A DNA stretch of 64,000 nucleotides, from contig LADN01000008.1 of the NCBI GenBank assembly GCA_000961585.1, forward strand, positions 1 through 64,000, read 5' to 3'. The translations under genes were made by a program, and so were the position numbers. This DNA comes from Peptococcaceae bacterium BRH_c4a (lineage in GTDB: Bacteria; Bacillota; Desulfotomaculia; Desulfotomaculales; Desulfocucumaceae). Of the stretch, positions 1 through 64,000 are shown in pieces (the first letter of the stretch is position 1; each line of letters begins with the position of its first letter). The notes beneath the pieces were generated by a model, which was not told the DNA's origin, did not search any database, and saw only the letters and a list, made by a program, of their open reading frames with translations.

Positions 1-1
1 A

Positions 2-1657
2 ATTATAAGGATAATTCCGGGAAAAAACACAAAAAAAGATGAGCTTGGGCTTACAGGCCATGTGGTGGTATATGGCGTAACCGGTTCCGGCAAGTCATAC
101 ACATTCGGAAGAAACAACATAATCGCTGGTGTTGAAGATCGCCAATCAATGGTAATAATGGACCCCAAAGGGGAACTCCTGGAGACAAAGGGCACATGGT
201 TAAAAAGCCAGGGATATGATGTGTTGGTTTTCAACCTAGTCAATCCGGAATATAGCCACCGATGGAACCCGAACATGGAGTGTCGCAATGACGAGGAGAT
301 AGCTGAGATGGCTTCTTGCATGATTGAAAATGCGGCCAAGGATAGTAACGGCTATTTCGTTAATAAAGAGACCCAGCTTTTTGAGGCCTTGTCTGGACTG
401 CTAAGGGATGCTTTTCCGGAAGAACAGGCTCATCCCCGTTCGGCACTGTCCTTGTCTTCATGGACCAAAGAGAAGCTGGAGCAGGCCTTCTCAAACGCCT
501 ACAGGGAGAAAAAGATAAGCGCCACAATATACGAGAGGTGGCGGGGAGCTGCAAGCGCCAACCTTGATGAGGCGAAGTCAGGCTTAACCGCCAAACTTAA
601 AATTATAACCACCAGGGCATTGGCGGCCCTCATGTCCGGACATGAAATCGATTTTGAAAGCATCGGCAAAAGGAAGACAGCACTTTTTTGCATACTACCG
701 GTCAAGGGTAGTGAAGTATTAAAGCCAATATTGTCAGTATTCTACATGTTTTTGTTCAACAGGCTATACGAACTTGCTGACAAAAACGGAGGGCGTTTGC
801 CAGTGGAAGTGCGCTTTATCCTTGATGAATTTGCCAACGTTGGTAAAATTCCGGGGTTTTCAGAAAAGATATCAACCGCCAGGAGCCTTGGAATACTGCT
901 GCAATACATACTTCAGGGCCGTAGCCAACTGAACGATGTCTACGGATTTGAGGGGGCAAAAAGTATATTGGCAAGTACGCCAATATCACTTCTGTTAGGT
1001 GTGGCCCCTGATGACGAGGTTACCAAGGAATTATTCAGCGATAAGCTTGGCGAGGCTGCGGTATACATGAAACACTACCGTAAAGACGTTTCAACACCAA
1101 TACAGAAGATTGAACTGCCAAAAAAGACCGTAATAATAGGCAAAAGAAAGCTCATGGAAAAATACGAAATAAAAGAGATGAGCACCAAATATTGCATTGC
1201 GGATGTCCAGGCGGGTAAGCCGATGTTTATGAAAAAAGTAGGCTGGGTTGAGATGCCCCAGGCCGCAGATATTTTAAAATGCGGTAGGCTGCCGGTGTCG
1301 GAATATATCCCGGCAAGATCACTGGAAGTTGAATTTCCCACGGATGAAATGTTCGAAAACGCTGGCGTAGACGGTGTAATGAACACGGGCGCAATGCTTT
1401 GGGGGATTAAAAAGGCAGCTGCAAACCAGGGAATAGTAATGCTGGCCCAAGAGGGCGAACCACAAGGTGTTGAAAATATGAATTTCGGTCTTGAACCACA
1501 TGACCAAGTTAAAGCCGATGAATGTGAGGCAGAAAAAACCGAACATCTGGACGAACTATTAACAGGTGTAAAACCTCCGGAAGACAGTGCGAGTGAAGAC
1601 ACTCAGGCTGATGACGTTGAATCCCGGGGGTTTAATGTTTCATCACCAATATTTTAA
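2..1657 (+). CDS. VirD4/TraG-type conjugative coupling protein, 5' end outside window
   Basis: Coupling ATPase that links relaxosome to the type IV secretion channel at the inner membrane. The reading frame is open from base 2, so the N-terminus (membrane helices) lies upstream; the GTG at 62 is internal. Visible motifs are the Walker A GVTGSGKS at about bases 74-100, the MDPKGEL strand typical of the VirD4 family near 160, and Walker B FILDEFANVGKIPGF near 815-860. The C-terminal 100 residues are acidic and low complexity. It heads the conjugation-like gene run and is followed 18 bases later by the S1-domain gene. Family call is firm; which conjugation system is not decidable because the other transfer genes lie outside. 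Confidence 0.9.
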   Translation: MIRIIPGKNTKKDELGLTGHVVVYGVTGSGKSYTFGRNNIIAGVEDRQSMVIMDPKGELLETKGTWLKSQGYDVLVFNLVNPEYSHRWNPNMECRNDEEIAEMASCMIENAAKDSNGYFVNKETQLFEALSGLLRDAFPEEQAHPRSALSLSSWTKEKLEQAFSNAYREKKISATIYERWRGAASANLDEAKSGLTAKLKIITTRALAALMSGHEIDFESIGKRKTALFCILPVKGSEVLKPILSVFYMFLFNRLYELADKNGGRLPVEVRFILDEFANVGKIPGFSEKISTARSLGILLQYILQGRSQLNDVYGFEGAKSILASTPISLLLGVAPDDEVTKELFSDKLGEAAVYMKHYRKDVSTPIQKIELPKKTVIIGKRKLMEKYEIKEMSTKYCIADVQAGKPMFMKKVGWVEMPQAADILKCGRLPVSEYIPARSLEVEFPTDEMFENAGVDGVMNTGAMLWGIKKAAANQGIVMLAQEGEPQGVENMNFGLEPHDQVKADECEAEKTEHLDELLTGVKPPEDSASEDTQADDVESRGFNVSSPIF

Positions 1658-1675
1658 AGAGAAAGGATGGTATAC

Positions 1676-2677
1676 ATGGAATTTAAAATCGCACCCGAAG
1701 GAGTTAAGTTAAGGGATATTGATGTATGGGGTGACCTTTATGAGGCCATGGATAGGGGCACATCGGTAGAAGCGGTGATAGCCCGCGTGAGGCGTCCAAA
1801 TGATGAGGACAGGGACAGAGGGGAAGAGTGCTGGGAACTGGTCTTTGACAACAAGCCCGGGATAATAGGCCTGTGTTCAGTCAAAGAGTGCGGCCTGCCC
1901 GAGGGTACTCCCTTTAACGATTTTGTTGGCCAGAGGATTAACTGCAAAATCAGGAGGATTGACAAGAAAAACTCTGCAGTAGTGTGCAGCCGCAAAGAAG
2001 GAGTGGAAAGCTCAACAAACAGGTTAGTTGGTCAGTTGGAGCAGGGGGAAGAAATAAACGCCCTGGTCAGGGTGGTTAACCGCCATGTATATGTTGACAT
2101 AGGCGGTGGCACCATCGTGAGAATCATGCAGGGAAAAGCCAGGTTATCGGACGGTGTGCCCCTGGATGTGCAGTATGAGGTGGGGGCTATCATAAAAGTC
2201 ACCGTAACCGCCCTGGAAAAGGACAAAAAACTTATCGAGCTGGAACCCACAGACCCGTGGAAGGAAAAGGAGTACAAACGGGGCGAAGTAGTTGCCGGCC
2301 AGGTTATCCAGATAAGGGACAACCTGGCCTTTGTAAAGGTACGACAGGGACTGATTGGCCGCATTTATTACAGGCGAAACGACAAATACAGTGTAGGTGA
2401 CTATATACAAGTCCAGGTAATGGACTTTAGCCGTGACAAGCGCCGCCTGCACCTGATCTGTTATGACGCTAGGAGAGTAAGTGACCGCAGGCGGGAAAGG
2501 GCAAAAAACAGGTTAAGGCAAAATCCTTCCGGCGTAAATGTTGAAGGGAATAGCATCAAAACTCTTGGAGGCTTTGATACTGTCTCCAGCGATACCGTAA
2601 ACACCGAAAAGGAAGATGTTAAAAAACCGGTTAAAAGCAGTGCAAAGGCGTCTAAGGCGGTGGATGACGTTGTATAA
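1676..2677 (+). CDS. S1-like RNA-binding domain protein
   Basis: About 333 residues with three consecutive S1/OB-like segments, best seen at roughly residues 115-165 (VNRHVYVDIGGG) and 195-255 (GEVVAGQVIQIRDNLAFVKV, then VGDYIQVQVMDFSRDKRRLHL), followed by a basic, disordered tail. Proteins of this type bind single-stranded RNA. An ATG at 1667 is adjacent to its own purine run; the ATG at 1676 sits 9 bases after GAAAGG and is the better start. It is co-oriented with the coupling protein and overlaps the next gene by 14 bases, so it belongs to the mobile element. It is a candidate binder of the leader hairpins and structured RNAs in this element, which is inference only. Confidence 0.7.
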   Translation: MEFKIAPEGVKLRDIDVWGDLYEAMDRGTSVEAVIARVRRPNDEDRDRGEECWELVFDNKPGIIGLCSVKECGLPEGTPFNDFVGQRINCKIRRIDKKNSAVVCSRKEGVESSTNRLVGQLEQGEEINALVRVVNRHVYVDIGGGTIVRIMQGKARLSDGVPLDVQYEVGAIIKVTVTALEKDKKLIELEPTDPWKEKEYKRGEVVAGQVIQIRDNLAFVKVRQGLIGRIYYRRNDKYSVGDYIQVQVMDFSRDKRRLHLICYDARRVSDRRRERAKNRLRQNPSGVNVEGNSIKTLGGFDTVSSDTVNTEKEDVKKPVKSSAKASKAVDDVV

Positions 2678-3314
2678 GGACAGCGCATTTGCCCTTGGAA
2701 CGGCTATAAAACGGTTGCAGTATCCTCAAGAAACGAACAAAATAGAGCAATCAAGCAAGGTTTACGAGATAATGAAATATTTGGCCCAAGCCGAGTATCT
2801 TCCCGTTTCAACCATTGCAGAGCTTTTGGGTTGCAGGAGAATTGTTGCACAGAAGCTAATGGGGAAAATGTGGAAGTCAAGACTTGTAAAGTGCGTGGAA
2901 ATTGCTACTTATTCAAACCCGAAAATGCTATTCAAATTATGGATGCCGTCAACAATGGCATTGCCCAAAAATGCTATGGAGGCATGCAAATTGGCAATGC
3001 TGGGTACTTTTTACGGCAGGGCAAAAAACATGCTGGCGGAATTCGAGTGGGGGATAGTACGAAGCAAAGACAGAAAAACACTGACTGCGGAAATAGTATA
3101 TATGCCAGGCGGCGAAAAGGAAAAAACAAGGCTGGTTATAGATGCGCCCAGGCGCGGCGAAAAGCCAAACGCAGATGCTGACATATTTATTTTCCCCACT
3201 GTCGAGGAAGCAAAAACATTAACGCCGGCCGGCAAAAGGTATACGGCAGATCTGATTTTACTTAACAGAAATATTGACTTTAAAAATATGATATCAGATC
3301 CCGTGAATAGATAA
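2664..3314 (+). CDS. Winged-helix protein of mobile element, unknown function
   Basis: About 216 residues. The N-terminal part (VYEIMKYLAQAEYLPVSTIAELLG, then a second helix and KSRLVKCVEI) looks like a winged helix-turn-helix of the kind found in replication-relaxation and plasmid regulatory proteins. The remainder has no motif I recognise. The ATG at 2664 has AAGGCGG just upstream and overlaps the preceding gene by 14 bases, suggesting translational coupling; an in-frame ATG at 2616 would lie deep inside the upstream gene. Function is unassigned; DNA binding is inferred from the fold only. Confidence 0.55.
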   Translation: MTLYKDSAFALGTAIKRLQYPQETNKIEQSSKVYEIMKYLAQAEYLPVSTIAELLGCRRIVAQKLMGKMWKSRLVKCVEIATYSNPKMLFKLWMPSTMALPKNAMEACKLAMLGTFYGRAKNMLAEFEWGIVRSKDRKTLTAEIVYMPGGEKEKTRLVIDAPRRGEKPNADADIFIFPTVEEAKTLTPAGKRYTADLILLNRNIDFKNMISDPVNR

Positions 3315-3320
3315 AAACAG

Positions 3321-3366
3321 GGAGGTGAGGGCGGCAGGGATTATTCCCTTGCCGCCTATAATTTTG
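3321..3366 (+). promoter_or_regulatory. SD-hairpin-start leader 1
   Basis: GGAGGTGA at 3321-3328, then a stem GGCGGC(3330-3335)/GCCGCC(3351-3356) extended by AGGG/CCCT with one bulged T, then TTG at 3364. With the hairpin folded the spacing from GGAGG to the start is 11 bases. The same layout recurs at three more genes in this element. Confidence 0.55.
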
Positions 3367-4092
3367 GAACTGAAAAAGGATTATGAGACTGAATATCTCT
3401 GCGGCCAGTTGGACTGGGTAAGAGGCAGGAGGTACAATATACGGCCCGACCTGGATGAGGATATGGAGCCGGAAGTAAAAGGCTACCTCTACAAAGAAAC
3501 GACCACCGGTTTTTTCCGGGCCTGGGTCCTAAACGAACTGCATCTTGGAGTGACCAAAACGGTAAATGAATTGCGGGTGGCGGAAAAGGGGCAGATTATC
3601 CAAAAAACAGGATTACCGGAAGAAGAATGCCTGCATTTGATAGAAAAATGCGTGGTGATGGGGCTCCTCTGTGAAAACAAGGTGGTTTTTAAAAATGGTG
3701 AAAATATTCTTTTATACCTGGTGGACACAGGGGGGATATTCGCGCTGGAAGAGGCAGGCATTCCGTATCTTAAAGTAAATTATACAGTGGGAATTGACCA
3801 GAGACTGAAAATATACAGGAGAAACATTTTTTTGGTGGAGAATAACGTGTCCGAAGCAGTAAACTTGCACTTTTACGAAAATATAGTTGGGTTGCCCTTG
3901 GATAGAAATTACCGGGGAGCTACAATTCTGGTGGACATGAGAATTGCAGAAAAACTGGGGCTTAAAAGTCAGGTAATAAAGATGGCTGGTAGCATGGTAG
4001 AAGTGTATCACGTAAAAATATACGATTTATGCGGCAGGAGATGGATTGAGCCGACGGTAGAAAAAAATAACACGGTAGAAAAAAATATTTGA
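3364..4092 (+). CDS. Hypothetical protein with possible winged helix; start after an SD-hairpin leader
   Basis: About 243 residues, no recognised family. Residues around LPEEECLHLIEKCVVMGLL and the charged strand that follows could form a winged helix similar to the preceding protein. The frame is open from a GTG at 3325, but that codon overlaps the GGAGGTGA ribosome site at 3321-3328. A near-perfect hairpin (3330-3339 with 3346-3356) then intervenes, and an in-frame TTG at 3364 lies at the right distance if the hairpin is folded. I therefore prefer 3364. The last 16 codons include a tandem repeat of the sense ACGGTAGAAAAAAAT. The gene is immediately followed by the promoter of the structured RNA. 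Confidence 0.5.
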   Translation: MELKKDYETEYLCGQLDWVRGRRYNIRPDLDEDMEPEVKGYLYKETTTGFFRAWVLNELHLGVTKTVNELRVAEKGQIIQKTGLPEEECLHLIEKCVVMGLLCENKVVFKNGENILLYLVDTGGIFALEEAGIPYLKVNYTVGIDQRLKIYRRNIFLVENNVSEAVNLHFYENIVGLPLDRNYRGATILVDMRIAEKLGLKSQVIKMAGSMVEVYHVKIYDLCGRRWIEPTVEKNNTVEKNI

Positions 4093-4117
4093 CAAAAAAT
4101 GTTTTTAAAATTATTAT
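4089..4117 (+). promoter_or_regulatory. Sigma-A promoter of the structured RNA
   Basis: TTGACA at 4089-4094 and TATTAT at 4112-4117 with a 17-base spacer: a near-consensus housekeeping promoter. It begins inside the last codons of the upstream gene and points into a 650-base stretch with no plausible reading frame. Start of transcription would be near 4124. Confidence 0.75.
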
Positions 4118-4123
4118 GTTACT

Positions 4124-4768
4124 CAAGAATCAAATCACAAAAAATTGGCAATTTTGTTATTGAAATTTTTTCCCAAAACAAACATATGTTTATCAAGCAA
4201 GGTTTTTCAATCAGACAACTCCAATCTGATTCGGATGAAAGCTCCGGGATTATTGTAAAGGCGAAAAGCTTGCAGTAATCGAAAGACCAGGATTTACGGA
4301 AATTCCTTATGCGAAGAGCAGGTGTACCGTAAATAGCAGGGCGTTTTAAGCGAAGAGCGGCGCCAATATCCTTAAACAAGCGAAGAGCGTTTAAGGGCGT
4401 TTGACCCGGACGTAAGAATACGGGCAAAACGGCACATCAAAGCGAAGAGCAAGGATGTGACCTTGACTGACCCCACTATAACGGGGTGCATCGGTCCAAA
4501 AAAAGCGTGTGCAGGTAGGGAAGCCTTGCGGGAGACACGTGACCGTTGAAACGAGATATCCCTAAGCCGCATTATAGGCAAACCGGTACGCCTGATGCTG
4601 GCTGACTCGCAAGAACCGGATTTGTATACCCGTTTTACGGGAAGATATTTAGAGTGTACTTATAACAATACGGGCTTGGGTTCGTAGAGGGACAATTAGA
4701 GATCTGAGAGCAGGAAATGTGAAACACCAGAGTGTTTTGTTAATTACAAAATGCTTGTGGTGTTTTTT
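4124..4768 (+). ncRNA. Large ornate structured non-coding RNA (about 645 nt), class unknown
   Basis: A gene-free stretch bounded by a strong promoter (TTGACA-N17-TATTAT) and a Rho-independent terminator. It holds a series of hairpins whose stems differ in sequence but whose tips share the 9-mer GCGAAGAGC (4311, 4350, 4380, 4442) or GCGAAAAGC (4261). Enclosing stems are 4248-4255/4273-4280, 4293-4299/4327-4333, 4340-4343/4361-4364, 4370-4377/4389-4396 and 4433-4438/4454-4459. Further hairpins: CCCG 4405/CGGG 4421, CCCC 4471/GGGG 4483, CGTGT 4506/ACACG 4535, CCCG/CGGG near 4629-4641. Different stems around a constant loop argue for selection on RNA shape. Size and setting in a mobile element recall the ROOL and GOLLD giant RNAs, but I cannot match it to either. 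Confidence 0.75.
4722..4768 (+). terminator. Rho-independent terminator of the structured RNA
   Basis: AAACACCA (4722-4729) pairs with TGGTGTTT (4758-4765), and inside it TTTTGT pairs with ACAAAA around a TAATT loop; a T run follows at 4763-4768. It separates the RNA gene from ssb. Confidence 0.85.
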
Positions 4769-4803
4769 GCATTTTAATAAAAAAATCAAGGAGGTAATTA
4801 TCA

Positions 4804-5139
4804 ATGATGAACGAGGTATGGTTAATCGGAAGGCTCACAAAGGATCCGGAATTGAAGGAAACCCCTGGCGGCAAAAAGGTCACCAAAATGACCCTGGCAG
4901 TGGACCGTGATTTCAAGAACGGTGAAGGCGAACGCGAAGCTGATTTCATTGATGTTGTTGTATGGGAAAAGCTTGCGGAAAACTGTGAAAAGCACCTTGG
5001 GAAAGGGCGACTGGTATCCGTCAAGGGTCGGCTGCAAATCAGGGCCTACGATGACAACCAGGGCATCCGGAGGAGGGCCGCAGAAGTCACGGTAGAAAAA
5101 ATTCACTACCTAGACAGGCCCAAGGAGAGCGATCGGTAA
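4804..5139 (+). CDS. ssb: Single-stranded DNA-binding protein (mobile-element type)
   Basis: 111-residue OB-fold protein that coats single-stranded DNA during replication, repair or conjugative transfer. The start of the family pattern is clear (MNEVWLIGRLTKDPEL), followed by FIDVVVWEKLAENCEKHLGKG and the VSVKGRLQIRAYDD strand. It is shorter than chromosomal Ssb (about 160 residues) and lacks the acidic DDxPF tail that recruits partner proteins, ending instead in KESDR. AAGGAGGT lies 9 bases before the first ATG at 4804. It sits directly after the RNA terminator, so it needs its own promoter or read-through. Confidence 0.9.
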   Translation: MMNEVWLIGRLTKDPELKETPGGKKVTKMTLAVDRDFKNGEGEREADFIDVVVWEKLAENCEKHLGKGRLVSVKGRLQIRAYDDNQGIRRRAAEVTVEKIHYLDRPKESDR

Positions 5140-5198
5140 TGTCAAGCATGATGACAAGAGGGAGTACCGGGATATATAATAGCCTTGAGGTGGTAATA

Positions 5199-5423
5199 AT
5201 GGACCCGAGGCAAAAAGCAGTTGAAATTATTAAGGAACTTTCGGAAAAAAAAGTTATAGCTGCTTTATATATCCTGGAAATCCTGGCTAAAAAATGCGAG
5301 GAGGAAGATGGTATGATCAACGTACTGGAAGAAAACATCGAACTCCTGGGGAATTTAAAGGTTGCGGAATCGGCATTTGCTGACTGGGATAATGAAGAGG
5401 ATGCCGCCTATGACCAAATTTGA
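5199..5423 (+). CDS. Antitoxin partner of the MazF/PemK toxin
   Basis: About 74 residues, acidic, with a long amphipathic helix (KAVEIIKELSEKKVIAALYILEILAKK) resembling the short antitoxins that precede PemK-like toxins. The C-terminal segment (ESAFADWDNEEDAAYDQI) has the acidic, aromatic character that typically wraps around MazF-type toxins. The frame is open from 5139, but the ATG at 5199 has GAGGTGG at a good distance. It overlaps the toxin start by 14 bases. Assignment as antitoxin rests mainly on position. Confidence 0.6.
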   Translation: MDPRQKAVEIIKELSEKKVIAALYILEILAKKCEEEDGMINVLEENIELLGNLKVAESAFADWDNEEDAAYDQI

Positions 5424-5748
5424 ACCAGGAGAAGTAGTTTTAGTGCCTTTCCCATTCAGTGACCTGACGGGGGTTAAAAAGCGCCCCGCATTGGTTTTGG
5501 CTGACATAGAGGGTGGGCATGAAATTATCTGCTTAATGTTGACATCTGTGCAAATGAAATCTGAAAAATATGAGTATAACATTGCCAGTTGGAAAGAAGC
5601 AGGTTTATTAAAACCAACAGTTGCAAGAATTCACCGGCTGTTTACTTTAAACCAGAATATGGTGCATAAGAAACTTGGCCGGTTGGCAGCGGAAGAGTAC
5701 ACTATAATACTACAGAGAGTTATTAACTTGCTTACATACAAAATTTAG
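5410..5748 (+). CDS. MazF/PemK-family mRNA-interferase toxin
   Basis: 112-residue toxin that cleaves RNA when freed from its antitoxin. The family signature is complete: FEPGEVVLVPFPFSDLTGVKKRPALVL at the N-terminus (the PFPFSD-x-KxRPALVL motif), the strand IICLMLTSVQ, and the LLKPTVARIHRLFTL strand carrying the usual Arg. Several ATGs precede it; the one at 5410 follows GAAGAGG by 9 bases and gives the standard N-terminus. Translationally coupled to the antitoxin. Probably stabilises the mobile element. Confidence 0.9.
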   Translation: MTKFEPGEVVLVPFPFSDLTGVKKRPALVLADIEGGHEIICLMLTSVQMKSEKYEYNIASWKEAGLLKPTVARIHRLFTLNQNMVHKKLGRLAAEEYTIILQRVINLLTYKI

Positions 5749-5763
5749 TATGTAGCAAGTAAG

Positions 5764-5804
5764 AAAAAAGGGCGTGAGAGGTAATACCTTAAACGCCCTT
5801 TTTG
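5764..5804 (+). terminator. Rho-independent terminator after toxin gene
   Basis: AAAAAAGGGCGT pairs with ACGCCCTTTTT around an 18-base loop; a T run follows. It closes the ssb-antitoxin-toxin unit. Confidence 0.8.
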
Positions 5805-5837
5805 TTTTCCGGGGCTAAAGCCCGTTACCAATTCACG

Positions 5838-5886
5838 AAAGGAGGATTGGATATACGGGCTTTTTGCCTGTATATTGGATGTGATG
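5838..5886 (+). promoter_or_regulatory. SD-hairpin-start leader 2
   Basis: AAAGGAGG at 5838-5845, then ATATACGGGC (5851-5860) pairing with GCCTGTATAT (5866-5875) around TTTTT, then ATG at 5884. Linear distance is too long for initiation; folded, it is about 13 bases. A second small hairpin (GGGCT/AGCCC, 5812-5824) precedes it. Confidence 0.6.
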
Positions 5887-6720
5887 GAAAAGGGTAAAGG
5901 AATAGACAGAGTTAAAGAAGCAACCGAAAAGATTATAGATATGTTCAGGACCGGTAACATACCGTCGGCGGTGGCAAGAACGGTAATCGCCAGGGATAAG
6001 AGCGAAAAGCCCTCAAATTATTGGTCACTGGGAAACCAGTTGCTGATGATGATAGCCGGAACGTTTGACGCCAGGGGCTTTAACCAGTGGAAAGGGGTAG
6101 GGCGCCAGGTCAAAAAGGGTGCCAAGGCCTCTTATATTCTGGCCCCCATGAAGAAGACTGTCAAGGTAAAAGATGAAAACGACCCAGCTAAAGAAGACGC
6201 AATAACCATAATAAAAGGGTTCAAGGGAATCCCGGTCTTCCGGTACGAGGACACAGAGGGGAACGAAATCAACCGCCCGTCTTACGAACCAGCCGTCCTT
6301 CCTCCGCTCATTGAAGTGGCTGAAAGGTACGGGGTGACGGTAAAATACGGGCCATTTACAAAGAATTTTTATGGATACTTTCAGCCGGCCACAAAAACGA
6401 TTATGTTGTGTACCCATGATGTGAGGACGTTCTTTCATGAACTGGCCCATGCAGCACACAACACCATTAATCCGCTTAAGGGCGGGCAGCATGCCGTCCA
6501 GGAAATTGTGGCCGAAACCTGTGCGGCTGTATTATGTGAGATATACGGATACGAGGGCTATATATACCATGGATATGAGTACATAAAGCATTATTCCATG
6601 GATAAGACCAATTCCGGGATAATAAAAGAAATATTCAGGGTAATGAACGATGTTCAGGAAGTACTGAGGCTGATACTTGGCCAGCCTTCGGAAAATAAGA
6701 ATGAAGAGAACGTTGCTTAA
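5884..6720 (+). CDS. ArdC-like antirestriction protein: ssDNA-binding domain plus zinc metallopeptidase
   Basis: 278 residues. The N-terminal half (SNYWSLGNQLLMMIAGTFDARGFNQWKGVGRQVKKGAKASYIL) matches the ArdC N-terminal ssDNA-binding domain; the C-terminal half has the zinc-peptidase motif HELAH at about bases 6435-6449, followed by a downstream Glu helix (QEIVAETCAAVLC). Such proteins enter with conjugating DNA and protect it from host restriction. A TTG at 5875 opens the frame but falls within the leader hairpin; ATG 5884 is preferred. Followed 14 bases later by the next gene. In a window carrying a Dnd system and a restriction operon, an antirestriction gene on the neighbouring element is notable. 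Confidence 0.8.
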   Translation: MEKGKGIDRVKEATEKIIDMFRTGNIPSAVARTVIARDKSEKPSNYWSLGNQLLMMIAGTFDARGFNQWKGVGRQVKKGAKASYILAPMKKTVKVKDENDPAKEDAITIIKGFKGIPVFRYEDTEGNEINRPSYEPAVLPPLIEVAERYGVTVKYGPFTKNFYGYFQPATKTIMLCTHDVRTFFHELAHAAHNTINPLKGGQHAVQEIVAETCAAVLCEIYGYEGYIYHGYEYIKHYSMDKTNSGIIKEIFRVMNDVQEVLRLILGQPSENKNEENVA

Positions 6721-6734
6721 GGAGAAAAGTAGAA

Positions 6735-7328
6735 ATGCTAAATGAGATTAAAAGGCTTGTCCACGAAACAATGGAGTTGCCGTTGCTGATAGAGGAAACC
6801 GAAAAATGGCGGAATGAAATGAACGACATTTTAAACGAAGTATCCAAAAAAAGAAACAAAAAGGACCTTTACGAATCTGTACATGAGCAATTCTTTAAGG
6901 CCCTTAATGAATCTGAGAGGTTAAAAAATTGTCTGCAGGGCAATATCAGCATATTAAACCTTTGTGCTGCCTTTATAAATTCAGGAAAGGCAGAACAGTT
7001 AGGGGAAATATTGAGTCCTGTAGCTCAAGTGAAGATGTCGGCAGAAAACCCTGAAAAGAAAACGGAGGAATTGCAGGGATCTAAGCAGGAAGAACATGGC
7101 AAGGACGAAGGCCTTGAAATTAACACCTTTACAGTGTTAGAGGTAAAGGGAATTCCAGAGGAAGGTACCAGGGCCTGGTGCAAGATGCCTGATGGCCAGA
7201 AAATAGCTGTCTATTCCGAAGGAGAAACGGCAGCCGTATTTCTTAATGCAAAAGGTCTGGAAGTTAAAGCTCGGGTTCGCCGGATCGAAAGAGGACTGTT
7301 TGCAGAAGACGCAAAGAAACTGGCATAG
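6735..7328 (+). CDS. Hypothetical mobile-element protein, helical N-terminus and small beta C-terminus
   Basis: 197 residues, not recognised. The first 110 residues are strongly helical and charged (ETEKWRNEMNDILNEVSKKRNKKDLYESV), probably coiled coil; residues 115-135 are a Lys/Glu linker; the last 65 (FTVLEVKGIPEEGTRAWCKMPDGQKIAVYSEG) look like a small beta-barrel. AAGGAG lies 10 bases before the ATG. It follows the ArdC-like gene by 14 bases and is likely cotranscribed with it. Confidence 0.6.
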   Translation: MLNEIKRLVHETMELPLLIEETEKWRNEMNDILNEVSKKRNKKDLYESVHEQFFKALNESERLKNCLQGNISILNLCAAFINSGKAEQLGEILSPVAQVKMSAENPEKKTEELQGSKQEEHGKDEGLEINTFTVLEVKGIPEEGTRAWCKMPDGQKIAVYSEGETAAVFLNAKGLEVKARVRRIERGLFAEDAKKLA

Positions 7329-7340
7329 AGGTAAATAATC

Positions 7341-7410
7341 TGCCCACCGCAAGGGCAAATAACATGCGGCACCTGCCGAATATGCAGGGGCCGCATGGCC
7401 CTGGCAGGTG
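7341..7410 (+). promoter_or_regulatory. Structured leader of radC with two exclusive folds
   Basis: One fold pairs ATGCGGC (7364-7370) with GCCGCAT (7390-7396) and CCTGC (7372-7376) with GCAGG (7384-7388). The other pairs CACCTGCC (7370-7377) perfectly with GGCAGGTG (7403-7410), which reaches the edge of the radC ribosome site GGAGGGG. A small TGCCC/GGGCA hairpin precedes them at 7341-7357. This could be a translational switch or attenuator. Confidence 0.45.
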
Positions 7411-7422
7411 GAGGGGAAAGTT

Positions 7423-8115
7423 ATGCATGGGAAAGAAAGAGAACCAAAAAATTATACCGTACAAGAAAAGAAATCCCTTGCCACCATGGCTAGGGAAAGA
7501 GCAATGACATATGGCATTAGTAATGCAAGTATTGAAGAATTGCTGGCAATCATTTTAGGCGGTAGCGTTCCTGATGAAACTATGAATCAACTGCTGACGG
7601 AAGGCATAGTCAAAATTTCCACCCTAACGGTGGAAGAGTTGACTAAATTACAGGGGATTACAAAGCAAAAGGCCGTAAAATTGATTGCAGCCTTTGGGTT
7701 GGCCTTTAAACTGGCTTCAACATCACCAGTTAATCGGCCAATAATCAAATGTCCAAAAGATGCTGCAACACTGGTGATGGAAGAAATGCGGCACCTGGAC
7801 AGGGAGCATTTCTGCGCACTGCTCTTGAATACAAAACACCAGGTGCTGGCAAAGGAAACTGTTTCCATAGGAACACTGAACTCCTCCATGGTCCATCCCA
7901 GGGAATTGTTCAAATTCGCTGTTAAGAGGAGCGCTGCAGCTTTAATACTGGTTCACAATCATCCCAGCGGCGATCCTACACCTAGCAGGGAAGACAGGGA
8001 GATAACCATGCGCCTTAGGGAGGCAGGAGCAATTATTGGCATTGAAGTCTTAGATCACATAATCATCGGGGATAATAAATTTGCAAGTTTTAAAGAAATG
8101 GCTTTATTGACATGA
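7423..8115 (+). CDS. radC: RadC-family JAMM-domain protein
   Basis: 230 residues. N-terminal helix-hairpin-helix region (EELLAIILGG, LTKLQGITKQKAVKLIAAF) followed by the JAMM/MPN domain with HNHPSGDPTPSREDREIT near bases 7950-8010, the zinc-binding HxHP...S...D pattern. RadC-type proteins are common on plasmids and integrative elements; the exact role is unproven. GTG 7408 opens the frame but ATG 7423 follows GGAGGGG at a good distance. The N-terminus is slightly diverged from chromosomal RadC (which has LPR-E--), consistent with a mobile-element version. Confidence 0.9.
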   Translation: MHGKEREPKNYTVQEKKSLATMARERAMTYGISNASIEELLAIILGGSVPDETMNQLLTEGIVKISTLTVEELTKLQGITKQKAVKLIAAFGLAFKLASTSPVNRPIIKCPKDAATLVMEEMRHLDREHFCALLLNTKHQVLAKETVSIGTLNSSMVHPRELFKFAVKRSAAALILVHNHPSGDPTPSREDREITMRLREAGAIIGIEVLDHIIIGDNKFASFKEMALLT

Positions 8116-8124
8116 GAAGACTTG

Positions 8125-8171
8125 AGAGGACGGGTATTTATAATGCCTTAGTCCTCTTATGTATTTTTTAA
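8125..8171 (+). terminator. Possible terminator after radC
   Basis: AGAGGAC (8125-8131) pairs with GTCCTCT (8151-8157); a T-rich run follows at 8166-8171. Weak because of the 19-base loop and distant T run. Confidence 0.4.
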
Positions 8172-8193
8172 ATCTTTGAAAGGAGGTACCTAT

Positions 8194-9210
8194 ATGCATG
8201 ATCCGGTTCGCCAGCATCCGGAAGAAAAATTCAAAAGGGCAGGATTGTATGGAAATCCACCTTGTCCAATATGCGGTGGAAATTGGTGTGGATATAACAG
8301 CTTTTTATGCAGCTGTATGAGAGAGGATAAAGGCTCATTCAAGACTGTAATACAGCCCAAGACAGGTAAACCGGCATATCAACACTGGCTTAAACCAGGT
8401 ACCGTTAACTACAGTAAATCAGATGAACTGGATATGCCGATAGAAGTAATAGCGTCGGTGGAGAAACTGGACAGAGTGTACAGGGAACTCCTAAACCTCC
8501 TTTCATTGTATCAGGAACACAAGGAAGATCTTTTGCGCCGTGGCTTAACAGAAGGGGATATAAAGAAGAATGGATATAAGAGCATTCCCAAGATTATAAA
8601 ACCATGGGATATATGCAAGAAGCTCAAAGACATAGGGTACGACCTGTCTGGAGTCCCAGGTTTTTATAAAGCCGATGGGAAGTATGAAGGAACCTACTGG
8701 ACGTTCAGCTGGAAGCCCGGGTATTTTATACCGATGCTGGATGCAAAGGGCCGAATTCAAGCCCTACAAAGGAGAATCGAAAACCCTAAAGAAGGTGAGC
8801 CAAAGTACATGCTACTGAGCTCATCAGGAAAGAAAGGCGGAGGTAACAGCGGAACGCCTGCTCATGTGGCAAGACCTGCTGAGATCAGAGACAGAATAAT
8901 TTGGATAACAGAGGGACCGCTAAAAGCGGATATAGCAGCAAAATACTTAGGTGCTGTGGTTATCGGGCTAATGAGTGCGGGTACCTGGGTGCAGGCTTTA
9001 GAGGTAGTGGATGAGCTGAGTCCCGAAGAGGTTATAACAGCTTACGATATGGATTTCAAAACAAACAAATTGGTAAATAAACCTCTTGAGTTGCTAAAAG
9101 GTGAACTAAAAGAAAAGGGCCTAGTTGTACGTCAGGCCACATGGGACGAAGTAAAGGGCATAGATGATGCGCTGGTTGGAGGAAAGAAAATAACAATCGG
9201 GGGTCGCTAA
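8194..9210 (+). CDS. Primase-like protein: N-terminal zinc finger and Toprim-type (DUF3854-like) domain
   Basis: 338 residues. The N-terminus has a zinc-binding pattern (CPICGGNWCGYNSFLCSC, residues about 24-41). The C-terminal half has a Toprim-like order: IIWITEGPLKADIAAKYLG (Glu-Gly strand, near 8900-8945), GLMSAGTWVQAL, and VITAYDMDFKTN (Asp-x-Asp, near 9030-9055). This arrangement is found in primase-like proteins of phages and conjugative elements. TTG 8176 opens the frame but includes the ribosome site; ATG 8194 follows AAAGGAGGT. No helicase domain is present, so it would act with another helicase. Role in element replication is inferred. Confidence 0.7.
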   Translation: MHDPVRQHPEEKFKRAGLYGNPPCPICGGNWCGYNSFLCSCMREDKGSFKTVIQPKTGKPAYQHWLKPGTVNYSKSDELDMPIEVIASVEKLDRVYRELLNLLSLYQEHKEDLLRRGLTEGDIKKNGYKSIPKIIKPWDICKKLKDIGYDLSGVPGFYKADGKYEGTYWTFSWKPGYFIPMLDAKGRIQALQRRIENPKEGEPKYMLLSSSGKKGGGNSGTPAHVARPAEIRDRIIWITEGPLKADIAAKYLGAVVIGLMSAGTWVQALEVVDELSPEEVITAYDMDFKTNKLVNKPLELLKGELKEKGLVVRQATWDEVKGIDDALVGGKKITIGGR

Positions 9211-9211
9211 T

Positions 9212-9574
9212 ATGAAAATTATTCTCGAAAACGAATTGGAGAAGTGGGCCTGGGAAATAATGATGGCTGCTCATTACAAGTGGGAAAAAAACCACGGTAT
9301 GCTGTTGCTGGATCAGATGAATTGGTATTTTGAGGATATTTACGGGGAAGAAAGAGAAAAGATCATTAAGCAGGAGGTTGAACGCCGCTTGTTGGATGAC
9401 TTTGACGAAGAATTCTTTACTACTGAGGATGAATACGTGAAGTCTGGGTTGGAGAAATACACTGACGATTTTTTTGAGGGTGCTAACGAGGAAAAACAGG
9501 ATTTCGAGCGGGATCTATGCGAGGAGTATAGGGTAGCCCAGGAGGATATAGCCACTACCTGCCGGAGGATGTGA
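9212..9574 (+). CDS. Hypothetical acidic protein, possibly frameshifted at 3' end
   Basis: 120 residues, very acidic and helical (YGEEREKIIKQEVERRLLDDFDEEFFTTEDEYV), unknown family. It starts two bases after the preceding stop. After its stop, another frame stays open to 9669 and reads like protein (YLPEDVKDELRQIYYTFFNAPEKL), joining onto this gene near 9535-9570 if one base is added or lost. Either the gene once ended at 9669 or a second tiny gene exists without a clear start. Confidence 0.5.
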   Translation: MKIILENELEKWAWEIMMAAHYKWEKNHGMLLLDQMNWYFEDIYGEEREKIIKQEVERRLLDDFDEEFFTTEDEYVKSGLEKYTDDFFEGANEEKQDFERDLCEEYRVAQEDIATTCRRM

Positions 9575-9678
9575 AGGACGAACTGCGCCAGATATATTAC
9601 ACATTCTTTAATGCGCCGGAAAAATTGACGGTGATTTATAACGGTGAGGTTATCCAAGAAAGCAACTAATTAACCTTT

Positions 9679-9734
9679 AAGGAGGTGACCGCCGGGGGCA
9701 TTAAGCCCCGGCGGGGCCCCCGGCAAAGTAAATG
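9679..9734 (+). promoter_or_regulatory. SD-hairpin-start leader 3
   Basis: AAGGAGGTGA at 9679-9688, a perfect 9-bp stem GCCGGGGGC (9691-9699)/GCCCCCGGC (9716-9724), then ATG at 9732. Folded spacing is 11 bases. An alternative fold pairs 9689-9699 with GCCCCGGCGG at 9705-9714. Confidence 0.6.
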
Positions 9735-9908
9735 GAACAAACAAGTAATATAAAGGCTGAAAAAACGGCAACAGACCAAATAACAGTCATGGACGTTTAT
9801 GAGTCAGTCGACCGTTTTTTTGAAAAGAAACTCTATCCGTTCGTAGTAGTAGCAGTGCCGGTGTACCTTACAGCACACATTATACTGCTCATAATGAACA
9901 TCAAATAA
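9732..9908 (+). CDS. Small single-pass membrane protein (58 aa)
   Basis: 58 residues, starting MEQTSNIKAEKTATDQ and ending in one hydrophobic segment (YPFVVVAVPVYLTAHIILLI) followed by MNIK. Unknown family. It is in the same orientation and spacing as the surrounding element genes and has the same SD-hairpin-start leader as three others, which supports it as real. Topology would place the short C-terminus across the membrane. Confidence 0.55.
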   Translation: MEQTSNIKAEKTATDQITVMDVYESVDRFFEKKLYPFVVVAVPVYLTAHIILLIMNIK

Positions 9909-9937
9909 GCCAATATGGCCGGAAAACATTAATCCTG

Positions 9938-9982
9938 AAAGGGGGGAATGTGCCGGCCATGGGGCCGGTACGGATAAAGATG
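9938..9982 (+). promoter_or_regulatory. SD-hairpin-start leader 4
   Basis: AAAGGGGGG at 9938-9946, then TGCCGGCC (9951-9958) pairing with GGCCGGTA (9963-9970) around a 4-base loop, then ATG at 9980. Folded spacing is about 13 bases. Confidence 0.5.
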
Positions 9983-10354
9983 TTTGAAAATGCGGAAGTA
10001 TTTTACAGCTACACAAGGAAACAGGCACTTGAAGATGGTGTTTTACTGGATGTAACACAGGTAGCTGCTGAAGCAGGATTCAAATACCCTGTTGCAGTGA
10101 CCAAAAGATTGTGGGATGAAGTTGTAACCCCGGACGATGAATCAAAAGAGTATGGCCAAAGCGAAGAAGGCCGTTTGTGGGACGTTTTATGGATGTGCAT
10201 GATTGCTGCAAAGTACAGCAAAGGCTCAGAAATAAAATTCCAATTATACGTCCAAAACGGCGGAAGGGAAAGGCTTATCTCACTTAAAGCAGTATGTCAC
10301 TCGGGGGATGAAGCGGAGCCGGTAATCACAATAATGATGCCGGAGGAGGATTAA
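9980..10354 (+). CDS. DUF6573-like plasmid protein
   Basis: 124 residues. The segment YTRKQALEDGVLLDVTQVAAEAGFKYPVAVTKRLWDEVV is the hallmark of a small family (DUF6573) widespread on plasmids and conjugative elements, function unknown. The middle (RLWDVLWMCMIAAKYSKGSEIKFQLYV) and C-terminal strand also fit. A GTG at 9950 opens the frame but would be inside the leader hairpin; ATG 9980 is preferred. Confidence 0.7.
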   Translation: MFENAEVFYSYTRKQALEDGVLLDVTQVAAEAGFKYPVAVTKRLWDEVVTPDDESKEYGQSEEGRLWDVLWMCMIAAKYSKGSEIKFQLYVQNGGRERLISLKAVCHSGDEAEPVITIMMPEED

Positions 10355-10403
10355 TTAAAAAATAAGCAGTGTGCTAGAACATGAAGCAAAAGGAGTGAAA
10401 GCA

Positions 10404-12227
10404 ATGAAAGAATATAAAGATTTCCACCTGTTTTGTGGTCTTGGCGGAGCAGCCCTTGGCTTTAAGAGAACAGTAGCAGAATACCGGGGTATGGTCGGAA
10501 GGTTTCACTGCATTGGTGGGATTGATGTTGATCCGGCGGCCTGTGAAGATTTTCAAAATCTGGTCGGGGTTCCGGCAACTAGGATTGATCTCTTTACCAG
10601 AAGGGATTATGTGGCTTTTCACGGCAAAGAACCACCGACTGATTGGAGAGAAGCTACCTCTGAGGAGATCCGAGCAGCCGCCCAGTATGAGTATCCTGAT
10701 GTGGTGTTCTTATCACCGCCATGCAAGGGCTTCAGCGGACTGCTACCAAGTAAGAAGGCTGCCAGTGAGAAATACCAGGCATTAAATCGGTTGGTGGTCA
10801 GGGGCTTAAAGCTTACCCTCGAAGCCTTTTCCGATGACCTGCCTGCTTGCATCCTTCTGGAGAATGTTCCCCGTATTACAACCCGGGGTTCATGGTTATT
10901 GAAACAAGTTAAGAACCTATTGAAAAATGCCGGATATGAAATACATCCTCCGAAAGATCAGGACGGTTACCATGACTGCGGCGAACTGGGCGGCCTTGGC
11001 CAACATCGTAAGAGATATCTGTTAATTGCCAGGTTGCCAGAAAAGATGACCAGCTTTATTTACAAGCCCCCGAAGCGGCGAGTGAAATCCATCGGGGAAA
11101 TAATAGGCCCCTTGCTGATGCCCGACGACCCGGGCGCCGGTCCTATGCATAGGTTACCAAGGCTGAAGTGGTTGACATGGGTGCGCTTGGCACTAATCCC
11201 GGCCGGCGGTGACTGGCGAGATCTGGAGAAATTGGCCCCGGAGCAGTATCGGCTTGAATACGTTCCCCGGGGTGCAGGTTCTTATGGTGTACAGGACTGG
11301 GGCAAACCAGGCTCAACAGTGGTTGGGAGTGCATATATTAAAGGCAGTAACCCTGTTGCAGTGGCAGATCCGAGATTATCGCCAAGCATAGGCCAATCAT
11401 ACAAAGGCAGTGCAGGACTTATGGGGGTGCTTGATTGGGGACAACATTCAAAAGCAGTGACAGGAAGAGCGGCGGCGACCAGCAGCAACTGTCCAGCAAC
11501 AGTGGCCGATCCAAGACTTCCACAATGTGACAACCGGTTTCACAATAAGTACCAACTCCACTCGTGGGATGAACCAGCAGCCACAGTAACAGGTATCGCA
11601 GACATACAGGCTGGAGCACCATCCATTGCGGACCCCAGAACAGGTTTTAAAGGCTGTACCCACACCGCCATTTACAGGGTGGTTAAATGGGACAACCCGG
11701 CCGGAACTGTGACAGGTGCTATGAGGCCGAATAACGGTGCACCTTCAGTGGCCGACCCGAGAATGAACTGCAGCCCCCGGAACGGCACCATGGGTGTTCA
11801 GACCTGGGACCAGCCCGGGGCCACTGTAATCGGAGCTGGCGATATCCATGCGGGCACGGCAGCCGTAGCCGACCCCAGAATGCCGACCGACAATGACCGT
11901 CCCGATCCGCCCCCGGTGATTATCTCACTTGATGGGACGTGGCACCGGCCACTGACGACCCTGGAGTTGGCAGCCCTACAGGGATTCCCTGTTACCCTGG
12001 AGGACGGAAGTCCCATGGTACTGAGCGGGAAAAGTGACGCTAGGTGGCGGGAGAGAATCGGAAACGCAGTGCCCCCGCCTGCGGCCAAGGCAATAGCGGA
12101 GCAGATATTGAATGCACTTCTGGTCAGTGAATTTAATGAATGGACTTTGGGGTCAACTGGTGTGTGGGTAACACCGCGAAATGAAGCATTTCCGCATGCT
12201 GAGATTGTTACTGTTAACAAGGATTAG
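10404..12227 (+). CDS. DNA (cytosine-5) methyltransferase with tandem internal repeats
   Basis: 607 residues. Motif I is HLFCGLGGAALGF, motif IV SPPCKGFSG with the catalytic Cys (about bases 10717-10740), motif VI LENVPRI, motif VIII-like GQHRKRYLLIA, and motif X RERIGNAVPPPAAKAIAEQI at the end. Between them, about residues 285-500, lie five copies of a 30-40 residue unit of the form W-(x)-P-x-TV(T/I)G-...-VADPR, where target-recognition sequence is expected. The normal family is 330-450 residues, so the repeats account for the extra length. ATG 10404 follows AAGGAG; the earlier start at 10371 is less likely. On a mobile element it probably protects DNA against host restriction; no cognate nuclease gene is adjacent. 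Confidence 0.9.
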   Translation: MKEYKDFHLFCGLGGAALGFKRTVAEYRGMVGRFHCIGGIDVDPAACEDFQNLVGVPATRIDLFTRRDYVAFHGKEPPTDWREATSEEIRAAAQYEYPDVVFLSPPCKGFSGLLPSKKAASEKYQALNRLVVRGLKLTLEAFSDDLPACILLENVPRITTRGSWLLKQVKNLLKNAGYEIHPPKDQDGYHDCGELGGLGQHRKRYLLIARLPEKMTSFIYKPPKRRVKSIGEIIGPLLMPDDPGAGPMHRLPRLKWLTWVRLALIPAGGDWRDLEKLAPEQYRLEYVPRGAGSYGVQDWGKPGSTVVGSAYIKGSNPVAVADPRLSPSIGQSYKGSAGLMGVLDWGQHSKAVTGRAAATSSNCPATVADPRLPQCDNRFHNKYQLHSWDEPAATVTGIADIQAGAPSIADPRTGFKGCTHTAIYRVVKWDNPAGTVTGAMRPNNGAPSVADPRMNCSPRNGTMGVQTWDQPGATVIGAGDIHAGTAAVADPRMPTDNDRPDPPPVIISLDGTWHRPLTTLELAALQGFPVTLEDGSPMVLSGKSDARWRERIGNAVPPPAAKAIAEQILNALLVSEFNEWTLGSTGVWVTPRNEAFPHAEIVTVNKD

Positions 12228-12261
12228 TTATTGCACACTTAAAAAATAGGGAGGAATGTAT

Positions 12262-12368
12262 GTGAGATATTGCCCAATGAAGATATTGTTTTAGATGGTG
12301 ACTGTTACGGTTGTGAGTTTAGCGGTAGTAAGTGCAGGTACACAACCGAAAAAATTAAGGATGTATGA
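12262..12368 (+). pseudogene. Frameshifted remnant of a small zinc-ribbon-like protein
   Basis: GTG 12262 follows GGGAGG and gives MRYCP, after which a single-base shift near 12277 moves into an open frame reading NEDIVLDGDCYGCEFSGSK, then CRYTTEKIKDV and a stop. The joined product would carry four cysteines in a CP-x(n)-C-x2-C-x(n)-C layout. Short and lightly supported. Confidence 0.3.
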
Positions 12369-12378
12369 ATGATTAAAT

Positions 12379-12815
12379 TAGTGCATGACCGGTTGTATTG
12401 AACTGGTCATGCACCATGCATAAAAAATTAAAAACCTGGACGGTAGGCCCGGACAGGCAGGGATTATACCCTGAAAATCGCCTACGACTCCGGTCAGGAG
12501 TGACCACCGCAATGCGGAATGAGTCGTGCCCAGTGCTTGATGCACGCCGCTGGATGGCGGTATGGGCAGAATGAATACTAAACATTGAACCTTGCGGGAG
12601 GCAAGGCAACCTTGCGGAGCAGGGAGGCCAACTGGAAGGACCGCAGGAACAACTACATAGCCAAGCGGGCAAAAAGGGCAAGGCCCGTCTCAGACACCAC
12701 TGAAGCGGTAGTGGAAGGGGTCTGAGACGGGCCGGAAGGATGGCCCGGGAACCCGCTAAGCTCACGGGCTAAAGGGCACTCTAAAGGGGCAGTTTGTACA
12801 AAAAAACTCTGAGAC
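12379..12815 (+). ncRNA. Second multi-branched structured region, probable RNA
   Basis: No convincing frame, but dense nested complementarity. GTGCATGACC.GTT pairs with AAC.GGTCATGCAC (12379-12412). GTAGGC/GCCTAC follows. ACGACTC/GAGTCGT encloses two perfect hairpins, GGTCA/TGACC and CCGC/GCGG. TGCCCA/TGGGCA encloses GTGC/GCAC and CCGC/GCGG. CCTTGC/GCAAGG follows. A 13-bp stem, GCCCGTCTCAGAC/GTCTGAGACGGGC, encloses CCACT/AGTGG (about 12682-12733), then GCCCG/CGGGC. Two three-way junctions point to RNA, though a DNA-level role such as an origin or recombinase site is possible beside the integrase genes. No clean promoter or terminator was found. Confidence 0.55.
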
Positions 12816-12888
12816 AGCCGAATGATGACCCTTGGGCGTGGTTAATTATTGCCAAAAACAGTGAATTAGAGATCAGGAGGATTGGCAA

Positions 12889-13314
12889 ATGTGGTGTGAA
12901 TGGCAAGAGAACGACAATCAGGTTTATAACCGGTTAATGGGTCAGTTTGTCAATCATGTGGCTAAGTATTCCAAGGGAGGCAGTTATGAGGCACGAAGGA
13001 TGAAGTTTAACAAATTCAAAACATTTATTGCTTTTTTGAGCAATCACTATACTACTGAAGACATAAGAAATATTCAGCCTAAACACATAGCGGCATTTAT
13101 TAGATACCGGAGAAACGGTGGTTATGCTACGATAACCATGCTTTCTGACTTATCGGTAATTCGGTGGTGGTTTAATCAGATACCATGGAAAAGATTTGAC
13201 ATGCCTGATAACAGCGAAATTTTTAAGCTGGAGGAAAGGTTAAATGAAAGAGCATACGTTACGGAAATCAAGGAAAAATACAGACGCCTCAAAAGGCGTA
13301 GAGGGCGTATATAA
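12889..13314 (+). CDS. Integrase core-binding (SAM-like) domain protein without catalytic domain
   Basis: 141 residues matching only the N-terminal DNA-binding domain of tyrosine recombinases (a four-helix region: FNKFKTFIAFLSNHYTTEDIRNIQPKHIAAFIRYRR, then ATITMLSDLSVIRWWFNQIPW). It ends in a very basic tail (KEKYRRLKRRRGRI). CAGGAGG precedes the ATG. It overlaps the full integrase gene by 71 bases in another frame. It may be an accessory DNA-binding factor or the remains of a duplicated integrase. Confidence 0.6.
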   Translation: MWCEWQENDNQVYNRLMGQFVNHVAKYSKGGSYEARRMKFNKFKTFIAFLSNHYTTEDIRNIQPKHIAAFIRYRRNGGYATITMLSDLSVIRWWFNQIPWKRFDMPDNSEIFKLEERLNERAYVTEIKEKYRRLKRRRGRI

Positions 13315-14209
13315 AAACCTTACGGTTCAGTTTGACAAAACGTTCAGGAGGGCAGTGGAAGCATCAGAGGGTAAAGTAAGCATAAAGACCCACCACCGTT
13401 ATAGAGAAAGCATGAAAGAAATAATGCGTTTTTGTGCCCGGGAATTCAGGCTACAAAAACTATCGAAGATAGCTGATAAACATGTTATTGCTTATGTTAA
13501 TCACCGGAGAGACCAAGAAACAGCTGAAAAAACTATCAAAAATGATATTGCTGCATTAAGATTTTATCGGCGTTACATGGAAGATAGAAACGGAGAATTA
13601 ATTGACAATAGAGGTATTGGATTGAAATCAACTCCTGATGGTCGGAAGGATCGGGCCTGGCGGGAAGATGAATACGAAAAAATGCTAAAACTGACAAGAG
13701 AATTAAACCGGAAGGATGTAGAGCTTGCTATAAGGCTGGCCAGACATGCTGGTTTAAGGGTACATGAAATTACAAGGCTGGACGGGATAAAGGCTGAACA
13801 AGCAATAGAAACCGGCTGGCTGAATGTAAAGGGAAAGGGTGGAAAAGAGAGGCAGGTTCCTTTAAGCCAGGAGGCAAAACAGGTACTATTGGAAGCCTGC
13901 GATTTACTTCCGGATAAAAAACTTAAATTACTGGTGCCGAAGGATGAAAAAACACATCTGGTAATTAAACGGATTCAGGGATTTATAAGGCGACACAGGG
14001 AAAAGGTTTTTGAAAAGGACCACCGGACAGTGAATTTAACCATACACGGCCTGCGCCATTTATATGCCAGGGGAGAATATAGCAAAAGAGAAAAAGTTCA
14101 ATCATACAAAGGCAAAAAGTGCAAATTTGACAGAAAAGCGTTGAGGGAAGTTTCAGAGTTGCTGGGCCATGGCAGGAAAGACGTGACAAGAATATATTTG
14201 GCAAGGTAA
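13244..14209 (+). CDS. Tyrosine recombinase/integrase
   Basis: 321 residues. SAM-like DNA-binding domain at residues 25-125, then the catalytic domain with all expected residues: Arg in ARHAGLRVHE, Lys in KGKGGKER, HGLRH (His-x-x-Arg type), GHGR, and the nucleophile Tyr in VTRIYLAR at the very C-terminus. Such enzymes integrate and excise mobile elements. The product ends seven residues after the usual nucleophile helix begins, as in phage-type integrases. It follows the domain-only protein, with overlap suggesting coupled translation. It is a candidate integrase for the conjugative element at 1-15 kb; I did not find its attachment sites. Confidence 0.85.
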   Translation: MKEHTLRKSRKNTDASKGVEGVYKNLTVQFDKTFRRAVEASEGKVSIKTHHRYRESMKEIMRFCAREFRLQKLSKIADKHVIAYVNHRRDQETAEKTIKNDIAALRFYRRYMEDRNGELIDNRGIGLKSTPDGRKDRAWREDEYEKMLKLTRELNRKDVELAIRLARHAGLRVHEITRLDGIKAEQAIETGWLNVKGKGGKERQVPLSQEAKQVLLEACDLLPDKKLKLLVPKDEKTHLVIKRIQGFIRRHREKVFEKDHRTVNLTIHGLRHLYARGEYSKREKVQSYKGKKCKFDRKALREVSELLGHGRKDVTRIYLAR

Positions 14210-14273
14210 AAGATGCCATGGTTTAATTGGCTTTTACGATAGCTAACGAGGGTCTTGCAGTGAAGGAGAGATA

Positions 14274-15155
14274 ATGTTGCCAAAATCGGAACCGTTTGAT
14301 CGTGACAATACGAGAACATTAAAGGATGAAAGAAGAAAGAACTGGTTCTGGGATTCAAACGAGATATTTTCATCGGATCTCTCTGCTTATGCCAAGCTTG
14401 TGAGAATATATCTGGCCAGGTGTGCAAATGGTGATCGTCAGGCTTTTCCGTCCTATAACAGGATTGCCAAGGATTGCGGTATAAGTAGAGATACTGCAAA
14501 AAGGGCTGTAGCTGAACTTGAGGAGAAGGGATGGGTTATAAAGAAAATTCAGATTAAAGATGACGGGGAACATTCGTCTAATATTTATTCCCTTTGTGAT
14601 CCTCCGCAGCCTGTGAAAGAAGAAATAAGACCAGTGGTAATTGAAAATGAGAGAGGTAGGTGCTCACAGCACCCACCCTGTCATAATTTAGAGGGGGTAG
14701 GTGCTGACAGCACCGAGGTGGGTGCTGTGACAGCCTCTAACAATACTAATATAACAATAACCATGGAACAAGATATAAATAAACAATCATTCAAGCATAC
14801 ATCCATTCATCATGATAAAAATAAAAATCGCGTGCGCGCTAAGACCGAGGAAAAGCGTGCTGTGGATAATGTGGATAGTGTGGATAAACCAAAGGACCCA
14901 GTAAGCCTTCAAAAGATTCTGAGGTATACTGGCTTTGAGGGATCAAAGGTTGAGGTTGAATTTATTGCTACTTGGGCGGATGTCTTTCCTCTGGATATGA
15001 TCGAGTATGCTGTTACAAAGTCTGTATTGAACGGCAAAAAGAGTTTACCATACATTGGTGGAGTTTTTGAAAGTTGGCTAGAAAAAGGTGTTAGAACTAT
15101 AGAACAGGCTGAAAATGAAACACGATATGATTCGGTCAGAAGTCATGGGCCATGA
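14274..15155 (+). CDS. Replication-type protein: N-terminal winged helix plus DnaD-like C-terminus
   Basis: 293 residues. Residues 30-110 form a helix-turn-helix of the plasmid/phage replication type (AYAKLVRIYLARCANGDRQAFPSYNRIAKDCGISRDTAKRAVAELEEKGWVI). Residues 215-280 (EVEFIATWADVFPLDMIEYAVTKSVLNGK, YIGGVFESWLEKGV) match the DnaD-like helicase-loading domain. The linker is low-complexity and its DNA carries GGTGCT/AGCACC inverted repeats near 14660-14735 and three DnaA-box-like 9-mers. Initiator or helicase-loader role is inferred. AAGGAG precedes the ATG. Confidence 0.7.
   Translation: MLPKSEPFDRDNTRTLKDERRKNWFWDSNEIFSSDLSAYAKLVRIYLARCANGDRQAFPSYNRIAKDCGISRDTAKRAVAELEEKGWVIKKIQIKDDGEHSSNIYSLCDPPQPVKEEIRPVVIENERGRCSQHPPCHNLEGVGADSTEVGAVTASNNTNITITMEQDINKQSFKHTSIHHDKNKNRVRAKTEEKRAVDNVDSVDKPKDPVSLQKILRYTGFEGSKVEVEFIATWADVFPLDMIEYAVTKSVLNGKKSLPYIGGVFESWLEKGVRTIEQAENETRYDSVRSHGP
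14861..14887 (+). repeat. Three tandem DnaA-box 9-mers inside the replication gene
   Basis: TGTGGATAA, TGTGGATAG and TGTGGATAA lie back to back at 14861, 14870 and 14879. The first and third equal the complement of the consensus DnaA box TTATCCACA. They encode Val-Asp repeats in the protein, so a coding explanation is possible; an origin inside the initiator gene is a known plasmid and phage arrangement. Confidence 0.5.
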
Positions 15156-15239
15156 CCTTTGTTACCATGGCCGGTTAGGCCGCTTACCTAGTTACTCTGA
15201 CATATTTCCAGGGAATTAGGCGGTAGTGCCCACCTGATC

Positions 15240-15254
15240 GGGGGCTTGACGCCC
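15240..15254. terminator. Possible terminator between replication gene and XRE gene
   Basis: GGGGC-TTGAC-GCCCC hairpin. T run is 17 bases away (15269-15275), so termination is uncertain. The 200-base gap 15156-15354 shows nothing else clear. Confidence 0.3.
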
Positions 15255-15354
15255 CATCCTAAACTATTACTTTTTTCTGTCCATTATAGACAACTTGAGA
15301 CAAGGCCTGTATAAGTTGTAAATCCATCTGGGAAAGCCAATGCTAGTTAACCCA

Positions 15355-15573
15355 CTATTTTAACACATCCTCATTTACGAACTTAAACAACTCTCCTGGT
15401 GTGCAATTTAAAGCAATACACAGTTTTTCTATATGGCTTATTTCTATTCTTTTAACCCTTTCATGGTATAAAGCAGAAATTGTTCCAGGTCGTATTCCTG
15501 TTCTTAAAGATAACTCTTTTTGGGTCATTTTGTATTTACCTAACATATCTGAAACATGAATTCTTATTGCCAC
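15355..15573 (-). CDS. XRE-family helix-turn-helix regulator of the dnd operon
   Basis: 72 residues, a minimal Cro/CI-type HTH: MTQKELSLRTGIRPGTISALYHERVKRI with the recognition helix GTISALYH, then HIEKLCIALNCTPGELFKF. Single-domain repressors of this type bind palindromic operators as dimers. Transcribed divergently from dndB, 166 bases away; the intergenic region carries a perfect 11-bp inverted repeat at the dnd promoter. The ribosome site GGAGGGGAG is well placed. The role as dnd repressor is inferred from position and operator. Confidence 0.85.
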   Translation of the reverse strand: MAIRIHVSDMLGKYKMTQKELSLRTGIRPGTISALYHERVKRIEISHIEKLCIALNCTPGELFKFVNEDVLK

Positions 15574-15651
15574 TTTTGCTCCCCTCCAAAATGAATTATA
15601 GCATTAGAGGTAATTATATTACAAATTTTTGCATGGTGTTTACTTTTTTGA

Positions 15652-15695
15652 TTGCAAAATTACTCCTATAGTAATATAATGTCAATAGGAGTAAT
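15652..15695 (+). promoter_or_regulatory. dnd operon promoter overlapped by palindromic operator
   Basis: TTGCAA at 15652-15657 and TATAAT at 15675-15680 with a 17-base spacer. ATTACTCCTAT (15659-15669) and ATAGGAGTAAT (15685-15695) are perfect inverted copies flanking the -10 element, so a bound dimer would block RNA polymerase. Confidence 0.8.
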
Positions 15696-15739
15696 TTATG
15701 AGCATAAAAATTAATTGGTTAAATATGGGGTGAGCTTTA

Positions 15740-16819
15740 ATGGATTTTTATTCCTTTCCCACAGTAAGAGGCGTCCAATCTGGCCGAGAATATTTTGTTA
15801 CAATGTGCCCCTTACGCCTTGTACCAAGACTCTTTACCATAGAAAAAAAAATAATGCCTCCTGAACTCAGGGCACAAAGAGTAATTAATAAATCAAGAAT
15901 ACCCTCTATATGTTCGTATATTGTCAACAATCCTAAGAACTATGTTTTTCCTTCCATGGTCGTTTCAATTGATTCTGAAGTAGAATTTACCCCTTTTTCT
16001 GATGATGTAACCCACTTCAACCTTGGTACATTAAAGATCCCTATTTCCGCCAAGCTAGTTATTAATGATGGTCAGCATCGTAGGGCCGCAATCGAAGAGG
16101 CATTAAAACAAAACCCCTCTCTTGGCAATGAATCTATTTCTGTAGTATTTTTTATCGACTGGGGATTAAAACACTCCCAACAAATGTTTGCTGATTTGAA
16201 TCGATATGCTGTCCGACCAAATAAATCAATAAGTATCTTATTTGATTATAGAGATCCATTCTCCAGGCTGACATTGGATATAATCAATGAGATAAAATTT
16301 TTTCATGATTATACGGACCTGGAAAAAACAGATATATCCAGTATTTCGACAAAAATTTTTGCTTTAAGTGGAATTTTTTTTGCAACAAAGGAATTACTCA
16401 ATGATAAAAAGAAACTAATGTCTGAGGAAAGAAAAAAACTGGCTGTAAGTTTTTGGGGAGAGGTTTTTTTAAACATAGAGGAATGGCAACAAATAGAAAG
16501 AAACCTTATTAGCCCATTTGAATTACGCAATAATTTTATTTGCTCACATACAGTTGCCTTAATGGCATTGGGTAGGGCTGGTAGAAGCCTAATTAATGAA
16601 TACCCAGAAAATTGGAATGACCATCTCTCTAAAATTAGCAGTATGAATTGGCACAGAAATAATCTTCAGTGGGAAGGTAGAGTAACTATCAGAGGAAAAA
16701 TATCTAATTCCCGTAACAATGTTCTCCTTTTATGCAATGTCATAAAGAGAAAATTAGGACTCAACCTTAATGAGGAGGAGCAGGGTGCTGAAAGTGCCTT
16801 TGTGAAAGATGAGCAATAA
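15740..16819 (+). CDS. dndB: DndB, DGQHR-domain protein of the phosphorothioation system
   Basis: 359 residues. The family hallmark DGQHRRAA lies at about residues 109-116, followed by FIDWGLKHSQQMFADLNRYAVRPNKSISILFD. In characterised systems DndB is not essential for sulfur modification but affects its level and regulation. GGGGTGAG precedes the ATG by a good distance. It opens the dnd operon and overlaps dndC by 11 bases. Base composition is clearly AT-rich compared with the mobile-element genes upstream and the helicase operon downstream. Confidence 0.9.
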   Translation: MDFYSFPTVRGVQSGREYFVTMCPLRLVPRLFTIEKKIMPPELRAQRVINKSRIPSICSYIVNNPKNYVFPSMVVSIDSEVEFTPFSDDVTHFNLGTLKIPISAKLVINDGQHRRAAIEEALKQNPSLGNESISVVFFIDWGLKHSQQMFADLNRYAVRPNKSISILFDYRDPFSRLTLDIINEIKFFHDYTDLEKTDISSISTKIFALSGIFFATKELLNDKKKLMSEERKKLAVSFWGEVFLNIEEWQQIERNLISPFELRNNFICSHTVALMALGRAGRSLINEYPENWNDHLSKISSMNWHRNNLQWEGRVTIRGKISNSRNNVLLLCNVIKRKLGLNLNEEEQGAESAFVKDEQ

Positions 16820-18266
16820 AGACAAAAAAATTTCGAAAATAACTCAAGAAAACATAAATGAATTGTATGAACGCATACGCACTATTTACCTCTCTGACGA
16901 AATACCCTGGGTTATAGGATTCAGCGGAGGTAAAGACTCATCAGCGTCTCTACAATTAGTATGGTATGCCATCAAGGATTTATCCACTGAACAACGTAAA
17001 CATAAGCTAATCCATGTTATAAGTACTGACACTTTTGTAGAGTCACCTGTGGTTGCAGCATGGGTTAATTCGTCGTTAGAGCGCATGAGGAAGGCTGCTG
17101 AAGAACAAGACATGCCTATTTTGGTTCACAAGTTAACTCCCAACATATCCGATTCATTCTGGGTCAACATCATAGGCAGAGGTTACCCAGCTCCCCGACC
17201 TAATTTTAGGTGGTGCACTGACCGTCTAAAAATTAAACCATCCAACAATTTCATCATTGATGTTGTAGCGAAACATGGAGAAGCTATATTAGTCCTTGGG
17301 ACAAGAAGTGCAGAGAGTTCTCGTCGTGCTGCAAACATGAAAAAATATCAGCAAATGAGGGTTCGAGACTGGTTGAGCCCCACAAAAACCCTTTCTAATT
17401 GTTTGACTTATACCCCCATAGAGGATTGGTCTAATGATGATGTTTGGATATATTTAATGCAATACCCTAACCCCTGGGGCCAAATGAACAAAGATTTATT
17501 AACAATGTACCAAGGAGCATCGGCTGATGGGGATTGTCCATTGGTTGTTGACACAAACACACCCAGCTGCGGAAGTAGTAGATTCGGCTGCTGGGTCTGT
17601 ACAATGGTAAAAGAAGATAAATCTATGCAAGCGATGATTCAAAACGACGAAGAAAAGATTTGGATGACTCCATTACTTAATTTCAGGAACAAAATTGGTA
17701 ATTTTGATGACCGTGATAAACGTGAGTATAGAAGAATGAGTGGCAAAGTTCTTATTTTTAATAATAGGGCTGTTCATGGACCCTATAAGAAATGGTACCG
17801 TGAAGAACTTCTAAGGGATATACTTACAATAGAAAAGGAAGTACAACAAATTGGCCCCCAAGGCTTTGAGAATTTAAGAATAATATCTGATGAAGAGTTG
17901 CGTTGGATAAGGAAAATATGGGTTGTTGAAAAACACGAATTTGATGATTCGCTCCCACAAATATACGAAGAAATAACTGGCAAACCATATAAGTTCACTG
18001 ATTCTTTAAGTAGCTCTGTTTTTGGAAAAAAGGAATGGGTCTTACTTTATGAAGTTTGTAATGGAGACGAGGATTTATTTGGTCTACAAGCCAACCTTTT
18101 AGATATCTCTCAGCAATACTCTATTTTTACAATTAAAAAGGGGATTCTACAAGAATTTGAAGATACAATAAAGCGTTTTTATTATGAAAACGAAGAAGAA
18201 GCTGTAAAGGTGAACATTGAAATCGTAGAGAGAAAAAGATATATTGAAGAAAAAACACAAATATAA
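16809..18266 (+). CDS. dndC: DndC, PAPS-reductase-like sulfurtransferase of DNA phosphorothioation
   Basis: 485 residues. The PP-loop SGGKDSS is at about residues 38-44 and activates the DNA backbone with ATP in the known system. A cysteine cluster, CPLVVDTNTPSCG followed by FGCWVC (about residues 244-265), fits the [4Fe-4S] site. NFRWCTDRLK is the other conserved Cys segment. The long C-terminal part (RRMSGKVLIFNNR, then IRKIWV) is typical of DndC. It overlaps dndB by 11 bases and is followed by dndD after 24 bases. Confidence 0.93.
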   Translation: MSNKDKKISKITQENINELYERIRTIYLSDEIPWVIGFSGGKDSSASLQLVWYAIKDLSTEQRKHKLIHVISTDTFVESPVVAAWVNSSLERMRKAAEEQDMPILVHKLTPNISDSFWVNIIGRGYPAPRPNFRWCTDRLKIKPSNNFIIDVVAKHGEAILVLGTRSAESSRRAANMKKYQQMRVRDWLSPTKTLSNCLTYTPIEDWSNDDVWIYLMQYPNPWGQMNKDLLTMYQGASADGDCPLVVDTNTPSCGSSRFGCWVCTMVKEDKSMQAMIQNDEEKIWMTPLLNFRNKIGNFDDRDKREYRRMSGKVLIFNNRAVHGPYKKWYREELLRDILTIEKEVQQIGPQGFENLRIISDEELRWIRKIWVVEKHEFDDSLPQIYEEITGKPYKFTDSLSSSVFGKKEWVLLYEVCNGDEDLFGLQANLLDISQQYSIFTIKKGILQEFEDTIKRFYYENEEEAVKVNIEIVERKRYIEEKTQI

Positions 18267-18290
18267 TCCGATATGTGGGAGTAGATTGAT

Positions 18291-20303
18291 TTGTTAATCA
18301 AAGAAATTCGTTTCAACAACTTAGGTCCATTTAGAGGCGAACATGTTTTAACTCTGTCTACAGACAGGGACCGTCCAATAACTTTAATAGGCGGGATGAA
18401 CGGAGCCGGCAAAACTACAATTCTAGAAGCGGTCTTAGTTCTTCTTTATGGTCAACGCAGTCAGGTATGGCGAAAAAGCTCTTCATATAAAGATTATATT
18501 CAAAGCTGCATGAATAACAATGTTTCTAATAATGAAGATACTTGGATACAAATATCCCTATTAATAAAAAGTAAATCGGATAATAATACGAATTCGGACA
18601 CATACATAGATATGTCTGCACGTAGATCATGGCGGATAGATAATGGGAAGCTAATAGAGACAGTTAATGTATGGAAGAATGGTAGAGAAGATGACTATCT
18701 TGCATCTAACTGGGATTTATACGCTGAAGAACTTGTGCCTTATGGTGTTTCTGGATTATTCTTTTTTGATGGTGAAAAAATAAGCAAACTTGCAGAAGAA
18801 GATGAGGGCAGTAAAACTCTTAAAACAGCTATTTCATCACTATTAGGAATTGACTTAATTGATCGTCTCATTTCAAATTTAAGAAGAATAATTTCAAATC
18901 ATGATTGGAAGATCTCGCATAATAAAGAAGACGAAAGAATCAATGATATTCAAACAAGAATAGAAGAGACCATCAGAGAACATCTTAAAATTAGCCAGAA
19001 CGTAATTAGCTTGGACACAACAATAGGACATAATAAATCCAAATTGAAAGAAAAAGAAGAGGTTTATCTTCAACAAGGTGGTCACTATTTTGACAATAGA
19101 AATAAACTGATAGACGAAAAGAACAGATTAAATGAACTTATAAGTAATACAAAAGGTTCTATGATTCAATTATCTTCAGGTCCGCTTCCCCTACATATTG
19201 TAAAACCACTTTTAGAAAGGATTAAAAAATCTATTAGTTGTGAAGATAATATACGGCAAGCGAAAACAATATTACCTTTCCTTGAAGAGTACAACATACA
19301 AATACTAGACATATTAGCTTCCAGTGCAAGTGATTCTATATTAGAAAATATTCGTTCCAGTATGGATTGTAAGGAAAGCATATTAGTTAGATTATCAGAA
19401 AAAGATCCTTTATTTCCACATTATCAAATTACTCATCAACTTAATTCAATAAATAAACTTGCTACAACCCTAAAAAAAGACACTGCCCGACTAATTGAAA
19501 AACATGAAAAATATCAGTATGAGCTAGATCAAGTTGAAGTACAATTACATTTCGATGTTGATGAGAGTGAAGTATCTAGTATTCTTCAAGACATAAAAAA
19601 ATTGACAAAACATATTTTGCAACTTGAAGAGCAAAAATTATCTATATTAAAAGAAAAGAACGAGATTGAAAAACAACTAGGATTGCTTGAGCAGGAGCAA
19701 AAATGTTTATTGAAGAAGAAACTAGAGAATGAATTGGAAGTAGAAGGTGCGCAGAGAATTGTCAGATATGCATTTAAATCAATAGAAGTTTTATCGACTT
19801 TTAAGGAAAGGTTAATAATTAAAAAAATTAGTTTATTAGAAGAGAATATAAACAAGGCCTTCATGAAGCTTATTGGTAAAAAATCCCTCGTTTCATTGAT
19901 TAAAATCGACCCCTTGACGCTTAGAATGTTTTTGGTTCACACCAATGGAAATGAAATTCCTAAATCCCAACTATCAGAGGGTGAAAAACAGATGCTTGCC
20001 TTGGCCTTCTTATGGGGTTTAGCAGAATCATCTGGACATACGCTTCCAGTGATTATTGATACTCCTATGGCCAGACTAGATTCAACACATAGAATTAATT
20101 TCATCGAGAATTATTTACCCTCCTCAGGCAGGCAAGTAATCGTACTTTCAACTGATGAAGAAATAAAGAAATCACATATAGAGATATTAGAAAGTAAAAT
20201 TGGTAAAATGTTTCTACTTGTCTTTGATGATGAACTAGGCGATACGGAGATAAAGCAAGGTTATTTCTCGGAGGTTAATTCATATGATAGTAAGGCAAGT
20301 TAG
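18291..20303 (+). CDS. dndD: DndD, SMC/Rad50-like ATPase
   Basis: 670 residues. Walker A GGMNGAGKTTI at about residues 35-44, a long central coiled coil (about 200-530), the ABC signature LSEGEKQML near residue 561 and Walker B VIIDTPMARLDSTHR near 588. This is the DNA-nicking/ATPase partner needed for sulfur insertion by DndC-E. TTG start preceded by GTGGGAG. The coiled coil carries no CxxC hook that I can see, unlike Rad50. It overlaps dndE by 20 bases. Confidence 0.93.
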   Translation: MLIKEIRFNNLGPFRGEHVLTLSTDRDRPITLIGGMNGAGKTTILEAVLVLLYGQRSQVWRKSSSYKDYIQSCMNNNVSNNEDTWIQISLLIKSKSDNNTNSDTYIDMSARRSWRIDNGKLIETVNVWKNGREDDYLASNWDLYAEELVPYGVSGLFFFDGEKISKLAEEDEGSKTLKTAISSLLGIDLIDRLISNLRRIISNHDWKISHNKEDERINDIQTRIEETIREHLKISQNVISLDTTIGHNKSKLKEKEEVYLQQGGHYFDNRNKLIDEKNRLNELISNTKGSMIQLSSGPLPLHIVKPLLERIKKSISCEDNIRQAKTILPFLEEYNIQILDILASSASDSILENIRSSMDCKESILVRLSEKDPLFPHYQITHQLNSINKLATTLKKDTARLIEKHEKYQYELDQVEVQLHFDVDESEVSSILQDIKKLTKHILQLEEQKLSILKEKNEIEKQLGLLEQEQKCLLKKKLENELEVEGAQRIVRYAFKSIEVLSTFKERLIIKKISLLEENINKAFMKLIGKKSLVSLIKIDPLTLRMFLVHTNGNEIPKSQLSEGEKQMLALAFLWGLAESSGHTLPVIIDTPMARLDSTHRINFIENYLPSSGRQVIVLSTDEEIKKSHIEILESKIGKMFLLVFDDELGDTEIKQGYFSEVNSYDSKAS

Positions 20304-20661
20304 ATTATCAAATCAAGCCAAGAATCAATTGGCTAGGTTGAAATTTAAAACTGGAATCATGAATTGGAATATATTGTGTAGATGGGCTCTTTGCTTATCG
20401 TTAAATGAACCTACAATTCCTCCAGATATTGAGATTATAACTGATAGCAATGTAGAAATGAACTGGCACACTTTTGGTGGTGAGTACGAAGAGATATATG
20501 ACGCCTTAGTGCGCCAACGTTGCATTGACGATGGTTTGGGAATAGACCCAGAGGTTTTGGCTAAATATTTTAAATTGCACCTACATAGAGGCATAGCCTA
20601 TTTGGTTACAAAAGACTTTGTTAACTCAACCAGCGATCTTTTGCGGTTAGCAATTGAATAA
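20284..20661 (+). CDS. dndE: DndE
   Basis: 125 residues, the usual DndE size. Begins MIVRQVRLSNQAKNQLARLKFKTGIMNWNILCRWALCLSLNEPT, typical for this small protein, which in known systems binds nicked double-stranded DNA and is needed for modification. The C-terminal helix (LHRGIAYLV) fits. CGGAGG lies before the ATG inside the dndD 3' end. It overlaps the frame upstream of dndA. Confidence 0.9.
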   Translation: MIVRQVRLSNQAKNQLARLKFKTGIMNWNILCRWALCLSLNEPTIPPDIEIITDSNVEMNWHTFGGEYEEIYDALVRQRCIDDGLGIDPEVLAKYFKLHLHRGIAYLVTKDFVNSTSDLLRLAIE

Positions 20662-20683
20662 ATTTTATAAAGAGGGTTCTCGT

Positions 20684-21814
20684 ATGACAGTATATCTCGA
20701 CTATAATGCAACAACTCCAATTCATCTGGACGTACTGGAAGAAATGATATCAGTGTATCGCCATAATTATGGCAATGCTGGAAGCAATACACATATTTAT
20801 GGCAAATCTGCTAGAAATGCTGTAGAAAAAGCCCGTACACGGGTGGCTTCGGCTTTAGGAATAGAAAAAAACGAGGTTATTTTTACTAGTGGTGCTACCG
20901 AAAGTAATAACCTTGCAATTCTAGGATTAGCTAAATGGGGGGAAAGTGTTGGTCGCAAGCATATTATTTCGACTACAATAGAACACAAAGCTGTTTTAGA
21001 GCCTCTAAATTACCTTGCTAAAAAAGGTTTCCATATAGAATTAGTACCAGTTAATAAAGATTGCAGAGTTAATCCAGAAGATGTTATTAACCATATCCGT
21101 CCCGACACTCTTATGGTTAGTGTTATGCATGCAAATAACGAGACCGGTACAATTCAGCCTGTTAGTGAGATAGGAAACGCCCTTAAAGATACCCCCGTAT
21201 ACTTTCACATTGACGCAGCCCAGACTTTTGGTAAACTACATCCTGAACTTGATAAGTTAAATTACGACTTGTTAAGTATCAGTGGACATAAAATCCATGG
21301 ACCCCAAGGAATTGGCGCCCTTATTATGAAACGTAAAAATTATAAACGACCACCAGTACAGCCTGTAGTCTTTGGAGGCGGTCAAGAAGGGGGTTTAAGG
21401 CCTGGTACTCTTCCTGTTGCACTTATTGTAGGTCTAGGAAAGACAGCTGAAGTAGCTCAATCTAATTATAATAAAAATATAGAAAATTATCACCTGATAA
21501 AAGAAGATATTATAAATCAATTGCAGAGCGTTAAATATGTAATTAACGGAGCTAGAGATCACTCACTACCGAATTGTATAAATATAAGCTTTCCAGGCAT
21601 AGATTCTGAGGCATTGATGGTAGCTACAAAAGAAGATATAGCAATCTCTAATGGTTCGGCATGTACCTCCGCTGAATATACGCCCAGCCACGTTTTATCG
21701 GCTATGGGTCTTGATGATGCAATCATTCAAAGTTCAATCAGAATTTCATGGGGCTTTGGAATAAATAGTATTAATTTAAACTCGCTGATTTGCTTTATTA
21801 AAAACAATCAGTAA
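20684..21814 (+). CDS. dndA: DndA, cysteine desulfurase (IscS/NifS family)
   Basis: 376 residues. Supplies sulfur from cysteine. LDYNATTPIH at the N-terminus, the PLP-binding Lys in ISGHKIHGPQG (about residue 202), the aspartate segment HIDAAQTFGK and the catalytic-loop Cys in NGSACTSAEYTPSHVL (about residue 327). The TTG at 20654 opens the frame but ATG 20684 follows AGAGGG and gives the family N-terminus. It is the last gene, whereas dndA is separate or first in several known clusters. No dndF, dndG or dndH follows. Confidence 0.93.
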   Translation: MTVYLDYNATTPIHLDVLEEMISVYRHNYGNAGSNTHIYGKSARNAVEKARTRVASALGIEKNEVIFTSGATESNNLAILGLAKWGESVGRKHIISTTIEHKAVLEPLNYLAKKGFHIELVPVNKDCRVNPEDVINHIRPDTLMVSVMHANNETGTIQPVSEIGNALKDTPVYFHIDAAQTFGKLHPELDKLNYDLLSISGHKIHGPQGIGALIMKRKNYKRPPVQPVVFGGGQEGGLRPGTLPVALIVGLGKTAEVAQSNYNKNIENYHLIKEDIINQLQSVKYVINGARDHSLPNCINISFPGIDSEALMVATKEDIAISNGSACTSAEYTPSHVLSAMGLDDAIIQSSIRISWGFGINSINLNSLICFIKNNQ

Positions 21815-22010
21815 GATTTAATATTGTTAGACGAACTATTATGTTAATCAAAGTATAGTCTATAAAAAAGATTATGTTAATCCAATTCAATCGTCAAGTG
21901 TAGGTGGGTATCCAAGAGATAACAACCATTTTTTTCGCACATATTTATATTATCAGAACAGAGATTAAATTAAAAAGACTGTAAAATAGTTCGTATAACC
22001 TCCTTGTATG

Positions 22011-22110
22011 TATAATAGCCTCTCGGCATTCACCGAGTTAGATGGCACAAGGCTTTGCTTGAACCATCGTTTTTGAATTCCTCCTACTTTTCGTAGGGGG
22101 ATTTTCATTT
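22011..22110 (+). ncRNA. Candidate small RNA or structured terminator downstream of dndA
   Basis: A TATAAT at 22011-22016 is followed by three consecutive hairpins: CTCGG/CCGAG (22022-22037), GATGG/CCATC with inner CAAG/CTTG (22041-22068) and CCTCCTAC/GTAGGGGG (22080-22100) then ATTTTCATTT. The -35 region is poor. It could be a roughly 85-nt RNA or simply the dnd operon terminator. The rest of 21815-22237 shows no gene. Confidence 0.4.
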
Positions 22111-22357
22111 AAATCCGCATCCAATGTCTAAAATTTTGTTGCGAAATTCGTCGAAAACACTTGACTTTTCAAAACAACCCCCAGAATCGACTAGGAGGAA
22201 TATTTTTCCTTACTGATTGCGATTGGGGTGTTTATTTTGCATATTACGGTGCTCCAGAGCCACCATTCCGGATGTAAGTGAGCCATGTCTCCGAAATAAA
22301 TGATCCATGCTTCCGGAAAGGGAGCCACCCGGTTAGATGGCTCCCGACCATTTGCGC

Positions 22358-23101
22358 TTAATCCATAATACCTTTGCGTTTACGCATAGATTCTTCCCCA
22401 TCAATTAGGATGGTGTAAGAATCGTGGACAATCCGGTCAAGTATGGCGTCAGCCAGCGTATCTTCTCCGATTTTGCCATGCCAGCCAGCAGGTGTAAATT
22501 GAGAGCTGAAGATCGTGGATCCTCTTTTGTGTCTGGCCTCGACAATTTCCAGAAGGTCTCTCGCTTCGGTGACGGACAGAGGAACTAGCAACCATTCATC
22601 CATAATCAGTAAACTTACCTTTTTATACTGGTTCATCACCTTCTTGTAGATACCTTCGCCACGGGCCACGGCCAGTTCATTTAGCAAATCTGGCAAACGG
22701 ATATACTTGACCGTGCAGAAGTGCCGACACGCAGTGACGCCAAAAGCACAAGACAGATAGGTTTTGCCAGCCCCTGAAGCCCCCAGGATAATAATGTTGT
22801 GTTTCTCTTGTATGTAGCTGCAGGTAGCCAGACGGGCAATCTGAGCTTTATCCAGCTTTCGATCTGCATGGTATTCGATATTTTCGATACAGGCATCGCT
22901 TTGCAGAAATTCTGCTCTGCGGATCAACTTCGTCAGGCGGCTGTTTTTTCGTCTTGCCCATTCAGTGTCTACCATAAGGCTGAAGCGTTCTTCAAAAGAT
23001 AGCGCTTCAAAGGAAGATTCCTGTAACTGATACCGGTAAGATTCCGCCATAGCAGTGAGGCGCATCTCATTCAGCTTATTGATTGTGGTTGCGTTGATCA
23101 T
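22358..23101 (-). CDS. istB: IS21-family helper ATPase IstB
   Basis: 247 residues. AAA+ ATPase related to DnaC that selects target DNA for the transposase. Walker A LGASGAGKTYL, Walker B LLIMDEWLLVPL, and the sensor region RGSTIFSSQFTPAGWHGKIGEDTLADAILDRIVHDSY are all present, so it appears intact. It overlaps the 3' end of istA by 4 bases, the usual arrangement. Confidence 0.93.
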   Translation of the reverse strand: MINATTINKLNEMRLTAMAESYRYQLQESSFEALSFEERFSLMVDTEWARRKNSRLTKLIRRAEFLQSDACIENIEYHADRKLDKAQIARLATCSYIQEKHNIIILGASGAGKTYLSCAFGVTACRHFCTVKYIRLPDLLNELAVARGEGIYKKVMNQYKKVSLLIMDEWLLVPLSVTEARDLLEIVEARHKRGSTIFSSQFTPAGWHGKIGEDTLADAILDRIVHDSYTILIDGEESMRKRKGIMD

Positions 23102-24642
23102 TTCCCATCCCTCCCATAGTAGCTGGCACCCCTGGTAAGGCCATAGGTTGCAGAGTTGTCTTTGACACGCTTGGTTTCTGCAACGGCTACTTTATCCTGA
23201 CCTGTCGTTAGGATGGTCTTAATATTTTTGTAACCAGGTCTTGGTGTGTATGATAAGGCTTTGGCGCAAGCGGCTTCCAGCCTGGGAAAGGAATACTTGT
23301 CTGCCAGCTTCAGAAGGGCCATACAGCTCTTGTAGCCCTGCTGTTCCACCTTGTAAGAGGAAAGAATTGCTCTGACAGTGATTGCTGTATTGGGACCGAC
23401 GCTTTCACCCCAGGAGATGAATCGGGCAGCATTCCACTGGGTATATTTCTTGTGATCCTCTGGCATGTGGTCGGTTACAGTGCTGTATTGCCCTGACCGC
23501 CCATACAGTCTGGGGTGTGAACAAATTCTCAAGTTGTTGAAGAATACTTCGATGACATTGCGGGTGACCCGCACATCGACTTTATGCTTGATATACTCGT
23601 AAGGCACGCTGTAGTGCATTTTATCAACGGATATGTGATAATTGAACTGTACGGTGGCGATTTTCCAGGTTGCCAATTCGTATGGGGCGGCAGGCAATGG
23701 TAACAGCATCGGCTTTTCTTCCTCGAGAAAGATGCTGAGTCTGCTGCCCTCTTTCTTTTGGAATGGCTTGCTGTTAAATACCGCCAGCTTTTCTCTGATT
23801 GCCTCATTCAGCTCTGCCAGACTGAAGAATCTCTGATTACGCAGAGCAGCAATAATCCAGGTAGATATTATCTTCACGGAGCCTTCGGCGTTGGGCTTAT
23901 CCTTGGGCTTCCTAACCCGGGCAGGAATGACGGCTGTACCGTAATGCTCTGCCATTTCCTGATAGGTTTTATTAATCTCCGGAGAATACCAGGTGGCTTT
24001 TTCTACGCCGGTTTTCAGATTGTCCGGCACCAGAATTCTGGTGACACCACCGAAGAACTTGTACATATTGCCATGGGCCGCAATCCAACACTCCTGGTTT
24101 TGAGAGAGAAAGGCTTCTACGTAAGCATATTGACTGCTGGAGAGGACGCCTACAAATACATAAGTATTGATGATCTCGCCGGTTTCACTGTCCACAATGG
24201 GTGCTATTTGCCCGGCCCAATCCACTTCCAGCTGTTCACCGGGTTTTCGGTGAACGTGCATGGTTGCTTTGGTTGTCGTCGCATACTGCTGGTAGTGGTA
24301 ACAGAACTGAGAATACATAAGTGGAATCTCTTTGCTTTCCCGACAATTTTCACAGTATTCATTCCATAGAAGGCTTAGCGTGACACCTCTTTTGGCCATT
24401 TCTCTGTGAATGTGCTCACAGTCTGGACGCTTTCTTAAAGACGGAATTCTGGCTTCTGACGAAAACAATTTGCGTAGTTTAGCGTCAGACATTCCTTCCT
24501 GCAGTGGCCAAGCTACGTCAAGTTCTTGGGCCCGATTCAATACTTTGGCGACAGTGTTACGTGAGCAGGCACAGCTGGCGGCTATGCTTCGTTGGCTGAT
24601 CCCCTTGCTGTGAAGCCGCAGGATCTCCCGGTAATTGGTCAT
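23098..24642 (-). CDS. istA: IS21-family transposase IstA
   Basis: 514 residues. N-terminal HTH (LHSKGISQRSIAASCACSRNTV) and DDE core: Asp in LEVDWAGQ, Asp in ILVPDNLKTGV and Glu in KDKPNAEGSVK. C-terminal Mu-like beta region follows (YSVPYEYI). Full length, no interruption, so the element may still be active. Confidence 0.93.
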   Translation of the reverse strand: MTNYREILRLHSKGISQRSIAASCACSRNTVAKVLNRAQELDVAWPLQEGMSDAKLRKLFSSEARIPSLRKRPDCEHIHREMAKRGVTLSLLWNEYCENCRESKEIPLMYSQFCYHYQQYATTTKATMHVHRKPGEQLEVDWAGQIAPIVDSETGEIINTYVFVGVLSSSQYAYVEAFLSQNQECWIAAHGNMYKFFGGVTRILVPDNLKTGVEKATWYSPEINKTYQEMAEHYGTAVIPARVRKPKDKPNAEGSVKIISTWIIAALRNQRFFSLAELNEAIREKLAVFNSKPFQKKEGSRLSIFLEEEKPMLLPLPAAPYELATWKIATVQFNYHISVDKMHYSVPYEYIKHKVDVRVTRNVIEVFFNNLRICSHPRLYGRSGQYSTVTDHMPEDHKKYTQWNAARFISWGESVGPNTAITVRAILSSYKVEQQGYKSCMALLKLADKYSFPRLEAACAKALSYTPRPGYKNIKTILTTGQDKVAVAETKRVKDNSATYGLTRGASYYGRDGK

Positions 24643-24811
24643 TCGATGACCCCCTTATAATGTATTTACACTACCTTTGGAGATAGTGCATAGTTACATT
24701 CTTATAGGGGAAAGGGTTAGATGCCTCTCGGGCCGGAATGGTGGCTCAATTTTTCCGGACACATGGTTCTCGCTAACCGGAACGGTTGCTCAGTTTGGAC
24801 CGTATTATGCA

Positions 24812-26315
24812 TTATTTTGAAACCTGTCGTTAAACTGCATGAAACGTACCAAAACTTTGTCATCGAACAATTGCAACAACACTATGCCGGTGGGCTGCTC
24901 GTTCTCGTCAACAAGGACTGGCCCCTTATCACTAAGCTCTGGATCACGAATCTGGCTGACATCACAACGTCACTTCGCGATCTATACTGCTCCAGAGGTC
25001 CTGCCCCCCGTGATCCTGCCTCCATGCTCCGTTCATTTCTGCTCTTTTTACTCGCCAAACCGGAAATCGGCATCACTGCATGTTGATGAACTGTACCGTG
25101 TTCCTCTCTATGCTATCCTCAGCGGTTTTGAACCCGGTGATGTTCCCGGCATTGGCACGTTCTATGATTTCTTTTCTCGCTTATGGGCTGCGTCTAAGAA
25201 TAACATTAAGCCTCGTAAGAACAAGCGCAAGCGGAAACCAAAGAAGGGAAAGAAGGGTGAAAAAGCCCCAACCACAACACACGGTCGCATTATGCGCTTA
25301 GCCAACTGGATGATGCACCATATGGACACGCATAAGGATTTGCCAATGGATCGTCTATTCCATTTCTTCCAATCTCAATTTCTTGCGGTATCAGCAAGGC
25401 TCGGATTGCTCGGGGAAATAGGCGCACTCGGTATCGCTGGTGACGGCACCCCTGTCGTCACCGCAGCCTATCCCCGCAGCAAACCGACTTGTAATTGTCA
25501 TGCCCAAGGCCTTGCGAAGTGCAACCATCCCCGTATCTATTCCCAACCCGACTGCAATTCCGGCTGGGATAGCGCACGGGAGCGATTCTTCAATGGATAC
25601 CACCTGTACACACTGACTGCCGCAAACAGCCCATATGACTTACCGTTGTACCCTCGTCTACACCCTGCTTCCCGACACGATGCAGTAAGTTTTGTCGTAT
25701 CTTCAGTTGAGTTTTCGCAACGTTTCACCTTGGGCATGGTGGATAAGATGCTGCTTGATGCCGCCCATGATGCCGGACCCATCCTATGACCTCTTGATTC
25801 ACCAGAACATTGAACCCTTTATTGACCTTAATGTACGCGGCAAGAAGAACCTGGAAACCAACTGTGATATTCAGATTTCGCCCGATGGCATCCCGATTTG
25901 TCCCGCCGGAAAGAGGATGAAGCATTACGGCTTCGACCATTCCCAGAAACGGCATAAGTGGAGATGTCCGATGATGAAGAAGCGGACATCGAACACCTGC
26001 AAAAAACCATGTTCGACTGCTAAATTCGGAAGAACGTTCCATACCTGCAGTAAAGACAACCCCCGACTATTTCCGAAAACACCGAGGGATTCGGAAAAGT
26101 GGAAACTCATTTACAAGCGACGTACGACCGTCGAGCGAACCAATAAGCGTGAGAAGATTGATTACAAGCTGGAATCCGGTCGTCACCGTTCTACTAAGAT
26201 GTGGTACATACGCATTTACGGCATCATGATGTGCCAGCACATGGACGCTTGGTATGCCCACCAGCGAGAAGATCTGATAAACCTAAAACAACTTATTTTC
26301 CAAAAGGCTGCTTAA
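24812..26315 (+). pseudogene. DDE transposase pseudogene (IS1182/IS4-like), frameshifted and split by IS21
   Basis: The frame runs from a GTG just left of the IS21 element (near 22228, MFI) and resumes at 24812 (KPVVKLHETYQNF). A shift near 25080 moves it to the frame of VDELYRVPLYAILSGFEPGD, and another near 25775 to YDLLIHQNIEPFIDLN. Conserved parts are GIAGDGTPV (first catalytic Asp), RIYSQPDCNSGWDS and RRTTVERTNKREK (Glu region). Two frameshifts plus the insertion make it dead. Terminal repeats were not resolved. Confidence 0.8.
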
Positions 26316-26512
26316 CTTAACCCAAGGCTGTTTTTTTAATAGAGACCGTTAGGCTTCTTTGAGATGCCCTTTTTTAGGAGCGCCGTGAAAGGACAGTCTT
26401 TTTAGCTTGGCACAACAGAATTTCCAGTTGTTTTATACTAGATTTTACAATTCCCCCTATCTAATGCCGAGAGTCTATTATATTTTACGATACTTCATGG
26501 AGGTTATTTTTT

Positions 26513-26640
26513 TTGGCATTTTTTACTGACGGTCAAATCAAGCAACTTATCAAGAAAAAGAACCTAAAGGCCGCTGCTGACATTCAAAGGTCCCTAAAGA
26601 TATGTTTGGAGAAATACTCCAGAAAATGTTGAAAACAGGT
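26513..26640 (+). pseudogene. Remnant of IS256-family (mutator) transposase N-terminus
   Basis: TTG 26513 after CATGGAGG gives LAFFTDGQIKQLIKKKN-type sequence, then KAAADIQRS; a one-base shift near 26592 continues as LKDMFGEILQKMLKTG, the start pattern of IS256-family transposases. Nothing else of the gene remains. The remaining stretch 26641-27115 holds no gene I can support; TGTTAC/GTAACA inverted repeats at about 27039-27060 lie shortly before the next operon and could be an operator. Confidence 0.5.
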
Positions 26641-27115
26641 AATTGCCGTAGTGGCCACAGCTCTAAGAAGGTAAGGACTGACTGGACGTACCACACACAT
26701 TCCGTAAAGTAGACTCGTTTATCCTCTTTTTTGCTTAAAAAAATGACTCCATCCATGATGTTGCCTTGTCATGTTTCATAAAGTGATGACATTTTCTCAG
26801 ACCGATAACACAGGGGCTATTGCCTGAACTGGGAACTAAAACGCCGAAAGTGCTGATCACTTAACACATACGGCTGACCTAAGGTAATTTAAAAGTGCAG
26901 AAGTGGTTCTCAATATGTACCGGACAGTATCTTTTAAACATCCTGGACTATATAAAATATGAAGCGAATTTAGAATTACACGTTCTGGCACTGGCAGATG
27001 ACTGACCATACACAGTAGCCCATTGTTTTCTATTGCCATGTGTTACCTGTTGATGTAACATATAGGAGAACTGTTATTGTAATACCATCAAATCATGACG
27101 ATAGTGGTGAGATAA

Positions 27116-30100
27116 ATGGCTCGGATGATTTGCACTCTGGATATCCAGCCAAACAAGGGTGAAAAGGAGTTTTTCCGCGCCCTTGATTTGTATTTGGACA
27201 ACTCACACATCGTCTATAAGAATCGTGAAGTTTATGGCAGAGAATTTGACTTTTGTATTTTGATTCCCGAGGTGGGAATCGCCGTTGTAGAGGTCAAAGG
27301 TTGGTCAGAATCCATGGTTAAAGGTGTGCCCGGCGGTGATGCAATTACCATCCGCACAGATTACGGCGATGAACTGTGCAACCCGCGGATGCAGGTTCGG
27401 GCTTATCGCTTTGCTGTCTATAACCATATCAAGAACAAGCTGGGCAAGCAACCGCTTGTTTTCCACATGGTCTGTTATCCCTTCATCTCCATGGATTTTT
27501 ATCGGTCGCGTCGTATGGATCTGGTCATGGAGGAGACTTTAACATTCTTAAAAGAGGATCTGAACGACCAGGAAGCGTTCCAATCGAAGCTGAGTAAGTC
27601 TATTTTTTTTGCTCGCAACTGGGGAACGGATGCCTTTACACCCCTTTTGATGAAGCAGGTGCGTTCTTTGTTTGAACCTGATGTGGATATGGAAGAAGAG
27701 GAAGAACCGGTGCAACAGATGGCCACACCTGAAAAACATGACCATCTACTACCGTGCTATTCGGCCTTGACCTTTATTGCAGTAAATGACACATCTTGGA
27801 AAGCCAAATTGGATGATCTGGTCATGCGTTACGTGCAAGGCTGCCGGATTTATCTGATGGTCACCAGCCAAGAAATGTTGAACTGCGCTGCGGGCAAAAT
27901 TTCTCAAGTGCTTATCAATAAAGGTCTGTGCTGTGATAAACGGGGTAATCTGCAATTGGGATTGTTGTGTGAACCGCTAAAACCCATCGGGAATCACTTG
28001 ACACTATTCAACTGGCAGGTCACCCTTCTGGGCGAATCGGAATCATACCAAAGCATCCCTTCCTTTGTGTTCTACGATGGAAAAGGGATTGACAAAGCCC
28101 AAATGGCCTGGTTGGAAACGCTGGATGCCTGTCAGGGCTTCAACCTCTCCCAATATCTTGTTGAGCATGTTGCCCCCAAGAAGAATGTATTGGTACGCGC
28201 AGGCGCCGGTACGGGAAAGACCTACGCTATGATTTTGCGCATCGCCTATTTGTGCAATGAGGAAAGTATATCACCGGCCAATCTCAAAGACCGTATTGTG
28301 ATGATTACCTTCACCAATGATGCAGCCGATAACATGAAATCTCGATTGAAGTTATGTTTCCAGAATTACTACATGTTGACCGGTTTGGTGGATTACATGC
28401 AGATGATTGCACAGGTGGATAGGATGCAGATTAGCACCATACACTCTTATGCTTTACGTATCATTGAAAAGCTGGGTTCAGGGGTTGGCTATGGTAAGGA
28501 ATTGAAGATAACCTCGGGCTTGTATTCTCGTAGGAGGATATTGGAAAGAACCCTAGAGCTATATATCGAAGAACAAATGCATCGCAACCGGGATTATTTA
28601 AGGCAACTGGCCATTCCTGTCTATGAATTACGGGAGAAACTGCTGGATTTCGTTGCTTGTCTGGAAAACAAGAGCATCGATGTCGCAGATATGAATCCAG
28701 ATCAATTTGGACAGGTCGACACCAATCAGCTCTTGCATGAACTGCTGGTCAACGTATTGACGGCAACCGAAAGGGAATTCGACAAGCTACTCACCGAAGA
28801 AAATCGGATTTTTCTGGGACGTTTGATGGCTGTGCTGTCCAATCTTGTGAAAGAGTATCCTGATCGGCTTTCCGAAGATATGTCTTTTGGCTCGCGCTAT
28901 CTGTTTATCGATGAGTTTCAGGATACGGATGATGTACAGATTGAAGTCCTGCTGAAGATAAGTGAGATTGTAGGATATTGGATGTTTGTAGTGGGCGACA
29001 TCAAGCAATGCATTTATCGCTTTCGCGGCGCTGTAGAGCAGGCCTTTGAGCATCTGAACATAAAGGAAAACGATTCGAACTGGGAACCCTCTTTTTCGCT
29101 CAACAAGAACTATCGCACAGATAAAAGACTGCTGGAAGTCTATCATAGTGTCTTTACATTACTGGGTCAACCACCTAGTCAGCTTTTGACATATAAGTCT
29201 GATGTGGATGCTTTAGTAAGTGACCTGGTTTACAATCCTTTTCAGCCGGTCGAAGAGTTCTATCGCTGTATTCCATTGATCAAGGAAAACGAACGGGTTC
29301 CTGCAGTGTTTGATGAAATCAAGCGCTGCAAGGCTTCCATTATGGGTCTGCTGTCCCAAGGTGAATTTTTATCAAAGGAAGATCGCACTATTGCTATTTT
29401 GGTGCGTGAAAACTGGCAGGCGGAAGTTATCCGCACAGCCGGTCAAAAGAACGGCTTTCCGGCCATCCAAACCAATACTGGCGGCGATTTGTATCAATCT
29501 GTGCCGGCCTTGGAAATGTGTGTTCTTTTGCAAGCAATGCTTTGGAATAAGCCGGAGATGCTGGCTCACCTACTCTCTACCAATTTTTTCGGGGTTGGAC
29601 TGGATCGTATGGAGCTATACAAACATCGTCCGCAACCGGGGCAGCGTAATGCTTACCGTGCAAAAGAAATGGACTATTTGACGAGATTGTTGAACGAGGC
29701 TCTATCTGCTGCTAAAGGCTCGCCCATGAAGTGGGATGACATCCTTAAATCCTTGCGGATGTCACCGGTGTTACAAGTACTCAGGGGACTCTACGATTTG
29801 CTTCGCCCTTGGAATCGTATTGGCGAGGGTGAATGGTTGCGAGCCTATTATCACATGAACGTGGACTTGCTTTTTGAAAGGATTATTCAGGGTTGCGGCT
29901 TGGATAATCTCACGATTCACAAGCTCACAAATTACATCACAACCAACATCGTCTCCAGACGGGCTGAGGAATGCCGCTGGCCGGAGATGGGTGATGCCGA
30001 TATCCGCATTCTTTGTACTACCGTCCATAAGTCCAAGGGGTTGGAATACGGGTATGTCATACTGCCCTATACCTCTTTTGCCATTAACAAACCTAAGCGA

Positions 30101-30352
30101 ACTGGCATGGATGTCATGGTCAACAACAATGAGCAGGTAGGTTATAGCTTTAAATACGCAGACCAAGGGGTGTTGCGCAACAGCTTTTACAATTTGGCCC
30201 AGGAAATTGAAGAGAGAATGCACGAAGAAACTCGCGTACTGTATGTCGCCATGACGCGGGCTATTCGTTCCTTTGCTTGGATGGATTTGCAAACCAGCAA
30301 CACGGTTTCCTGGCAATTTGTTTTGAGGGAAGGTGTGCAGAATGCCCTTTAA
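27116..30352 (+). CDS. NERD-nuclease-domain UvrD/Rep superfamily 1 helicase
   Basis: 1078 residues. The first 130 residues are a NERD domain, a PD-(D/E)XK-type fold, with EFDFCILIPEVGIAVVEVKGW supplying Asp and the ExK pair. The helicase core has Walker A RAGAGTGKTYA near residue 364, Walker B FIDEFQDTDD near 599, QCIYRFRGA, TVHKSKGLEYGYVILP near 970 and LYVAMTRA near 1042. UvrD-type helicases with such nucleases process DNA ends or invading DNA. TGGTGAG precedes the ATG. It is first of an eight-gene run and overlaps the next gene by 20 bases, so the two products probably act together. Confidence 0.85.
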   Translation: MARMICTLDIQPNKGEKEFFRALDLYLDNSHIVYKNREVYGREFDFCILIPEVGIAVVEVKGWSESMVKGVPGGDAITIRTDYGDELCNPRMQVRAYRFAVYNHIKNKLGKQPLVFHMVCYPFISMDFYRSRRMDLVMEETLTFLKEDLNDQEAFQSKLSKSIFFARNWGTDAFTPLLMKQVRSLFEPDVDMEEEEEPVQQMATPEKHDHLLPCYSALTFIAVNDTSWKAKLDDLVMRYVQGCRIYLMVTSQEMLNCAAGKISQVLINKGLCCDKRGNLQLGLLCEPLKPIGNHLTLFNWQVTLLGESESYQSIPSFVFYDGKGIDKAQMAWLETLDACQGFNLSQYLVEHVAPKKNVLVRAGAGTGKTYAMILRIAYLCNEESISPANLKDRIVMITFTNDAADNMKSRLKLCFQNYYMLTGLVDYMQMIAQVDRMQISTIHSYALRIIEKLGSGVGYGKELKITSGLYSRRRILERTLELYIEEQMHRNRDYLRQLAIPVYELREKLLDFVACLENKSIDVADMNPDQFGQVDTNQLLHELLVNVLTATEREFDKLLTEENRIFLGRLMAVLSNLVKEYPDRLSEDMSFGSRYLFIDEFQDTDDVQIEVLLKISEIVGYWMFVVGDIKQCIYRFRGAVEQAFEHLNIKENDSNWEPSFSLNKNYRTDKRLLEVYHSVFTLLGQPPSQLLTYKSDVDALVSDLVYNPFQPVEEFYRCIPLIKENERVPAVFDEIKRCKASIMGLLSQGEFLSKEDRTIAILVRENWQAEVIRTAGQKNGFPAIQTNTGGDLYQSVPALEMCVLLQAMLWNKPEMLAHLLSTNFFGVGLDRMELYKHRPQPGQRNAYRAKEMDYLTRLLNEALSAAKGSPMKWDDILKSLRMSPVLQVLRGLYDLLRPWNRIGEGEWLRAYYHMNVDLLFERIIQGCGLDNLTIHKLTNYITTNIVSRRAEECRWPEMGDADIRILCTTVHKSKGLEYGYVILPYTSFAINKPKRTGMDVMVNNNEQVGYSFKYADQGVLRNSFYNLAQEIEERMHEETRVLYVAMTRAIRSFAWMDLQTSNTVSWQFVLREGVQNAL

Positions 30353-33179
30353 GATATACACCTATGGTGATCCTTATCGCTTGAACCAGACCAGTTTCTG
30401 GGGCGAGATTAAAAACGCACCACACCTGTGCGTATCGCAGGTCATGGTCAACGGCTTCCGGGAGCTTTTTGAGGATTCATTTGCCTCCCTGCTGTGTCCT
30501 ATCGACAATGCCTTAAAGGTATTATACAGCAATTGGTTCAGCAACATCGAGCGCCGGATAGGACAGTTTATTGCCTTGTCCCAGATTTTCTCCGAGTGGA
30601 AAGCTCGCGGTCGTTTCAATCAAGACAAGCTCTATGAATCCCTAAAGCACAATCAGACTTCCATACTGGACGCCCTTCGTTTGTTCGTGGAATTGGGCAT
30701 TGATGTCAACAGCTTGCACAAGGCCCAATCCAATCGGGAGCAAAAAGTATTCATCGCCTTGCTGCAAAAGATACAGGATCCATCCAGCGAACTTTTTAAG
30801 GCTTTCCGTTTCGATAACAATTTCTCGCTAAATGATATTTTACAATGCTTCCAGGAAACGACCAAGCGTGAAATCGAGAGGGAACAAGGTAAGATCGACG
30901 AAAGCAAACCTAATAAAATCATCCAAAATCGTATATGTCACCTGCAGGGAGTGGTAGAGGATTTGGGCCGTTCACGCCTTAATCGAGTCGTTATCCATAG
31001 CATCCATCAGTTTACCCCTTTGCAGCTTCGATTGATCATGCTTTTGGATTCATTGGGCGTTGAAGTGGTGTTCCTTTACAACTACCAAAAAGACTATAAG
31101 GAGATTTACTCAACATGGGATAATCTCTACAAACTTTTCGGAGTAGCCATCGAAAGAGATAGCCTGTTGGGGCCTTATCCGGGCGTATCAACATCGTCAA
31201 GTCGCGCTCTTTCTGAAGCCTTGGGTCAGTTGATGGAACCGGTCACAGACCATTTGGCACAAGACCGGCAGCGCTGGTTTAATGCCGTGCAACGGGTACA
31301 GATGCTGGAGTTTGACAACATCACCGAATACGCCGGTTTTGTTTCCCGCTATTTTGACAAGGCACTAAAGGACAGTCCGTCTAATCCTATTGCCGCTATG
31401 AATGAGCAGGTTTATTCAGCTGGGCGGGAAGTGCATGATCTGCTACGCGTTTACTATCCTGAGCAATCGGGGGATCGCCACTTCCTTTGCTATCCCATTG
31501 GTCAATTTTTTGTTGGCTTGTACCGCATGTGGAGCCCGGAGCTCGGTCAGCTCAAGTTGGATTGGTCGTCTTTGCATGAGTGCTTGTATGCGGGTATTCT
31601 TCGGGTCGCCCAAGTGGACAAGCTGGTTTCTATTCTGCAATTGATGCGGGTTTACTTTGAAGATGTGGAGACATTCGGGGACTTTAAGACCCGAATAACA
31701 CACTATAAGAATCAATTCACCGAAGTGAAAAACATGCGTAACGAGACTGGTGTGCAGCTTCGCAGGATTGCCTACTATCACCCGGGAATAGTAGACCATG
31801 CCGATATACAATGCTTTGAAGATGCAGTAACCCAGCTAAACGAGATTGCAGCCCATCTTTTTGTTCAGCAGGAGGTTTCGGGCATCTCCTTTGTAAAGCA
31901 CTTCCAGCGTTTAGAGGAATTTATTCGTAAAGAGTTGCTGGTCTTTGTGGAGGTCGAAGAGAAAAAGTTGGTGGAAAGCCTGCTGGAACGTTTTGAGCAA
32001 GTCAACCAAAACACCTCTCTTTCCGGCACCATGGAGGATTTGAAAAATGGGCTCTATTATTACCTCAAGCAGAAGAACTCCGAACGCCCTGAATGGATTG
32101 TGCGCAATTTTACGCAGATTGAAGGGGACATTCTTCGTAGCCGCAAGCAACACAAGCGGTCTATACAGGAAGATCGAGAGGAACCAGTCTATCATTTTGC
32201 CTGTCTGTCCGACAGAATGATGAACCAAACTACTGATGATCTACTGCCTTGGCCTTTAACGGATTACTTCATACGCAAGGCCTATTCGCCGGTAGCGTTG
32301 ATTTTCCAGTTATACTATGCCTCCATCGGAGATTATGCCAAATTCCTGCGCTATGCACTCTTCTACGGCTTGTATTACAACGAGTGTCCGGTTCGTTTGA
32401 GCTATGTTTTGCATGTGGACGATAAAGAAGAACAGCCTTATTATTTACTCCGCCTGTTGGGAATCAAGCCCAAACGTAATGAAGAGCCTTACCGACAGGT
32501 AAGCATAGATGTAACGCTTCCAACACCCTCCCGAGCTGGCTCGGATCCTATCATAGCAGATTTGTATGAGATGGTGGATTTTTTCCTTTGCCCCTACAAA
32601 TATTTCCTGGACTATGTGTGCAGTGGCGGAATTATTATCGACAACTCCTTCCTGCTCAAACGGTACTATATCAATATGCTTATTGATGCCAGCTGGCAAT
32701 TTATGCAGCGCAAGCCTATTACCAGTAGGACACAAGCAACAGTTCATCGCAAAATTACTGACGTGCAGGAGTCACTCAAAAAGTACTTTCCATTCTGGCG
32801 AGATGTCAATGACCTTTATGACATGCGGTCGCAAGCAGAAAACTATTTGCACTTTAAGGTCATTCAAGGATCGGTTTTCCTTCCCTATTTAGATTCCCAC
32901 ATGAAAATGCGTTTGTTGTTCTGTTTGGCATTTTTTACTATAGATGAAAAGGTTGTTCATCCTTACCCTGCTTTTGAGGCCAAAGTCCGCTCCAGGGATG
33001 GTAAAAAAGAGTATTCGCTGCACACCATACGCGATGAGGAACCTCTCCGTACGGCGATCCAAATGTATCTAGAATCTGATCCCAAGCGACAGGCCATTGC
33101 GGGTGATTGGTGCAACAATTGTGCCCACAAGAATCTGTGCCTGTTGCCATATCAATCAGAGCTCAACATTTCCGAATAG
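30333..33179 (+). CDS. AddB-like protein with C-terminal Fe-S cysteines
   Basis: 948 residues, distantly like AddB/RecB-type subunits. The cysteine pattern of the AddB Fe-S nuclease domain is present: one Cys in FFLCPYKYFLDYV (about residue 753) and a C-terminal C-x2-C-x5-C in WCNNCAHKNLC (about 927-936). I see no Walker A motif at the N-terminus and no clear PD-(D/E)XK catalytic motif between the cysteines, so it may be structural rather than catalytic. Coupled by overlap to the NERD-UvrD helicase, it suggests an AddAB-like pair. It is followed by the SNF2 gene after 3 bases. Confidence 0.65.
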   Translation: MCRMPFKIYTYGDPYRLNQTSFWGEIKNAPHLCVSQVMVNGFRELFEDSFASLLCPIDNALKVLYSNWFSNIERRIGQFIALSQIFSEWKARGRFNQDKLYESLKHNQTSILDALRLFVELGIDVNSLHKAQSNREQKVFIALLQKIQDPSSELFKAFRFDNNFSLNDILQCFQETTKREIEREQGKIDESKPNKIIQNRICHLQGVVEDLGRSRLNRVVIHSIHQFTPLQLRLIMLLDSLGVEVVFLYNYQKDYKEIYSTWDNLYKLFGVAIERDSLLGPYPGVSTSSSRALSEALGQLMEPVTDHLAQDRQRWFNAVQRVQMLEFDNITEYAGFVSRYFDKALKDSPSNPIAAMNEQVYSAGREVHDLLRVYYPEQSGDRHFLCYPIGQFFVGLYRMWSPELGQLKLDWSSLHECLYAGILRVAQVDKLVSILQLMRVYFEDVETFGDFKTRITHYKNQFTEVKNMRNETGVQLRRIAYYHPGIVDHADIQCFEDAVTQLNEIAAHLFVQQEVSGISFVKHFQRLEEFIRKELLVFVEVEEKKLVESLLERFEQVNQNTSLSGTMEDLKNGLYYYLKQKNSERPEWIVRNFTQIEGDILRSRKQHKRSIQEDREEPVYHFACLSDRMMNQTTDDLLPWPLTDYFIRKAYSPVALIFQLYYASIGDYAKFLRYALFYGLYYNECPVRLSYVLHVDDKEEQPYYLLRLLGIKPKRNEEPYRQVSIDVTLPTPSRAGSDPIIADLYEMVDFFLCPYKYFLDYVCSGGIIIDNSFLLKRYYINMLIDASWQFMQRKPITSRTQATVHRKITDVQESLKKYFPFWRDVNDLYDMRSQAENYLHFKVIQGSVFLPYLDSHMKMRLLFCLAFFTIDEKVVHPYPAFEAKVRSRDGKKEYSLHTIRDEEPLRTAIQMYLESDPKRQAIAGDWCNNCAHKNLCLLPYQSELNISE

Positions 33180-33182
33180 GGG

Positions 33183-36100
33183 GTGACGGATGTGCAGATT
33201 GGACAGTATGTACGGGTTCCAGTACGAACCAGCGTTGACGATATGAAATTTCCACGCACCTTTGCCATGGCCCAAATCAAGGATATCGACACACTGGCCG
33301 AGACAGTAAAGGTCAAAATCCACGATTTGTTTGGATGCAAGTCTTATTATGATTACGCCTTTGCAGTAACTGAGTTCCCTTGGAATGATGTTGTTCGGTG
33401 CCGTGCGCCTAAAGGATGTATCATCGGTACACCTGCTGGTTCCGGCACTATTTTGTCTGTCCGCAAACAGGGGAACGACGACCCACTTTTATACTATGTA
33501 TCAATTCCGGAACGCGGCATTATCACCTGTCTTGAAACCGATCTTCGTATTGATTTCTCCCAGATGGATGTTGACCCTATTGAAATGTTGTCTCGATACG
33601 AGTTGCAAAACCCTTCATGGTTTGCCTGCCGGTATACCGTCAGCAGCACTGTACATGTACTCAACAACGCTGTCTATGGATTTAAAGTGTTGGCCGGATG
33701 TCGTGTTTTTCTTCTGCCTCACCAAGTGGTGACCATTGTCCGGTGTTTTGAGACCAATGCTGTACGCTATATGTTGGCTGATGAAGTGGGCTTGGGCAAA
33801 ACCATTGAAGCCTGCTCCGTCATCAAGATCATGCATGAACGCAATCCCAATTTGCGGGTACTGTATGTAACCCCAATGCCATTGGTGGATCAATGGCGTT
33901 TTGAGTTGTTCAGTAAATTCTCCATTGAGGCAGTTCTTTACAAGCAAAAGCATCATAGCGACCAGCATGTGCTGATTTCGCTGGGCGAACTGGCGGCCTT
34001 GCCTGGTCTCATGCTAAGCCAGGATCACTATGATGTCCTCGTTGTAGACGAAACACACCAGCTTTTAACCAATGATTCGGCCTATGAGTGTATTCGGCAG
34101 TTGAGCGAACAGACCGAGCATGTGCTGTTCCTGAGCGCAACACCGATACAGGATCGAAAAGCCGAATACCTACGCCTTTTAACTTTGCTTGACCCGCAAT
34201 TGTACGGAAGCATGTCGGTGGAGCTGTTCGGTTTGCTGGTGCAAAAGCAGCAGGACATCCAGCGCGAGCTTTACCTATTGTTTGACGACATCAAAAACTA
34301 TGCCGATTATGCTGATTCTGTCGTGGAGAAGCTCAAAGAATTAGCAGATATGCTGAGTGATAACCGGCTGATGGAAATGGTCAACAAGATTGACCTGGAC
34401 AGCGAGGATGCAGGTCTTGAAACCGCCTATCAAGCTGCCTCTTACATCAGTGAGCATTACCGACTGGAGCGGCATGTCATCCGCAATCGCAGAGCACTTT
34501 TGAAGGAAAAGATGCCCACGCGCACCCTAGTATCCTTGCCCTACACAATGGCTGGAGCCAACGAAATGTACGGTGAAGCCGATGCAGCCTATGATTTACT
34601 TCAATGGTTGCAGGAGATCAATGACCATACCGACGCCTTTGCAGAAAAGATAGTGCTGCCTTTGTTGGCGGTGCTCTTTAGCTCTCCATGGGCTTTGATG
34701 GAAAGGCTGAATCTGCTTAAGAAAAAAGGCGTGGTGGTTCCCAACCAAGTATTCTATTCGACACAAGCGTGGCTAAATGCAGCCGAGGGTGAACTTAACC
34801 GGGCCGACGAGCTTCTTGACGATCCGGATAGTATCCATGGTCGTTTACTGAAATGCATGGACTATCTTGAAGAGGAAACCGACATCACCAGCAAGTATGT
34901 ACCCTTCAAGGTGCTGGTGTTTACACGACACCTTCAAACGGTGGAACGTTTTCTATCATTGGCACGACACCGATTGGGTGATGAAGCCTGTGTGGCCTTT
35001 TATCACGGAATGTCTGCCGAATCGCTGCAGGACAGCGTAGAATCCTTTCAAAGCGATGACAATTGCCGCCTGATGGTATGTGATGAACTAGGTGGTGAAG
35101 GGCGCAACTTCCAGATGGCCGACATCGTGGTGCACCTGGATACACCATGGACAGCCAACATGCTGGAACAACGTATTGGTCGTCTGGATCGCCTAGGACG
35201 TGATCCAGAAAAGGATGTTGTATCGGTGGTAATTTACGCTGATAACACCATCGAAGAACAGATATTCCAGCTGTGGAATAACGGCATGAATATTTATACC
35301 CAATCCTTGAGTGGATTAGAGATTATAACTGGTGATATTGCGGATAGCATATTAGCGGCTCTCAAAGACGATGTGACCGAGGGCCTTGGGCATGCACTGA
35401 CAGACATCCAAGAAAAAACCGAGCGCATGCGCTCTACTGTGAAAGAAGAGCAGTATTATGACATGGCCTCTATGTTGTATCGTCCACTTACTATTGCCGT
35501 GGAGCGGATGCTTTCCATGTATCAAGGCAAGGAAGATGAAATCTTTGCTGATGCTATGAGCAGTTGGGCGGCTCAAGCTGGTTTCAAACCAACACCGGCA
35601 GACAGAGAAAACACGCCGTCTTTGATGGAATTCCGGCAGGAACGGTTCAGTCCGTCCTCCTCCTCCAACGCCTTCCTGGCCCCGCCCAAATGGGATCGCT
35701 ACACATTGAATCCGCAAGTGATCCGTAAGGGGCGTATTATGGGTACATATAACCGTGCGCTAGCCATCAAGCGCGAGGATTTGCTATTTTATGCGCCGGG
35801 TGATCCAATCTTTGATACCATCGTACAGAATGCTATGACCTGTTACCGCGGGCGTGCTTGTGCTATAGAGATTGAGGATGCGCCATTCTCCTATACCGGC
35901 TTGGTGTTGGTGTGGAATGTGGAGCCCAACATGACACCCTTAGTACAATCAAACCTTGATCCTATTGTACTTGCCCAGTTTAGAACCTTCCTTCCAATGG
36001 AGCAGATTATAACCTTATTCCCGTTAAATAAAGCCAGTCAAAGCGTTCAAGTAGATGAAAAAATGGCTGAATTGTTGGCAGAACGCTATCGGATTCGCAA

Positions 36101-36449
36101 AGCCACGCATTTGGGTAAGCGTTCAAATTCTTCCAAGGGAACGGCAAAGATTCAGTATTTTGTAGCACAGTATCCGGAAGAAAAATGGGTTCATGCCCTA
36201 CGCTTAGCCAGAAGGAATTGCAGGGAAAAGGCCAAACAAGAAGTCCAGCGCTTGTGGGATTATAATACCGCCGTGGAAGAAGCACGAAGAATAGTTGGAG
36301 CTTTCCAGGCCTCAAACCGTTATTTTGGCTATGAAAAAGCCGATGTGGAGCAGGTTAAGAATATCTATCGTGCTGTCCTTAAGTCGCTCAAGTACTATGA
36401 GCTAACGTTGGACTCCGCGATTTACATGAGGATGAAGCAGAATGGATAG
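33183..36449 (+). CDS. SNF2-family helicase, DpdE-like
   Basis: 1088 residues. Superfamily 2 motifs: MLADEVGLGKTIEA near residue 200, VVDETHQLL near 289, LFLSATPIQDR near 319, and in the second RecA domain CDELGGEGRNFQMADIVVHLDTPW with QRIGRLDRLGR near 662. An N-terminal beta domain (IGQYVRVPVRTS) precedes. Size and architecture match DpdE of the 7-deazaguanine DNA restriction system, where it is a translocase-type ATPase. GTG 33183 opens the frame; GTG 33192 after GGGGTGA is an alternative. Overlaps the next gene by 8 bases. Confidence 0.75.
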   Translation: MTDVQIGQYVRVPVRTSVDDMKFPRTFAMAQIKDIDTLAETVKVKIHDLFGCKSYYDYAFAVTEFPWNDVVRCRAPKGCIIGTPAGSGTILSVRKQGNDDPLLYYVSIPERGIITCLETDLRIDFSQMDVDPIEMLSRYELQNPSWFACRYTVSSTVHVLNNAVYGFKVLAGCRVFLLPHQVVTIVRCFETNAVRYMLADEVGLGKTIEACSVIKIMHERNPNLRVLYVTPMPLVDQWRFELFSKFSIEAVLYKQKHHSDQHVLISLGELAALPGLMLSQDHYDVLVVDETHQLLTNDSAYECIRQLSEQTEHVLFLSATPIQDRKAEYLRLLTLLDPQLYGSMSVELFGLLVQKQQDIQRELYLLFDDIKNYADYADSVVEKLKELADMLSDNRLMEMVNKIDLDSEDAGLETAYQAASYISEHYRLERHVIRNRRALLKEKMPTRTLVSLPYTMAGANEMYGEADAAYDLLQWLQEINDHTDAFAEKIVLPLLAVLFSSPWALMERLNLLKKKGVVVPNQVFYSTQAWLNAAEGELNRADELLDDPDSIHGRLLKCMDYLEEETDITSKYVPFKVLVFTRHLQTVERFLSLARHRLGDEACVAFYHGMSAESLQDSVESFQSDDNCRLMVCDELGGEGRNFQMADIVVHLDTPWTANMLEQRIGRLDRLGRDPEKDVVSVVIYADNTIEEQIFQLWNNGMNIYTQSLSGLEIITGDIADSILAALKDDVTEGLGHALTDIQEKTERMRSTVKEEQYYDMASMLYRPLTIAVERMLSMYQGKEDEIFADAMSSWAAQAGFKPTPADRENTPSLMEFRQERFSPSSSSNAFLAPPKWDRYTLNPQVIRKGRIMGTYNRALAIKREDLLFYAPGDPIFDTIVQNAMTCYRGRACAIEIEDAPFSYTGLVLVWNVEPNMTPLVQSNLDPIVLAQFRTFLPMEQIITLFPLNKASQSVQVDEKMAELLAERYRIRKATHLGKRSNSSKGTAKIQYFVAQYPEEKWVHALRLARRNCREKAKQEVQRLWDYNTAVEEARRIVGAFQASNRYFGYEKADVEQVKNIYRAVLKSLKYYELTLDSAIYMRMKQNG

Positions 36450-38940
36450 TGCTGTACGGGTAGAGCAGGTGATGGTCGGAAGCGAAAAAGCTGCTGCGAC
36501 CATCCAATCACTCAAAGAAGAATTGGCGGTTAGTGAAAGAACGGCTGATGTAGTCAACACTCAGAAGCTTCGTTGCTGCATCCGTTTTCTTACGCGGTTT
36601 ATTCAATACCGTACGCGCAAAATAGGTGACATGGATTTCCTGGCGGCCTTGCGCGATTATGTTCTCTTTGTAGGACAAGTGAGCGTTCCTCCGGATTTAC
36701 GAATGATAGTGCAGCAGCAGGGTTCGGCTTTTGCCTTGCATCTGCTCAACAATCAGATAGTGGATGCAGAGCTTTACCGTTCGGACTGGTTGAACAACGA
36801 TGCCTTTCTTCGTCAAGTATATGGTAAGGAGTGTGTACAGTCCTCGCATAAAACCACTTCGTGTGGAGATAAACTGCTCAAAGATGCTACTGGCTTTGCC
36901 AGTTACCGCTCCTTTGAGCAGAAGATCGCTGTACATACTGCCTTATCCCTGCCTGATGGATATACCTTGCAGCTTTCCCTCCCCACCGGTGCTGGAAAAA
37001 GTCTGCTGACACAAATGCTGGCAGCCTGTGTGGATGGACTTACAGTAGTCATTGTGCCCACGGTAGCACTGGCCCTTGACCAACACCGTGCAGCTAAAGC
37101 TGTATTTTCTGCTTCTCTTGAAGAAAAACAAATCGCCTACTATACCAGTGGACTTGGCGAACAAAAGGTATCTTCCATCATGGACGGTATTTGCGATAGT
37201 TCGCTGCGTTTGCTGATTACTTCACCGGAAGCAATCGTCAAAAACCCAAGGCTTAAAGCCGTCCTTATGACGGCCGCAAAGAATAAAACGCTCAAACATT
37301 TAGTCATCGATGAAGCGCATATCGTGCAGGACTGGGGCACCTTGTTCCGTCCTGACTTTCAGATGATGTCCATCATTCGAAGGGATTTCCTAGCGGGCAC
37401 ACAAGGGCAGCTCAAGACGGTATTGCTGTCGGCCACCATGACCGAGGTAACAGTATCCAGCCTCAAAACGCTGTTTTCGGAAGATGACAATTGGGTGGAA
37501 CTGCGTTGCGATGCCCTGCGCCCGGAACCACGATACTGCACCCAGCGCTTCAACCGGAAGGAAGTCTATACCAAGAAGATTTTGCAATTTTGCAGAATCC
37601 TGCCCAAGCCGATGATTCTCTATGAAATCAAGCCTGATGACGCCAACCACTGGAAGCGCCTTCTCAGAGAAGAAGGTTTCTCCAATGTGGTAACCTTCAC
37701 TGGCGAGACGGATGATAACGAACGTGACCACATTATCAAGCTCTGGAGCGAGGACAAGATTGACATTGTATTGGCCACATCGGCCTTTGGTCTGGGCATA
37801 GACAAGCCGGATGTTCGTACTGTCTTACATGCCACTTTGCCCGAAAACATCAATCGGTATTACCAAGAGGTGGGACGTGGCGGCCGCGATGGTCTGCCTT
37901 CGCTGAGTGTACTCTGCTATAATACTTATGACGATGCTAGTATGGTGCGTTATATTACCAATTCGAGGGTGCTGACCGTTTTCAATATGCTGGACCGTTG
38001 GTTTTCCATGTTGGAAAATGAAACCACGGAACGGGATGGCGATGCCGTGCTTCTGGACACATCGACGCCACCTACACTGTTTACTGAGGAACAGCGTGAG
38101 AGACGAGGCAGCCAGAATATACGTTGGAACCTCAGCCTGCTGATGTTCCTGGTCCGATACGGATATCTGGACTTTCTGGAGATGGCCTTTGTCCCGATAC
38201 AGAACTGCTATCATGTCCGAGTTTCCATGCGAGATGTAGTATTGATGCAAGACAGAGACCGCCTGCAAGCGGCATTGGAACCAGATCGAGAAAACGAAAT
38301 GCAGATTGCTACAAATGGCTATGAAGTAATGAAAGGTTTGGCGCAAAACAGGGAGCAATCCTGCAGGGCGCGATACTTTACAGAACTGTTCCCACAGGCT
38401 GCAGAAACTTGTGGAGGCTGTCCTACTCACAGGGATGCTTATTCCTACGACGAACCGTGCACGCTGCATAACCGCGTGGCTCTTTATATAGACCCCAACC
38501 CGGTTGATGAACGATTAGATATTCTCATGTCCTCCTTAAACAACATGCTTATTCGTCGGGAGGAAAATGAAATTTGGTCTGTAACGAAAGCTCTGCAACT
38601 GGCTTTTGCGGTGAATACCCTTGGCATTAATGTGCTCGTTCTTCCGGAAACACCCGCCTCCGGTGCGGAAGTGTTCTCTGGGTTGGTCGTGGATGCTGAG
38701 GAATTTCAGGTATTGGCAGGCAAGCAGCCATCCCTTTTTTCGGGTGGTGTATTATGTGCCTTTGATAATGATATAAGGCACAACCAGTTGCTTTTCCGTT
38801 GGGCTCAGGCTTTGGAAGAAATGGGGATTCGGGTTTTGTATTATTGCAAAGAAACTATGTGGATTACCAGCCAGGCCCGTCCCATTCGGCATCTGCTTAA
38901 TGGGAACACGGTGGCTTTCGAGGAAATATTGGGGGTGTAG
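36442..38940 (+). CDS. RecQ-like DEAH helicase, DpdF-like
   Basis: 832 residues. SLPTGAGKSLLTQML near residue 181, LVIDEAHIVQDWG near 290, LLSATMTE near 330, ATSAFGLGIDKPDVRTVLH and RYYQEVGRGGRDG near 475: a RecQ-type superfamily 2 helicase. A zinc-type cysteine set (CGGCPTHRDAYSYDEPC, about 656-673) lies after the helicase core. Order and length match DpdF. ATG at 36442 overlaps the SNF2 gene by 8 bases; the next gene starts 3 bases after the stop. Confidence 0.75.
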   Translation: MDSAVRVEQVMVGSEKAAATIQSLKEELAVSERTADVVNTQKLRCCIRFLTRFIQYRTRKIGDMDFLAALRDYVLFVGQVSVPPDLRMIVQQQGSAFALHLLNNQIVDAELYRSDWLNNDAFLRQVYGKECVQSSHKTTSCGDKLLKDATGFASYRSFEQKIAVHTALSLPDGYTLQLSLPTGAGKSLLTQMLAACVDGLTVVIVPTVALALDQHRAAKAVFSASLEEKQIAYYTSGLGEQKVSSIMDGICDSSLRLLITSPEAIVKNPRLKAVLMTAAKNKTLKHLVIDEAHIVQDWGTLFRPDFQMMSIIRRDFLAGTQGQLKTVLLSATMTEVTVSSLKTLFSEDDNWVELRCDALRPEPRYCTQRFNRKEVYTKKILQFCRILPKPMILYEIKPDDANHWKRLLREEGFSNVVTFTGETDDNERDHIIKLWSEDKIDIVLATSAFGLGIDKPDVRTVLHATLPENINRYYQEVGRGGRDGLPSLSVLCYNTYDDASMVRYITNSRVLTVFNMLDRWFSMLENETTERDGDAVLLDTSTPPTLFTEEQRERRGSQNIRWNLSLLMFLVRYGYLDFLEMAFVPIQNCYHVRVSMRDVVLMQDRDRLQAALEPDRENEMQIATNGYEVMKGLAQNREQSCRARYFTELFPQAAETCGGCPTHRDAYSYDEPCTLHNRVALYIDPNPVDERLDILMSSLNNMLIRREENEIWSVTKALQLAFAVNTLGINVLVLPETPASGAEVFSGLVVDAEEFQVLAGKQPSLFSGGVLCAFDNDIRHNQLLFRWAQALEEMGIRVLYYCKETMWITSQARPIRHLLNGNTVAFEEILGV

Positions 38941-38942
38941 GC

Positions 38943-39734
38943 ATGTTTAAGAATCAGAAGGACAATATGCGCGAATTTCCCACTCCGGAGCGTGTATATG
39001 CACTGGGGCGTTTAGTGGCGAATTGTCCTTATACAAGAACGGATTTGTACAATGGTTTGTGCATGAGTGATGTCTATGGCGAAGGAAATCAAGACATCTT
39101 CGGGTATACCTTGACGGTAGCCCAGGAGTTGGAGTTGATTAAGAGCCAGGATACACAGTTTTCCCTGTCCTGTGACAGGTCTGTGCTAAAAGACTATCCG
39201 TCCTTTCGAAAGCATGCAGCCCGCATTGCGTTCTCACGGCCAAACGGTACCTTCTTCCAAACAACTTCCTTGTATTTGGAACTGGCTGAAGAAGTGTTGA
39301 AGGCCCCTCGCTGGGCTGATGTGGTCACGCTATTCAATGAGCGCGGGGGGTTGAATTTGAAAGACAACGATATGCTGGGATGGCGTTTTTGGACATCTTT
39401 CCTCGGCATTGGTTATTTGCATACGGATATGTTAATCCCCAATGTATACACGCGTGTCAAAGATGCCCTGGAAACCCAAGTCGATTTCAAAACGGGAGAA
39501 TCGGTGCCACTTAGCCGCTTTATGGGATGGCTTGAAATGCAGTGTCCTGAGATTAAAAACAGTCGCAATGAGTTCCGACTGGGTCTGGGTGTATCCAACG
39601 GACTACGCATGCTGAAAGAACAGGGGTTTGTTGATCTGATCTCCCAGCCAGATGCTGAAAAATGGCAGTTGAACTATCTGGAAGCTGAAACCATCAACGA
39701 TGTGTCCCATGTGCGAATTGTGAGTGTGAGGTGA
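38943..39734 (+). CDS. DpdG-like protein
   Basis: 263 residues with no catalytic motif visible. N-terminal PTPERVYALGRLVANCPYTRTDLYNGLCM looks like a winged-helix start; the middle (LGWRFWTSFLGIGYLH) and C-terminus (GLGVSNGLRMLKEQGFVDL) suggest a second winged helix. Position between a RecQ-like helicase and a large P-loop ATPase, and its length, match DpdG. The stop overlaps the next start in ATGA. DNA-binding adaptor function is inference. Confidence 0.55.
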   Translation: MFKNQKDNMREFPTPERVYALGRLVANCPYTRTDLYNGLCMSDVYGEGNQDIFGYTLTVAQELELIKSQDTQFSLSCDRSVLKDYPSFRKHAARIAFSRPNGTFFQTTSLYLELAEEVLKAPRWADVVTLFNERGGLNLKDNDMLGWRFWTSFLGIGYLHTDMLIPNVYTRVKDALETQVDFKTGESVPLSRFMGWLEMQCPEIKNSRNEFRLGLGVSNGLRMLKEQGFVDLISQPDAEKWQLNYLEAETINDVSHVRIVSVR

Positions 39735-42700
39735 TGACGATGAAGTGGCAAGAGGTTCAGGCACGGCTCAATGATATTATCCAGGTGGATGTCATGACGG
39801 GCGATGAAGGGGATTTCTCGGCAACCCACATGCCCTTTAATCGTCTATCCGTGCAGCATTCGGGACGTACAAGCGATGCTTCCACCGACATGACTGAAGA
39901 AGAGGTCTATCAAGAGCTGGTGTATAATCCAGATGATGAGCATCGGCTCATTATCGTGCGCGGCCCCAATGGTGCAGGTAAATCTCATCTCATTCGTTGG
40001 ATGCGGGCTCGTCTACAGAGCGGAAACACGGAGGAGTTAAACAACCGGGAAAAGATCGTTTTCATACGACGTATCGACAATACGCTGCGTGGAGCCATGC
40101 GTCAGTTGCTGGAACAGGATGTCGTCAGCGACCTCCAGCAAAAAGAACGGATGAGGCAATTCATTCAAGCCTCTCACGTGCAAAATGAAGCGCAGCTTCA
40201 ATCCACTATATACTATACATTTATCACGCACGTGGAAACGGATGCATCGGAAATCGGTTACCGGCCTGCTGACCGTAAGCGCCTGGCCAGCCTGTTGCGT
40301 GATGATCGGGTCAAGGATTTTCTAATGCGTCCAGAAGGTCCAGTTATGCGCTTTTATGAATTAATGGCTCAACCACAAAATACGTCTGGAACGTGCGAGG
40401 CCAATTTTCTGCCCGAGGATTTCACCAAGATGCGCGATATCATGACGGATGTGGAGCGCAACAGCAGTCCCGATGTCAAAAGCATGATTCGGCGAGTCAT
40501 CAATCACAGTGATGCCGGTAAACTGGTTGCTTACCTGAATTCCTTCTCCCAGGCGGTTATCCAGAGTTGCGCTAATATTGCTCAGGGCGATGCCGAGGGA
40601 ATGATTCGCCAGTTAAGACAGGATCTTAAAAAGAAAGGCAAAGCATTGACCATCTTGATTGAGGACTTTACCACTTTCACCGGTATCGATTCCGAGCTTT
40701 TAAAGGTGCTTTCCATCCAACATGGCGGTGAGTATAAAGAGCTGTGCCGAGTGACTGCCATCGTTGGCATCACTGATGCTTACTACGAATCGAGGTTCCT
40801 TGATAATTACAAAAATCGTGTGACGCATCAAATCAAGGTGGACAATCACACCTTTGGCGATGAGGAGACCTTAGCCCAAATGGCTGCTAGGTACATTAAC
40901 GCTGCCTATTTGACCACCGCTCAGATAAAGAACTGGTATGAGCAAGGAGCGGATGCGTCGCTTCTGCCCTATGCCACAATTGAACCGAATTTTGATTGGG
41001 AGAGCATTGATATAAATGGGCATAAGTTCTCCCTCTATCCGTTCAATCGAAAGGCACTCGTTCAGTTGTTTGAAAGGTTGCCGGAAAAGACACCGCGGTT
41101 CTTCCTTAGGGATATTATCCGTACCCAGATGAGTGCATTGGTGCAGGTAAAACTGGGTCGTCCTTCTTTCCCCAATGTCAATGCCATCCAAGGTCCCGCC
41201 ATCCAGTTCAGGGAAACCCAACACGCCTCGCGTTTTGAAGTACTTTCCATTCCCCAGGGTGACAAACCACGCCTGAGGGCATTGCTTTGTCTTTGGGGTG
41301 AAGGGCATCTTCGCGAGGAAAACCTTGGTGGCCATCGTGTCATTGGCGGTTTGTTTATGGACTTCCTCATAGAATTTGGATTTAATGGTTTGAGCGGCAT
41401 TGTCCGTACTACGCAGGCGAACCGGCCAACAACCCCCACGTCTCCCACTACCCAGAAAGTGGAATTACGTAATATTAACCGTGATTACCAAAAAATGGTG
41501 GACGACATAGAGAACTGGTTCCAGGCCCGTGGTATACTCAATAGTTCTGAAGATTTGCGGGGATATCTTCGCGACTTCCTCGTAACGAGTATTAACTGGC
41601 AAATGGAGGGCGTTCCAGCCTACCTGGCCAATGCCAAACTATCCAATACCCGCTATATCTACATGGAAGGCCAACGCCAGCAGAATACTGAACGCGACAA
41701 GGCCATCATAGCCATTGACCGTGATGTTACAGGATACAATGTATTACGGGCTCTTTGTCATTGGCGCTTCAATAACCGTGGATGGGATTTCAAGGATTTT
41801 TCCTTTTTCCAGTTCAAACTGATTGATTGGCTGGAAAGCAACAAGGATACTCTCGTTTCGAAGGTAAAGGGTGAACCGGAAGCAACACCGGAATGGACGC
41901 TCCAATGTAGTATGGCTTTGGAATACCTGCGGCTTGGTCTGATGGGATATTTGCAGTGGCAGGAAGAAGATGCCTCTGTCCTCAAAAAACTGTTCACCAA
42001 GGTCAATCAGACTGCGTACATTCTCAGAAGCAATACCACCGAATCTTGGAGCCGGGCGCAAAGCAGTTTGCGCAACAGGACAGATGTACTCGAAAAGAAT
42101 AAGGAGCTCTTGATCATGTTGCCCAACTCTCAAATGGGCCGCGTGACAGATATTCGTGATACCAAGTATCTTTTCCATCGGGATGAAATCGACAAAGCTT
42201 ATGCAAAACTTTGTAAAATGGATTGGGATGCAAGTTCGCTTCTTCCTGGCAAGCCCATAGAACGGGAAGAACTGCAAAACAGTGCAGCGAGAATGCTTCA
42301 AACCTTGCTTCCCAATATCAAGGTCGTGTTGGGTGAGGAAAAGAAAAAAGCCGCCGGTATACTGAAGCAAATCAAGGAGTATCTGGGCGACGACCTGTCC
42401 AAATTCACCTGGGTGGATAATTCCAGAGAGATGGCTGATTTCCTCTATGTACTCAACAGCACCTACCATATCAGCTATCCGACCAGTCTTCGGACGGAAG
42501 CCGAACAAATAGAACAAGGCGCAGAAAACCTAGCTGAAGTTTGTGGCCAAATTGCCCGGATTATTCAATCGGACGGTTTTGCATCTCCATTGGCCTTCTT
42601 CTCGTCTGATCCCTGTCGAGCCCTGCAAAAGGCATTGGATACGATGAAGGCCATAGAAACCATTGCTAATAACGAAGGCGCCAAGGCTAAGAACGATTTA

Positions 42701-42814
42701 GCAAAGTTACAAAGTGACGACAGCGCAAACGATCCTATGATCGGGATGCTGGAATCCGGTTTGACCACTGTAAGAGAAAAAGTGGAAGCTATCGGAGGTG
42801 ACAATAATGCTTAA
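39731..42814 (+). CDS. Large P-loop ATPase, DpdH-like
   Basis: 1027 residues. Walker A VRGPNGAGKSHLIRWM near residues 77-90; a probable Walker B is LTILIEDFTTFTG near 305. The remainder is helical with no other known domain (LSIPQGDKPRLRALLCLWGEG midway). It matches DpdH in length, P-loop placement and neighbourhood (after SNF2, RecQ and a roughly 260-residue protein). Translationally coupled to the preceding gene by ATGA overlap, and overlaps the next open frame. Confidence 0.6.
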   Translation: MMTMKWQEVQARLNDIIQVDVMTGDEGDFSATHMPFNRLSVQHSGRTSDASTDMTEEEVYQELVYNPDDEHRLIIVRGPNGAGKSHLIRWMRARLQSGNTEELNNREKIVFIRRIDNTLRGAMRQLLEQDVVSDLQQKERMRQFIQASHVQNEAQLQSTIYYTFITHVETDASEIGYRPADRKRLASLLRDDRVKDFLMRPEGPVMRFYELMAQPQNTSGTCEANFLPEDFTKMRDIMTDVERNSSPDVKSMIRRVINHSDAGKLVAYLNSFSQAVIQSCANIAQGDAEGMIRQLRQDLKKKGKALTILIEDFTTFTGIDSELLKVLSIQHGGEYKELCRVTAIVGITDAYYESRFLDNYKNRVTHQIKVDNHTFGDEETLAQMAARYINAAYLTTAQIKNWYEQGADASLLPYATIEPNFDWESIDINGHKFSLYPFNRKALVQLFERLPEKTPRFFLRDIIRTQMSALVQVKLGRPSFPNVNAIQGPAIQFRETQHASRFEVLSIPQGDKPRLRALLCLWGEGHLREENLGGHRVIGGLFMDFLIEFGFNGLSGIVRTTQANRPTTPTSPTTQKVELRNINRDYQKMVDDIENWFQARGILNSSEDLRGYLRDFLVTSINWQMEGVPAYLANAKLSNTRYIYMEGQRQQNTERDKAIIAIDRDVTGYNVLRALCHWRFNNRGWDFKDFSFFQFKLIDWLESNKDTLVSKVKGEPEATPEWTLQCSMALEYLRLGLMGYLQWQEEDASVLKKLFTKVNQTAYILRSNTTESWSRAQSSLRNRTDVLEKNKELLIMLPNSQMGRVTDIRDTKYLFHRDEIDKAYAKLCKMDWDASSLLPGKPIEREELQNSAARMLQTLLPNIKVVLGEEKKKAAGILKQIKEYLGDDLSKFTWVDNSREMADFLYVLNSTYHISYPTSLRTEAEQIEQGAENLAEVCGQIARIIQSDGFASPLAFFSSDPCRALQKALDTMKAIETIANNEGAKAKNDLAKLQSDDSANDPMIGMLESGLTTVREKVEAIGGDNNA

Positions 42815-43472
42815 AGATGTACTGAAAAATACCCGCCAGCAGCTTGAGGTACATTATAAAACACAAAATCGAGTTCGGGATAACAACCAGTTTAAAATCA
42901 ATCTTGCCAAGGGCCTTGGGGCAGCCTCTGCTTTGGATACGACTTTTGACCTTTTGTCAGAGGCTAAGCAACAGAAAGTCTTGCATCCTTCCATTTCCCC
43001 CGATGTGCGTAATGGTTTGCTCACCACCATTTCCAACCTGCAGGGACAACTGCGGGAAGGGTATCTGGGCGATTCCGATGTACGTGAAATCTGGACATTG
43101 TCGGCAACCTTCAAAAACGAGATAACTGCGCAATGGAAAATGGCTGCCACCCTCAAGTCTGAGCAGGTGACGTCCTCCTTATGCTTGCTTGGGCGTTTTT
43201 TGAAAGATCCAGCACAGGCCGCCGCTCTGGTCTCTAAGCTTGATACCGGCACGCAAGGGCTACCTGTTTCAGTTTCCCAAATCAAGGCTTTTACACAAGC
43301 CGTAGTTCAAGGCCAGCAAATGGTGGACGGTGCAGGTTTCGATGATGAAATTAAGACCTTCCTTAAAAAGGTGACGAACAATCGGGCTACATTGACTGAT
43401 ATCACTCCGAAGGTGCAGGGGTGGATCCAGAAGCAGAATCTTGAAGGCAGGATTAAAGTGAGCTTTTTTTAA
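42807..43472 (+). CDS. Hypothetical protein of the restriction operon
   Basis: 221 residues, mostly helical, no family recognised. Contains a regular helical region (LLTTISNLQGQLREGYLGDSDVREIW) and ends GRIKVSFF. GGAGGTGA precedes ATG 42807, which overlaps the ATPase gene by 8 bases, so it is part of the operon. It could be a small adaptor for the ATPase; nothing in the sequence proves a function. Confidence 0.6.
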   Translation: MLKDVLKNTRQQLEVHYKTQNRVRDNNQFKINLAKGLGAASALDTTFDLLSEAKQQKVLHPSISPDVRNGLLTTISNLQGQLREGYLGDSDVREIWTLSATFKNEITAQWKMAATLKSEQVTSSLCLLGRFLKDPAQAAALVSKLDTGTQGLPVSVSQIKAFTQAVVQGQQMVDGAGFDDEIKTFLKKVTNNRATLTDITPKVQGWIQKQNLEGRIKVSFF

Positions 43473-43508
43473 AGGTGTTCAGAATTATAGTCTGTACTGT
43501 GAGGTGAG

Positions 43509-44627
43509 ATGTCTATGGTCTTTCCCCTGAATGATGAAAAATCAAATCGTTTGGAGCAGATGATTGAGTATCTCACCACGAGCTACAAGCTGTATTGGCT
43601 TTATGGTATCCTCATTGAGATAGAGCGCGGAAAACAGGAAATAACATTCCGAGAGATTGTCACCCGGATGGTAACCTGCTGTTGGTATTCGCTTTTGAAG
43701 TTCAAACTTCATCTTGGTGCTGTGGATAAGCTCTACAACTTAGTGGTCTTTATCGCCAACCGTTTCAATTTATCATCAGACATGCCTGAAGAAGAGCTAT
43801 ACGATTTTTTGCAGGGTTTAAACGATCTAGATGTTGACAGGCGAATGACCGAGTTCTACAAGTATGTGCCGTATAGACTATTACAGCCATTTTTTTCTGG
43901 GGAACTCTATTGCCAGCAAGATTATAAGAAGAATGGTATTATAGAGGCCTGTGCGATTAGATCTGGCGAGGTGTTTTACAAAGTTTATACGGCAGATCGT
44001 AAAATCCTTGTGAGTCCGGATTGGGCATCCTATATCGTTAGAAATCAAGCGATAATCAATGGTTGGATGCACTCAAAGTTGATTAACTTCCTACAAAGGA
44101 AGAACCCCTCTGTTCCAGGAATTCCGCTAAAGATTGCTGCTCCGAGAGAACGTGATCTTTCTCCCGCCAGAAAATTTTGGAGTGCAGTCATTGAGCTTGA
44201 ACAACCGGTTGATATCTATACCGGTTATGAGCTAAACAAGGAAAATTTCTCGCAATTCGGAAACCTGAGTATAGACCATTTCATCCCTTGGAGTTTTGTG
44301 CTGCATGACCAAATGTGGAACCTGATACCTACATTCCGGAATATAAACAGTACAAAAAATGACAAATTGCCACCATTTGATCCATGTTTAGATAGATTCT
44401 GTCAATTGCATTATATGGCTTTTAGTACAGCATGCAAGCATGACCGTCTGCGGAAGTATGCTGAGGATTATGTCATTATTGACAACACACTGTATCCGTG
44501 TCTTTCAACTGGCAAGCTAGTGGCAGAACGAATTTTTAAGCAGACCATCAAACAAGCTGTTGTTCCGCTATATCAGATTGCGCAGAATCAGGGGTTTGGT
44601 TTGTGGATACTGCCTAATAATTCCTAA
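43509..44627 (+). CDS. HNH endonuclease, possible effector of the operon
   Basis: 372 residues. The HNH core is at about residues 253-285: LSIDHFIPWSF (Asp-His pair) and MWNLIPTFRNINSTKNDKLPP (Asn and the downstream Asn/Lys of the second helix). The N-terminal 230 residues are helical without known motif. GTGAGGTGAG precedes the ATG; the gap to the preceding gene is 36 bases, so it is probably cotranscribed but less tightly coupled than the others. It is the clearest candidate for the DNA-cutting component. Confidence 0.75.
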   Translation: MSMVFPLNDEKSNRLEQMIEYLTTSYKLYWLYGILIEIERGKQEITFREIVTRMVTCCWYSLLKFKLHLGAVDKLYNLVVFIANRFNLSSDMPEEELYDFLQGLNDLDVDRRMTEFYKYVPYRLLQPFFSGELYCQQDYKKNGIIEACAIRSGEVFYKVYTADRKILVSPDWASYIVRNQAIINGWMHSKLINFLQRKNPSVPGIPLKIAAPRERDLSPARKFWSAVIELEQPVDIYTGYELNKENFSQFGNLSIDHFIPWSFVLHDQMWNLIPTFRNINSTKNDKLPPFDPCLDRFCQLHYMAFSTACKHDRLRKYAEDYVIIDNTLYPCLSTGKLVAERIFKQTIKQAVVPLYQIAQNQGFGLWILPNNS

Positions 44628-44676
44628 AACCGCCAATGGTAATGGTGAGGGGATAAAAAGTATTGATCCAGTTTCA

Positions 44677-44697
44677 CTTTTTCCAGTGAGGAAAAAG
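44677..44697 (+). terminator. Inverted repeat after the operon
   Basis: CTTTTTCC and GGAAAAAG flank AGTGA in a perfect 8-bp stem, 50 bases after the HNH stop. No T run follows on the plus strand, so terminator function is uncertain. Confidence 0.3.
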
Positions 44698-44859
44698 GCC
44701 ATAACGCGCCATGACACCCCTAAGGTTATTGTCATTTAACAACGGAGTTTTTCCACAACATTTATCCGGGTGGCAAACACACCCCCACTTTTGTATTTCA
44801 AATTGTGTATCAGCCAAACAGTGGTTAGTCATGTCTATTTTATCCTAGCCCGGGCCTTT

Positions 44860-45132
44860 TCCATTTCTTCAGGTGTCAAAACATACTGCTTTAGGGATTC
44901 AAAATCGATTTGTTCACCGCTGGCGGTATGTCGGGCAGTAAACTTTAAAAGACCATACTGCTACACAAGAACCCTGGAGAATATGGTTGTGGGGTTACGT
45001 GAGCAGGTAAACAGCCAGACTCCCGCAGAACAACCAAAACCGTTTTTTGACCTCCACAGCGATATTTACATTCCCAGTTTTTGCGATTACCCTGCTTATT
45101 CAAAATATCAGGATATCTTTGAAAAGGAGTAA
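44860..45132 (+). pseudogene. Degenerate transposase fragments
   Basis: Two short protein-like pieces lie here: on the minus strand near 44860-44945 (TASGEQIDFESLKQYVLTPEE) and on the plus strand ending at 45132 (YTRTLENMVVGLREQ, then a tail ending DIFEKE) that resembles the C-terminus of IstA-type transposases. Neither has a credible start. Taken as insertion-sequence debris. Confidence 0.3.
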
Positions 45133-45278
45133 GTCAAAAACATTGAACACGCGCATGTAAAATCTCTGATCGGGCTACTCTGAATGGAGATTTTACAGGC
45201 CTAATATCTCACCAGAAAGTGGCTCAATTTTTTTTCAGCGTTTTCCCAAATGCGTATTCCGATGAAAACCAGCACCTG

Positions 45279-45347
45279 TTCCGATTTTTTTCGGACAGTT
45301 ATTCCAATTTAATTCGGACAGTCATTCCGATTTAATCCGGACAGTAC
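45279..45347 (+). repeat. Three 23-bp tandem repeats, IS21-type end relic
   Basis: Copies at 45279-45301, 45302-45324 and 45325-45347 share TTCC-A-TTTA-CGGACAGT. Multiple sub-terminal repeats of this kind characterise IS21-family ends. The phrase GTGGCTCAATTTTT at about 45218 also occurs at the right end of the intact IS21. No transposase gene remains. From 45348 to 45756 I see only an 11-bp inverted repeat (ACCTGTCAAGG/CTTGACAGGT, about 45477-45524) flanking GGAGCGAAGCGAC, and no gene. Confidence 0.5.
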
Positions 45348-45756
45348 CGGAGCGAAGCGACGCTGGTAAACTCTTAATAACATGGTGTCCGCATAGAGTC
45401 AAGAGGCAATATACTTGCATGTAAATATTAATCTCTACAGGTCTTCAGAATTAATGCTTTAATGTCATTGCCCTGGACCTGTCAAGGTGGAGCGAAGCGA
45501 CTTCATTTTTCCCTTGACAGGTTGTAGCCATATGCAGGGAAACTCATATGAGCTACTGGTTGTTAAGGGCAAAAACCTTATGCATAGATTCCCCCCTATA
45601 GCGATATTTTGTGAGGGTTAGTGTTCTGGACAAACCTGTCTAATATGGCACCGGCACCGTTGGGTCCAAAACTTGGCTGTTCTTTCGTTTAACCAGAGTA
45701 GGCATTTTCCCAAATTTAGTGCCTAATAACTTACCACTATAGCGGCAATAGTTATC

Positions 45757-46026
45757 TTAAAGCAAAACTCTTACCCTTATGCCGGGGCACAAACCAACAA
45801 TATTACCACCGTCATCCTCAAGATACCATTCTCTTTCGTCCCTTGCCACTATGCCGGACAACCACTTTCCATTAAAAAATATTGCAACTCTACTGTTTTT
45901 GAGAAGGCAGGAGGCTTCGCAATTTATGGTGAGGTAACCATGACTCGTTGGTTTTAGTATCCCTTCTGGTTCATAGTTGACTAATTTTTTGAATTGACTT
46001 TTACTAATCTCACCGGCATCTAGCAA
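45757..46026 (-). CDS. DUF5348-like small protein, possibly 5'-truncated
   Basis: 89 residues as read from TTG 46026. The C-terminal half (GKWLSGIVARDEREWYLEDDGGNIVGLCPGIRVRV) matches the short DUF5348 domain found on plasmids and conjugative elements, function unknown. The same frame reads upstream another 16 codons (KNHLEALEKL) to a stop without a good start, so the N-terminus may be lost. Confidence 0.55.
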   Translation of the reverse strand: MLDAGEISKSQFKKLVNYEPEGILKPTSHGYLTINCEASCLLKNSRVAIFFNGKWLSGIVARDEREWYLEDDGGNIVGLCPGIRVRVLL

Positions 46027-46222
46027 TTTTTCCAGCGCCTCCAGGTGGTTTTTACCAAGATATCTTGATTAGGGGGCTAAATAGCTATGCTCACCACGGT
46101 AGCAAGCTCATTATTTTACCGGAGCGAAAAGATCATATCCCCGATGCACAATATTTGGAATGGCACAATGTGAATATTTATCTTGGCTAAATTGCTTAAC
46201 ATATTCTTTTTATAAGCCCAAT

Positions 46223-46392
46223 CTAAAATGGCAAATAATCATCGTTAAGTGGTGCTGGAACCGGCACAAAATCTTTATAAGCAATAATCCCACATCCTCG
46301 GCGTAAATCTTAAGGTGTTTATCCAATGCCTGTAGGATGCGTTCATGATATCCTGGCTTGTCCAAGCGGTTTTTAATTTGATCCTCCTGCAC
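46223..46392 (-). pseudogene. Small frameshifted gene, unknown
   Basis: GTG 46392 gives a helical N-terminus (DKPGYHERILQALDKHLK, IYAEDVG). A two-base shift near 46290 then continues as IIAYKDFVPVPAPLNDDYLPF and stops at 46223. Both parts read like protein, so one small gene with an indel is likely. The neighbouring stretch 46400-46900 is GC-rich and open on both strands; I cannot choose a gene there. Confidence 0.35.
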
Positions 46393-46939
46393 ATAAATAA
46401 GCAGAGTCTACTGGGGTAGTAACGAGACCCTGGGTGATAGTGCTGGCCACTGGTACCGGTGCATACGGGAGAGGTACGGGGGTTTTTAGTCACAGCTCGG
46501 CCCGAGTGGAACTCCGGAAGGCCTTGAGGGTGCTGATGCACCAGGGCGCCGGCGCATTTGAAGGTCCATGAGGACAGGGCTGGCGGTCCAGTTTATCTCC
46601 TGGGCCCTGGCCACTCCGATCAGGTACACGACAGCAGCACCCCGGGTGAAAATGGTGGCCACTACAGCCCGGGGACAGATAAGTAGCAATGACCTATCGG
46701 ATTCCTCCAGGAGGACCCTGGTGGTCACCAAGTGCATGCGGCCGGCGGCGGGATATGATCCTCCCAACTGCGCCGGTATCCCCCCCGGGGACCTGGACAA
46801 ACAACCCCTGATCTCTTCGTCCGAAGAAATCAAAACTGGCTCCCCCTTCCCCAGGGTGCCGAGCTTTTCTTAATGTCCCATCCGGATTAAAGTACCGGTA
46901 AAAGGCCGTGTTAATTTAATGGATGGTGGCAGAGGAGTG

Positions 46940-47044
46940 TCATGACTCTTTGATGTCATCACCGTCGTCGTAGGACAGACTCGCTGGGTATAACTCCATC
47001 AACTTGGATAGCATGTCCTGTACCTGCTCCAGTGCCTCCATCAT
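46940..47044 (-). CDS. Very small acidic ORF (34 aa)
   Basis: MMEALEQVQDMLSKLMELYP followed by an acidic tail (SYDDGDDIKES). GAGGAG is directly against the ATG, a poor spacing. It faces away from the SOS-box gene at 47146. Helical and plausible but weakly supported. Confidence 0.25.
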   Translation of the reverse strand: MMEALEQVQDMLSKLMELYPASLSYDDGDDIKES

Positions 47045-47097
47045 CTCCTCAACCTGAAATTGTGGCACTAATAACAGATAATGGAGAATTATTTCTC

Positions 47098-47126
47098 TTC
47101 ACACAAGAACGTGTGTTCTGTATAAT
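47098..47126 (+). promoter_or_regulatory. SOS-type promoter: LexA box in the spacer
   Basis: TTCACA at 47098-47103, TATAAT at 47121-47126, 17-base spacer. GAACGTGTGTTC at 47107-47118 fits the Bacillus-type LexA pattern GAAC-RNRY-GTTC exactly and would block the promoter when LexA is bound. Confidence 0.7.
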
Positions 47127-47145
47127 TATTATTGGGTGAAGATAA

Positions 47146-47460
47146 ATGGATAATGAAAAACACAGAGGCAATAAACTATGGGAATCCCATAGAATATACC
47201 TTGGCATGAAACCCGATCCATGTCGTGATTGTATGTTCTTTGTTAATGTGGTCGGCAGGGAAGAAACCCGTTCCGGTTGTGTGGTCGGCATTAAGGAATA
47301 CGCCACCTTGCGGGTAAGAGTGCCAAATATTTTTAATGGCGTAGAATTGTTGCGGCGAGTAGGGAAGGAAGGACTGCAAGAAATCGTTAATCGTGGGGCT
47401 AACCCGGATGCTTTCGCATGTGGATTATACCGGCCTAAACTTACCCCTAAAAAACTATAA
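47146..47460 (+). CDS. Small cysteine-rich protein under SOS-box control, copy 1
   Basis: 104 residues, unknown family. Conserved features shared with the copy at 53939 are C-x2-C (PCRDCMF), VGREETR-GCVV, EYATL, VGK-GLQEI-NRGA-P, ACG and RPKL. The four cysteines could bind metal. GGGTGAAG precedes the ATG. The LexA-like box upstream suggests induction by DNA damage. No membrane segment. Confidence 0.7.
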   Translation: MDNEKHRGNKLWESHRIYLGMKPDPCRDCMFFVNVVGREETRSGCVVGIKEYATLRVRVPNIFNGVELLRRVGKEGLQEIVNRGANPDAFACGLYRPKLTPKKL

Positions 47461-47485
47461 AAAGCGGAGGGGTTTTACTCCGCTT
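47457..47485 (-). terminator. Terminator for the minus-strand transglutaminase-type gene
   Basis: AAGCGGAG (47462-47469)/CTCCGCTT (47478-47485); read on the minus strand it is followed by a T run. It overlaps the stop of the plus-strand gene. Confidence 0.65.
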
Positions 47486-47543
47486 AAAATTATTCAATTG
47501 CATTAGTAATCCTTTGCTTTGTGGGGTTTCTTATAAGTAAGAC

Positions 47544-48689
47544 TTATAGCAAAGGAACTACATAAGCTTTTGCACCTCTATAGTCTTTAGGCATCTGTCC
47601 TATCCTCCAGCCGGAGTTTGTTGTTTCTAAATATAAATATTTTTTCCCATCATACTCATAATAGGTGCCATAAGCATCTGCCGAGCCAAGAACACCCACG
47701 GCAGCATGATGTTTTTCTGGAAGAATAAGCAAGGCTGAACCATAACCTAATTTTCTTAATAAAACAGCGGTTAAAAGAGCAGTATCTTCGCAATCCCCCC
47801 CCCTATCTAGTAGTGTTTCAACCGGGTACTTGGGATATTCCTCTTGGGAGGTTGAAGCTTTATCACTTACATATGGTAGGCCCTGTACAAAAGATACAAC
47901 AAGTTCAATTGTTTTGTATTCATCGTAGCCTTTTTCTGCCGCAGAATTCTTTAGACCATCAACAATGGTAGATATTATTTTTTCGCCGTCAGAGTCTGAT
48001 GTATATGTATATACCTGGTTAAAAATATCATTTGTGCTTGGCGTAAAGAAAGGGTGAGGCTTTTTCCTGTAGTAGTTTAGATTTTCAATTGGTATATGAA
48101 AAGGCCCCCATTTAATTTCACGGTTTTTAAAAGTCCATGTATACATCACAGGAAAAGTATTAAGACGAGAGTTTGGTTCCGACAAAAAATTTATAGTAGG
48201 CTTTATAGAATCAGAACTAATTTCTACCTGTTGAGTACTATTATCCCAGGCGACTGAAGCCCCAAATGCCTGAGCAATATAGCGGAACGGGAGCATAGCG
48301 CGTCCGCTGGTGACTTCAGGGGCTGCGTCCATAACTATGGTTACACCGTTTATTGCCATGCCGTTACTACCAATGGTCATCTGCACAACCTTGTCGCCCT
48401 TTAGTAGAGTGACTTTTTGGTTGGCTTCATCCCACAGGATATTAGAGTCCAGTACGCCGAGTGAGGAAGCCACATACCTGACGGGTAGGTAGGTACGGCC
48501 GTTTTTAATGTACGGGGCTACATTCATAAAATAGATATTGCCATCTTTAATGTAACTAGTTACTCCGATTTTAAACGAGGATCCTGCCAAGGCTGGTACA
48601 GCAATAAATAATAGAATGGAAACAATAACTATTATATTAATAAAATTTTTGGCTAAACTAAACAGTTTTGCAAGGGGGAGGGTTTTCAT
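47544..48689 (-). CDS. Secreted copper-amine-oxidase-N-domain protein with transglutaminase-like domain
   Basis: 381 residues. A signal peptide (hydrophobic INIIVIVSILLFIAVPALAG) precedes a copper-amine-oxidase N-terminal-like domain with both repeats (NGRTYLPVRYVASSLG; SGRAMLPFRYIAQAFG), a fold common in Clostridia for cell-surface attachment. The C-terminal half (about 200-381) is transglutaminase-like, with Cys in DRGGDCEDTALLTAVLLRKLG, His in LPEKHHAAVGV and the region YDGKKYLYLETT for the third residue. Likely acts outside the cell on wall or protein substrates. A shortened near-identical copy lies at 56458. Confidence 0.8.
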   Translation of the reverse strand: MKTLPLAKLFSLAKNFINIIVIVSILLFIAVPALAGSSFKIGVTSYIKDGNIYFMNVAPYIKNGRTYLPVRYVASSLGVLDSNILWDEANQKVTLLKGDKVVQMTIGSNGMAINGVTIVMDAAPEVTSGRAMLPFRYIAQAFGASVAWDNSTQQVEISSDSIKPTINFLSEPNSRLNTFPVMYTWTFKNREIKWGPFHIPIENLNYYRKKPHPFFTPSTNDIFNQVYTYTSDSDGEKIISTIVDGLKNSAAEKGYDEYKTIELVVSFVQGLPYVSDKASTSQEEYPKYPVETLLDRGGDCEDTALLTAVLLRKLGYGSALLILPEKHHAAVGVLGSADAYGTYYEYDGKKYLYLETTNSGWRIGQMPKDYRGAKAYVVPLL

Positions 48690-49112
48690 GACGGGCCTTC
48701 TCCTTTTCCAATTATCCTATCTCCGGCAGCCTGCATCATTCTTGAACGCTCTTCCTCCAGAGTTATTATAGGAAGTAAGCCGATGTTGACGGCTTAGGTT
48801 TCGTTAGTTACCTTTTATCACCTTTGATATGGGGGTACAACTCCTTTTTATTGCTATCTTCCACATATACCAATGATTTCCTTCTATTTTTATTTTATCG
48901 CATTTTTTCTTTGTGCCCCTGGTTTATATGAATGCTAACCCTATATTTGTTAAAGCGACGGATTGCCTCCGGATTTAGCATCTCATGGTATGCCCTGGAA
49001 CAATCTCTATCGGTTTTGCTTTGGAGGCGGACATTTTCGCGCGTGTAGAACATGATGCGCTAGAACCTCTGGAAGGATAACAAACCCCTGCTCCAGCTCA
49101 ATTTCAGCTAAA

Positions 49113-49188
49113 ACAAAAAGCCTCTTCCTGGTCGTAAGATCTAGGTGGACTTTATATTGCAAGGTTTAGGCCAGGAGGGGCTTTTTGT
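49113..49188. terminator. Long bidirectional hairpin
   Basis: ACAAAAAGCC pairs with GGCTTTTTGT and TCCTGG with CCAGGA around a 40-base loop, with T runs on both strands. The 1-kb gap 48690-49698 otherwise holds no gene I can support; another hairpin CCGGGCC/GGCCCGG lies at 49484-49508. Confidence 0.45.
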
Positions 49189-49483
49189 ATAAATGAAAAA
49201 TTTCCTGATACAACCAATTGCTTGTCATCGGAAGGTGCTTATGGTAACATGTAGGTAAAGAATATATGTTCCCTACAAGATATAGATAAAGTTCTAAAAA
49301 AAACCGGAAAATAAACGGCTAATAAGGGAACAATTTCCGGACAAGTTTTGTCTAAATAAATGGTATCTGAGTAAACACAAAATAGCGACCATATCGCTCG
49401 CTTTAAAAAACTTCCTATATTTGTCTTTAATCTAACCCGAGAGGTAGGAAAGGCAACGGACCCGATCTTTTTATGATTTGTTA

Positions 49484-49508
49484 CCGGGCCTTCTTTATGG
49501 GGGCCCGG
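49484..49508 (+). terminator. GC-rich hairpin in the leader of the ubiquitin-like operon
   Basis: CCGGGCC and GGCCCGG form a perfect 7-bp stem followed by TTTATC. It lies 190 bases before the first gene of the operon and could be a terminator of an upstream transcript or an attenuator. Confidence 0.4.
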
Positions 49509-49698
49509 TTTATCATTATGTAAAGGGGGTGGTTCCCTTGGACTGAGAAATAATTTAGAAATGAAATCGTAGCGGACTTCATTTCTAAAAAAACATGATC
49601 ATATATTATGTAAAAAATATTAGACATTCAAGTGGTTTTTCCTCTACCTTTTAGGCAAAAAAAGTGAGATTTGCAAAAAAAATTAAGGGGGATTTAAA

Positions 49699-49947
49699 AT
49701 GAGTAAACCTGAAAATAAAGAACATATTAACATCAAAATTGATAAGGAACACTACCCAGCAACTCAGGAAATAATGACAGGAGCAGAGCTTAAAGTGCTC
49801 GGCAAAGTGCCTTCTGAATACGAACTTTGGCAGGAAATTCCCGGCCAAGACGATCTGAAAATAGATGATAACCAATCTGTTAACTTACGTTCGGGGATGA
49901 AATTTTTATCCGTACCCCCAAATATAACCCCGGGGAGGGATGGGTAA
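49699..49947 (+). CDS. Ubiquitin-like protein (multiubiquitin-family domain)
   Basis: 82 residues, a single beta-grasp domain: INIKIDKEHYPATQEIMTGAELKVLGKVP, then YELWQEIPGQDDLKI and the closing strand GMKFLSVPP. It matches the bacterial multiubiquitin domain in single copy. The C-terminus is PNITPGRDG, ending in one Gly rather than Gly-Gly. It would be the modifier of the downstream E1/E2 pair. AAGGGGG precedes the ATG. Stop overlaps the E2 start by one base. Confidence 0.8.
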   Translation: MSKPENKEHINIKIDKEHYPATQEIMTGAELKVLGKVPSEYELWQEIPGQDDLKIDDNQSVNLRSGMKFLSVPPNITPGRDG

Positions 49948-50318
49948 TGCCCTTACTCGAATCTGACAAACAATATCTCGAAGAAAAAGGCCTTGAGTAC
50001 CAGATCTGCGAAAACAGTGGAGGACTGCTGGTGGTATTAAAGGGATACAAATTATCGGATTTGTATACACCCAGAACCGTTGACCTTCTGGTTAAAATAC
50101 CACCACTGTATCCCAATAACGGCTTGGACATGTTCTGGGTATATCCGCACGTCTTCTTAGTGAATGGAAATCAATACCCCACTTGCGCCAATGCTTTCGA
50201 AGATTTACTAGGCCAGAAATGGCAGCGTTTTTCAAGACATTATCAGTGGAGGCCGGGAACCGATTGCTTGGCTAGCCACCTGATGACAGTACAGAAAGCA
50301 CTGCTGAATCCGAATTAA
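49947..50318 (+). CDS. E2-like protein (prokaryotic E2 family E)
   Basis: 123 residues. The pattern LLVKIPPLYPNNGLDMFWVYPHVFL and the segment WQRFSRHYQWRPGTDCLASHL are typical of the E2 family E that accompanies bacterial ubiquitin-like proteins. I see no cysteine in the usual E2 active-site context; three cysteines occur (about residues 21, 79 and 105) and a conserved-looking Ser in RFSRH. Known work on related operons points to unusual chemistry in some, so the nucleophile is open. Confidence 0.78.
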   Translation: MPLLESDKQYLEEKGLEYQICENSGGLLVVLKGYKLSDLYTPRTVDLLVKIPPLYPNNGLDMFWVYPHVFLVNGNQYPTCANAFEDLLGQKWQRFSRHYQWRPGTDCLASHLMTVQKALLNPN

Positions 50319-50336
50319 CGTACAGAGGTGATGGAC

Positions 50337-51743
50337 ATGCTGTATACAATGACATTTTTATCCGAAGACTATCGCCGCTTAACTGAACACATAACCAGCA
50401 TGCCTGAAGAACAAGCCGCCTACATACTATGTGGGATCTCCCGGTCAGACCGGGAGATCCGATTTCTCGTCAGAGAAATAGTGCTTGTTCCTAAAGAAAT
50501 ACTGTTAAGACAGGAAGAAGATTTGATTTCAATACCGTCTTCTTCATATATGCCCGTGTTAAAACATGCTGCTGATACAAATCAATGTTTTTTCCTTATC
50601 CATTCCCACCCAAGTCATATACCTTCGTTCTCGCGTGCCGATGATATCGAAGAACCCAAGTTGATAAAAACAGCATATGTCCGGGCAGAGAAGGGAATGC
50701 ACGGTAGTATGGTATACAGCAATGATGCCATTTCAGCCCGTGTTTGGCTTGAAGAAGGTGATACATTATACTCGGAGCCGATAAATTTAATTCGAATAAT
50801 AGGAAAGCAGTATGAATTTAAAATCCCCTATAATGCGCCTATAAGCCCCAATATAATTCCCATAAAATTTTTCGACCGCCAGGTCCGGGCCTTCGGCAAA
50901 GACCTTCAGAAGCTTTTAGGGCAGCTCCACATAGGAGTTGTTGGCTGTGGGGGTACCGGCTCTGCAGTGGTTGAGCAACTTGTTCGCCTGGGTATAGGAT
51001 CCCTTGTACTGATTGATGACGATTTAATAGAGGACACAAATATTAGCCGGATTCATGGAAGTATCATGGAGGACCAGGGCCGTTACAAAGTTCATGTCAT
51101 GGAGAAAATGGTTAAACAAATTGGCTATGGCACAAAAGTGGAGGCTATTGCAAAAAAAATTCTGGATAAATCCACAGCTCTAAAATTGCGCGAATGTGAT
51201 TTGATATTCGGCTGCACTGATGATCATGCTGGCCGGTCGATCATAAATGACCTGTCTATAAGATATTTCATACCGGTCATTGATATGGCAGCCCTTATTG
51301 ATTCTCAGGACGGGAGAATACGCAGTGTAATTGGCAGGGTTACGGTCATAAAACCAAAAGAACCGTGCTTACTTTGCAGGAACAGAATTAGTCCAGAGAA
51401 AATCAAGAGCGAGATGATGGCGTTATGGGATCCTAATATGTATGAAAGAAGGGTGCAGGAAGGCTATTCTCCGGAACTAGGCATTAAAGATCCGGCCGTC
51501 ATCACCTTCACTACTTCTGTGGCTTCCCAGGCAGTAATGGAAATGATCCAATTGCTTACCGGTTACATGGGTAGGGAGAATAATGCTACTGAATTTCTGT
51601 GTCTTTATGATGACAGGGACATTCGAAAGTTAGGAAGTAAACAGCAGTTTTCTTGTAAATGTAACAATCCAGAGATATGCGGACGTGGAGATCATCAGGA
51701 GTTCCTGGGAATGATTTGGCCGCCACGGGATAAGGAGTTATAA
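50337..51743 (+). CDS. JAB peptidase-E1 fusion of ubiquitin-like pathway
   Basis: 468 residues. N-terminal JAB/JAMM domain with the zinc set in FLIHSHPSHIPSFSRADD (about residues 82-100). Then a ThiF/E1 adenylation domain: GVVGCGGTGSAVVEQL near residue 202, LVLIDDDLIEDTNISR near 224, IFGCTDDHAGR near 290. Zinc-type cysteines are CLLC and CKCNNPEIC near 342 and 440. The fusion combines processing and activation of the small modifier. GTG 50328 opens the frame; ATG 50337 after AGAGGTG is better. Confidence 0.85.
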   Translation: MLYTMTFLSEDYRRLTEHITSMPEEQAAYILCGISRSDREIRFLVREIVLVPKEILLRQEEDLISIPSSSYMPVLKHAADTNQCFFLIHSHPSHIPSFSRADDIEEPKLIKTAYVRAEKGMHGSMVYSNDAISARVWLEEGDTLYSEPINLIRIIGKQYEFKIPYNAPISPNIIPIKFFDRQVRAFGKDLQKLLGQLHIGVVGCGGTGSAVVEQLVRLGIGSLVLIDDDLIEDTNISRIHGSIMEDQGRYKVHVMEKMVKQIGYGTKVEAIAKKILDKSTALKLRECDLIFGCTDDHAGRSIINDLSIRYFIPVIDMAALIDSQDGRIRSVIGRVTVIKPKEPCLLCRNRISPEKIKSEMMALWDPNMYERRVQEGYSPELGIKDPAVITFTTSVASQAVMEMIQLLTGYMGRENNATEFLCLYDDRDIRKLGSKQQFSCKCNNPEICGRGDHQEFLGMIWPPRDKEL

Positions 51744-52091
51744 ATGCTGATATGGATTAAAAATAAATGGCTGTCTTTAATAAGGTTCTTCTATCAAACT
51801 AACGAATATACCAGCATTTTAACGGTCACTGAGAGCCCCCCAAAAGTGCCGTTTGCAACACTTATCATAGTGATGGGAGAAAAACAACCCAAGTGGTTAA
51901 AACTCAGATGTCCTTGTGGATGCAAAACTGAAATTTCCCTACCCTTAATGGTCAACCACAATCCACATTGGAAGGTAAAGCAAGAGAACGGGGGATTAAC
52001 TGTTTTGCCGTCAATAAACATTATATCTCCAGGTTGTGGTGCACACTTTTGGATAGTAAAAAACAAAGTAAAGTGGGCGGAACTCGGTTAA
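51744..52091 (+). CDS. DUF6527-family protein of the ubiquitin-like operon
   Basis: 115 residues. LRCPCGCKTEISLPL, LPSINIISPGCGAHFWIV and a final Trp-containing strand are the DUF6527 pattern, a zinc-binding domain that repeatedly accompanies family E E2 and JAB-E1 genes. An N-terminal hydrophobic-basic stretch (WIKNKWLSLIRFFY) precedes. Starts directly after the E1 stop with AAGGAG before it. It is probably the last gene of the operon. Confidence 0.75.
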   Translation: MLIWIKNKWLSLIRFFYQTNEYTSILTVTESPPKVPFATLIIVMGEKQPKWLKLRCPCGCKTEISLPLMVNHNPHWKVKQENGGLTVLPSINIISPGCGAHFWIVKNKVKWAELG

Positions 52092-52219
52092 GAAATCCGG
52101 TTGAGGTATTTAGAAAAAAATTATTTTACAAAGTATCTTTTGTCAGCTTTCTTATTCAAAATTTAGTTCAAAGTCCTATTATGCTCTATATATATTAGGG
52201 CTTTTTCTTTAGACACCTA

Positions 52220-52252
52220 CTACCGATAAGCTAACTTATAGGTAGTTGGTGT
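52220..52252. repeat. Imperfect inverted repeat upstream of recombinase
   Basis: ACACCTACTACC and GGTAGTTGGTGT face each other across 15 bases with one mismatch, about 130 bases before the recombinase gene. It may be a terminator for the ubiquitin-like operon or a recombinase site. Confidence 0.35.
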
Positions 52253-52384
52253 GGTATAATTATTCAAGGGCGCTTTTTCCTTTACAAAAGGTTTGACAAA
52301 ATTAAATGGTCTAAGCTTTTTAAAAATCGGCATTCCCCAGAAAAATAGATGGAATAATACACCTGTCCAAAGGGGGCGAGAATT

Positions 52385-53302
52385 TTGGGTAAGACCTTGT
52401 ATCTTGAAAAAATTACTTCCTATAAGTTGGAGGAAAAATTAAGAGAGTTTAAGGCCTATATGGAGGCATCTGACAGAGGCAGCTCTGTCGTTTCATACAC
52501 CGGTGATATACAAAAACTTGCCAACTGGTTAATACTAAAATATGGCAGCTTTAACGCCGGTGCTGTTACCCCTCTTGACCTGGTTGAGTACCGCAAGTAC
52601 CTGCAGAAAAATGGCGGCCGCAAGGGAGGGGAAGCTAAACCGGCTACGGTTAACCGGGCTCTTATAAGCCTGAAAGTTTTTTTGGGCTGGCTGGTTGAGA
52701 ATAAGGAGATCAAGGATAACCCTGCAAGGGGAATCAAACCGGTGACGGTGGCCACCACCCCGGCCCCTAAGTGGTTGGACAGAAACGAGCAGAACAGGTT
52801 TTTTCGGGAGGTTAGGGAATCAAGCAGCCGGGATGAAGCCATTGTTGGCCTCATGTTGCACGCAGGACTCCGGATAAGTGAGGTCTGCGCGTTGTCCCGT
52901 GGAGACCTGCACATCGGAGAGAGGGCCGGGAAGGTTACCGTCCGCCAAGGGAAGGGAAACAAATACCGCGAAGTGCCACTGAACGTAACCGTACGAAAAA
53001 TATTGGAAAGGTGGCTGGAAGAGAATCCTGAAGGCCCTCTATTTCCGAATCACCATGGTAGGTCCATATCTGTCCGGGGTGTGCGTCATCTTATTAGCGG
53101 GTACGCATACAAGGCTAAAGTGGAAGGAGTGTCTCCCCACACGTTCCGACACACGTTCTGCAAAACCCAGATCGACATGGGGACGCCCATTGACCAAGTG
53201 GCCATGATGGCCGGCCACAGCACCCTGGACATTACAAAGCGATATACGGCGCCATCCATGGCTGACCTACAGGCAGCGGTGGAACGGGCAGCTTGGGAGT
53301 AA
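52385..53302 (+). CDS. XerC/XerD-type tyrosine recombinase
   Basis: 305 residues. SAM-like domain at residues 10-110 and catalytic domain with Arg in LHAGLRISEVCAL, Lys in GKGNKYRE, HTFRH, AGHSTLD and the nucleophile Tyr in ITKRYTAPS. Complete. TTG start after GGGGGCGAG. It stands alone, which suits a mobile-island integrase rather than the chromosomal dif recombinase. Higher GC than the ubiquitin-like operon next to it. Confidence 0.88.
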   Translation: MGKTLYLEKITSYKLEEKLREFKAYMEASDRGSSVVSYTGDIQKLANWLILKYGSFNAGAVTPLDLVEYRKYLQKNGGRKGGEAKPATVNRALISLKVFLGWLVENKEIKDNPARGIKPVTVATTPAPKWLDRNEQNRFFREVRESSSRDEAIVGLMLHAGLRISEVCALSRGDLHIGERAGKVTVRQGKGNKYREVPLNVTVRKILERWLEENPEGPLFPNHHGRSISVRGVRHLISGYAYKAKVEGVSPHTFRHTFCKTQIDMGTPIDQVAMMAGHSTLDITKRYTAPSMADLQAAVERAAWE

Positions 53303-53330
53303 ACATGGGTATGATTTTACAAAAAAGCAA

Positions 53331-53352
53331 AAAGCCGGACACACCGGCTTTT
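53331..53352. terminator. Bidirectional terminator
   Basis: AAAGCCGG/CCGGCTTT stem with a 5-base loop; T runs on both strands. Sits between the recombinase gene and the convergent coiled-coil gene. Confidence 0.8.
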
Positions 53353-53363
53353 GCATAACATGG

Positions 53364-53708
53364 TTACCATAAACGCCACCAGGGTTTTTTCTTCTTTGAC
53401 CTGGTGGTTGTTGCCTCCCGCCAGGCTGTCAGAGCTTCCTGGGTTTCTTTTGCCCTCATTTCAAACTTGTCTTCCAATTCTTCAACTCGGGCCTTGTTGT
53501 CCCTGATTCCCTCCTTGATTTCTGTAGAGAGCGATACGATTTGTTCTTCGATCTCTGCCCTCCCTTTATGGAACAAGTTTTTCAGGTCCACAATCCTTTC
53601 CATTAAAAAAAGATTTTGCGCAGCCAGGATTGCAATTCCCTCCTGGGACTTAGGCAATTCCGGTACAGGTGAGCTAGTTTCCGATGATTCAGTATTCTTA
53701 TAAGTCAT
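53364..53708 (-). CDS. Small coiled-coil protein
   Basis: 114 residues. A long amphipathic helix (AEIEEQIVSLSTEIKEGIRD, continuing ARVEELEDKFEMR) dominates, ending in a basic-aromatic tail (SKKKKPWWRLW). The tail could touch membrane. GGGGTG lies 6 bases before the ATG. Function unknown. Confidence 0.55.
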   Translation of the reverse strand: MTYKNTESSETSSPVPELPKSQEGIAILAAQNLFLMERIVDLKNLFHKGRAEIEEQIVSLSTEIKEGIRDNKARVEELEDKFEMRAKETQEALTAWREATTTRSKKKKPWWRLW

Positions 53709-53853
53709 AACAACACCCCTGGGAGATTATACCATCAGATTAAGGTATTGTTACTAATTTTATTCCCCTATTTTTTACCAAGAAATGCTTCTTTGCAGAG
53801 AACCGTCAAAAAAAATTGTACGATAATACATAAAAAGGAAGCACTTCTGAATA

Positions 53854-53873
53854 GAACATATGTGCGGTATAAT
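53854..53873 (+). promoter_or_regulatory. LexA-like box and -10 of SOS gene copy 2
   Basis: GAACATATGTGC (53854-53865) differs by one base from the GAAC-RNRY-GTTC pattern and lies two bases before TATAAT (53868-53873), the same spacing as at the copy near 47.1 kb. Confidence 0.55.
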
Positions 53874-53938
53874 AATGATCGGTGATGTAAGATAGAGGGA
53901 ACAAACTTTGGGAAAGCAACAGAATCTATCTACCAGAG

Positions 53939-54202
53939 ATGAGGCGAAAGCTGATTCCGTGTAATGCCTGCATGTTCCTTGTGTCGATCGTCGGCCGTGA
54001 GGAAACCCGCCCTGGTTGTGTGGTCAGTATTACGGAGTATGCAACACTACAGAAAAGAGTACCGCAAACCATCCTGGCATTGGAGCTGATGCAGCGGGTG
54101 GGGAAAAAGGGGTTGCAGGAAATTATAAATCGGGGAGCTGCCCCGGATAAAAACGCTTGCGGAATGTTCAGGCCTAAACTACGTGATAAAAAGAGAGATT
54201 AA
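53939..54202 (+). CDS. Small cysteine-rich protein under SOS-box control, copy 2
   Basis: 87 residues from ATG 53939, paralogue of the protein at 47146: C-x2-C (PCNACMF), VGREETRPGCVV, EYATL, VGKKGLQEIINRGAAP, ACGMFRPKL. The upstream frame also encodes the N-terminal matching piece (RGNKLWESNRIYL) back to a TAA, but without a standard start codon, so the N-terminus has either decayed or starts at a rare codon. Unknown function. Confidence 0.6.
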   Translation: MRRKLIPCNACMFLVSIVGREETRPGCVVSITEYATLQKRVPQTILALELMQRVGKKGLQEIINRGAAPDKNACGMFRPKLRDKKRD

Positions 54203-54446
54203 CTTCCTGAACAAGGAATGCAGTTGCCTCTATCAGAAATTATGAGTGCTTAACTGTTCACGATTCGCAAGGTAGAAGTAAAACGGCTTTATGAGAGGCT
54301 TTAGGACAAAAGAAAAATAGGGAGGTATGGGTACCGGTAGCAAGAGTGAGGGGATGCCGCCAACGAACCTGGTACCCAACCAGGCCATGGACACGCTTGG
54401 AATCCCACCGAAAAGTTATTTTTATGTTTCACCTGTTCCAAAACTC

Positions 54447-54474
54447 AGCCCGGACCATAGGGCCCGGGCTTTTG
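54447..54474 (+). terminator. Rho-independent terminator
   Basis: AGCCCGG (54447-54453)/CCGGGCT (54464-54470) followed by TTTT. The stretch 54203-54524 otherwise holds no supported gene. Confidence 0.65.
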
Positions 54475-54524
54475 TGTCGTACCTAACAATATCTTTCGAG
54501 TATATCAAGTAGCTTTGGTGGGCA

Positions 54525-54740
54525 TTAGGTTTCATGAACTGGTGTTTTTTTTGTCCTTTTTCCTTTACCTCTACATGCTGTTAAATCATTCTTTGTAACT
54601 GCTATTCTAACAAGCCTTTTTCTGTTAAGCCTCACGAAGAGTTTGCGGATTTCATGAAGATATTTTATAGCTAGATATAGCTCTAGAGCAATGACAAACA
54701 TTAATAGGATTATTAGGACTAACAATAAGAGCACCCCCAT
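54525..54740 (-). CDS. Possible small membrane protein
   Basis: 71 residues: an N-terminal hydrophobic helix (VLLLLVLIILLMFVIALELYL) followed by a basic tail. No convincing ribosome site. Listed because the composition is that of a single-pass inner-membrane peptide. Confidence 0.35.
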   Translation of the reverse strand: MGVLLLLVLIILLMFVIALELYLAIKYLHEIRKLFVRLNRKRLVRIAVTKNDLTACRGKGKRTKKTPVHET

Positions 54741-54905
54741 ACATTCAGTTCGGCATTGTTTATAGGGGTTCCTTCAGTTAAAAAAGGAGTTAAAATAGCC
54801 CTAATTTACATATTCCATTATAATTCTATCCTAATAGTGTTTGTAGAATCACATGCCACAGAGATGGAAAAACATTGCGTCTACCCCCCGGGGGCCTTTA
54901 TAAAA

Positions 54906-56324
54906 TTATGGATTACAAACCTTACATGCCTCATAGCCGGCCGCCTGGGCGGCGGCTTTATCCTTGAACCAGACAACATTTTCCGGGGCAATGCTTGTCG
55001 CATACCGGCAGTTAGGGTTGTGGTATTTATTGGATTTCAAACTTCCTACGTATTTACCTTCCGTGGCCGGGGTTTGAACAGGTTCCGGTGCCGGTTGGAC
55101 TTGAGGCTGTATTTGAGGTGGAATCTGTGGCTCCGGTCTTTCAAACGGGCCTCGGCGCTCACCGGCCACACTATAGGTTTTACCATCAGTCATTATAATC
55201 AATGTCCTGTTAATATCAGTTCGATATATGGTTATGCCGGCATCTTTCAAGCGTTGGAGTGTTTCAGGTGCCGGATGACCATATTTGTTTCCGGTACCAA
55301 CGCTTATAACCGCAACCTCCGGCTTTATCTTGGATAAAAAAGCTGCAGATGAAGATGTCCGGCTTCCATGGTGCCCTACCTTAAGGATTTCGACGCTAAG
55401 ATCGCCAGCTAAGGCGGCCTCGGCAGGCCCTTCAGCATCCCCGGTGAATAAGAACTCGATGTCCCCGGTATCCAGCCGACATACAACGGAGTAATCATTC
55501 GTATCTTGCCATGTTTCCGGACCCGTAAAAACCTGAAGAACTGTATTCCCGAACGTATACGTCTGCCGATTGTCTTGAATCCACTCTGCACCTTCGGCTT
55601 TTGCCTTCGCGGCGTATTCCTTATAAATTCCGGAGTCGGCGGTTTTACCACTGTCAAGTATTTTCTCAACCCTGAAAGCGTCTAATACAGCAGGTAAGCC
55701 GCCTATATGATCCTCATGGGGATGCGTAGCGATTAAAAGTTCGATATCATCAACTTTTCGACTAGTTAAGTAATTGACTACTGTTAAGCCGTCAGCTACA
55801 TTACCGGCGTCGATCAGGATGTCATTATGGTCGGCTAGAGAAATGTATATTGCGTCAGCCTGGCCCACATTGATATAGTGGACCTCAATATTATTACCTC
55901 CGGTCCCAGCGATGTTGCTTACAATGCTAATGGTCTGGGTATCGCCGTCCCAACTTACCTGGCAGCCCATGGCCTCGCCTACAAATCGGAGTGGGACCAT
56001 CGTGCGGCCGTCAATGACCTTAGCCGGAACATCTAAGTTTACTGTTTGGCCGTTCTTACTTGCTTGACCTCCGATAGTGAGTTTTATTTCTGTCCCAGAT
56101 TTTGCGGCCGTAACCGTGTTTGTTTTATCATCCCACTGGACTGTTGCACCCAGGGCCTCGAAGATGGTCCGGAGAGGCACGAGTGTCCGGCCGTTTTCAA
56201 TTGTGGGCGATACGTCAAATGCAAGGCTACTCCCGTTTACAATAACAGTTGGAGTAGCCTGAGCATAGGTAGCTGCGGTTAACATCAACAGAACAGTAAG
56301 TATTACAATATAAAATTTTCTCAT
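54906..56324 (-). CDS. Secreted metallo-beta-lactamase-fold protein with copper-amine-oxidase N-domain
   Basis: 472 residues. Signal peptide (MRKFYIVILTVLLMLTAATYAQA), two copper-amine-oxidase N-type repeats (NGRTLVPLRTIFEALGA; DGRTMVPLRFVGEAMGC), then a ComEC/Rec2-like metallo-beta-lactamase domain from about residue 148 (HYINVGQADAIYI; metal motif THPHEDHIGG; LFTGDAE; VGHHGSRTSS). A Pro-rich linker leads to an Ada-type C-terminal domain (KYHNPNCRYA, KVCNP). Such lone domains may act as extracellular nucleases or hydrolases; substrate not shown. Complete gene. Confidence 0.85.
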   Translation of the reverse strand: MRKFYIVILTVLLMLTAATYAQATPTVIVNGSSLAFDVSPTIENGRTLVPLRTIFEALGATVQWDDKTNTVTAAKSGTEIKLTIGGQASKNGQTVNLDVPAKVIDGRTMVPLRFVGEAMGCQVSWDGDTQTISIVSNIAGTGGNNIEVHYINVGQADAIYISLADHNDILIDAGNVADGLTVVNYLTSRKVDDIELLIATHPHEDHIGGLPAVLDAFRVEKILDSGKTADSGIYKEYAAKAKAEGAEWIQDNRQTYTFGNTVLQVFTGPETWQDTNDYSVVCRLDTGDIEFLFTGDAEGPAEAALAGDLSVEILKVGHHGSRTSSSAAFLSKIKPEVAVISVGTGNKYGHPAPETLQRLKDAGITIYRTDINRTLIIMTDGKTYSVAGERRGPFERPEPQIPPQIQPQVQPAPEPVQTPATEGKYVGSLKSNKYHNPNCRYATSIAPENVVWFKDKAAAQAAGYEACKVCNP

Positions 56325-56413
56325 TTACACACCTCCCGTTTTGGCTATAGGTAAAATTCCCCATTACCTGTTATTTTCCTTTAAGAATTCTACAAGTACT
56401 CAAAACGCAATGC

Positions 56414-56444
56414 GAAACCCCGGGACTTTTAGACCCGGGGTTTC
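56414..56444. terminator. Strong GC-rich hairpin
   Basis: GAAACCCCGGG and CCCGGGGTTTC form a perfect 11-bp stem with a 9-base loop, between the truncated copy upstream (minus strand) and the promoter region of the preceding entry. Confidence 0.65.
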
Positions 56445-56457
56445 TTATAGGGAAGAC

Positions 56458-57190
56458 TTATTGTAAAGGAATTACATAAGCTTTTGCATCTCTATAGTCT
56501 TTAGGTATCTGTCCAATCCTCCAGCCGGATTTTGTTGTTTCTAAATATAAATATTTTTTCCCATCATACTGATAGTAGGAGCCATAAGCATCTGCCGAGC
56601 TAAGAACACCCACGGCAGCATGATGTTTTTCTGGAAGAATAAGCAAGGCTGAACCATAGCCTAATTTTCTTAATAAAACAGCGGTTAAAAGAGCGGTATC
56701 CTCGCAATCCCCCCCTCTATCTAGTAGTGTTTCAACCGGGTATTTGGGATATTCCTCTTGGGAGGTTGAAGCTTTATCACTTACATATGGTAGGCCCTGT
56801 ACAAAAGATACAACAAGTTCAACTGTTTTGTATTCATCGTAGCCTTTTTCTGCCGCAGAATTCTTTAGACCATCAACAATGGTAGATATTATTTTATCGC
56901 CGTCAGAGTCTGATGTATATGTATATACCTGGTTAAAAATATCATTTGTGCTTGGCGTAAAGAAAGGGTGAGGCTTTTTCCTGTAGTAGTTTAGATTCTC
57001 AATTGGTATATGAAAAGGCCCCCATTTAATTTCACGGTTTTTAAAAGTCCATGTATACATCACAGGAAAAGTATTAAGACGAGAGTTTGGTTCCGACAAA
57101 AAATTTATAGTAGGCTTTATAGAATCAGTACTAATTTCTACTTGTTGAGTACTATTATCCCATGCGACTGAAGCCCCAAATGCCTGGGCA
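56458..57190 (-). pseudogene. 5'-truncated second copy of the transglutaminase-type protein
   Basis: Near-identical in sequence to the gene at 47544-48689 across its transglutaminase half, including the Cys (GGDCEDT) and His (KHHAAVG) residues. Homology stops abruptly at about 57190; the signal peptide and most of the copper-amine-oxidase domain are missing. An internal TTG at 57099 could start a 213-residue cytosolic fragment. The break coincides with the start of the decayed exporter region. Confidence 0.8.
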
Positions 57191-57191
57191 A

Positions 57192-57290
57192 AAGGTGGCT
57201 ATAGGAAACACCGCCCAGTCCGCCGGGAGCACATCAAAAACCACGGGGGGCAACAACAGGCAGGGCATGGGGGGGCCCACCGCCTTTTAA
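57192..57290 (+). pseudogene. 3' remnant of a MacA/HlyD-type adaptor gene
   Basis: The frame ending at TAA 57288-57290 reads KVAIGNTAQSAGSTSKTTGG then a Gly-rich tail ending PTAF, like the extreme C-terminus of RND/MacA periplasmic adaptors, and lies directly before a MacB-type ATPase. Its 5' part is gone at the same break that truncated the minus-strand gene. Confidence 0.45.
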
Positions 57291-57343
57291 CCGGGAACGC
57301 GCCCAATGACCACATGTAATACCGTAGTGCGGGAGGTGCCTGG

Positions 57344-58081
57344 ATGGAACCACAGCCGGTTATTCAGATAGAAAACATAAGGAAGACATATTTTATGCTG
57401 GCCGGGCAGGTCAACGCCCTGAAGGGGGTCACCATTTCGGTGACCCGGGGGGAAATGGTGGCCGTTATGGGCCCATCGGGCTCCGGCAAGTCTACCCTTT
57501 TAAACATTATCGGATACCTGGACAGGACCAGCGAGGGAAGCTACCTGCTGGACGGCATAGACGTCTCAGGTATGAGCCGGGACCAGCTGGCGGCAATCAG
57601 GAACCGGAAAATAGGGTTCATTTTTCAGGGATTCAACCTGCTCAGCCGCACCAGCGCACTGGTAAACGTGCAGCTTCCGCTGCTTTATGCCGCTGAAGGG
57701 CCGGCAGCCAAAAAGGAACTGGACCGGCGGGCACTGGAGGCCCTGTCCTGGGTGGGCCTGGATAAATATAGCCACCCCGGAGGGCAGCAGCAGCGGGTGG
57801 CCATAGCCAGGGCTCTGGTGAACAACCCCTCCCTTATACTTGCCGACGAGCCCACCGGGGCGCTGGACACCAGGACCAGCCTGGAGGTTATAGATGTCAT
57901 TCAAAAGCTTAATAAGGAGAAAAACATAACGGTGGTAATGGTCACCCACGAGCCGCAAATTGCCCGCTACTGCCAGAGAATTATCAGGGTCAGGGACGGC
58001 CGCATACAGGAGAACGAGAAGGTGGACAGCCCAGGGGTGGCAGCCCGGGACTTGAAGGAAATGCCGGAGGTGGAAGATTGA
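57344..58081 (+). CDS. MacB-type ABC exporter ATPase with damaged signature motif
   Basis: 245 residues. Walker [13 protein letters not shown]-loop FIFQGFNLL and Walker [13 protein letters not shown], then the H-loop VTHEP are intact. The ABC signature normally reads LSGGQQQRV; here [12 protein letters not shown] shows about seven residues missing, including Leu-Ser. Without them the ATPase should be impaired. GGGAGG precedes the ATG. It overlaps the permease gene, which is also broken. Confidence 0.75.
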
Positions 58082-59277
58082 GACTGGCGGGAAATGTCAA
58101 CATAGCGTTAAATGGCTTGCGCAAAAACAAGTTAAGGTCGCTCCTGACCATGCTCGGGATAGTGATCGGCGTGGCCGCCGTAATTGTCATGATCGGCGTG
58201 GGACAGGGCGCCCGGTCCAGGATAACTTCCCAGATTGAAGGCATGGGGTCAAACCTGCTGATGGTTTATCCCCAGTTCAGCCAGGGCGCCGTCAGGGGCG
58301 CCGGGGGAAATGTCAATACGCTTACCCGGGAGGATGCTGCGGCCATCGCCGGGCTTCCCTATGTGGAAAGGGTGGCCCCGGAGCTTTCAGGAAGCGCCAC
58401 CCTCCAGTATGAAAGCCAGACCTGGACCGCCCAGGTGTCCGGTACCACCCCGGATATGCAGTACATAAAAAACTGGAAACCCGGGGAGGGATCCTTTTTA
58501 AACGACCTGGACGTGAGCCTTAACGCGCCGGTGGCGGTAATCGGTCGCACGGTGGCGGACAATCTCTTTTCCACCGGGGTCAGTCCCGTAGGCCGGAACA
58601 TTACGGTAAACAGGCAGACTTATACGGTAATCGGTGTTTTGCCCGCCAAAGAGGCCTCCATGGGGGGACAGGAGCAGGCTATGTACCCATAAGCACCGCC
58701 CAGGTGCGGCTGTTCGGGGTGAACAGCGTCAGGCTCATCAACGGCCAGGAGCCCGGAGAGCATGGGCTTTATCCAGGAGGCAATCACCAGCCTGCTCAGG
58801 GAGAGACACCGAATACCGGCAACCGGGAGCGACGACTTTAATGTCAGGAATATGGCGGCCGTACTGGCCACCGCCGAGGACATAACCGGAATAATGACCC
58901 TGCTGCTGGCCAGCGTGGCCGGGGTGTCCCTCCTGGTAGGCGGAATAGGCATCATGAACATCATGCTGGTGACAGTTACCGAGAGAACCAGGGAAATAGG
59001 CATCCGCATGGCTGTGGGAGCATCCGAAAAGGCCGTATTGACCCAGTTTCTGGTTGAAGCTGTGACATTGTGCCTGATTGGCGGGCTTATAGGAATAGTG
59101 TCCGGAATTCTGGTTTCACGGCTGGTGTCCGCCCTGGCCGGGTGGCCCACCGTGGTCAGCATTTACTCAGTGCTGCTGGCGGCAGGCTTCTCAGCAGCGG
59201 TGGGCATATTCTTCGGCTACTACCCCGCCAGGAAGGCGGCGGGCCTCAACCCCATTGATGCCCTGAGGTTTGAGTGA
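58078..59277 (+). pseudogene. macB: MacB-type permease, two frameshifts
   Basis: N-terminal part to 58692 (LRKNKLRSLLTMLGIVIGVAAVIVMI, first membrane helix, then periplasmic MacB domain). A shift near 58675 continues as YVPISTAQVRLFGVNSVRL, and another near 58755 as SPESMGFIQEAITSLL and the C-terminal three-helix FtsX domain (VGGIGIMNIMLVTVTERTRE) to 59277. Family residues between the last two pieces seem lost. The exporter would not be functional. Confidence 0.75.
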
Positions 59278-59334
59278 TCAAATCCGTAAAGCGGTTTACA
59301 CACAATAGCCCGGCCTGCTTTTTCAGCGATACCT

Positions 59335-61371
59335 TCAGGGGGTGGTTTTGATCCCATAGCGCTTCATCTTTCTATAAATTGTGACTCTTGCCAGCCCAAG
59401 GGTCTGGGCTGCCTGGGTAATATTCCCGTTACTGGATATCAGAGCATTCTCTATAGCCTCTTTTTCAATATCCTTTATCGAGCTGTTGCTGATAGTGTCT
59501 ATTTGTGCCAGGTTTACTTTGCTTCGCAGCGAATTCATTATTCCAGGATAGTTAAGTATATCAGTTTCAGTAATAGCTGAAGAATTCTTGCTTTTAGCCA
59601 ATACAAAACTCCTTTCCAATACATTTTCCAATTCACGCACATTTCCTGGCCAATGATATTTTTTCATTACTTCCAGTGCAGATTTGTCAATGGCGATGTC
59701 TACTCCCAATCGCTTGGCTAAATGACGGACAATGTGATTGACTAGCGGGTCAATATCTTCGTAACGCTCTCTTAAAGGGGGTATGACTATGTTGATTACA
59801 TTGATTCGGTAAAAAAGGTCTTCGCGAAAATCGCCCATCCTGACCATCTGCCACAGGTCCGTATTGCTTGCCGTAATGACCCGTAAATTAACGGAAATTT
59901 CCAGCTTTCCGCCCACCCGGGTTATAGTTTTGTTCTGTAACGTCCTTAAAAGCTTTGCTTGCATATCAAAGGGCAGAGAATTAATCTCATCAAAAAATAT
60001 AGTTCCACCCTCAGCTAACTCAAGCTTCCCAGGTTGCCCCCCTTTTCTGGCTCCGGTAAATGCCCCTTCTTCATAACCAAACAATTCGCTTTCCAAAAGG
60101 CCTTTTGGAATTGCCGAGCAATTTATACCCACAAACGGGCCATCACAAAATGGGCTGGCATTGTGAATAGCCTGGGCAAAAAGCTCCTTTCCTGTTCCAC
60201 TTTCTCCCTGTATTAAAACATTGCTGGGCATCTTTGCCGTTTCCTGTGCCAAATGAACTGCCTGGCGGAATTCAATACTGTTGCCAATCAAGTTATCAAA
60301 AGTAAAATGGGCCTTCCATCCTACAAGGTTTTTGACAAATCCAGTCGCACGCTGCATGCCTTTAAATGTGGCTATCGCACTGTTTATGCCTGTTTTTCCA
60401 GAGATAATCGGCCGAACGGTACCTATTACCCGAACTTTTTTGCCCCATGTGGTAAGGATAATTTCCTGGTCTACAATGGGTTCACCGGTAGCCAATACCT
60501 CGGCAAAGGGATTCTGTGGCCCCCATAGTGTTTCAGCAGTAGATCCGATAAAATTTTTCTCTTTTACTCCGAGGAGCCTTTTCGCTGTCTGGTTGGCTGT
60601 AAGTAATTCTCCATTGGCGTTAACTACTATTAATGCATCTGAAATAGACTCAATAATCTCTTTATTGTATTGATTCGTTATTTCTAATTCATCACGCATT
60701 TGCTTCTGAGCAAGGATATATTCAATGCTCTTTCCTGAGGCGATTATCATACCTAGAGTGTGTTTATGAATAAGGCTATAATTTCCGGTAGCATTTATTA
60801 TGGCAATAATTTTCCCGTTCTCATCCTTAATAGGTACCGATGCGCATGTATAATTGTGCAATTCAATGTTGTAGTGCTCAGGGCCCAATAGTTGTACTGG
60901 TTTTTCTAATAATACGGATAAATTCATTGCATTTGTGCCGGCATTGATTTCACTACGATTAGCACCCGGTGTTAAACCACGTCTATGGGCATTTAATAAA
61001 GCATCTTTATCTCCAAATGATGCCAAAAGAAATATTTCAGGGTCAAATATATCAACCCTAAACCCGGACCCCTCGACGCTTTCGGTCAAAGCTTGCAGGA
61101 ATGGAGTTGCAACCTGGATTAGCTCACTATTCTCCTCCAGACGCTGTCTTAATCCGTTGGTGGTGAGTGAAACAACTGGTATATTATATGGATTTAAGCC
61201 ACGGTTACGGCACCGTATCCACGAACTCAAGACTTCTGCCGAAATGATGTTATCTGATTGAATCTTTCCGGTAGCAATAAAGTTTTCCCATCCTTGTTTG
61301 ATTTTATCAATTTTTTTCTGAAGCCTTTTCAATTCGGACAACGCTGCTTCAGTCCAGGTTTGCTCTTCCAA
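59335..61371 (-). CDS. Sigma-54-dependent transcriptional activator (AcoR-like)
   Basis: 678 residues. N-terminal GAF-like sensor (about 60-215), PAS domain (about 235-340, SDALIVVNANGELLTANQTAKRLLG), AAA+ domain with GESGTGKELF near 388 and the sigma-54 contact loop EEGAFTGAR near 433, Walker B-like GGTIFFDEI, R-finger RVGG region, and a C-terminal Fis-type HTH (ITQAAQTLGLARVTIYRKMKRYGI). Divergent from the aldehyde:ferredoxin oxidoreductase-like gene, whose leader has a -24/-12 promoter and TGTAAC-type repeats, so it most likely controls it. Confidence 0.9.
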   Translation of the reverse strand: MEEQTWTEAALSELKRLQKKIDKIKQGWENFIATGKIQSDNIISAEVLSSWIRCRNRGLNPYNIPVVSLTTNGLRQRLEENSELIQVATPFLQALTESVEGSGFRVDIFDPEIFLLASFGDKDALLNAHRRGLTPGANRSEINAGTNAMNLSVLLEKPVQLLGPEHYNIELHNYTCASVPIKDENGKIIAIINATGNYSLIHKHTLGMIIASGKSIEYILAQKQMRDELEITNQYNKEIIESISDALIVVNANGELLTANQTAKRLLGVKEKNFIGSTAETLWGPQNPFAEVLATGEPIVDQEIILTTWGKKVRVIGTVRPIISGKTGINSAIATFKGMQRATGFVKNLVGWKAHFTFDNLIGNSIEFRQAVHLAQETAKMPSNVLIQGESGTGKELFAQAIHNASPFCDGPFVGINCSAIPKGLLESELFGYEEGAFTGARKGGQPGKLELAEGGTIFFDEINSLPFDMQAKLLRTLQNKTITRVGGKLEISVNLRVITASNTDLWQMVRMGDFREDLFYRINVINIVIPPLRERYEDIDPLVNHIVRHLAKRLGVDIAIDKSALEVMKKYHWPGNVRELENVLERSFVLAKSKNSSAITETDILNYPGIMNSLRSKVNLAQIDTISNSSIKDIEKEAIENALISSNGNITQAAQTLGLARVTIYRKMKRYGIKTTP

Positions 61372-61394
61372 AGATATCCCCCCGTTAACTTACC

Positions 61395-61409
61395 GTAACA
61401 TAATGTTAC
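61395..61409 (-). promoter_or_regulatory. Candidate activator binding site
   Basis: Palindrome GTAACA-TAA-TGTTAC. Related half-sites AAATGTAAC (61522-61530) and GTTACATTT (61553-61561) form a wider inverted pair. They are 100-300 bases upstream of the sigma-54 promoter, the normal enhancer distance. Confidence 0.5.
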
Positions 61410-61676
61410 AGCCGACATGCTTTCTTATTCCCTTTAAAACAGTGGAATAAACCTTTACCTTAAAGAGTACCAGAGATGCATTTAAAAATCCAGCCCCAAT
61501 GAAAAAGAAGAACAACACAGCAAATGTAACTGTGGCACAAAAGGAAACAGGTGTTACATTTTGATCGGAGAGAATAATCTAATATGGCAATTTATGGTAA
61601 ATTAATAAAAGCGATAAATGCTGATATTTATATGCTTTTTAAGTATTTTTGTTTATTGGGGGATAATTTTAACGCA

Positions 61677-61692
61677 TGGCATGAATTTTGCA
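61677..61692 (+). promoter_or_regulatory. Sigma-54 (-24/-12) promoter within a palindrome
   Basis: TGGCATG at 61677, four bases, TTGCA to 61692: both invariant GG and GC pairs at the right distance. The site is embedded in a palindrome, GCATGAATTTT and AAAATTCATGC around GCA (61679-61703). Confidence 0.75.
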
Positions 61693-61834
61693 AAAATTCA
61701 TGCTGCAATGAATTGTTGAAATTTTGGGGATGATGGCATGAGGTATTGTTAGCCATTAATGGAAACATAGCCCATATATAACCTTGGATGATACCATTTA
61801 ACTAATTACGGAAACCATGCTGGAGGAAAATTAG

Positions 61835-63154
61835 TTGGCCATTGGATATACCGGTAAGATACTCTATGTAAATCTTTCTACTCAAAGTATTCTTATCGAA
61901 GAATTAGGAGACATTTTTTATCGCACATATATGGGAGGCCCGGGTATCGGTCTATATTATCTACTTAAAAATATGACTGTAGGAGTAGATTCATTAGGGC
62001 CGGATAATTTATTAATTATTGCTCCGGGTCTGTTGACCGGGTTATTAAGTCACTGTGTGCCGCACTATACCGTATGTGCCAAATTACCCCTAACCGGAAC
62101 CTTTGGAAAATCGGCGGTTGGTGGTTGGTTGGGTTCTGAAATTAAATCGGCGGGATTTGATGCAATAATATTTCGCGGTAGGGCCGATAAACCAGTTTAC
62201 TTATGGGTACACAACGGCGAAGTGGAAATCAAAGACGCAAGCAATCTATGGGGTCTCGAATCAGGATTGGTGGATGAATCTATTAAATGTGAATTAGGAA
62301 TAAAGCAGGTACGGATTGCTCAGATTGGTCCCGATGGCGAAAATTTATTTCCATATGCCTGTATTGTAAATGAGCTATCCTATTCCGATAGAGGAAAAGG
62401 GATAGGAGCAGTGATGGGTTCGAAAAATTTAAAGGCTATAGCGGTATATGGCACAGAAAAGGTTGAAGTGGCGGATTCCGCAAGATTGCAAAGCATTACA
62501 CATTGGGCGGCACATGAGGTCAGATTACACCATTTAAGCAGTATCTCGCACAGTAAAGGTACCCCTCAAGTTATTGCTGTTAATAAAGCTGCAGGGCCTC
62601 TCTGCACCTGCAACCGGAATCAAGGAAGGGCACAGCACGATCCTTTTTTTGTTCCGAACAAACCTATAGGTTTTTCGAATGGGGCATCTCTCGGGATATT
62701 GCGGGGAAGTATGGGTAAAGAACTTTTGTGGGAAAGGGTACGATTAATTCTCTACACTAATTTTCTTGGTTTTGCTTACGAGGCCTTGGGAGTTTGTATG
62801 TTGGGATATATAGCCCGTGGCATTATTCCCCTAAAAAAACTTATAGAAAAAACAGAAGCGGTGACTGGTTGGGAAACAAGCCTCTGGGAATTGATGAAGG
62901 TTGGTGAACGCTTAAATTCAATGGCACAGGTTTTTAATTGTAATGAGGGATTCGGTTCGCAACATGACAGACTCCCGTCACGATTCTACGAACCCTTACT
63001 GAGTGAATTAAACAGAGGGAAGTTAGGTACTTCTAATAATACTTTTCGGGAGGCTGCAAAATTATATTATGAAATGGCAGGATGGGATGCTCAGGGAATT
63101 CCTGAAAAGGGTAAACTTCTTGAACTGGGTTTGAATTGGTTGACTACTCAATGA
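61835..63154 (+). CDS. Aldehyde:ferredoxin oxidoreductase-like protein lacking the Fe-S cysteines
   Basis: 439 residues against about 600 for the family. Domain 1 is clear (GYTGKILYVNLSTQSILIEE, MGGPGIGLYYLL, KLPLTGTFGKSAVGGWLG, NELSYSDRGKGIGAVMGSKNLKA). After the segment equivalent to the pterin-binding loop (GPLCTCNRNQG) the usual CxxxPxxC cluster region and about 150 following residues are missing and the frame jumps to a shorter C-terminal part (GWETSLWELMKVGERLNSMAQVFNCNEGF). The frame is uninterrupted. It may be a decayed enzyme or a distinct subfamily. Starts TTG after TGGAGG. Confidence 0.75.
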   Translation: MAIGYTGKILYVNLSTQSILIEELGDIFYRTYMGGPGIGLYYLLKNMTVGVDSLGPDNLLIIAPGLLTGLLSHCVPHYTVCAKLPLTGTFGKSAVGGWLGSEIKSAGFDAIIFRGRADKPVYLWVHNGEVEIKDASNLWGLESGLVDESIKCELGIKQVRIAQIGPDGENLFPYACIVNELSYSDRGKGIGAVMGSKNLKAIAVYGTEKVEVADSARLQSITHWAAHEVRLHHLSSISHSKGTPQVIAVNKAAGPLCTCNRNQGRAQHDPFFVPNKPIGFSNGASLGILRGSMGKELLWERVRLILYTNFLGFAYEALGVCMLGYIARGIIPLKKLIEKTEAVTGWETSLWELMKVGERLNSMAQVFNCNEGFGSQHDRLPSRFYEPLLSELNRGKLGTSNNTFREAAKLYYEMAGWDAQGIPEKGKLLELGLNWLTTQ

Positions 63155-63310
63155 TTGCATTTTGATTAGGAATAAAATCGTTTTATTAAATTCCCAGGTA
63201 AAAGGTTTACATGATTTGTAATCATACTGCCGGGAGGTGATATCAAAAAGACTGTTGTACAAAGGGGTCATGGTTTACGAAAAAGATTCAAAAGAAAGAG
63301 AGGTAAAAAA

Positions 63311-64000
63311 ATGAAATTCTCAAGGTATTGGGTACTGTTTTTAAGTTTAATCATGGTATTGGCTGTTGCAGGTTGTGGCGGCAGCAAGCCGTCGGAACAG
63401 AAAAGCGGCAGCGGGTCCTCTTCTTCCGAACTGAAAACTATTGCGACCAGCCACCAGCCCTGCCTTCACGCCCTGCCCACCTACATGGCCATGCAAAAGG
63501 GGTTGGACAAAGCTGAAGGCATGAAAATAGAATTTCAGTTTTACCCATCCGGCCCTCCGCAAAATGAGGCCCTTGCTTCCAACAAGTGGCAGGTGGGCGC
63601 CATGGGAGCCCCTCCCGCCATGCTGGCTGCGATAAGGTACGGAGCGTACATTATTGCTGTAGCTGACGACGAATCCGAAACCAATGACCTATACGTGCGC
63701 CCCGACAGCCCTATTTTGAAGGTCAAGGGCAACAATCCCCAGTACCCCGAAATATACGGATCACCTGATACAATAAAGGGCAAGACAATACTGCAGACCA
63801 CCGCTTCCACCGGCCACTACGCCGTTATCGCAACGCTCAAGGCGTTGGGTATGGATGAGAAGGACGTCAAGCTGGTGCACATGGAACAGTCCCAGGCCAT
63901 TGCAGCTTTCGAAGCGGGCCAGGGCGACATCGTCCAACTGTGGGCCCCCTTTGACTACATCGGAGAGTCCAAGGGCTGGGTCAAAATTTCTTCCGGACGC
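63311..64000 (+). CDS. ABC transporter substrate-binding lipoprotein (SsuA/NrtA/TauA type), 3' end outside window
   Basis: 230 residues visible. Lipoprotein signal (LFLSLIMVLAVAGC, lipobox Cys about residue 22). Then the periplasmic-binding fold of the sulfonate/nitrate/taurine family: TIATSHQPCLHALPTYMAMQKGLDK, WQVGAMGAPPAMLAAI, DTIKGKTILQTTASTGHYAVI and IAAFEAGQGDIVQLW. GAGGTAAAAAA precedes the ATG. It follows the oxidoreductase-like gene and may share its transport-and-oxidation theme, which is inference. More GC-rich than that neighbour. Confidence 0.85.
   Translation, partial: MKFSRYWVLFLSLIMVLAVAGCGGSKPSEQKSGSGSSSSELKTIATSHQPCLHALPTYMAMQKGLDKAEGMKIEFQFYPSGPPQNEALASNKWQVGAMGAPPAMLAAIRYGAYIIAVADDESETNDLYVRPDSPILKVKGNNPQYPEIYGSPDTIKGKTILQTTASTGHYAVIATLKALGMDEKDVKLVHMEQSQAIAAFEAGQGDIVQLWAPFDYIGESKGWVKISSGR

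Follow-up and report, generated by a model that had tools for sequence, protein, structure and literature searches.

Large RNAs of mobile elements and arrays of protein-binding hairpins are both known kinds of molecule. ROOL, GOLLD and OLE are large (600-1000 nt), ornate RNAs, the first two of which occur on mobile elements, and the giant RNAs known so far make use of A-minor contacts and of kissing loops (PMC12286853). Protein-titrating RNAs such as CsrB and RsmZ consist of an array of hairpins in which one loop motif is carried by unrelated stems. The operator hairpin of the MS2 coat protein combines a stem, a 5' bulged A, two base pairs and a small loop, an arrangement that recurs in the hairpin tips described here. 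Several known complexes contain a protein that recognises a GNRA-like pentaloop with a looped-out base, and the GNRA-like loop variants of boxB, the N peptide site of lambdoid phages, pair with cognate N peptides (PMC12550061).

The RNA described here is encoded in a 64,000-nt stretch of DNA from Peptococcaceae bacterium BRH_c4a (the window). It differs from ROOL, GOLLD and OLE in bearing repeated identical tips whose class shifts along with a protein gene upstream, a feature not described for them in the literature consulted. From CsrB and RsmZ it differs in its loops, which are GNNRA rather than GGA (GGA is absent from 82 of the 84 tip loops), in having a separate conserved core, and in a putative partner that is encoded by the element; no csrA-type partner was noticed there. 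The window loops GAAGA and GAAAA are GNRA-like as in boxB, and are the two lambda boxB loops, but here 5-9 copies stand on a terminated RNA, with a 5' A bulge below two G-C pairs and no N protein. The + strand of 4089-4768 contains no match within one mismatch to boxA, which in a nut site lies upstream of boxB on the same strand. Unlike the MS2 operator, the hairpins have another loop sequence and size, form arrays of 5-9 and come with no coat protein. Kink-turn, MS2-operator and hammerhead-core readings of the tip gave a poor fit by eye.

The original prediction had called the RNA undescribed, and this held. At the gathering threshold none of the Rfam 15 families, which include ROOL, GOLLD, OLE, HEARO and raiA, matched the window or nine homologous loci, and below the threshold there were only chance microRNA matches (E up to 5). 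The open-access literature gave no description of the RNA; one in a subscription paper could have been missed. What is new, to our knowledge, is a conserved core with element-specific tips that are exchanged together with a protein gene.

The RNA gene and its surroundings

A sigma-70 type promoter (TTGACA-N17-TATTAT) with 11 of the 12 consensus bases lies at 4089-4117 on the + strand, as had been predicted. An exact TTGACA is present at the same place in most relatives, and the RNA has its own TTGACA promoter upstream in 14 of the 19 loci examined. The intrinsic terminator that had been proposed was likewise found (4722-4768, + strand). It consists of an 18-bp hairpin (about 4722-4764) with TTTTTT after it, and is conserved in G049, G063 and G068; a simple terminator scan did not list it. 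The RNAs of relatives usually have a terminator of their own, as read by eye. With its start inferred from the promoter and its end from the terminator, the large structured non-coding RNA would span 4123-4768 on the + strand. These approximately 645 bases contain no conserved reading frame, in agreement with the prediction, since only small ORFs are present and the differences from the nearest homologue are mostly 1- or 2-base indels. The RNA of the window folds better than its dinucleotide shuffles (z of -4.9 and -5.3); the same test was weaker for the G063 RNA (z only -1.5). As judged from sequence, the region 4089-4768 is a stand-alone structured RNA gene, from promoter to terminator, of a family that belongs to conjugative elements.

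The RNA is preceded on the + strand by genes for a VirD4/TraG-type coupling protein (62-1657; PF02534, 6e-49), an S1-domain RNA-binding protein (1667-2677) and two predicted winged-helix proteins, A (2616-3314), the predicted partner of the tips, and B (3325-4092). It is followed by ssb (4804-5139, + strand; PF00436, 7e-33). Across the loci virD4 comes first and the S1 protein second; A and/or B and then the RNA come next, ahead of ssb or a toxin-antitoxin pair. The fixed neighbours of the RNA are the upstream genes, that is virD4, the S1 protein and the winged-helix proteins A/B. Structure searches with A and B gave winged-helix domains only and no solved full-length relative. The RNA had been predicted to lie on a conjugative element next to ssb; the conjugative element was borne out and the tie to ssb was not, because a toxin-antitoxin or other gene follows in several relatives. 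The next gene is not ssb in G030, G046, G047 and G342.

In relatives, a PemK/MazF-type toxin-antitoxin pair with its own copy of a terminator moves between the RNA and ssb. In the window it lies after ssb (5362-5748), in L007 at about 7590-7063, and in L008 and L085 after the RNA. Further along the window a Dnd (DNA phosphorothioation) cluster (15740-21814) adjoins a tyrosine integrase gene (13244-14209); it encodes DndB, a PAPS-reductase-like protein (DndC type), an SMC/AAA protein (DndD type) and a class-V aminotransferase (DndA type).

A class-wide DNA search gave matches of 69-79% identity in Desulfotruncus alcoholivorax (G049), D. arcticus (G068) and Peptococcaceae bacterium BRH_c8a (G063); those in G046, G028 and G016 were short. 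Many further loci were gathered with neighbouring proteins as anchors. The RNA was found at 25 loci in 24 genomes, its tips being of one kind and lying downstream of A or B, and by these sequence matches its carriers are conjugative elements from sulfate-reducing and related clostridia. No copy was found in phage and plasmid records or in viral contigs. Matches of model R1 in G136, G009, G300 and G199 were rejected as chance, being without tips; those in G136, G009 and G300 sit among ordinary chromosomal protein genes. Pattern matches in Geomonas, Anaerolineae, Lindowbacteria, Nitriliruptorales, Blautia, Oscillospiraceae and an uncultured clostridium had no tip cluster and were also discarded. 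In G018 (L127) protein A and the RNA are about 3.5 kb apart, apparently because of an insertion. The G016 RNA (L010:5440-5850) carries, besides simple tips, three copies of a ~65-nt module (CGNNAUACCCU..UCCGACAYAAGCGAUGAGCGGGAAGYGU), and an IscB-like insertion (a relative of RNA-guided nucleases, family assigned by eye) lies near the element in two contigs (L010:2421-4193 and the end of L084).

Conserved core and repeated hairpin tips

The RNA is composed, by sequence comparison, of a conserved 3' core and a 5' array of hairpins with identical, element-specific tips. At least five further hairpins had been noted after the tips, and further hairpins do follow, with core helices at about 4403-4603. 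On the + strand the core motif GACCC..CG..GGGCAAAAC forms helix a (4403-4425), and the conserved 3' core (4461-4603) comprises hairpin c and helices d (4492-4496/4541-4545), f (4506-4510/4535-4539) and g (4565-4572/4595-4603). The loop of hairpin c is CUAUAAC in the window and CUAGAAC in relatives. With eight RNAs, 85% of the cells in the core helices were paired, against 36-46% when the arms were slid by 1-3 columns, and there were 27 double changes; the covariation score was 0.372 against at most 0.115 in the control. One core covariation analysis used hand-chosen arms. RNAalifold on a MAFFT alignment of all 13 cores returned only 12 pairs, distant arms being misaligned, and smaller sets were used. 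G-U pairs are frequent and A-C mismatches rare in the core pairs on the + strand, which identifies this strand as the folded one. The covariation check proposed with the original prediction thus came out in its favour, with compensatory changes in the core helices; homologues keep the stems, in the form of cis pairing and a covarying core.

A covariance model, R2, trained on eight other RNAs without the window's subgroup, recovered the window weakly (E 0.02) and three of its closest relatives, the G063, G049 and G068 loci, well (L020, 1.7e-5; L007, 3.6e-5; L021, 2.3e-4). It also found three elements whose tips belong to another class (L080, 5e-7; L081, 3e-6; L083, 5.5e-4), which indicates that core and tips evolve separately.

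The 5' hairpins of the RNA, ATCAGA..TCTGAT and CGGATGAAAGCTCCG (4210-4246, + strand), are conserved in G046, G028 and G084. Five tip hairpins follow on the same strand. The first (4249-4279) has the loop GAAAA within GCGAAAAGC (4261-4269). The other four have the loop GAAGA within GCGAAGAGC and lie at 4292-4335 (motif at 4311-4319), 4339-4364 (4350-4358), 4370-4396 (4380-4388) and 4431-4460 (4442-4450). The window thus has four GC-GAAGA-GC tips and one GC-GAAAA-GC tip, and all five 2-bp tips are predicted to be paired with a probability of 0.78-0.99, as expected from the proposal of five hairpins with unlike stems and shared tips. Pairing prediction was weak for tip 3 of G049 and of G063. In close relatives the first tip acts as a separate class. 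The whole 3.49-Mb genome contains 16 GCGAAGAGC sites, 4 of which fall inside 140 bases of the RNA.

Among 13 RNAs, at least five contiguous flanking pairs were present at 53 of 72 tips, which are not independent observations as related RNAs have hairpins in common. When the 3' flanks were swapped between hairpins, 11.4 +/- 2.9 tips were paired (maximum 21 in 2000), and at sites with the same motif outside the RNA only 4 of 42 had as many flanking pairs. Cis pairing of the stems is therefore beyond chance, and the idea of a large structured RNA with variable stems and constant tips was confirmed. The tips share a plan in which a stem is followed by 1-4 unpaired bases on the 5' side (mostly A), two G-C pairs and a GNNRA pentaloop. 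The first loop base was G and the last A in 84 of 84 tips, with G or A at the fourth place; since the search motif itself demanded R at place 4 and A at place 5, the other positions alone count as free evidence. In terms of sequence, a GNRA-like GNNRA pentaloop, the two G-C pairs that carry it and an A-rich 5' bulge make up the tip, and five to nine hairpins per RNA share one such tip.

Concerted tip change and protein A

The tip variants seen are GAAGA, GAAAA, GCUGA, GUCGA, GAUGA and GNRA tetraloops. The window uses GAAGA, G063 has GAAAA throughout, G068 has GCUGA in three tips, and G046, G342 and others have GAUGA. Two tips of one RNA had an identical loop in 0.60 of the pairs, against 0.23 after shuffling (maximum 0.33 in 5000). 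By this comparison of sequences, the tips within one RNA change together from element to element. For example, the five homologous hairpins that carry GAAGA in G055 have GUCGA/GACGA in its relative G078; four of the five tips changed both the loop and the 5' bulge (A to AA) and the fifth the loop only.

Four elements (G034, G035, G080 and the second element of G030) have C(NGN)G triloop hairpins instead. The core model recovered three of the four, which have the same core with other tips. The G030 genome contains two elements, one with a GNNRA RNA and one with a triloop RNA. Protein A is encoded in all GNNRA elements (in G016 on another contig), and the four triloop elements have B and lack A. 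Neither A nor B occurs at 14 loci with a more distant S1 protein, and most of these, the ones checked, have no GNNRA array. The association between tip class and A follows element relatedness.

Shorter RNAs at the same place also carry hairpin arrays. Candidate relatives have a UUGYGG-like loop in G022 and in the second element of G049 and a CCRRCAG-like loop in G281. Short arrays with a constant loop (CCRRCAG.. or UUGYGG) occupy the same gene position at L092 ~8690-9240 (minus strand), L091 ~9615-9860 (minus strand) and L143 ~1745-2000. In distant elements, arrays in which each hairpin is followed by the same linker (CAAGTC; GCAATCCGGCC) lie downstream of the S1 protein, at L095 ~10990-11250 and L137 ~4500-4800 (both minus strand).

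The comparison of G046 with G084 bears directly on the tie between tips and A. Their S1 proteins are 97% identical and their RNA cores agree at 299 of 312 positions, A is 77% identical, and four of five tips differ, with GAUGA pentaloops in G046 and GNRA tetraloops (GUGA, GAGA) in G084. DNA identity drops at the start of the A gene and recovers past the tip domain, so A and the tips have been replaced in a single block. Such joint replacement is predicted for a matched protein-tip pair. Adjacency could also explain it, as a single recombination tract that spans A and the adjoining tip domain could move the two with no functional tie between them.

Possible roles of the hairpin array

The RNA gene and its structure, the constant neighbourhood, the shared change of tips and their replacement along with A can all be read from the DNA. 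Our best explanation, which we hold with about even confidence, is that the RNA offers several docking sites to a protein encoded by the same element, most likely A. The array would bind several copies of one such protein, most probably the winged-helix A, and in elements without A protein B would be the docked partner. Constant tips on flanking stems that pair in cis count in favour of docking; that A has no known RNA-binding fold beyond the winged helix counts against it. The docked protein might be titrated away from its targets, or it might be assembled with the S1-domain protein into a ribonucleoprotein for transfer or maintenance. Binding, partner and outcome, whether titration or assembly, are what we infer from these patterns. 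No convincing second set of tip hairpins that could serve as titration targets was found near the RNA or in the flank-read part of the genome-wide sites, and the mRNAs of the element gave no candidate with the same hairpins, which weakens simple titration. A wider reading is offered tentatively as a lesser possibility. The RNA may be a modular scaffold whose tips form an element-specific address code read by the winged-helix protein; tips and protein would be exchanged as a cassette while the core is kept, and each element would have its own RNA-protein assembly, with no cross-reaction between elements in one cell.

An assembly of RNA only is unlikely. As in OLE, ROOL and GOLLD, copies would form a homo-oligomer in which each presents GNRA-like tips that dock, through A-minor contacts, into receptors on its neighbours. 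Tips of the GNRA type are typical A-minor donors, the size and ornateness are similar to those of the giant RNAs, and G084 has GNRA tetraloops where G046 has pentaloops. However, C(NGN)G triloops, which are not GNRA loops, accompany the same core in other elements, no receptor was found, and the tip type follows the upstream protein, a shift that appears to fit protein docking better than RNA-only assembly. It is also quite improbable that a host protein is what the RNA captures, as a decoy or sponge acting by CsrB-like titration or against host defence, with tips that track the host target and not a protein of the element. Multi-site arrays are a known design of protein-titrating RNAs, and the neighbourhood (ssb, ArdC, RadC, toxin) resembles the early-expressed region of conjugative elements, but the tips are not GGA motifs, the two elements in the single G030 genome differ in tip class, and protein A and the tips were replaced together.

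Folded single-stranded DNA promoters are reported to precede ssb in conjugative plasmids (PMC9849209, PMC11541004), and ssb, ArdC-like, RadC and toxin-antitoxin genes lie downstream here. A leading-region structure of this Frpo-like type, driving ssb and anti-defence genes as DNA enters the recipient, is nevertheless very improbable. The region lies between a consensus double-stranded promoter and a terminator, so that transcription would stop before ssb, the next gene is not ssb in G030, G046, G047 and G342, and size and covariation go beyond the needs of a promoter hairpin. Least probable is a cis-acting leader or attenuator of ssb that senses a protein and controls terminator read-through, for which the terminator about 35 bases before the ssb start and plausible feedback by SSB or S1 would speak, but the downstream gene varies while the RNA stays, and 650-1000 nt with a second conserved core would be unusual.

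The docking explanation provides an RNA-protein pair that is defined and can be tested, and tip-protein pairs that are orthogonal by nature could be used as RNA tags. The question raised is what conjugative elements need such an RNA for. The locus adds an uncatalogued class of large bacterial RNA that comes with a built-in clue to its function, as its tips follow one protein gene.
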